Of a DNA stretch of 20,218 nucleotides, positions 1-20,218 are shown piece by piece. Below the pieces are notes generated by a model. It ran no database searches. It was not told the origin of the DNA and was given only the letters and a program-made list of their open reading frames with translations. Position 1 is the stretch's first letter; each line of letters opens with the position of its first letter. The stretch is from a virus, in IMG/VR virus record IMGVR_UViG_3300025280_000242, positions 1 through 20,218 of that record. The stretch is one strand, 5' to 3'. The position numbers and the translations under genes are program-made.

Positions 1-10
1 GTTTTTTATT

Positions 11-1150
11 ATGGCTGGAACAATGGTGACGACTAACATCGTCCAGACGGCGGTTGCCATGGGGCTTGCCGCATTGCGTGAACACATCGTCCTTCCTAAG
101 ATTGTCAACAGAAGTTACGAAGAGAGGATCGGACCGGGCCAACGTCAAGGCTCGACGGTCAATGTTGCAGTCCCCAGTGCCATCACTACTCGTAGTGTGA
201 CTGCGGATGTCGTTCCACCTGCCGTGACTGCCGTCACGCCTACTTCAGTGGCCATTTCCTTATCGGAATGGAAAGAGGCACCCTTTGCGATGAGTGACCA
301 GGCCATCTCACAGGTACAGCGTGCCATTATCCCGACCCAGATGACAGAAGCAGTGAAGTCAATTGCCAATACAATCGACAATTACATCTGGAGTCTACTG
401 ACAGCAGCCGAGAATCCGATTTATGGTTTTTCTGGCACGGCAGGCACCACGCCGTTTGCCAGTAACACCAGTCAGTACTTGGACGCTCGGGCCGTTTTGA
501 ACAACCAGCTCGCACCGCTCGACAACCGTTTCGTGATTTTGGATGCGGATGCTGAAGCCAACGCCCTCGGATTGAGTGCCTTTGCTGATGCGAGTGCTTC
601 GGGCAGTCGAGAAACCATCGTCGAAGGTGATGTCGGATATCGGCTTGGCGCTCGGTGGCTCATGAGTCAGAACGTCCCGACACATTCAACCACTGGCGCA
701 GGAACTGTGCTTGTGAATGACGCCAGTACAGCTGTCGGTGACACCACGTTGACTTGGGATGGCGGCGGGACAGCCCCTGCCGCAGGTGACATCTTCACCG
801 TGGCAGGCGATACTCAGACGTATGCCGTTAAAAGTTCGACGGCGACGGTCATCACGATGTCACCCTCAGCACAAGTGGCTTGGGCTGATGATGCGGCGGT
901 TACTTTCAAATCTGACTACGTAGAGAACGTGGTCATCCACCGAGATTGTATTGGTTTTGCGATGGCACCGCTGCTGGAAACAGAACAATTTTCTGGTGGA
1001 AGTCTCCAAGCCACAGCCGTGGATGAAGATTCGGGATTGGCTCTCCGCTTAGAAGTGACCAGACAATATAAGCAGTATCAATGGGCGTTCGATGCCCTGT
1101 ATGGTGGGGCTGTTGTGCGACCGGAGCTGGTCGCGTTTATTGCTGGCTAA
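11..1150 (+). CDS. Major capsid protein, P22 coat-like (HK97 fold)
   Basis: Predicted major shell subunit of the phage head, 379 residues. The N-terminal half (NIVQTAVAMGLAALREHIVLP, then a stretch of short beta-rich segments and the ISLSEWKEAPFAMSD region near residues 83-97) resembles the P22 coat/gp5-like family. Residues about 225-300 are rich in Gly, Thr, Ala and Asp and look like an inserted beta domain, as P22-type coats carry; the shell fold resumes at about residue 305 (YVENVVIHRDCIGFAM) and ends with the strand-rich LEVTRQYKQYQWAFDALYG. At 379 residues it is somewhat shorter than P22 coat (430). The next genes are head-tail connector genes, as expected after a coat gene. Only ten bases precede the start, so its ribosome binding site cannot be judged; the upstream portal and scaffold genes lie outside the window. 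Family assignment is by recognition of sequence style, not a search. Confidence 0.85.
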   Translation: MAGTMVTTNIVQTAVAMGLAALREHIVLPKIVNRSYEERIGPGQRQGSTVNVAVPSAITTRSVTADVVPPAVTAVTPTSVAISLSEWKEAPFAMSDQAISQVQRAIIPTQMTEAVKSIANTIDNYIWSLLTAAENPIYGFSGTAGTTPFASNTSQYLDARAVLNNQLAPLDNRFVILDADAEANALGLSAFADASASGSRETIVEGDVGYRLGARWLMSQNVPTHSTTGAGTVLVNDASTAVGDTTLTWDGGGTAPAAGDIFTVAGDTQTYAVKSSTATVITMSPSAQVAWADDAAVTFKSDYVENVVIHRDCIGFAMAPLLETEQFSGGSLQATAVDEDSGLALRLEVTRQYKQYQWAFDALYGGAVVRPELVAFIAG

Positions 1151-1167
1151 CTGATCGTTTTCTTGGA

Positions 1168-1220
1168 GCGTGCTCCTCGGCTGGGGCCGATATCAACCCC
1201 GAATCGGTTGAGGAGTGCGC
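1168..1220 (+). other. Long imperfect hairpin after the capsid gene
   Basis: The 94-base gap between the capsid gene and the next small gene contains an 11-bp stem. GCGTGCTCCTC (1168-1178) pairs with GAGGAGTGCGC (1210-1220) using nine Watson-Crick and two G-T pairs. Inside it CCGAT (1187-1191) can pair with ATCGG (1203-1207), or alternatively GGGG (1183-1186) with CCCC (1197-1200). No T run follows, so it is not a standard intrinsic terminator; the AAGGAGG ribosome binding site of the next gene starts 13 bases downstream. It could be a transcript-stabilising structure for the abundant capsid mRNA, a partial terminator or a processing site. The pairing is seen directly; the role is inferred. 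Confidence 0.5.
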
Positions 1221-1244
1221 CCGAAGATTTACAAGGAGGCGAAC

Positions 1245-1388
1245 ATGGCACAGATTCGAACACAAGTAGTAACACTGAAGAACGGATCATCGGCGGTCAT
1301 TAATGCCGCAGATTTTGATCCAGCTCTGCATACCATCGGCAAACCCAAACCGAAAAAGAAAGTCAAGGCGAAAGGGAGGGCGAAGTAA
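1245..1388 (+). CDS. Small basic phage protein, function unknown
   Basis: A 47-residue protein beginning MAQIRTQVVTLKNGSSAVIN. It has an excellent AAGGAGG ribosome binding site at 1233-1239, and its TAA shares one base with the next start codon, which strongly supports it being real despite its size. The first 33 residues look like a small folded segment (alternating hydrophobics, then NAADFDPALH), and the tail is lysine-rich (PKPKKKVKAKGRAK) and would be disordered and strongly positive. Small basic proteins between coat and connector genes are common in phages, but I do not recognise this family. Translation is probably coupled to the following putative decoration gene. Confidence 0.7.
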   Translation: MAQIRTQVVTLKNGSSAVINAADFDPALHTIGKPKPKKKVKAKGRAK

Positions 1389-1813
1389 TGGCCACGGTCT
1401 TACCAAAACGCTCGACCAAGTTGCAAAGTATCGATCTCACAGCGATGGGTGCGGGCACGTTTACGAGTGACGAAGTCTCTATCCCGTATGGCGCGGATCT
1501 TGTCGCGGTTCAAAGTACTTTTGTGAGGGCGGGTGGCGGCACCACTACTGATGTGTTTATTCAGACCAGTCTGGATAATGGTTCGACGTGGATTGATATT
1601 ATGCAGTTCGCTCTCGCCACAACCACAGCCACACGTGTATCCGCTGTAAAATCAAATATCGCCCTTTCGGCGAATACTACGCCGAGCGATGGCGCGTTGA
1701 CAGATAACACCATCCTTGACGGGTTGATCGGCGACCGACTGCGTGCGAAAACGGTGGTGGTGGGGACGTATTCCGGCGCGTCATCGTTGACGCTGAATGC
1801 GATCATTAACTAA
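1388..1813 (+). CDS. Putative head decoration / beta-sandwich structural protein
   Basis: A 141-residue protein with no charged clusters, high Thr/Ser/Ala/Gly content and alternating beta-strand patterns. The central motif at about residues 57-75 (VFIQTSLDNGSTWIDIMQF) is the signature of a small beta-sandwich module frequent in phage virion proteins; a similar pattern (IQHSADNISFASLIDF) occurs in the C-terminal domain of the tail-tube protein at 3856-4602. Position between the coat gene and the connector genes suggests a head decoration or head fibre base protein. It starts one base inside the stop of the preceding gene and its own stop overlaps the next start by one base, so it sits in a tightly coupled set. 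The virion role is inferred from position and motif; decoration is not proven. Confidence 0.55.
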   Translation: MATVLPKRSTKLQSIDLTAMGAGTFTSDEVSIPYGADLVAVQSTFVRAGGGTTTDVFIQTSLDNGSTWIDIMQFALATTTATRVSAVKSNIALSANTTPSDGALTDNTILDGLIGDRLRAKTVVVGTYSGASSLTLNAIIN

Positions 1814-2346
1814 TGGGGACATCAGCAATCGTTGCCACGGCAAAAAGTAGTTCGGCGAACAGCTACTGTACTCTGGCAGAAGCGGACCAGTATCAAGATG
1901 ATCGACCTGCTGTTTCTACAACCTGGGCGGACGCATCTGAAAACAATAAGATACGCTCATTGTTGTGGGCGACAAAGTTAATGGAGGCGTTATTCACGTG
2001 GAACGGATACGCCAGCACCACCACGCAGGCGCTCGGCTGGCCGCGCATGGGATTGCTTGAGCGAATCGATGTCTCACTCGATAGTGACACCGTCCCTCAA
2101 GAGGTAAGGAACGCTCAATCAGAATTCGCTCGCCAATTGCTCGTGACCAACCGCGCCCAGGATTCAGATATCGAAAGTGATTCCATAAAAAGCATTAAGG
2201 CCGGATCGATATCTTTGGTGTTTGATTCCGACGCGGCGTATAACAAGGTCGTGCCAGATGCGGTGTATCTGCTCATCCCGCAAGATTGGTTCTCGTCCGT
2301 GCGAGGACGGTTAACCGGAACGCGGATGCTGGAGCGTGCGTCGTGA
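1813..2346 (+). CDS. Head-tail adaptor, DnaT-like family
   Basis: A 177-residue protein resembling the phage family usually annotated 'DnaT-like ssDNA-binding protein', which by genomic position is a head-tail connector (first adaptor bound to the portal ring). Diagnostic features are ANSYCTLAEADQYQDDR at about residues 15-31, a helix KIRSLLWATKLMEALFTWNG at about 47-66, the conserved ALGWPRMGL segment, and VPQEVRNAQSEFARQLL in the second helical part. The family name is historical; a real role in primosome assembly is unlikely here. It lies directly before the head-closure gene, the usual order adaptor, closure, neck, terminator. Start and stop both overlap neighbours (TAATG in, GTGA out), so translation is coupled. 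Confidence 0.75.
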   Translation: MGTSAIVATAKSSSANSYCTLAEADQYQDDRPAVSTTWADASENNKIRSLLWATKLMEALFTWNGYASTTTQALGWPRMGLLERIDVSLDSDTVPQEVRNAQSEFARQLLVTNRAQDSDIESDSIKSIKAGSISLVFDSDAAYNKVVPDAVYLLIPQDWFSSVRGRLTGTRMLERAS

Positions 2347-2699
2347 GTCTGGCCACGATTCTCCAGAACGGGATCTCGGTCGCCAATGTGATCACCACTT
2401 CACTACAAGCCACCATTACGCATGCGGCCTATGCTTCGGATGATGGATACGGGAAACCAACCTATTCAACTGGCGTCGAACGCACGGCGATTGTGGAGCG
2501 TCGACAGAAGTTTGTTAGAACCAACGAAGGGGAAGAAAAATTGAGTTTGGCAAAGCTCACGTTTCCCTATCCCGTCACGATCACGGAGCAAGACAAGATC
2601 ACTCTCCCTGACTCTACGGTGATGCCGATTCTGAAAATTGACGGAGTGGTAGACCCAACCACGAATGCGGAATACATGGTCGAGGTTGAACTGGGATAA
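2343..2699 (+). CDS. Head closure / head-tail connector protein
   Basis: A protein of 118 residues if it starts at the GTG at 2343, which overlaps the preceding TGA by four bases and has CTGGAG just upstream. An ATG at 2286 would give a longer form, but that would overlap the adaptor gene by 61 bases and begin with an Arg-rich stretch unlike the family. The composition (RTAIVERRQKFVRTNEGEEK, then strand-rich TFPYPVTITEQDKITLPD, ending in VDPTTNAEYMVEVELG) matches small beta-barrel head-completion/stopper proteins that close the head after packaging. Position between adaptor and HK97 gp10-like neck protein agrees. Assignment is by order and sequence style; there is no catalytic motif. Confidence 0.65.
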   Translation: MSLATILQNGISVANVITTSLQATITHAAYASDDGYGKPTYSTGVERTAIVERRQKFVRTNEGEEKLSLAKLTFPYPVTITEQDKITLPDSTVMPILKIDGVVDPTTNAEYMVEVELG

Positions 2700-3070
2700 T
2701 GTTTACCATCCGCGTCGCGAAAGTCACGCGCAATCTCAAAGGGCTTGAAGCCATGACACGGTTCGAGGCCGCTTCTGCTCTCTACCAAGAAGCGCTCGAT
2801 GTGATGGCGGAGTCCATGCGGCGGACGCCGGTGGCGACGAGCACGTTACAGAAAACTCACCGGACCTCTGAACCCGTCTGGAAGGGGAATTTTGTGGAAG
2901 TCGCCATTACAGCAGGCGGACCGAAAGCTCCGTATGCGGTTCCGGTGCATGAGCGCACGGAAGTGTTTCACAATCCTGGGCAATCCAAGTTCCTAGAGAG
3001 TACCGTGTTAGAGTCGGCCCCGTTCTTACTCAAACGGATCGCATCACGGTTGAAGCGGGGATTGTTCTAA
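2699..3070 (+). CDS. HK97 gp10-like neck / tail completion protein
   Basis: A 123-residue protein of the HK97 gp10-like family, which sits at the head-tail interface. Supporting features are the helix near residues 25-45 (ALYQEALDVMAESMRRTPV), the turn where such proteins have TPVATSTLQKTHR, and above all the C-terminal signature YAVPVHERTEVFHNPGQSKF followed by LESTVLES and a final basic helix. The usual length in this family is about 110-170 residues, so it appears complete. It overlaps both neighbours by a single base (TAATG), typical of this operon. Recognition is good from the YAxxVHE...GQxKFLE pattern, and position directly before the tail terminator supports it. Confidence 0.78.
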   Translation: MFTIRVAKVTRNLKGLEAMTRFEAASALYQEALDVMAESMRRTPVATSTLQKTHRTSEPVWKGNFVEVAITAGGPKAPYAVPVHERTEVFHNPGQSKFLESTVLESAPFLLKRIASRLKRGLF

Positions 3071-3477
3071 TGGCGAACGTCCTCGATGATCTCGGCGTGC
3101 GGATTGCTACCGCGATCTCGGGGACGGTCGGGACGGACATTTTCAAGAGTACGCTACCGCCGTCACCTGATGCCGCCGTCGCATTGTATGAAACTGGCGG
3201 GTTAGCGCCAGAAAAACGGTTCGGCACTGCGGGCATTGAGTGGGAACGCCCAGCGGTGCAGGTGGTCGTGCGAGGCGCACCCAACGACTACGCGACACCA
3301 CGGGCGACGATTCAAACCATCTACGAAAACGTCGCAGAGATCGAAACGGAAGACTTGAGCGGGACGCGCTACTACCTGAGCGAGCCAATGCAGAATCCCT
3401 TTGCGCTTGACGTAGATGAACAGGATCGGCCATCGTTGGCGTTCAATGTAATTCTCACCAAGGATAAGAACAGCTGA
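3070..3477 (+). CDS. Tail terminator (minor capsid/tail completion family)
   Basis: A 135-residue protein resembling the small siphophage tail terminator family that caps the tail tube and joins it to the neck. Recognisable parts are the N-terminal helix VLDDLGVRIATAISG, the segment TDIFKSTLPPSPDAAVALYE at about residues 18-37, GIEWERPAVQVVVRG at about 56-70, and the closing strands around YYLSEPMQNPFALDVDEQDRP. This order of PPxPDxxVALYETGG, WExPxVQVxVR and a C-terminal DxxxRP is typical. It follows the gp10-like neck gene and precedes the tail-tube genes, the standard position. TAATG overlaps at both its start and its junction with the next small gene. Confidence 0.75.
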   Translation: MANVLDDLGVRIATAISGTVGTDIFKSTLPPSPDAAVALYETGGLAPEKRFGTAGIEWERPAVQVVVRGAPNDYATPRATIQTIYENVAEIETEDLSGTRYYLSEPMQNPFALDVDEQDRPSLAFNVILTKDKNS

Positions 3478-3608
3478 TGCAATTACCTACCCCACCGCCA
3501 CCGGTCAAGTCTGGCACGTGTGCCTGTGGCGCGGACCACTGGGCACCCGTCCTTGGAGGCAGAGAAGTCTGTATGAGGTGTGGCACAGATCGAGAGGCGA
3601 AAACATGA
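3477..3608 (+). CDS. Tiny zinc-ribbon protein
   Basis: A 43-residue ORF beginning MQLPTPPPPVKSGTCACGAD. Four cysteines are placed as a zinc ribbon: C15-x-C17, then C32-x-x-C35 (CACG ... CMRCG), separated by 14 residues. Its ATG overlaps the tail terminator TGA (TGATG) and its own TGA overlaps the next ATG (ATGA), exactly like neighbouring real genes, which is the main argument that it is translated. It could be a minor structural or regulatory metal-binding protein; the sequence does not say which. If translated, it shows that the next gene begins at 3605 rather than at an upstream in-frame ATG at 3518. Confidence 0.6.
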   Translation: MQLPTPPPPVKSGTCACGADHWAPVLGGREVCMRCGTDREAKT

Positions 3609-3856
3609 GTACAGCACGCTATCGCGCAACGGTGGAGTTAACGTATCCTTCGCCGGGAAGTTTGAAGGCCGTGCTCGCGGTGGGTGGGTTGTCAAAACTG
3701 ACACCCGAGCAGCTGAAGACGATTACCATGAAACACGTGAAAGCGGGTGCGCTTGCTGATGGCATTCCGGAGACGTCGATCAAATGGCTCCTCAAGGATG
3801 GCATGATCACCAAAGTAGGTGAGTCGTCCGCCAAGACAGGGAAGGGGAAGAAATAA
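3605..3856 (+). CDS. Small tail-region protein, function unknown
   Basis: An 83-residue protein starting MSTARYRATVELTYPSPGSL, with helix-rich LTPEQLKTITMKHVKAGAL and a final lysine-rich stretch (KTGKGKK). The start at 3605 is preferred over an in-frame ATG at 3518 because it is preceded by GAGAGG at a good distance, forms an ATGA overlap with the zinc-ribbon gene, and avoids a Trp/Arg-rich leader that would overlap it. It lies between the tail terminator and the tail-tube genes; proteins here are often small tail or head-tail accessory proteins. I do not recognise the family. Its TAA overlaps the tail-tube start by one base. Confidence 0.65.
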   Translation: MSTARYRATVELTYPSPGSLKAVLAVGGLSKLTPEQLKTITMKHVKAGALADGIPETSIKWLLKDGMITKVGESSAKTGKGKK

Positions 3857-4602
3857 TGGCCGCAGGAAAGTTCGGACCGTCGAGCGGGATTATGTTAATT
3901 GATGGTTACAATGTCCTGTCTAATAAAGTCACGGCACTTACTGAAAAAAATACTTCGGCCATGTCGGACGGGACGGGACTCGGGGACAGTGCCTATGAGA
4001 CTTTCCCCGTCGGCATCACGACTAGCGAAGTGACACAAGAGGGAGGCTACTTCGACACGACCGCGCTGTACTCGCATGCCGCGTTTTCGGGCAGTATACC
4101 GACGTCTCCACAATCCACAGCGCGGGTGATGTGTCTTGGGTTTGCGGGACAGACAACCGGCTATCCGATGGTCGGGTATGAAGGGACATTTTCTGACAGC
4201 TATGAAGTCGTGGCGTCTCTCGGAGACTTACAGAAAGCCAACGTCACATACGCCATCACCGGCAAACGCAGCGCCGGCCTCATCTTGCAACCGTTAGCGG
4301 CTAAAACCGCCGATTGGAATACACAAAGCAGCTCGGTTGATAACTCGGCATCGTCAGCGAACGGCGGTGAGGGGTTCATACAGTGCACAGCAGCCACAGG
4401 ATTCTCGGCGTTTGTCGGAACGATTCAACACTCGGCTGATAACATCTCGTTCGCTTCGTTGATAGATTTTAGTGACAACGTCACCGCACCTTTCGCAGAA
4501 CGAAAGACAGTATCTTCAACCGTCAATCGCTACCTGGCATTCTCAGGAAATGTGACGGGGACAGGCTCGATCACAGTGTTCGCCGCGTTCGCTCGTGGTT
4601 GA
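3856..4602 (+). CDS. Major tail (tube) protein with C-terminal beta-sandwich domain
   Basis: A 248-residue tail-tube candidate. Residues 1 to about 145 (MAAGKFGPSSGIMLIDGYNV, the GLGDSAYETFPVGITTSEV segment at about 41-59, GGYFDTTALYSHAAF) match the pattern of siphophage tube subunits. Residues about 150-248 form a second domain carrying SSVDNSASSANGGEG, IQHSADNISFASLIDF and a final strand GSITVFAAFARG; this add-on would project from the tube surface, as similar C-terminal domains do in other siphophages. The following gene encodes a shorter relative without the add-on, sharing MAxGKxGPxS and the LGDSAxExxPxGxTT motif. Which of the two forms the bulk of the tube is not decidable from sequence. 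Confidence 0.7.
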   Translation: MAAGKFGPSSGIMLIDGYNVLSNKVTALTEKNTSAMSDGTGLGDSAYETFPVGITTSEVTQEGGYFDTTALYSHAAFSGSIPTSPQSTARVMCLGFAGQTTGYPMVGYEGTFSDSYEVVASLGDLQKANVTYAITGKRSAGLILQPLAAKTADWNTQSSSVDNSASSANGGEGFIQCTAATGFSAFVGTIQHSADNISFASLIDFSDNVTAPFAERKTVSSTVNRYLAFSGNVTGTGSITVFAAFARG

Positions 4603-4627
4603 TAATTAGGAAAAAAAGGAGAAAAAA

Positions 4628-5050
4628 ATGGCAGGAAAATACGGCCCAGCGAGTGTGACCGTTACGTTGGAGGATAGTCCTGGAGGCACCGCCAGGGCCT
4701 TAACTAATTTCATTTTGGAGGGTGTCTCAATTAAACCCGTGGCGGAGCTTATGAACACGACCGCGTTGGGGGATTCAGCGACCGAACAAACACCGACAGG
4801 TCTGACCACGATTGATAATATTACGCTCACAACCCTATGGGATACGTCAACAAATGCTACGCATTCCGTCCTCGGGACTATCGACGATTCACCCCAAGAC
4901 GATGGCCGTGAGTTGATCGTGATTTTTGGGGACTCGAAAACTTTCACTTGTGACGTTCGACTGGTCAGTTCAGAGGTCCGCGCCCAAATGGGCAGCATAC
5001 AAACTCTTGTCGCGGAATTAGTACCGACAGGCGCGGGCGTTTGGTCATAA
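4628..5050 (+). CDS. Second tail-tube protein (paralogue)
   Basis: A 140-residue protein with the compact architecture of a siphophage tail-tube subunit: MAGKYGPASVTVTLEDSPGG at the start, a helix-like FILEGVSIKPVAELM, then TALGDSATEQTPTGLTT and DNITLTTLWDT. It shares the N-terminal MAxGKxGP and the LGDSAxExxPxGxTT segment with the 248-residue protein just upstream, and both are followed by a DT(S/T)A-like turn, suggesting duplication. The gap before it holds a strong ribosome binding site, AAGGAG at 4616-4621 followed by an A run. It directly precedes the tail assembly chaperone, the classical position of the main tube protein. Confidence 0.68.
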   Translation: MAGKYGPASVTVTLEDSPGGTARALTNFILEGVSIKPVAELMNTTALGDSATEQTPTGLTTIDNITLTTLWDTSTNATHSVLGTIDDSPQDDGRELIVIFGDSKTFTCDVRLVSSEVRAQMGSIQTLVAELVPTGAGVWS

Positions 5051-5072
5051 GTTAACACAAGGAGAATGAACG

Positions 5073-5510
5073 ATGGGACTCGTACTCGGACACACCAAGA
5101 CGGTTGAGTTACCGGAACCGGATGACGGCCAAAGTGTCGTCATTCGGAAATTATCACACCGGAAGATGCAAGCAGCCGCGTCGACGCAACAAGAAAAAGG
5201 TATCGGCTTTATGAAGTCATTAGGTGCGGAACTGATGACCGCCCTACGCGATGCCGATGCTGATAAACTCCAAAAGCTGGAGGCCGTACAAGCCGCAACC
5301 TTATCAAACTATGATCGCGACACGCTTCTGGAAAAAGGGATTGTCTCGTGGTCATTTGAACCAGCCCTTGACGACAGCAACCGCTCCGAGGTAATCGGAG
5401 AACTTGACGAACCAACCGCACAATTTATTGCCGAGGCGGTCTTTGATTATTCTCGTCCACCGAGTGAGTCAGAAGCAAAAAAAAAGCGCAAGCGTTCATC
5501 GACTACCTAA
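5073..5510 (+). CDS. Tail assembly chaperone, short form (gpG-like)
   Basis: A 145-residue protein in the position of lambda gpG: after the tube protein and before the tape measure gene. It is helix-rich and charged, consistent with a chaperone that holds the tape measure protein during tube assembly and is absent from the mature virion. It starts at 5073 with AAGGAG at 5059-5064. Its last codons run through nine consecutive A residues (encoding KKKRKR) and it stops at 5508-5510. The -1 frame stays open from that A run for another 98 codons to a stop that overlaps the tape measure start, the hallmark of a G/GT frameshift pair. The function is inferred from this arrangement, which is very characteristic. 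Confidence 0.82.
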   Translation: MGLVLGHTKTVELPEPDDGQSVVIRKLSHRKMQAAASTQQEKGIGFMKSLGAELMTALRDADADKLQKLEAVQAATLSNYDRDTLLEKGIVSWSFEPALDDSNRSEVIGELDEPTAQFIAEAVFDYSRPPSESEAKKKRKRSSTT

Positions 5511-5779
5511 CCGAGCCAGGAGGCGAACCGCCGTATGCGTGGATACTGTCACGAGTCTGTGAGGAATTCCATTGTCTGCCGCATGCAGCCGAGCAGGCAC
5601 TGGCCGAGGATATGAACGGCATGCTGTTCCAAATTTTTAATCTTCGATCACTGGCGGATGCCAAACAACGGATCGACCATGCGCCGAAAGGTGAAGTACC
5701 TACCGATGCAGCGGCGCAGAGATTTCTCCGCTTACAGATGGAAGCCGTCGGCGAGGAGTTAGGGATCTCCACCTCATGA
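5073..5779 (+). CDS. Tail assembly chaperone, frameshifted long form (gpGT-like)
   Basis: Product of the same start as the short chaperone but shifted -1 at the A run near 5477-5485, giving about 235 residues: 137 shared plus 98 from the T-type extension. The extension reads AQAFIDYLTEPGGEPPYAWI, continues with LSRVCEEFHCLPHAAEQALA and ends MEAVGEELGISTS. No good independent start with a ribosome binding site is seen for the extension. The helix-rich extension with an EEF...P...A pattern fits the part of gpGT that contacts tube subunits. Its TGA (5777-5779) overlaps the tape measure ATG (5776) by four bases. Expression level of the long form cannot be told from sequence. Confidence 0.78.
5477..5483 (+). 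promoter_or_regulatory. Programmed -1 frameshift slippery site
   Basis: The heptamer A AAA AAA lies in the X_XXY_YYZ phase of the chaperone reading frame (GCA AAA AAA AAG, within nine A residues at 5477-5485). Slipping back one base continues translation in the frame that is open to 5779. A homopolymeric A slippery site between G and GT is well known in siphophages. I did not find a convincing stimulatory stem-loop immediately downstream. The 0-frame stop is only 25 bases past the run. Confidence 0.8.
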
Positions 5780-8700
5780 TTAACGTGGGCGTTCTTCAAG
5801 CCGTGTTGAAGTTACGCGACCAGATGACGCCTGCACTACGCAAGGCTCAGGCCTCTCTGAAAACAACTGGCGCACGGATGACGGCATTCGGTTCGTCGAT
5901 GATGTCGGCTGGCAGTGCTATGACGATGGGTCTAACGTTACCTATTGTTGGCTTAGGCGCAGCAGCGGCCACTACGTTTGCCACTTTTGAAAAAGGTATG
6001 AACCGCGTCAAGGCGGTGACAGGCGCTACGGTTCCAGAATTTGCCGCGCTCACTGATCAAGCGAAAGACCTAGGCGCGACCACCAAATTTACGGCGAACG
6101 AAGCGGCAGATGCGATGGGGTTTCTCGGGATGGCAGGATTTAAAACTGCCGAGATTCTCGGAGCCATGCCGAATGTCTTAGAGCTGGCGGCTGCTGCAAT
6201 GTTAGATGTCGGGCAAGCCGCAGACATTACGTCGAACATTCTCACCGGCTACGGACAAACTACCGACGACCTTGCCCATACGAACAACGTTCTCGTGAAG
6301 GCATTCACGTCAGCGAATACCGATCTCACGCAGTTGGGTCAAGCCTTCAAGTATGCCGGTCCTGTGGCGAATAGTGCAGGCGTGGCGTTTGAATCCACAG
6401 CGGCGGCGCTAGCCTTACTTGGCAACGCAGGCATCCAGGGATCGATGGCGGGCACCTCACTTCGTGGCGCTTTGACACGGCTCATGAATCCCGCAGGAAA
6501 AGCCAGAACCTTGATCGAGTCCCTCGGGTTGAATGTCATGACCACCACGGGAGAAATGAAACCCTTCGAGGAAATCATTCGACAGCTTGAAGCCAGTGGT
6601 GCCACGACCGCACAGATGATGCAGATTTTCGGGCAACGCGCCGGGCCTGCGATGAGCGCCTTAGTGAGTCAAGGGTCTGAGGCCTTAAAAGAGATGACGG
6701 AAGAACTCACAAACGTCGGCGACATTGCCTCCGAGATTGCGGAAACGCAGATGGAAGGGTTAGCCGGTACATGGACGCTCTTCACCTCAGCACTAAGCGG
6801 AGCTTTAATTGAGATCGGAGAAGTCCTCTCGCCCTTTCTTACCAAGTTTCTTGAACTCGGGATCAAGATGTCAACTTGGATACGCGTGAAGTTAGTTCCC
6901 GCATTCCAAAACCTATCCCCGTGGTTACAGAAAACCATTTTAGGGTTTGCAGCAATCGTTGCAGGGACTGGTCCGCTCCTGGTTGCGTTGGGTGCTATCT
7001 CGATGGCGGTGGGTGGTCTCGCTACCGTGATCGGGGCGATATCACTTCCAGTTACGGCCACGGTATTAGCTATTGGAGGACTTATCACCGCGTTCGCCTT
7101 TTGGGGCGAAGAGATTTCTATTTTTCTTCGTGAATACATCGAGCCATGGATTGCGTCTATGGACAAGTTGAAAGCAATATTTACGGAGTTCACATTTGAA
7201 GAGGCAGAAGCGGCAGCCGAGGCTCGCAAGTTCCAACTAGAAATCGACAAGCTGCCGAAGGTACTGAACAAAGTAGAAAGAGCTGCCGCAGAAGCAGCCA
7301 AAGAAGTTGAAAAACTCGCACTGGCAGAAGAAGAAGCGGCGAATCGTGCCGAATATCTTTCCGGTACCAACACCGTCATGATGGAGGGGATTGAAGTACT
7401 CCAAGAGGCGACAGCCTTTACCGCTGGATTAACTCTCGAGATAGACCTCATGGCTCAACGGGCTGAGGCAGCTGCCGAGAAACAAAAACTACTCGACCTC
7501 GAAACGAAACGAGCGGCCCTGGCAGCCGATGCTCAGACAAAAGCCTTAGCTGACCAGATCGAACAGTGGAACACGGGTGGCATACCGGCTATGGAGCACG
7601 CCATCGCAGCCTATCGGAGCTGGGGAGGCACACTCGATCAACTAACCAAGCAAGAGTTGAGTGACTTCAACAAAACGGTAGAAGCTGGGATAGAAAGATT
7701 ACGGCTACAAGGGGAGGCGGTGCCGTTAGAGGAAAACCAGTTGTATATCGAATCACTCGACAAGATGAATAAGAAAGTCACCACGTTGACTGAAACTCTG
7801 GCACACCTTCCGAAACATTTTCCAGGCATTGAAGAGATGCCGTTGGTACCGTTAGAAAAGATGATGAAAGGCATCGGAGAAATTCACAATGAGGCACTGA
7901 ACGCGCCAAGTATTTTTTCGCAATGGGGCGACAGTGTTAAGGGCGGCTTCAAGAGTTTTTGGCAGGGCATAACCGGAGGCACGGGGAAGATTAGCGGGAT
8001 GTTCCAGCAGCTCGGCGCGGGTGTAATGCAGGGGTTTGGGCAGATTGTCGCAGGCGGTATGACGTCCTTAGTCAACAAGAGTGTCGAGATGGGTATGAAG
8101 GCGATCACGGGACTCTTCAAAAAGTCCACGGCACTTTCAGACAGGATGAAAGAACATAGCATCGCTGTAGAAGAGGCGACGGCGAAGCGTAAAGAACTCG
8201 AAGCCACCGAGGCGCAAGCCTTGATGGATCTCCAGAACAATTGGCGCGGCGCAGAAGAAGCAGCCGAGCGGTATAATATCGGACTCAAATCACTTGGCGA
8301 TACCTACCAGGCAGCGAAGTGGTCAGAAGAAACGCAACAGCTTGCCGACGACTGGGAACTCCTCGCGCTACACGGGAAGAACCTGAACACCATTGCCAAG
8401 AAAATGGCTCCGACCGTGCAAGAGATGATCGAGAAATACCAAGAAGCTGGTATTGCGATTCCGGACAACATGAAGACCCCTATTGAAAAGATGGTTGAGC
8501 TAGGTTTGTTGACGGATGCCGAAGGGAACGCCCTCACCGATATGTCCACCTTAGATTTCGCCACGCCCCTCGTCGAGCAGATGGGCGCGTTGGTCGAATC
8601 CGTTCAGTTGCTTGTCGATACAATGTCAGGGCAGTTGATGCCACAGATGAATGATGTAAACAATTTCAAATTTGACGACAAAACCATCCGAGTGAGTGCC

Positions 8701-8925
8701 GAGTATGACCGCATCGAAGGTGGTATGAATCTCCCAGGTGCACAAACGGGAACCGGTGGACAATACGTCGATTTTGGTTCTGGGACACCCGTCATGCTCC
8801 ACGGCAAAGAACGCATCATGACCGAGGCCGAAGGCGCATCTGATTCGGCGATTCTTGAGGGGATTAGACGAGACCTCAAAACGATGCCCATGATGATTCG
8901 TGATGCGATTATTCTAGCGGGTTAA
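5776..8925 (+). CDS. Tail tape measure protein
   Basis: A 1049-residue tape measure protein that sets tail length and is ejected during DNA delivery. Residues about 70-240 have the TP901-type tape measure core (FEKGMNRVKAVTGAT, AKDLGATTKFTANEAADAMG, and GQAFKYAGPVANSAG). A strongly hydrophobic region at about 385-445 contains two or three potential membrane-spanning segments, which in this family are thought to help channel formation in the host membrane. Residues about 470-600 and 780-850 are Ala/Glu/Lys-rich coiled coil. Near the C-terminus, at about 1001-1020, lies GSGTPVMLHGKERIMTEAEG, a segment often seen at the ends of tape measure proteins. At roughly 0.15 nm per residue, length would predict a tail near 150 nm (inference). 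Confidence 0.9.
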   Translation: MINVGVLQAVLKLRDQMTPALRKAQASLKTTGARMTAFGSSMMSAGSAMTMGLTLPIVGLGAAAATTFATFEKGMNRVKAVTGATVPEFAALTDQAKDLGATTKFTANEAADAMGFLGMAGFKTAEILGAMPNVLELAAAAMLDVGQAADITSNILTGYGQTTDDLAHTNNVLVKAFTSANTDLTQLGQAFKYAGPVANSAGVAFESTAAALALLGNAGIQGSMAGTSLRGALTRLMNPAGKARTLIESLGLNVMTTTGEMKPFEEIIRQLEASGATTAQMMQIFGQRAGPAMSALVSQGSEALKEMTEELTNVGDIASEIAETQMEGLAGTWTLFTSALSGALIEIGEVLSPFLTKFLELGIKMSTWIRVKLVPAFQNLSPWLQKTILGFAAIVAGTGPLLVALGAISMAVGGLATVIGAISLPVTATVLAIGGLITAFAFWGEEISIFLREYIEPWIASMDKLKAIFTEFTFEEAEAAAEARKFQLEIDKLPKVLNKVERAAAEAAKEVEKLALAEEEAANRAEYLSGTNTVMMEGIEVLQEATAFTAGLTLEIDLMAQRAEAAAEKQKLLDLETKRAALAADAQTKALADQIEQWNTGGIPAMEHAIAAYRSWGGTLDQLTKQELSDFNKTVEAGIERLRLQGEAVPLEENQLYIESLDKMNKKVTTLTETLAHLPKHFPGIEEMPLVPLEKMMKGIGEIHNEALNAPSIFSQWGDSVKGGFKSFWQGITGGTGKISGMFQQLGAGVMQGFGQIVAGGMTSLVNKSVEMGMKAITGLFKKSTALSDRMKEHSIAVEEATAKRKELEATEAQALMDLQNNWRGAEEAAERYNIGLKSLGDTYQAAKWSEETQQLADDWELLALHGKNLNTIAKKMAPTVQEMIEKYQEAGIAIPDNMKTPIEKMVELGLLTDAEGNALTDMSTLDFATPLVEQMGALVESVQLLVDTMSGQLMPQMNDVNNFKFDDKTIRVSAEYDRIEGGMNLPGAQTGTGGQYVDFGSGTPVMLHGKERIMTEAEGASDSAILEGIRRDLKTMPMMIRDAIILAG

Positions 8926-8926
8926 T

Positions 8927-10504
8927 ATGCCAGGAGTTGCCGCCGTTGCCGCCGTCGAGGTAGAGCTAGCCGGAGCTGGCAGCGGCTGGACAGCACTCAC
9001 TGCTGACGTCCGGATCGGGTTGCAGCCTGTCGAGGTGTCATATGGTATTCGGTCCTCGTCTCCTCTGGACCGTATCGCGACCACAGGCACGATGACCTGG
9101 GCGCTCAACAACTCCGCATCGAACAGTGGGACCGCTGCAGGATACTACAGCCCTGGACACACCAACGCCCGATCAGGATTTGATATCGGGATAGGTGTGC
9201 GGCTCAAGGTGACGTATGGTGGAACGAGCTACTATAAATTTCGTGGAACGCTCATCAGTGTCGATCCGACCGCAGGAAAAACACAACAAGCCGTGATCTG
9301 CCAAGCGGTCGACTGGATGGACGAAGCAGCACGTACCCGCATACGAGGGATCGGTATTCAAACCAATCAACGCAGCGATCAAATCATCGACACGATTGTG
9401 ACCTCTTCAGTCACGCGACAACCTGCGGCGAAGAGTCTTGCCACTGGACAAAGTACATTCGCCATTGCCCTAGATAATATGAAGGACACGCAGACGCCCG
9501 TGCTCCAGGCACTGAGTGATGTCACAACATCCGAGCTGGGCTATCTCTACGTAAAAGGCGACACCAGTACTGGCGGGGTCTTGCGTTTTGAAGACCGTCA
9601 TGCCCGTCCCAAATTCGGCGCAGCTGTAGGTAGCTTCGACGAGACCATGACAGCGCTAGATGTCCGCAGAGATAGAGCTGATGTGGCCAACCGTGTCTAC
9701 GTGATCGTGCACCCAAGGACGACGGCTGGATCTGCATCCACACTCTGGGAGCTTACGACCACAAATTCTGTGCCGAGCATTCCAGCCGGTGAGACGATTG
9801 AGATTACGGCACCCTTTCGGGAGGCCTCGATCAAAAGTTACCGCGTTGCGGGGACGAGCGTGGTAACACCTGTTAGCGGCACTGACTGGATAGCCAACAC
9901 GGCTGAGGATGGAACCGGCTCCGTGATTACCTCTGACGTCGCCGTTTCACTTTCCACGACAGCAGCCAACGCCGTGACATTTAACATCGTCAATAACGGA
10001 ACGGTGACCGCCTACCTCACGACCCTTCAAGTCCGTGGGACACAAGTCGCAGACATTTCCGAAACGGTGATGGCCGCCGCAGACAGCACCAGCCAAACCA
10101 CCTACGGAGAAGTCGATGTGCGGGTAGATATGAAGTACGAAAGCAGCACGGGAAGTTTCGCCTTCAACATCGCCGAATGGTTACTGGCCTCCATGAAAGA
10201 TCCGAGGTTTTTGATTAACCGTCTGAGCCTCATCGGGAACACCTCAGCCGCATTGATGGTCCAGGCTTTGGCGCGGGAACCTGGCGACAAGATTACACTC
10301 GCCGAGAGTTTTACGGGCATCTCGGAAACATTTGGCGCTGCCGCGTTCGGGTGGTTCATCAACGGAGTCGATCTGACCGTTGGACCAGCTTCGACGATTC
10401 ACGTTTCCTGGATATTAGCACCTGCCGATCAATCTTCTTTTTGGATACTTGATCAAGTCGGCGCAAGTGAACTCGGCCTTACAACTGTGCTAGGATTTGC
10501 CTAA
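8927..10504 (+). CDS. Tail tip / baseplate hub-like protein
   Basis: A 525-residue protein directly after the tape measure gene, where distal tail or hub proteins sit. The N-terminal quarter (residues about 25-120) has the beta-barrel pattern of a tail-tip ring protein, including VSYGIRSSSPLDRIATTGTM and KFRGTLISVDP. The middle part (about 130-250) has hub-like features such as RSDQIIDTIVTSS and DVTTSELGYLYVKGDTSTGG. The extreme C-terminus FWILDQVGASELGLTTVLGF is a short motif found at the end of many phage tail proteins. The start at 8927 lies two bases after the tape measure stop with only a weak GCGGG-like site, so it probably depends on coupled translation. No peptidase or glycosidase motif is evident. 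The precise role (Dit-like or hub-like) is uncertain. Confidence 0.62.
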   Translation: MPGVAAVAAVEVELAGAGSGWTALTADVRIGLQPVEVSYGIRSSSPLDRIATTGTMTWALNNSASNSGTAAGYYSPGHTNARSGFDIGIGVRLKVTYGGTSYYKFRGTLISVDPTAGKTQQAVICQAVDWMDEAARTRIRGIGIQTNQRSDQIIDTIVTSSVTRQPAAKSLATGQSTFAIALDNMKDTQTPVLQALSDVTTSELGYLYVKGDTSTGGVLRFEDRHARPKFGAAVGSFDETMTALDVRRDRADVANRVYVIVHPRTTAGSASTLWELTTTNSVPSIPAGETIEITAPFREASIKSYRVAGTSVVTPVSGTDWIANTAEDGTGSVITSDVAVSLSTTAANAVTFNIVNNGTVTAYLTTLQVRGTQVADISETVMAAADSTSQTTYGEVDVRVDMKYESSTGSFAFNIAEWLLASMKDPRFLINRLSLIGNTSAALMVQALAREPGDKITLAESFTGISETFGAAAFGWFINGVDLTVGPASTIHVSWILAPADQSSFWILDQVGASELGLTTVLGFA

Positions 10505-11229
10505 TGCTTAAACTTTCTGCGGCGTTGTTGAGTAGTAGTCTCGGGGCGTTGGCCCTGTTGGGAGTGATCACGATTCACTGTGGAGAAACAGACATCGTGC
10601 CTGATGCGCCGACGGTCGAACCTGTTCCTATCATTGTGCCGGTGCCTGAACTGGTCAGTCCCTTACACGAGGCCGAAGTGTCCCTGACGCCCACGCTGAC
10701 CACATCCTCCGTCGAGGTGGCTGGCGAAACCGTCACGCAGCGTATCGAAGTCAGTCTGAATGGCGATGTGGTCTTTCAAGACGTCATCGAGCAAGGGTCA
10801 CCGCTGATCGTCCCAGAGCTTGACTACGGCCAGATTTACGACTGGAGGTCTAAAGCTATGGCCGGAGGCCAAGAAAGCGCCTGGAGCGACTCCTGGACGT
10901 TCTTAACGCCTGTCTACGTGGTTGAGTTGTCCTCGCTCAGTGAGTTGTGTGCATTTGCGGCCTCTCTTCCTTTTAACGCCGAGCCATCAAACCCTGTGCC
11001 GTATCGGGATGCGATTATTGAAGGCTCAAACAATCCGCTGGTGGGACTGCATCACCGACCCAACGGCAAGATTTCTCATGACATCGTCGCGCTTAACATT
11101 CCCGCCCAGGGACAACCGCATCAGATTGCTGATGTGGTCGTCGCGTCCACTGGGCCAAATCCGTCGAGAGGGTGCATTGACCAAACGGCGACGATAGAAT
11201 CTGGCAGTACGTTTGTCGTAGTGAATTAG
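10504..11229 (+). CDS. Membrane-anchored Fn3-like tail-region protein
   Basis: A 241-residue protein of three parts. Residues 1-25 are a hydrophobic signal/anchor sequence (LSAALLSSSLGALALLGVIT) followed by IHCGE; the cysteine lacks a proper lipobox (His at -1), so lipidation is doubtful. Residues about 30-50 are a Pro/Val-rich spacer (PVPIIVPVPEL). Residues about 50-135 look like a fibronectin type III domain, with SPLHEAEVSLTPTLTTSS and YGQIYDWRSKAMAGGQESAW then SDSWTF. The C-terminal about 100 residues contain GLHHRPNGKISHDIVALNIP and IADVVVASTGPNPSRG, reminding me of a short module seen in other phage tail or lysis regions, function unknown to me. It overlaps the hub-like gene by one base. 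It could be a receptor-contacting protein or a host-envelope protein. Confidence 0.55.
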   Translation: MLKLSAALLSSSLGALALLGVITIHCGETDIVPDAPTVEPVPIIVPVPELVSPLHEAEVSLTPTLTTSSVEVAGETVTQRIEVSLNGDVVFQDVIEQGSPLIVPELDYGQIYDWRSKAMAGGQESAWSDSWTFLTPVYVVELSSLSELCAFAASLPFNAEPSNPVPYRDAIIEGSNNPLVGLHHRPNGKISHDIVALNIPAQGQPHQIADVVVASTGPNPSRGCIDQTATIESGSTFVVVN

Positions 11230-11242
11230 AAAGGATCTAGCG

Positions 11243-12100
11243 ATGGCATGGACAGACCCACGCACCTGGGCAAGCGGAGAGCTTGTCACAGCGGCGATCA
11301 TGAACTCCGCAGTTCGGGACAACCTAGACGCTGTTCAAGGCGCGGTGATTTCTAAGAGTGCAGGGTATACCATCGTCGCGGCAGACTTTGCGGGTGGGGT
11401 GGTCACGGTCAAGGTTGATACCACCGGCGGAAGTGACGTGACGATTGTGCTGCCAGCTGCCTCTGGCCTTGCGGGATATCGCGTAAATGTGGTTCTTGCT
11501 GACGCGACGTTTTCTGCGGGAAAATCAACTGGGATTGTAATTGTTGATGGTCATTCGTCCGAGCTCATAAACGGTCTTGCCAGTACAAAATTATTCCTCG
11601 AATTTGATCATGTATCAATGACGTGTGACGGTACCGGCTGGTACATCACAGAAGAACGATCTACGGTGGTGGCTTCCTACTATCCCGCTAGCGATACCTC
11701 CGCCAACGATAATACATGGACACAGATCGCACTAGACACGGTTTTAATCGACTCAGCCAACGCCTGTAGCTCCTCAAATTTTACCGTACCTGTGGGCTAT
11801 GCGGGGATCTATCAATTGAACTCAGTGATGCGGTTCCACTCCACAGCCTCCGGTGATACCTTTCATCTTAGTTATTACTTAAATGGCAGCCAAGGGACCG
11901 GCTGGGCCTCTAGTTATATCACCTGGCAAGAAGACGCTGGACGGCCTAGCGGATTTGCACAGACGCAAGTCCTTCTCGATGCGGGTGATGTGATCGCCTT
12001 GTATGGTAAGCCGGCCATCGCCGCCGCTTCTGTTGACATGGATGAAGGGCCGTTGTTATGTTGCTTTAATGCGCTCTTAGTCAAAAGGACGTACGCATGA
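11243..12100 (+). CDS. Receptor-binding tail fibre with C1q-like tip
   Basis: A 285-residue fibre-type protein. The N-terminus WTDPRTWASGELVTAAIMNS then AVRDNL is the widespread virion-attachment motif of phage tail proteins (WxxPRTWxxGExVTAAxxNxxxRDN). A middle beta region (about 45-140) contains VVTVKVDTTGGSDVTIVLPA. Residues about 145-285 resemble a C1q/TNF-type jelly roll: NTWTQIALDTVLID, FTVPVGYAGIYQLNS, then FHLSYYLNGS, and LLDAGDVIALYG near the end, a fold used for trimeric receptor-binding tips. It has an AAAGGA ribosome binding site at about 11230-11235. Its TGA overlaps the next start by four bases. Host specificity is probably determined here, but the ligand cannot be deduced. Confidence 0.72.
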   Translation: MAWTDPRTWASGELVTAAIMNSAVRDNLDAVQGAVISKSAGYTIVAADFAGGVVTVKVDTTGGSDVTIVLPAASGLAGYRVNVVLADATFSAGKSTGIVIVDGHSSELINGLASTKLFLEFDHVSMTCDGTGWYITEERSTVVASYYPASDTSANDNTWTQIALDTVLIDSANACSSSNFTVPVGYAGIYQLNSVMRFHSTASGDTFHLSYYLNGSQGTGWASSYITWQEDAGRPSGFAQTQVLLDAGDVIALYGKPAIAAASVDMDEGPLLCCFNALLVKRTYA

Positions 12101-12453
12101 GTTATAAGAATTGCATTGATCACATTATTGACGCACGTGGCTGTGATCCTCATTACCATGATCCGCATGATGATTCCTGTGTCTATGAACTCGAACAGGG
12201 GATCGACGGTCAGCCCTTTATCCGTGATTGGACGCCACCGGATGCCAGTTACGGCGACCAACCCACAGAGGCCGAAATCGCAGCCGTATCAGAAGCCGAC
12301 CAGACTACAGCGCAAGAGGCCTATAGAATTTATCACGCAACGACAGGCCTTACTGATAAGGATTATGCAATGGTGCAGGCGGTTGCTGCGGCCACGTCAG
12401 TAGATCCTGATGATCTCCTTGCGGATTATATCCAGAGGTTAGCGGATGCCTAG
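12097..12453 (+). CDS. Small acidic protein with N-terminal Cys/His cluster, unknown
   Basis: A 118-residue acidic protein. The first 28 residues contain C6, H9, C16, H19, H21, H24 and C28 (CIDHIIDARGCDPHYHDPHD then DSC), dense enough to suggest a metal site, although not a pattern I can name. Residues about 70-117 are helical (EADQTTAQEAYRIYHATTG, then DPDDLLADYIQRLADA). It starts with an ATGA overlap on the fibre gene and its end overlaps the following gene by eight bases. Position after the fibre would fit a fibre assembly chaperone or a small accessory virion protein; this is inference only. Confidence 0.6.
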   Translation: MSYKNCIDHIIDARGCDPHYHDPHDDSCVYELEQGIDGQPFIRDWTPPDASYGDQPTEAEIAAVSEADQTTAQEAYRIYHATTGLTDKDYAMVQAVAAATSVDPDDLLADYIQRLADA

Positions 12454-12697
12454 TAACGGCGACTGGGATCAATCGCAACGCCTCGTCATGGAAAGTTTAC
12501 GCGCTCACGGGAAGACGTTGCACCAGCTTAGAGATGACATTAGCCAATGTAAAATCTCCCTCGCTGTACTTCAAGATCGCGCCCAACAAGGCGAGCAAGC
12601 AGCCAAGTCGATCGCCGTGCGTTGGGGCACAACCTTCGGGGCGCTCGTGTCCACGCTCATCGCCACCCTATTCGCGATGTTTCGAGGTACACCATGA
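12446..12697 (+). CDS. XhlA/holin-like small membrane protein
   Basis: An 83-residue protein: residues about 10-55 form a charged amphipathic or coiled-coil helix (LVMESLRAHGKTLHQLRDDI, and AVLQDRAQQGEQAAKS), followed by one hydrophobic segment at about 60-78 (TTFGALVSTLIATLFAMF) and a very short tail. This helix-plus-C-terminal-anchor layout is that of XhlA-type proteins, which associate with the membrane and assist lysis alongside a holin. The start overlaps the preceding gene by eight bases and the stop forms an ATGA with the next start. It belongs to a cluster of five tiny genes before the strand switch. Confidence 0.6.
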   Translation: MPSNGDWDQSQRLVMESLRAHGKTLHQLRDDISQCKISLAVLQDRAQQGEQAAKSIAVRWGTTFGALVSTLIATLFAMFRGTP

Positions 12698-12879
12698 CAC
12701 GGCCAGATCATCCAATCTGGGGACTCGCTCGGATTGGGATTTTATGCATCACGTTGCTGGGCCTCCAGCTCATCACGGCCACGAGTTGGGACATGGCCTT
12801 AGACGGCGAAGCGGGAACCCTCGGAGGCGTGGGCGCGATGGCGGTGCTGCTTGAATTTATTAGGCAGAAAAAATCATGA
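12694..12879 (+). CDS. Holin-like two-segment membrane protein
   Basis: A 61-residue protein with a hydrophobic helix at about residues 12-30 (ARIGILCITLLGLQLITATS), a short polar turn (WDMALDGEAG), a second, weaker hydrophobic helix (TLGGVGAMAVLLEFI), and a charged end RQKKS. Small size, two membrane segments and a basic tail fit a class II-type holin. The start at 12694 is chosen because it overlaps the previous TGA as ATGA; an in-frame ATG at 12622 would run through the preceding gene. No endolysin follows, so the holin role is inferred from architecture alone. Confidence 0.58.
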   Translation: MTRPDHPIWGLARIGILCITLLGLQLITATSWDMALDGEAGTLGGVGAMAVLLEFIRQKKS

Positions 12880-13172
12880 AGTGGTTGACGTCGTGGGTCG
12901 TCGGTACAGCTACGGAAGACATTCTCAAAAATCGTCTCGGGGTGTCAGATACTCGGAAACGGAAACGAGTTATCAGAGAGGTAAAGCGAATGATCAAAAG
13001 TCCCAAGAAGGAACCCGTTGTTTATGGCGGAATGGTCGGCGTGGCGGTGGCCTTGTTTGCCGCCTTCGGCCTCGAACTAGAACCCACGGAATTAACGATC
13101 ACCATTACCACCGTGATTACTATCATGACTTTCATCCAACGCAAACTTGTCAGTCCAAAGGATGACCGATGA
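12876..13172 (+). CDS. Basic protein with two membrane segments, holin-like
   Basis: A 98-residue protein. Residues 1-45 are charged and basic (DTRKRKRVIREVKRMIKSPK), then two hydrophobic helices follow at about 47-68 (EPVVYGGMVGVAVALFAAFG) and 71-89 (ELTITITTVITIMTFI), ending in RKLVSPKDDR. The paired helices with a basic exterior resemble phage holin-type proteins and the small paired membrane proteins near lysis genes. The ATGA overlaps at both ends indicate coupled translation with its neighbours. It could alternatively be a superinfection-exclusion or membrane-remodelling protein; sequence alone does not distinguish these. Confidence 0.55.
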   Translation: MKWLTSWVVGTATEDILKNRLGVSDTRKRKRVIREVKRMIKSPKKEPVVYGGMVGVAVALFAAFGLELEPTELTITITTVITIMTFIQRKLVSPKDDR

Positions 13173-13438
13173 AGTGGATCAATGTCGGACTGAAACTCCT
13201 GCCGTATGTGCTCAGTTGTGTGCGTGCGGTCGAAACGTTCATCAAGGGAAAAGGGCGCGGCGTCGAGAAGGAAGATGCGGCGGTGGGTATGGTGCATGCC
13301 GTGCTTCAGACCGTGGAGGCGGGACTGGACCGTGACCTGCTGAACGATCAAGAGGTGAATATCGCCGTGCGTCAAGTCATGCGGGCACTCGTGGCGCTCG
13401 AAAACATTGTCGCGAAGAAACAACCAAAGGAGGAGTAA
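13169..13438 (+). CDS. Small helical protein of the lysis-region cluster, unknown
   Basis: An 89-residue, mostly helical protein starting MKWINVGLKLLPYVLSCVRA; the first 20 residues are moderately hydrophobic and could lie on or cross the membrane. The rest (KGKGRGVEKEDAAVGMVHAV, then AVRQVMRALVALENIVAKKQ) is amphipathic. It shares the ATGAAGTGG start context with the gene before it, which may reflect nothing more than the ATGA overlap. The stop overlaps the next ATG by one base (TAATG), and GGAGG just upstream of that stop serves the next gene. I recognise no functional motif. Confidence 0.55.
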   Translation: MKWINVGLKLLPYVLSCVRAVETFIKGKGRGVEKEDAAVGMVHAVLQTVEAGLDRDLLNDQEVNIAVRQVMRALVALENIVAKKQPKEE

Positions 13439-13623
13439 TGCCTAAAGGTGGAAAATCATACCGGTTCAAAAGTCAAGGCTACAACAGCCGACTCGATGAA
13501 AGTTTGGGCGCGAGACGTGGGAAAAAATCCCAAAGCTTTAAAGCACGCCGTGATGAATCGAAAGGCATGAGTAAAGCCAGAGGCGGTCGTGCGTATGGTG
13601 CCGTGCGAACAATGGACCGCTAG
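13438..13623 (+). CDS. Small strongly basic protein at the end of the late operon
   Basis: A 61-residue protein, very rich in Arg, Lys, Gly and Ser (MPKGGKSYRFKSQGYNSRLD; GARRGKKSQSFKARRDESKG). It would be disordered and nucleic-acid-binding or membrane-surface-binding in character. I have the impression that similar short proteins occur in other phage genomes, but no function is known to me. It has an AAAGGAGG ribosome binding site just before its TAATG overlap start. Its TAG lies inside CTAG at 13620-13623, the same tetramer that ends the opposing SNF2 gene, so it is the last gene of the rightward structural operon in this window. Confidence 0.6.
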   Translation: MPKGGKSYRFKSQGYNSRLDESLGARRGKKSQSFKARRDESKGMSKARGGRAYGAVRTMDR

Positions 13624-15149
13624 TCAGTGCGTTGAATCTTGAGCGCCTCAAGCCACGCCGAGGCCGTCCAGTCAGCCAGGGATTTTTTCTTGCGTAAGGC
13701 TTTTAAGACGAGATGATCGATGGTCCGTTGGCCTCTCGGACCTTCGGTGATGAAATCAAAATACGAGACGGCGCGGGTTTGTCCTGGTCGATGATTGCGG
13801 TCCTCGCTCTGTTGGCGAATATTGAGTGAGTAGGAGTTGCTCAAGTAGATGACATTTGGTGCAGCGGCGAGGGTAATGCCAAAGGCTCCGGTCTGAGGCG
13901 TCCCCAGGACTACTGCCGCGCCTTTGGGTGCCGTCTGAGGGTGTAGGAGCCTCAGCGCGTGCTCGCGCTCTCCCGTGGACGTCTGGCCCCACAGAAGACC
14001 GATCTCTATGGGGAGCGGTTTCAGTGCCTCGGCAAGTCGTGCCACATCAGCGCGGAATTGTGACCACACCACAAGCTTGTACGTTGGATCTTCTTCTAGG
14101 CGCTCGGTCAGCCATGCCACCAGCGCATCAATCTTTTCTGAACCGGTCTCTTGAGGTTTCTCGCCAACGCCTCCTACATGCCCCGAGGTGAGTTGCGACA
14201 GGCGAATCAGTTTCACCACTGCTTGCTTCGCGATGGATACATCCCCCGAGGCTAATTGCACAATCGCATGCTCTCGCATTTCTTTGTATAAGCGCCACGA
14301 CTCAGGCGTTAACGTCACGGTGTGAATGACGGGATCAAGCTTTTCAGGAAGATCAAGACAATCTTTCTTTTCTCGTCGCAACGTGTGCGGTTTGAGGCGT
14401 TGTTGCAAGTCTTCAAGGTTGCGGAACTCGATCACATGTTTACCTTGAAACCCGCCCATCACACAATACCGAGATCGGAATTGCAACAAGTTCAAATACT
14501 CCCCTGGTCGGTCACTCAAAATCGAGGGGTGTAGGAGGTTTGCTTGTGAGAGCAAGTCCACAGGACTATGAGCAATCGGTGTGCCGGTCATTAGGACGGC
14601 GCGCCCGGAGCGCTTGCGTAGCCACATGCACGCACGGGTTTGTTTCGCCGTGGGATTTTTGACCGCCGTGGACTCGTCAAGCACTAAGAGTGTTCGAGTA
14701 TCGCATTGGTCCATGAAGCGTTTCAGACGTTCGGTGATAAACCGAGAGCGCGACCGCAGGCCATACCGCAGCCATTCGTAATTCGTGATTATCCACTCCA
14801 GCTCGGGATCGTTTTTCTTGGCCCGCACATCGCCCCAGTGGTAGGAATGGGAGCGCGTGCCGCAGACGTTAATATAGTTTGACAACGTCGGCCAGCAATG
14901 CGTCACGAGTTGTCCAAGTTCGATATCCGCCCAGTTGTCCCGCGTCGCGGCGGTTGTGACGACGAGCACGCGATCAATCATCCCTTGCGAATAGAGCATC
15001 GAAGCGGAATCGATGACGGTCTTCGTCTTCATCATGCCCATCTCGTCCGTCAGAAAGACATACGGCTCGCGGACAATCTTTTCCACCGCGCTCTTCTGGT
15101 GCGCTTTTGGTGGAAATGGACACGCGGTAAAATCTAATCTCTGCCCCAT
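13620..15149 (-). CDS. SNF2-type superfamily 2 helicase
   Basis: A 509-residue two-domain ATPase of the SNF2-like group used by phages in replication or recombination. Visible motifs: KAHQKSAVEKI near residue 15 (Q-motif region), TDEMGMMKTKTV at 34-45 (motif I), LLVLDESTAVKN at 154-165 (motif II, DES in place of DEAH), LMTGTPI at 186-192 (motif III), LVVWSQFRADVARLAEAL at about 359-376 (motif IV region), GTPQTGAFGITLAAAPNVI at about 416-434 (motif V), and QSEDRNHRPGQT at 447-458 (motif VI). The canonical DEMGLGKT is DEMGMMKT here, with Met in place of the Gly before Lys41. The start overlaps the end of the primase gene by 16 bases. It is the last gene of the leftward module. Confidence 0.85.
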   Translation of the reverse strand: MGQRLDFTACPFPPKAHQKSAVEKIVREPYVFLTDEMGMMKTKTVIDSASMLYSQGMIDRVLVVTTAATRDNWADIELGQLVTHCWPTLSNYINVCGTRSHSYHWGDVRAKKNDPELEWIITNYEWLRYGLRSRSRFITERLKRFMDQCDTRTLLVLDESTAVKNPTAKQTRACMWLRKRSGRAVLMTGTPIAHSPVDLLSQANLLHPSILSDRPGEYLNLLQFRSRYCVMGGFQGKHVIEFRNLEDLQQRLKPHTLRREKKDCLDLPEKLDPVIHTVTLTPESWRLYKEMREHAIVQLASGDVSIAKQAVVKLIRLSQLTSGHVGGVGEKPQETGSEKIDALVAWLTERLEEDPTYKLVVWSQFRADVARLAEALKPLPIEIGLLWGQTSTGEREHALRLLHPQTAPKGAAVVLGTPQTGAFGITLAAAPNVIYLSNSYSLNIRQQSEDRNHRPGQTRAVSYFDFITEGPRGQRTIDHLVLKALRKKKSLADWTASAWLEALKIQRTD

Positions 15150-17143
15150 CCCAGTACCGCCTTTCGTGCGGGTTTTGGTGTTGTTTTACACTGGCATCGC
15201 TCAGCTTGTAGATCACACTGTAGACATATACTCATTGTGATACGACGATACCCAACTGCTTGCATCGCAGAGGCCACAAACTTATTCCCGGCCAGCGTTC
15301 TCCGGTCAATCGGTACCGCGAGAAAATTCCAGATGTCCTCGGGCGTGAGGCGAACGCCAGGCTCCCTCGCGGAATACTCTTCGGCGATAGCTTCCACCCA
15401 CGGATGCGAGAAGACGCGCTGACTTTGTTGTGACGATGCTGCCCTCCAGAGACTCGGATCGAGACGGATCGGTTCTCCTTGTTCCTCTCGCACACATGCC
15501 TCTGCCCAGAGCTGATCACGGTTGGTTCTCAGCCACGAGACATCGAACCCTTTAATGGACACCGGCCAGAACCTCCGGTTGCCGGTGATGTCACTCAAAT
15601 ACTGATTGGAATTTGTAGTACCGATGATAATGAATTGCCGTGGACGCTCGACGGGGATACGTGCATAGGCCAGCCGCACCGGTCCATCCACCTGACGGCT
15701 CAACATGCTTTTCAGGGTTTCATGATCAGAGGCACGCATTCCGGCCAGGTCGCTAGATTCCACAATCCACTTTCCTGCGGTCCGCTCGATGATGGATTTC
15801 GAATCTGCATTAAGCGGCAGGTCGTCCGAGAACCATTTAGGATCGTGACAAAGGAGTTGGATGCCGGTGCTTTTGTTCTTCCCTTGGTCAGCTTGCTCTA
15901 AGACCACCATCTCATCAAATTTACACCCAGGTTGACGAATACGCCGCACCGCCGCAAGAAGCACAAGCGCCGACACCGCACGGATGTAAGGTGTGTTGGC
16001 CGCCTGTGCGGAAACTGTTAGCCAGGTATCAATTCGTGGTTCTCCGTCCCACGTCAACGTCTTGAAGTAATCAAGGATCGGGTGAAACGACGATTGCCGC
16101 GCCACCGCTTGCACCACCTCAAAGAAAAATTGCTGCGTCGGTCGGAATTGTTCGCTAAGGTCTACATCAATCCACAGGTCCGTCGCGATGTCGTCATCCA
16201 GGAGGCCCGCATAGCTGGTCCCCCGAAACGCCGAGTTATAGTTGATGAAGGGTTTTCGTGCGAACGAATCATAAGTCAGATCCGCACCCAACCGTGTCAA
16301 CGCTCGCGTAATATTCATGATGCTGCGCGCATCGGGAAACCCTTTGCTGTTGAGTGCATAGGCGTTGTCACTGGTCGCCGGTGTCCTACCCCAGAGTTTG
16401 ATCAGTGACTCGGCGAGTCCACCCGTAGCGATCTCCTTGAGGGTTTTTCCGCCTGTAATAGGCTCATCATCAGAGTGTGCAAAGGTTGACGAGACCTCCC
16501 GCAAGCGGTCGGTCCACTTATCATCCCGGCTCCATTGCGCTGCCTCACGAATCATTAACACGGATTCTTCCTCAGTAACACCCCGCTGCTTCAGGGTGCC
16601 AGCGAGCGCGAGCGTCCAATCATGTCTTGCTCCACTTGGCGCATAGTGGCGAGCAATGAGCACCGCACTAGCTAGCAGCTTTACGCACCGTATAAGCACA
16701 GGTGCATCCACTTCACCAGGTTTGCCAAGGTCACTCTCCCACGCCAATACTTCACCGCTCGGATGCTCTGACGGCGGGGCCATGTCTTGATGATTCGAGC
16801 GGATCTCCACAAGCGTTGTCCGATCAGAGTCTCGGTAGGCAATCGTTTTAGGTATGACTGATTTATATATCCGCTTCGACCGTGGTTTGGATGGGCGTCC
16901 GTAGACGCTCGGTGTGGTGGGTAAAAACTCGTCGGCCATCTTTACCGCTTCAGGGGAATCCAGATCGACAAAGACCAACCCATCGACGGACCGTAAGCCA
17001 ATGTTGTCGCCGTCTTGGAAATCCTCGGCGGTAAACTCCAGCCCAATCCATCCGGCCTTGCTAACTCTCTTCGACTTTTTCACGAGTGGCACAATCTGCC
17101 ACCCGTGGTCCAGGTACGTCTGTGCGAATTTTTTGATATTCAT
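15134..17143 (-). CDS. Primase-polymerase / VapE-type helicase fusion
   Basis: A 669-residue bifunctional replication protein. The N-terminal part (about 1-180) is a prim-pol domain: AQTYLDHGWQIVPLVKKSK, then GLVFVDLDSPEA with the DxD pair at residues 60-62, and VEIRSNHQDMAPPSEHPSGE at about 112-131. Residues about 345-560 are the VapE/P4-type helicase: FHPILDYFKTLTWDGEPRID, a degenerate Walker A DQGKNKST at 419-426, WIVESSDLAGM at 459-469, FIIIGTTN at 504-511 and GNRRFWPV at 521-528. A C-terminal tail carries C640-x-x-C643 and C650-x-C652, a possible zinc knuckle. The fusion would make primers and unwind the phage replication fork. The start has no obvious ribosome binding site and lies inside a zinc-ribbon ORF. 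Confidence 0.85.
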   Translation of the reverse strand: MNIKKFAQTYLDHGWQIVPLVKKSKRVSKAGWIGLEFTAEDFQDGDNIGLRSVDGLVFVDLDSPEAVKMADEFLPTTPSVYGRPSKPRSKRIYKSVIPKTIAYRDSDRTTLVEIRSNHQDMAPPSEHPSGEVLAWESDLGKPGEVDAPVLIRCVKLLASAVLIARHYAPSGARHDWTLALAGTLKQRGVTEEESVLMIREAAQWSRDDKWTDRLREVSSTFAHSDDEPITGGKTLKEIATGGLAESLIKLWGRTPATSDNAYALNSKGFPDARSIMNITRALTRLGADLTYDSFARKPFINYNSAFRGTSYAGLLDDDIATDLWIDVDLSEQFRPTQQFFFEVVQAVARQSSFHPILDYFKTLTWDGEPRIDTWLTVSAQAANTPYIRAVSALVLLAAVRRIRQPGCKFDEMVVLEQADQGKNKSTGIQLLCHDPKWFSDDLPLNADSKSIIERTAGKWIVESSDLAGMRASDHETLKSMLSRQVDGPVRLAYARIPVERPRQFIIIGTTNSNQYLSDITGNRRFWPVSIKGFDVSWLRTNRDQLWAEACVREEQGEPIRLDPSLWRAASSQQSQRVFSHPWVEAIAEEYSAREPGVRLTPEDIWNFLAVPIDRRTLAGNKFVASAMQAVGYRRITMSICLQCDLQAERCQCKTTPKPARKAVLGWGRD

Positions 17144-17237
17144 AGGTACGACTACAGACTAAGCAGAGGGTGAACAGTTTTCCGATCTCCAATAAGCTCG
17201 GATCATCATTGGAACAGTACGGACAGGGTTTAGACAT
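17061..17237 (-). CDS. Small zinc-ribbon protein overlapping the primase start
   Basis: A 58-residue protein beginning MSKPCPYCSNDDPSLLEIGK, with CPYC at residues 5-8 and CLVC at 25-28, a typical four-cysteine zinc ribbon with a 16-residue spacer. An in-frame ATG at 17255 would add six residues. The chosen ATG at 17237 overlaps the upstream gene by eight bases, as its neighbours do. Its last 27 codons run over the first 83 bases of the primase gene in another frame, so the C-terminus may matter little. Zinc fingers are often fused to or partnered with phage primases, so a primase-loading or template-recognition role is a reasonable guess. Confidence 0.55.
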   Translation of the reverse strand: MSKPCPYCSNDDPSLLEIGKLFTLCLVCSRTYEYQKIRTDVPGPRVADCATREKVEES

Positions 17238-17910
17238 CCGGTACCAGAGGTTCATGCGGTGTATCTGTCGCTTTCAACGCTACATGAAGATCATGAAACC
17301 GTCCCGCCTGCTCATCGGTAGCTGTGCCGTTGTTTCTGAACTTCCACGTCATGTAGGTACCTTCTTTCGAGGTGGCCTGCACACTCGTTACCGTATACAC
17401 GCCAGTATAAATTGCACTACCGCGCATCATGATCAACCCGTTCAACGACTTCGCGGCTTTAATACCTGACCGTGCTAGGGAGAGCGCGATTACTTCTTCT
17501 GAGTCATAGAGAAAGAGCACGTAGTCGTAGAACTTGGTCGCCTGCGGGTGCTCTCCATTCGGCCCCCACTGCAGGCGCGGATCGGTCAGCGGCACGTGCG
17601 GATCAAGCACCCCACCGCCGTCACTGAGCGGAGCAAACTCTATCGCTCGGGGTGGATGTGATACCAGGACACTAAAGGTCAACGGCCCTGGACCATACAC
17701 GAGGCCTGAGACAGAATTGAACAAATCCCCGACGCCTAATCCGTCGATGTATTCTGGATTGGCTTTGTTGAGCTGTGGACTCATGGCTTGCGCCAAGACC
17801 AGGCGCGGCATATGGACGTCGTCGCTGGTCAAATGTTCGGTCCCTTCAGCGGGGCCGCGCCCCATGACGGCGGGGACGCTTCCCGTGGTGGTCGTGAGTG
17901 TTTTAGACAT
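17230..17910 (-). CDS. Replication-module protein, possible ssDNA-binding
   Basis: A 226-residue protein with a disordered N-terminus (MSKTLTTTTGSVPAVMGRGP) followed by a compact beta-rich region: DDVHMPRLVLAQAMSPQLNK, GLGVGDLFNSVSG, a Gly/Pro loop (LSDGGGVLDPHVPLTDPRLQ), then YDYVLFLYD, a helix around LARSGIKAAKSLNGLIMMRG and final strands (GVYTVTSVQATSKEGTYMTW). The pattern 'PRLxLxQxxS...GxxxGDxFNS' occurs in a family frequently found beside phage primases and helicases and proposed in some phages as single-strand DNA-binding; I cannot confirm that here. Ribosome binding site AAGGAG precedes it. It lies directly upstream of the zinc ribbon and primase. Confidence 0.55.
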   Translation of the reverse strand: MSKTLTTTTGSVPAVMGRGPAEGTEHLTSDDVHMPRLVLAQAMSPQLNKANPEYIDGLGVGDLFNSVSGLVYGPGPLTFSVLVSHPPRAIEFAPLSDGGGVLDPHVPLTDPRLQWGPNGEHPQATKFYDYVLFLYDSEEVIALSLARSGIKAAKSLNGLIMMRGSAIYTGVYTVTSVQATSKEGTYMTWKFRNNGTATDEQAGRFHDLHVALKATDTPHEPLVPDV

Positions 17911-18130
17911 TTTTTTCTCCTTGGGTTACGAAGTTATACCGCTCGACTGGGACGGCTACTAGATACCGCTCGGGTTCGCTTTTATCCGGGTCCATATTCG
18001 TAGCATAGGGATATTCAGAATCATGCGCTCTTAGATCCTTGATAAACTCCTTTCGATCCTTCTCCGTCGGAAACGTGAAAATCTCACACTGTTCTTCGAC
18101 CGTGCGTTTTACTTTGATTGTGCTAGACAT
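17903..18130 (-). CDS. Small conserved-looking protein, unknown
   Basis: A 75-residue protein: MSSTIKVKRTVEEQCEIFTF, a helix TEKDRKEFIKDLRAHDSEYP, and a C-terminal strand-rich YLVAVPVERYNFVTQG. It has alpha/beta character without recognisable motifs. It has a clear AAGGAG upstream of the ATG (18128-18130), and its end overlaps the next gene by eight bases, so it is well supported as a gene. It could be an accessory to the neighbouring replication proteins, given its position between a DNA-binding-type repeat protein and the putative ssDNA-binding protein; no function is assigned. Confidence 0.6.
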   Translation of the reverse strand: MSSTIKVKRTVEEQCEIFTFPTEKDRKEFIKDLRAHDSEYPYATNMDPDKSEPERYLVAVPVERYNFVTQGEKNV

Positions 18131-18819
18131 TAGCTTCTCCTTTTTTTGTTGCGTCTATTTATAACCAGGATTCCGTGTTTCTTTCGTGCCTTCCGAGAAT
18201 TCGCGCTTATCAGATATCCACACGCGCACCGCATAGGCTGCGGTTTTCCAAGCCAGTCGTTCCAGTTCACCCACTCCGAAGGATAAACAACATGAGGACT
18301 CGTAGGGATGCCCTTATGACGGTCGCTCGACTTGCACCACTTGCGGAAAGCTGCGACATTAGATAGGTTTAACCGTCTGACGTAGTCTCGTGCTTCCTCA
18401 AAAGGGAGCCGCCGAGACGCCCAGTCAGTTCGGCAGTAAGTGCCAGACTTCCCAAGCCAATCGAACCAGCTCACCCAGTCCGAACGGTACACATACTCAG
18501 GATTCGTAGGGATGCCCGTATGACGTTCGTTCGACTTCGTCCACTTCAGGAACACCACACGAGATGGAAACTCTAAAGCTCTAACGTAGGCTCTGGCCTC
18601 GTCAAAAGGTATCCAGGCTGTCCCGGCCTTCTTTTTCCCTAGCCAGTCATACCAGTCTACCCACTCAGAACGATAAGCGCGTCTAGGTACTAGGGGGATT
18701 CGCTCTAGTCGTTCGTCCGACCGTCCCCACTTCTTAAAAGCTGCGACATTAGGTAGGTTTATCCGTCTGATGCAGTCTCTGGCTTCCTCAAAAGGGAGCC
18801 AATATCTTTCGGCAGGCAT
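18130..18819 (-). CDS. Triple 'phage-integrase repeat' protein
   Basis: A 229-residue protein made of three tandem units of exactly 56 residues at 7-62, 69-124 and 137-192, each running PF(E/D)EAR, then (F/L)xKW, then S(D/N)(E/D)R(L/H), then IP, then a Y-x-S-(E/D)WV segment and ending DWLGK. This matches my memory of the phage-integrase repeat unit, found beside or inside recombinases and in proteins of algal viruses and aquatic bacteria, thought to contact DNA. No integrase catalytic residues are present; the only addition is a basic tail (CACGYLISANSRKARKKHG and NRRNKKRRS). A stand-alone DNA-binding role is likely. The DNA of repeats 1 and 3 is nearly identical over 64 bases, indicating recent duplication or conversion. 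Confidence 0.72.
   Translation of the reverse strand: MPAERYWLPFEEARDCIRRINLPNVAAFKKWGRSDERLERIPLVPRRAYRSEWVDWYDWLGKKKAGTAWIPFDEARAYVRALEFPSRVVFLKWTKSNERHTGIPTNPEYVYRSDWVSWFDWLGKSGTYCRTDWASRRLPFEEARDYVRRLNLSNVAAFRKWCKSSDRHKGIPTSPHVVYPSEWVNWNDWLGKPQPMRCACGYLISANSRKARKKHGILVINRRNKKRRS
18347..18410 (-). repeat. Direct repeat copy A inside the triple-repeat gene
   Basis: Encodes the start of repeat 3 (residues about 137-157). It is 64 bases long and identical to 18737-18800 except at six positions, about 91 percent by direct comparison. The middle protein repeat is much more diverged at the DNA level over the equivalent stretch, so units 1 and 3 share a more recent history. Confidence 0.8.
18737..18800 (-). 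repeat. Direct repeat copy B inside the triple-repeat gene
   Basis: Partner of the copy at 18347-18410, encoding the start of repeat 1. Both contain the shared run CTTCCTCAAAAGGGAGCC (plus-strand sense). The repeat lies in frame, so unequal recombination between copies would add or remove whole 56-residue units without breaking the gene. Confidence 0.8.
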
Positions 18820-19301
18820 TAGCTTCGCCCCTTTCTGAGAACAACGGTGGTTTGTTTATAAGTTTCGATACCATCAGGTTCGGCTAGTCCATCCATGAGT
18901 CGTTCCGCAACCAGCGCGTTCGTAGATTGCCACGGCAAGACCAGCGCAGCCTCTAACCCGTGGTCAATGCACCACTGGCGAAACGCCGCACGATCCTGGA
19001 CTCGTGCGTAAGGTTTGACTTGCGTGGAGACAGACGCACCCGATTCCAATTTAATCGTGGTGACGCCCGCTTCTTCGAAGGCCTCCGTCAAGAGTTGCTC
19101 ATGCGCGACGAGTCGCACGTTAATTCTTGAGAGCGCTTTTTTGACGGTTTCCTTTTCGGCGCGGATCTTAATGAGCGCGTTAGCAAGCTTGGCGGGTGTA
19201 GTGTCCTGAACCTCGCGCTTGATGGCATCCACGCGGTCTTGGAAGTCGGATGGTTCGGGTTTTGTCGTCAGGTGGGCAGCGATATTCGTATATTTTCCCA
19301 T
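18819..19301 (-). CDS. Coiled-coil phage protein, first gene of the leftward module
   Basis: A 160-residue protein starting MGKYTNIAAHLTTKPEPSDF. Residues about 20-80 form a long charged helix or coiled coil (LANALIKIRAEKETVKKALS, VAHEQLLTEAFEEAG). The rest is a compact domain with VSTQVKPYARVQDRAAFRQW, CIDHGLEAALVLPW and LAEPDGIETYKQTTVVLRKG. This layout recurs in phage early regions, but I cannot name a function. The ATG at 19301 is chosen because AGAGGGG precedes it by about nine bases; a longer form from a TTG at 19337 has no ribosome binding site. Its TAA overlaps the ATG of the triple-repeat gene by one base. It would be transcribed from the promoter-like region at 19367-19395. Confidence 0.6.
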   Translation of the reverse strand: MGKYTNIAAHLTTKPEPSDFQDRVDAIKREVQDTTPAKLANALIKIRAEKETVKKALSRINVRLVAHEQLLTEAFEEAGVTTIKLESGASVSTQVKPYARVQDRAAFRQWCIDHGLEAALVLPWQSTNALVAERLMDGLAEPDGIETYKQTTVVLRKGRS

Positions 19302-19366
19302 ATAAAAGCCCCTCTTTTTCGGCTTACGTGTGAACAACGTGAAAAATGTCGCCGTTGTTAGTTGTC

Positions 19367-19395
19367 ACTATACTACACTACTCCGTCAATGTATA
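19367..19395 (-). promoter_or_regulatory. Leftward promoter candidate
   Basis: Read on the minus strand, TATACA (19395-19390) and TATAGT (19372-19367) are separated by exactly 17 bases, matching four of six and five of six consensus positions. Transcription would begin near 19360, giving a leader of about 60 bases before the ATG at 19301. The -35 lies inside the palindrome at 19388-19399. Confidence 0.45.
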
Positions 19396-19399
19396 CATT
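19388..19399. promoter_or_regulatory. Perfect 12-bp palindrome, operator candidate
   Basis: AATGTATACATT is its own reverse complement. It covers the -35 of the leftward promoter candidate and lies just upstream of the rightward promoter, so a dimeric repressor bound here could control both. No second copy was noticed in this window, and no repressor gene is present in it. Confidence 0.45.
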
Positions 19400-19411
19400 T
19401 AATTTAAACTT

Positions 19412-19440
19412 TATATAATTAGTGCGGTACATGGTATAAT
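19412..19440 (+). promoter_or_regulatory. Rightward promoter with extended -10
   Basis: TATAAT at 19435-19440 is a perfect -10 box, preceded by TGG at 19432-19434, so it is an extended -10 promoter. The -35 region at 19412-19417 (TATATA) is weak, as extended -10 promoters tolerate. It is followed by AGGAGG at 19447-19452 and the ATG at 19460, leaving a very short leader. Confidence 0.65.
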
Positions 19441-19459
19441 CAAAACAGGAGGAACCTAT

Positions 19460-19801
19460 ATGATTGGCGAAAGTGAAATAACTTTAATGCGGCGGGAAGG
19501 ACAAACCAAAAACGGCGACTGGGTCTATCGAAGACCAGGCGTGAAGGCCTCGGTTACGTGTAATCAACGGATGTTTAAACGTGGCACGGTGCCCAATACG
19601 ATCACGCTGACCTCATCTGAGGGTGACGTGTTCCGGTTACGGAATAATCTTGATCCCAAAGATACGGAAAGACGGATTGAACTGCTCCAGCAGCGCATTC
19701 AACGGAAGCAAGAACTCGGGTCGAAGGCACTCCATAAGGCCGACGCGCTACGTGAGAAGGTCAATGAACTGACTGCCTCGCTGGATGAGTTTGAAGGGTG
19801 A
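19460..19801 (+). CDS. Small coiled-coil protein before DNA polymerase, unknown
   Basis: A 113-residue protein. Residues 1-65 are strand-rich (EITLMRREGQTKNGDWVYRR; SVTCNQRMFKRGTVPNTITL), and residues about 66-113 are a charged coiled coil (DTERRIELLQQRIQRKQELG; LHKADALREKVNELTASLDE). It has a strong AGGAGG ribosome binding site seven bases before the ATG and an extended -10 promoter just upstream. Its TGA overlaps the polymerase ATG by one base (TGATG), suggesting coupled synthesis with the polymerase. I do not recognise a family. Confidence 0.65.
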   Translation: MIGESEITLMRREGQTKNGDWVYRRPGVKASVTCNQRMFKRGTVPNTITLTSSEGDVFRLRNNLDPKDTERRIELLQQRIQRKQELGSKALHKADALREKVNELTASLDEFEG

Positions 19802-20218
19802 TGCCGAGCACGCTGCCCTTTCCCGCGCCGCCGTCCTCATGGACACCCAGCGCGCCGCCATCCCTTGAAGGATTATCCACGGTCGCGATTGACTTGGAAA
19901 CCACAGGTCTCAAATGGTGGGAAGACGACCGGCCCATCGGCATTTCAATTACCACGGCGAAAGGCACGCAGTACCTCCCGTTTGGGCATAGTGGCGGGAA
20001 TCTTGACGAGTCTATAGTCAAAGAATGGGCGCGGCGGGAACTTCGTGGCAAGCATCTTCTCGGACTCAATCTGAAGTTCGATCTTCACTTCATGCGAGAG
20101 TGGGGCGTGGACCTAGAAGAACAGGGATGCAGCGTTGGGGACGTCGCACACAGTGCAGCCCTCTTAGACGACCATAGGCAGCGGTTTAGTCTGGATCGCT
20201 TGGTGCGGGACTTTCTCG
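19801..20218 (+). CDS. Family A DNA polymerase, N-terminal 3'-5' exonuclease part (partial)
   Basis: Open to the window end, 139 residues visible. After a Pro/Ser-rich leader (MPSTLPFPAPPSSWTPSAPP) comes TVAIDLETTGLKWWEDDRPI with the exonuclease I motif (DxE at D33, E35), then GKHLLGLNLKFDLHFMREWG with the exonuclease II motif (N...FD), and DVAHSAALLDDHRQRFSLDR leading to the next helix. This is the proofreading domain that precedes the polymerase domain in phage PolA-type enzymes. The polymerase domain itself is beyond the window, so a stand-alone exonuclease is formally possible. It follows the coiled-coil gene with a one-base overlap. Confidence 0.78.
   Translation, partial: MPSTLPFPAPPSSWTPSAPPSLEGLSTVAIDLETTGLKWWEDDRPIGISITTAKGTQYLPFGHSGGNLDESIVKEWARRELRGKHLLGLNLKFDLHFMREWGVDLEEQGCSVGDVAHSAALLDDHRQRFSLDRLVRDFL

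Follow-up and report, generated by a model that had tools for sequence, protein, structure and literature searches.

A small gene of a tailed phage encodes an array of three repeats of the type known in Pfam as INT_rpt (PF14882). The gene was probably inserted between two genes that adjoin each other in a related phage, and its product probably binds DNA. We consider it somewhat probable that the array is an inserted gene, mobile and free-standing in the manner of homing-endonuclease genes yet with no nuclease, and that it works as a sequence-specific DNA-binding array with a regulatory or target-marking role. The DNA analysed here, referred to as the window, is 20,218 bases long and constitutes one whole virus record, whose structural genes encode a P22-type coat protein and a tape measure protein.

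The array gene and its neighbourhood

The gp33-like gene, the 75-residue ORF, the gp34-like gene and the primase-helicase and SNF2 genes all lie on the strand of the array gene (Table 1). The first-pass annotation had described the array within an operon with primase-helicase and SNF2 genes, and Pfam does find both on that strand. A search for close phage DNA for the window returned none, and a tblastn search of phage records gave no homologue of the gp33-like gene; the gp34-like gene has homologues in 37 phage records, each at less than 60% identity. An identical copy of the array is carried by a second IMG/VR contig (3300009620_000141), and the loci L001, L002, L004, L127, L150 and L217 of our collection all duplicate either the window's own record or a single contig identical to it.

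Table 1. Features of the array gene and its surroundings in the window
Feature	Position	Strand	Details
SNF2-type helicase	13620..15149	-	Pfam
Prim-Pol / VapE-type primase-helicase	15134..17143	-	Pfam
Pam3 gp34-like gene	17230..17910	-	Pfam 94 bits, cut-off 27
75-aa ORF, downstream of array	17903..18130	-	kept in L218 (59%)
Direct repeat GAAGCTAATG	18128..18137	-	copy at array stop / next ORF start
Array ORF, three-repeat stand-alone protein	18130..18819	-	ATG start, 229 aa, no internal stops
Basic C-terminal tail, one CxC motif	18133..18243	-	residues 193-229, low-confidence structure
Repeat 3	18244..18417	-	residues about 135-192
Repeat 2	18448..18618	-	residues 68-124; model helices 72-82, 87-94, 107-110, 118-122
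Repeat 1	18634..18804	-	residues 6-62; model helices 10-20, 25-32, 45-48, 56-60
Direct repeat GAAGCTAATG	18817..18826	-	copy at gp33 stop / array start
Pam3 gp33-like gene (DUF7307), upstream	18819..19337	-	Pfam 36.2 bits, cut-off 27

Sequence and predicted structure of the repeats

Roughly three quarters of the 229-residue protein is taken up by the three repeats, each about 56 residues long, and the remainder consists of linkers and the basic C-terminal tail. Their pairwise identities are 28/56, 35/55 and 32/55, and the local alignment scores of the repeat pairs (172-195) lie far above the maximum of 59 reached in 2000 shuffles per pair, which bears out the initial description of three such repeats filling most of the protein. 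The conserved positions are kept in all three, with dN lower than dS between them. On the DNA the repeats are spaced by 186 and 204 bp. The first 26 codons of repeat 3 are nearest to repeat 1 (64/78 nt) and the remainder to repeat 2 (69/87 nt); repeat 3 thus looks mosaic, and this pattern suggests that repeats of this kind may recombine and change in number.

An AlphaFold model built on 79 sequences, namely the window protein and 78 of the 107 segments listed, has a mean pLDDT of 86.8 and shows four short helices per repeat; its pTM of 0.53 means that the arrangement of the repeats relative to one another is not fixed in the model. Among solved structures, the sequence search found no relative of the array, and comparison of the model with the PDB gave a best E of 6.0, and no chain reached Z of 2. 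In a viral structure library there were two matches at E ≤0.001, a 309-residue protein and a Klosneuvirus SF2 helicase; further giant-virus helicases rank lower, consistent with the repeat survey described below.

Family membership

The array and INT_rpt share the pattern IPxxP...Y...W..W.DWLG; the array differs from the family in scoring under its cut-off, in having no integrase and in standing alone. Against the whole array protein, PF14882 gives 17.6 bits (E = 0.0046) vs a cut-off of 26.5 bits, and the score in the own-genome search is 13.6 bits. Membership is instead reached through relatives that pass the cut-off: the L003 protein is 39% identical over the repeats (E 1e-38 and 7e-38) and scores 38.5 bits for INT_rpt, and the L083 protein is 37% identical to the array (E 7e-40) and scores 47.5 bits. 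The assignment to the phage-integrase repeat type made in the first-pass annotation therefore falls short in the direct profile search and stands by way of these two proteins. The best blastp match to the array, L192 (39%), is likewise a stand-alone array and not a nuclease, a point against the homing-endonuclease reading proposed below.

A Pfam scan of the array protein found no recombinase, nuclease or other domain over cut-off, the tyrosine recombinase catalytic domain PF00589 gave no match, and searches against PHROG and NCBIfam were also without a match. Together with the relatives, the scan upholds the original view of a stand-alone integrase-type repeat array without a recombinase. That the protein might be a truncated integrase was rejected, as the recombinase domain is absent and there is no space for one in the frame or between the abutting neighbours. 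The family itself is named in a modelling table of PMC8078820, and that table entry gives it no function.

Distribution of the repeat and its partner domains

Viral and prokaryotic genome collections were scanned for DNA patterns encoding the end of the repeat, beginning from a profile of ten repeats. Most loci were chosen by DNA patterns on the W..W.DW end, and the proportions given here apply to this sample alone. With an enlarged profile of 395 repeats, 216 loci yielded at least 116 non-identical repeat-bearing frames, 29 of the 116 being cut by a contig end, and at least 419 repeats scoring 20 bits or more. Among 50 genome stretches with the repeat, many come from ammonia-oxidising archaea and Verrucomicrobia. 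A simple rule, which asks for fewer than 60 residues flanking the array at each end and for a frame uncut by a contig end, and which counts short broken frames too, gives 37 stand-alone arrays among the 116 frames listed, and 25 of these, including that of the window virus, have three or more repeats.

Pfam domains were tallied at E ≤0.01 for 72 of the 116 frames, those left out being mainly short frames, repeated stand-alone frames and the three phage-record loci L005, L006 and L007. The tally gave 45 frames with INT_rpt, 24 with Helicase_C, 23 with ResIII, 11 with Mrr_cat_2 and 6 with GIY-YIG. The L003 protein combines four repeats with a GIY-YIG domain of 33.9 bits (cut-off 22.6), whose core residues are present by eye. 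GIY-YIG also exceeds the cut-off in L079 and L099 and falls under it in L104, L039 and L018. Other partners are an HNH domain in L083 (23.4 bits, cut-off 21.4), an endonuclease VII PHROG in L005 (2.6e-18) and the homing-endonuclease PHROG phrog_9084 in L033 (1.7e-30). A possible LAGLIDADG partner occurs in the one-repeat protein of L159, where the Pfam family scores 18.1 bits, under its cut-off of 23.1, and a PHROG named endonuclease matches at 3.5e-18. In L188 and L182 an Mrr-type nuclease and an SF2 helicase are followed by an INT_rpt array at the C-terminus, and in the archaeal loci L183 and L202 an SF2 helicase has repeats at its N-terminal end.

Phage_integrase does not occur among the 25 Pfam families listed for the 72 repeat proteins, beyond which five further families can have at most one member each, nor in any of the five repeat-bearing virus records tested. 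The repeat had been introduced in the initial annotation as recombinase-associated, a description that this sample does not bear out. INT_rpt, in spite of its integrase name, appears to be portable, occurring with at least four types of nuclease and with SF2 helicases. The label "integrase" is a poor guide to the partners of the repeat, which in the frames surveyed are nucleases, SF2 helicases or none. We found no paper in the open-access literature that treats INT_rpt as a module shared by nucleases and helicases.

Several of these loci have features of their own. The proteins of L188 and L182 resemble a single-chain restriction enzyme in which the array would be the recognition part, and those of L183 and L202 unite an INT_rpt array, an SF2 helicase and Methyltransf_8 in a single frame, an unusual mix that may represent a restriction- or repair-type system. 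Proteins in which a C-terminal region comes after one to three repeats are encoded in L006 (4590-5717) and L007 (4779-5708), and likewise in L115, L116, L151, L154 and L161, several of the group being from large phages; the C-terminal regions are alike by eye and match no family. In RAS14 and XacN1 such genes have similar surroundings. One 308-kb contig (L054, L103 and L157) carries several array genes, one of which matches the treble-clef zinc fingers DUF4379 and DUF723; here the gene family has expanded within a single large virus.

Probable insertion between the gp33-like gene and the 75-residue ORF

The closest relative that holds this region is L218, whose primase is 69% identical to that of the window. 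Its gene order is DNA polymerase, orf19460, gp33, small ORF, gp34, primase and SNF2, without the array, and the end of gp33 and the start of the small ORF overlap in an intact TAATG junction. When the array is removed from the window, the joined flanks give back the same TAATG overlap. L219 and L225 also keep gp33, gp34 and primase and have no array, so that related genomes differ in its presence, at one and the same site in the case of L218. A search with the primase led to 80 loci, many of them short fragments, and a significant repeat protein was found in one only, L217, which belongs to the identical virus.

The array is flanked by the 10-bp direct repeat GAAGCTAATG, which occurs twice in the window vs 0.01 expected, both times at exact gene ends, for a motif that was picked post hoc. 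The sequence belongs to the region of ribosome binding and gene start, and a looser 24-nt context of it recurs before gp34; for these reasons it may be convergent and not a scar of insertion. Synonymous codon usage of the array (-1.849) falls slightly below the values of 40 fragments from other genes matched to it in size (-1.843 to -1.619), and its GC and GC3 are ordinary. Given the same gene order without the array in L218, the intact TAATG and the flanking GAAGCTAATG, the array is probably an inserted gene. Its loss in L218, L219 and L225, in place of a gain in the phage of the window, would also yield the present pattern, and we regard it as the less probable course.

Variable columns of the repeat

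The core of the repeat is conserved across the 419 repeats, and columns such as 12, 16, 21, 31, 35 and 48 often carry a basic residue. At columns 22-24, 27, 28, 42 and 44-46 the difference within an array nearly equals that between arrays, whereas most other variable columns are more alike within an array. These columns were first picked from the same data; a fairer split test, in which 50 genome arrays served to choose the columns and 30 viral arrays to test them, gave a mean within/between ratio of 0.95 vs 0.83 for other columns, and six of the nine top columns were common to both sets. Mapped onto the model by residue number alone, they lie in helix 2 and about the IPxxP turn.

The pN/pS ratio is 0.75-1.16 at the variable columns vs 0.19-0.41 elsewhere. 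Positive or diversifying selection on them is not supported, with values near 1 and not clearly above it. Columns that are relaxed or mildly diversifying would fit specificity positions and would equally fit exposed positions under no constraint, and saturation at fast sites could lie behind part of the contrast. The occurrence of variable positions at fixed places is a sequence pattern hinting at modular recognition.

Proposed function and alternative explanations

The same repeat is an accessory part of several unrelated nucleases and helicases, and the array is therefore probably DNA-binding; a repeat that accompanies enzymes which cut or move DNA and are unrelated in origin would be a DNA-recognition module. 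The first-pass annotation had likewise taken the protein for a DNA-binding array, which these relatives support as probable. The open-access literature searched yielded neither an experiment on DNA binding by INT_rpt nor a structure of it bound to DNA. In the mechanism that we propose, the array gene came with, or descends from, a homing-type gene, and it would now be a mobile, free-standing, homing-endonuclease-like insert without a nuclease of its own. The three modules would bind double-stranded DNA sequence-specifically with one contact per repeat, the conserved basic residues holding the backbone and the variable positions of helix 2 and of the IPxxP turn region choosing the sequence. Alone, by analogy with I-TevI, the array would most probably act in the infected cell as a DNA-binding regulator or a target-marking protein.

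This proposal has parallels in phage T4. As described in PMC2988022, the free-standing endonuclease genes of T4 sit between conserved genes, and the DNA-binding domain of I-TevI is by itself a transcriptional repressor. Like the seg and mob genes covered there (PMC2988022), the array is inserted between conserved genes, and in its relatives the module is fused with GIY-YIG or HNH domains. Unlike them, the array protein has no homing-endonuclease nuclease domain, which is present in relatives, and so it cannot home by itself. It also resembles the I-TevI DNA-binding domain and NUMOD, which are small DNA-binding modules set like beads on a string and varied between nucleases (PMC2988022, PMC1564403), but the array is one repeat type in tandem and the Pfam scan gave no NUMOD match.

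Four other explanations were weighed against this proposal. If the array were the remnant of a homing endonuclease that has lost its nuclease domain and is drifting to extinction, the nuclease-linked relatives, the shortness of the insert and the missing catalytic domain would follow. However, the ORF is intact, the repeats retain their conserved positions with dN below dS, the abutting neighbours leave no nuclease debris and stand-alone arrays are common in the survey, and we judge this explanation unlikely. The array might also be a DNA-targeting subunit that cooperates in trans with a nuclease whose gene lies elsewhere, in the phage or in the host, an arrangement suggested by the fusion of the same module to many nucleases; it appears rather improbable, with no GIY-YIG, HNH or Mrr match among 10 proteins scanned, nine of them from part of the ORFs of L150. 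Small inserted phage genes often act in host takeover. This background, and the lack of a fold match arguing for DNA, would favour an anti-defence protein or another protein- or RNA-binding repeat protein, in which the repeat is a scaffold beside nucleases. Yet most of the recognisable partners that it has in relatives are enzymes that cut or translocate DNA, and we see such a function as quite improbable.

A role in the replication operon, perhaps in origin recognition, had been suggested at the outset. A factor whose repeats recognise iterons and load the primase-helicase would suit an array-like protein that shares strand and neighbourhood with the primase-helicase and SNF2 genes. But L218, L219 and L225 maintain gp33, gp34 and the primase without it, the one array reported by Tandem Repeats Finder is a minor one of 9 bp within the gene at 8927-10504, and a close search of three gaps, a weak test, showed no iteron-like set. 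Related phages have the same replication genes but no array, and the stretches searched showed no iterons; origin recognition is accordingly disfavoured, and we hold it to be very improbable.

Beyond the proposed mobile insert, it is a speculative and rather doubtful extension that INT_rpt arrays are a general system of modular DNA recognition comparable to TALE. Each unit of about 56-65 residues would read a short piece of DNA through the nine columns named above, and arrays of varied length would be fitted to nucleases or helicases, or stand alone, in phages, large viruses, bacteria and ammonia-oxidising archaea. The likeness to TALE lies in tandem modules whose scaffold is conserved and whose hypervariable positions recur at set places, in proteins not known to be related in sequence; the difference is that the code of the array is hypothetical, its variable columns having pN/pS near 1. 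Should arrays indeed read DNA through these variable positions, modular DNA-binding proteins would become available from a new natural source, and the window protein, with three repeats and a predicted fold of high confidence, is a convenient small test case.

Additional observations on the phage

Within the gp33-like gene, 22 nt at 18968-18989 are 82% like a part of the array repeat, both encoding AAFR.WC, and the likeness is probably due to chance. The contig L150, identical to the window's virus across their overlap, has a short ORF at 4196-4621 that looks nuclease-like by eye and matches no Pfam family. At 5875-6759 it encodes a TET-associated glycosyltransferase that scores 100.5 bits for PF20691, with a weak ParB_N match next to it, and from this gene the phage of the window may modify its DNA bases.
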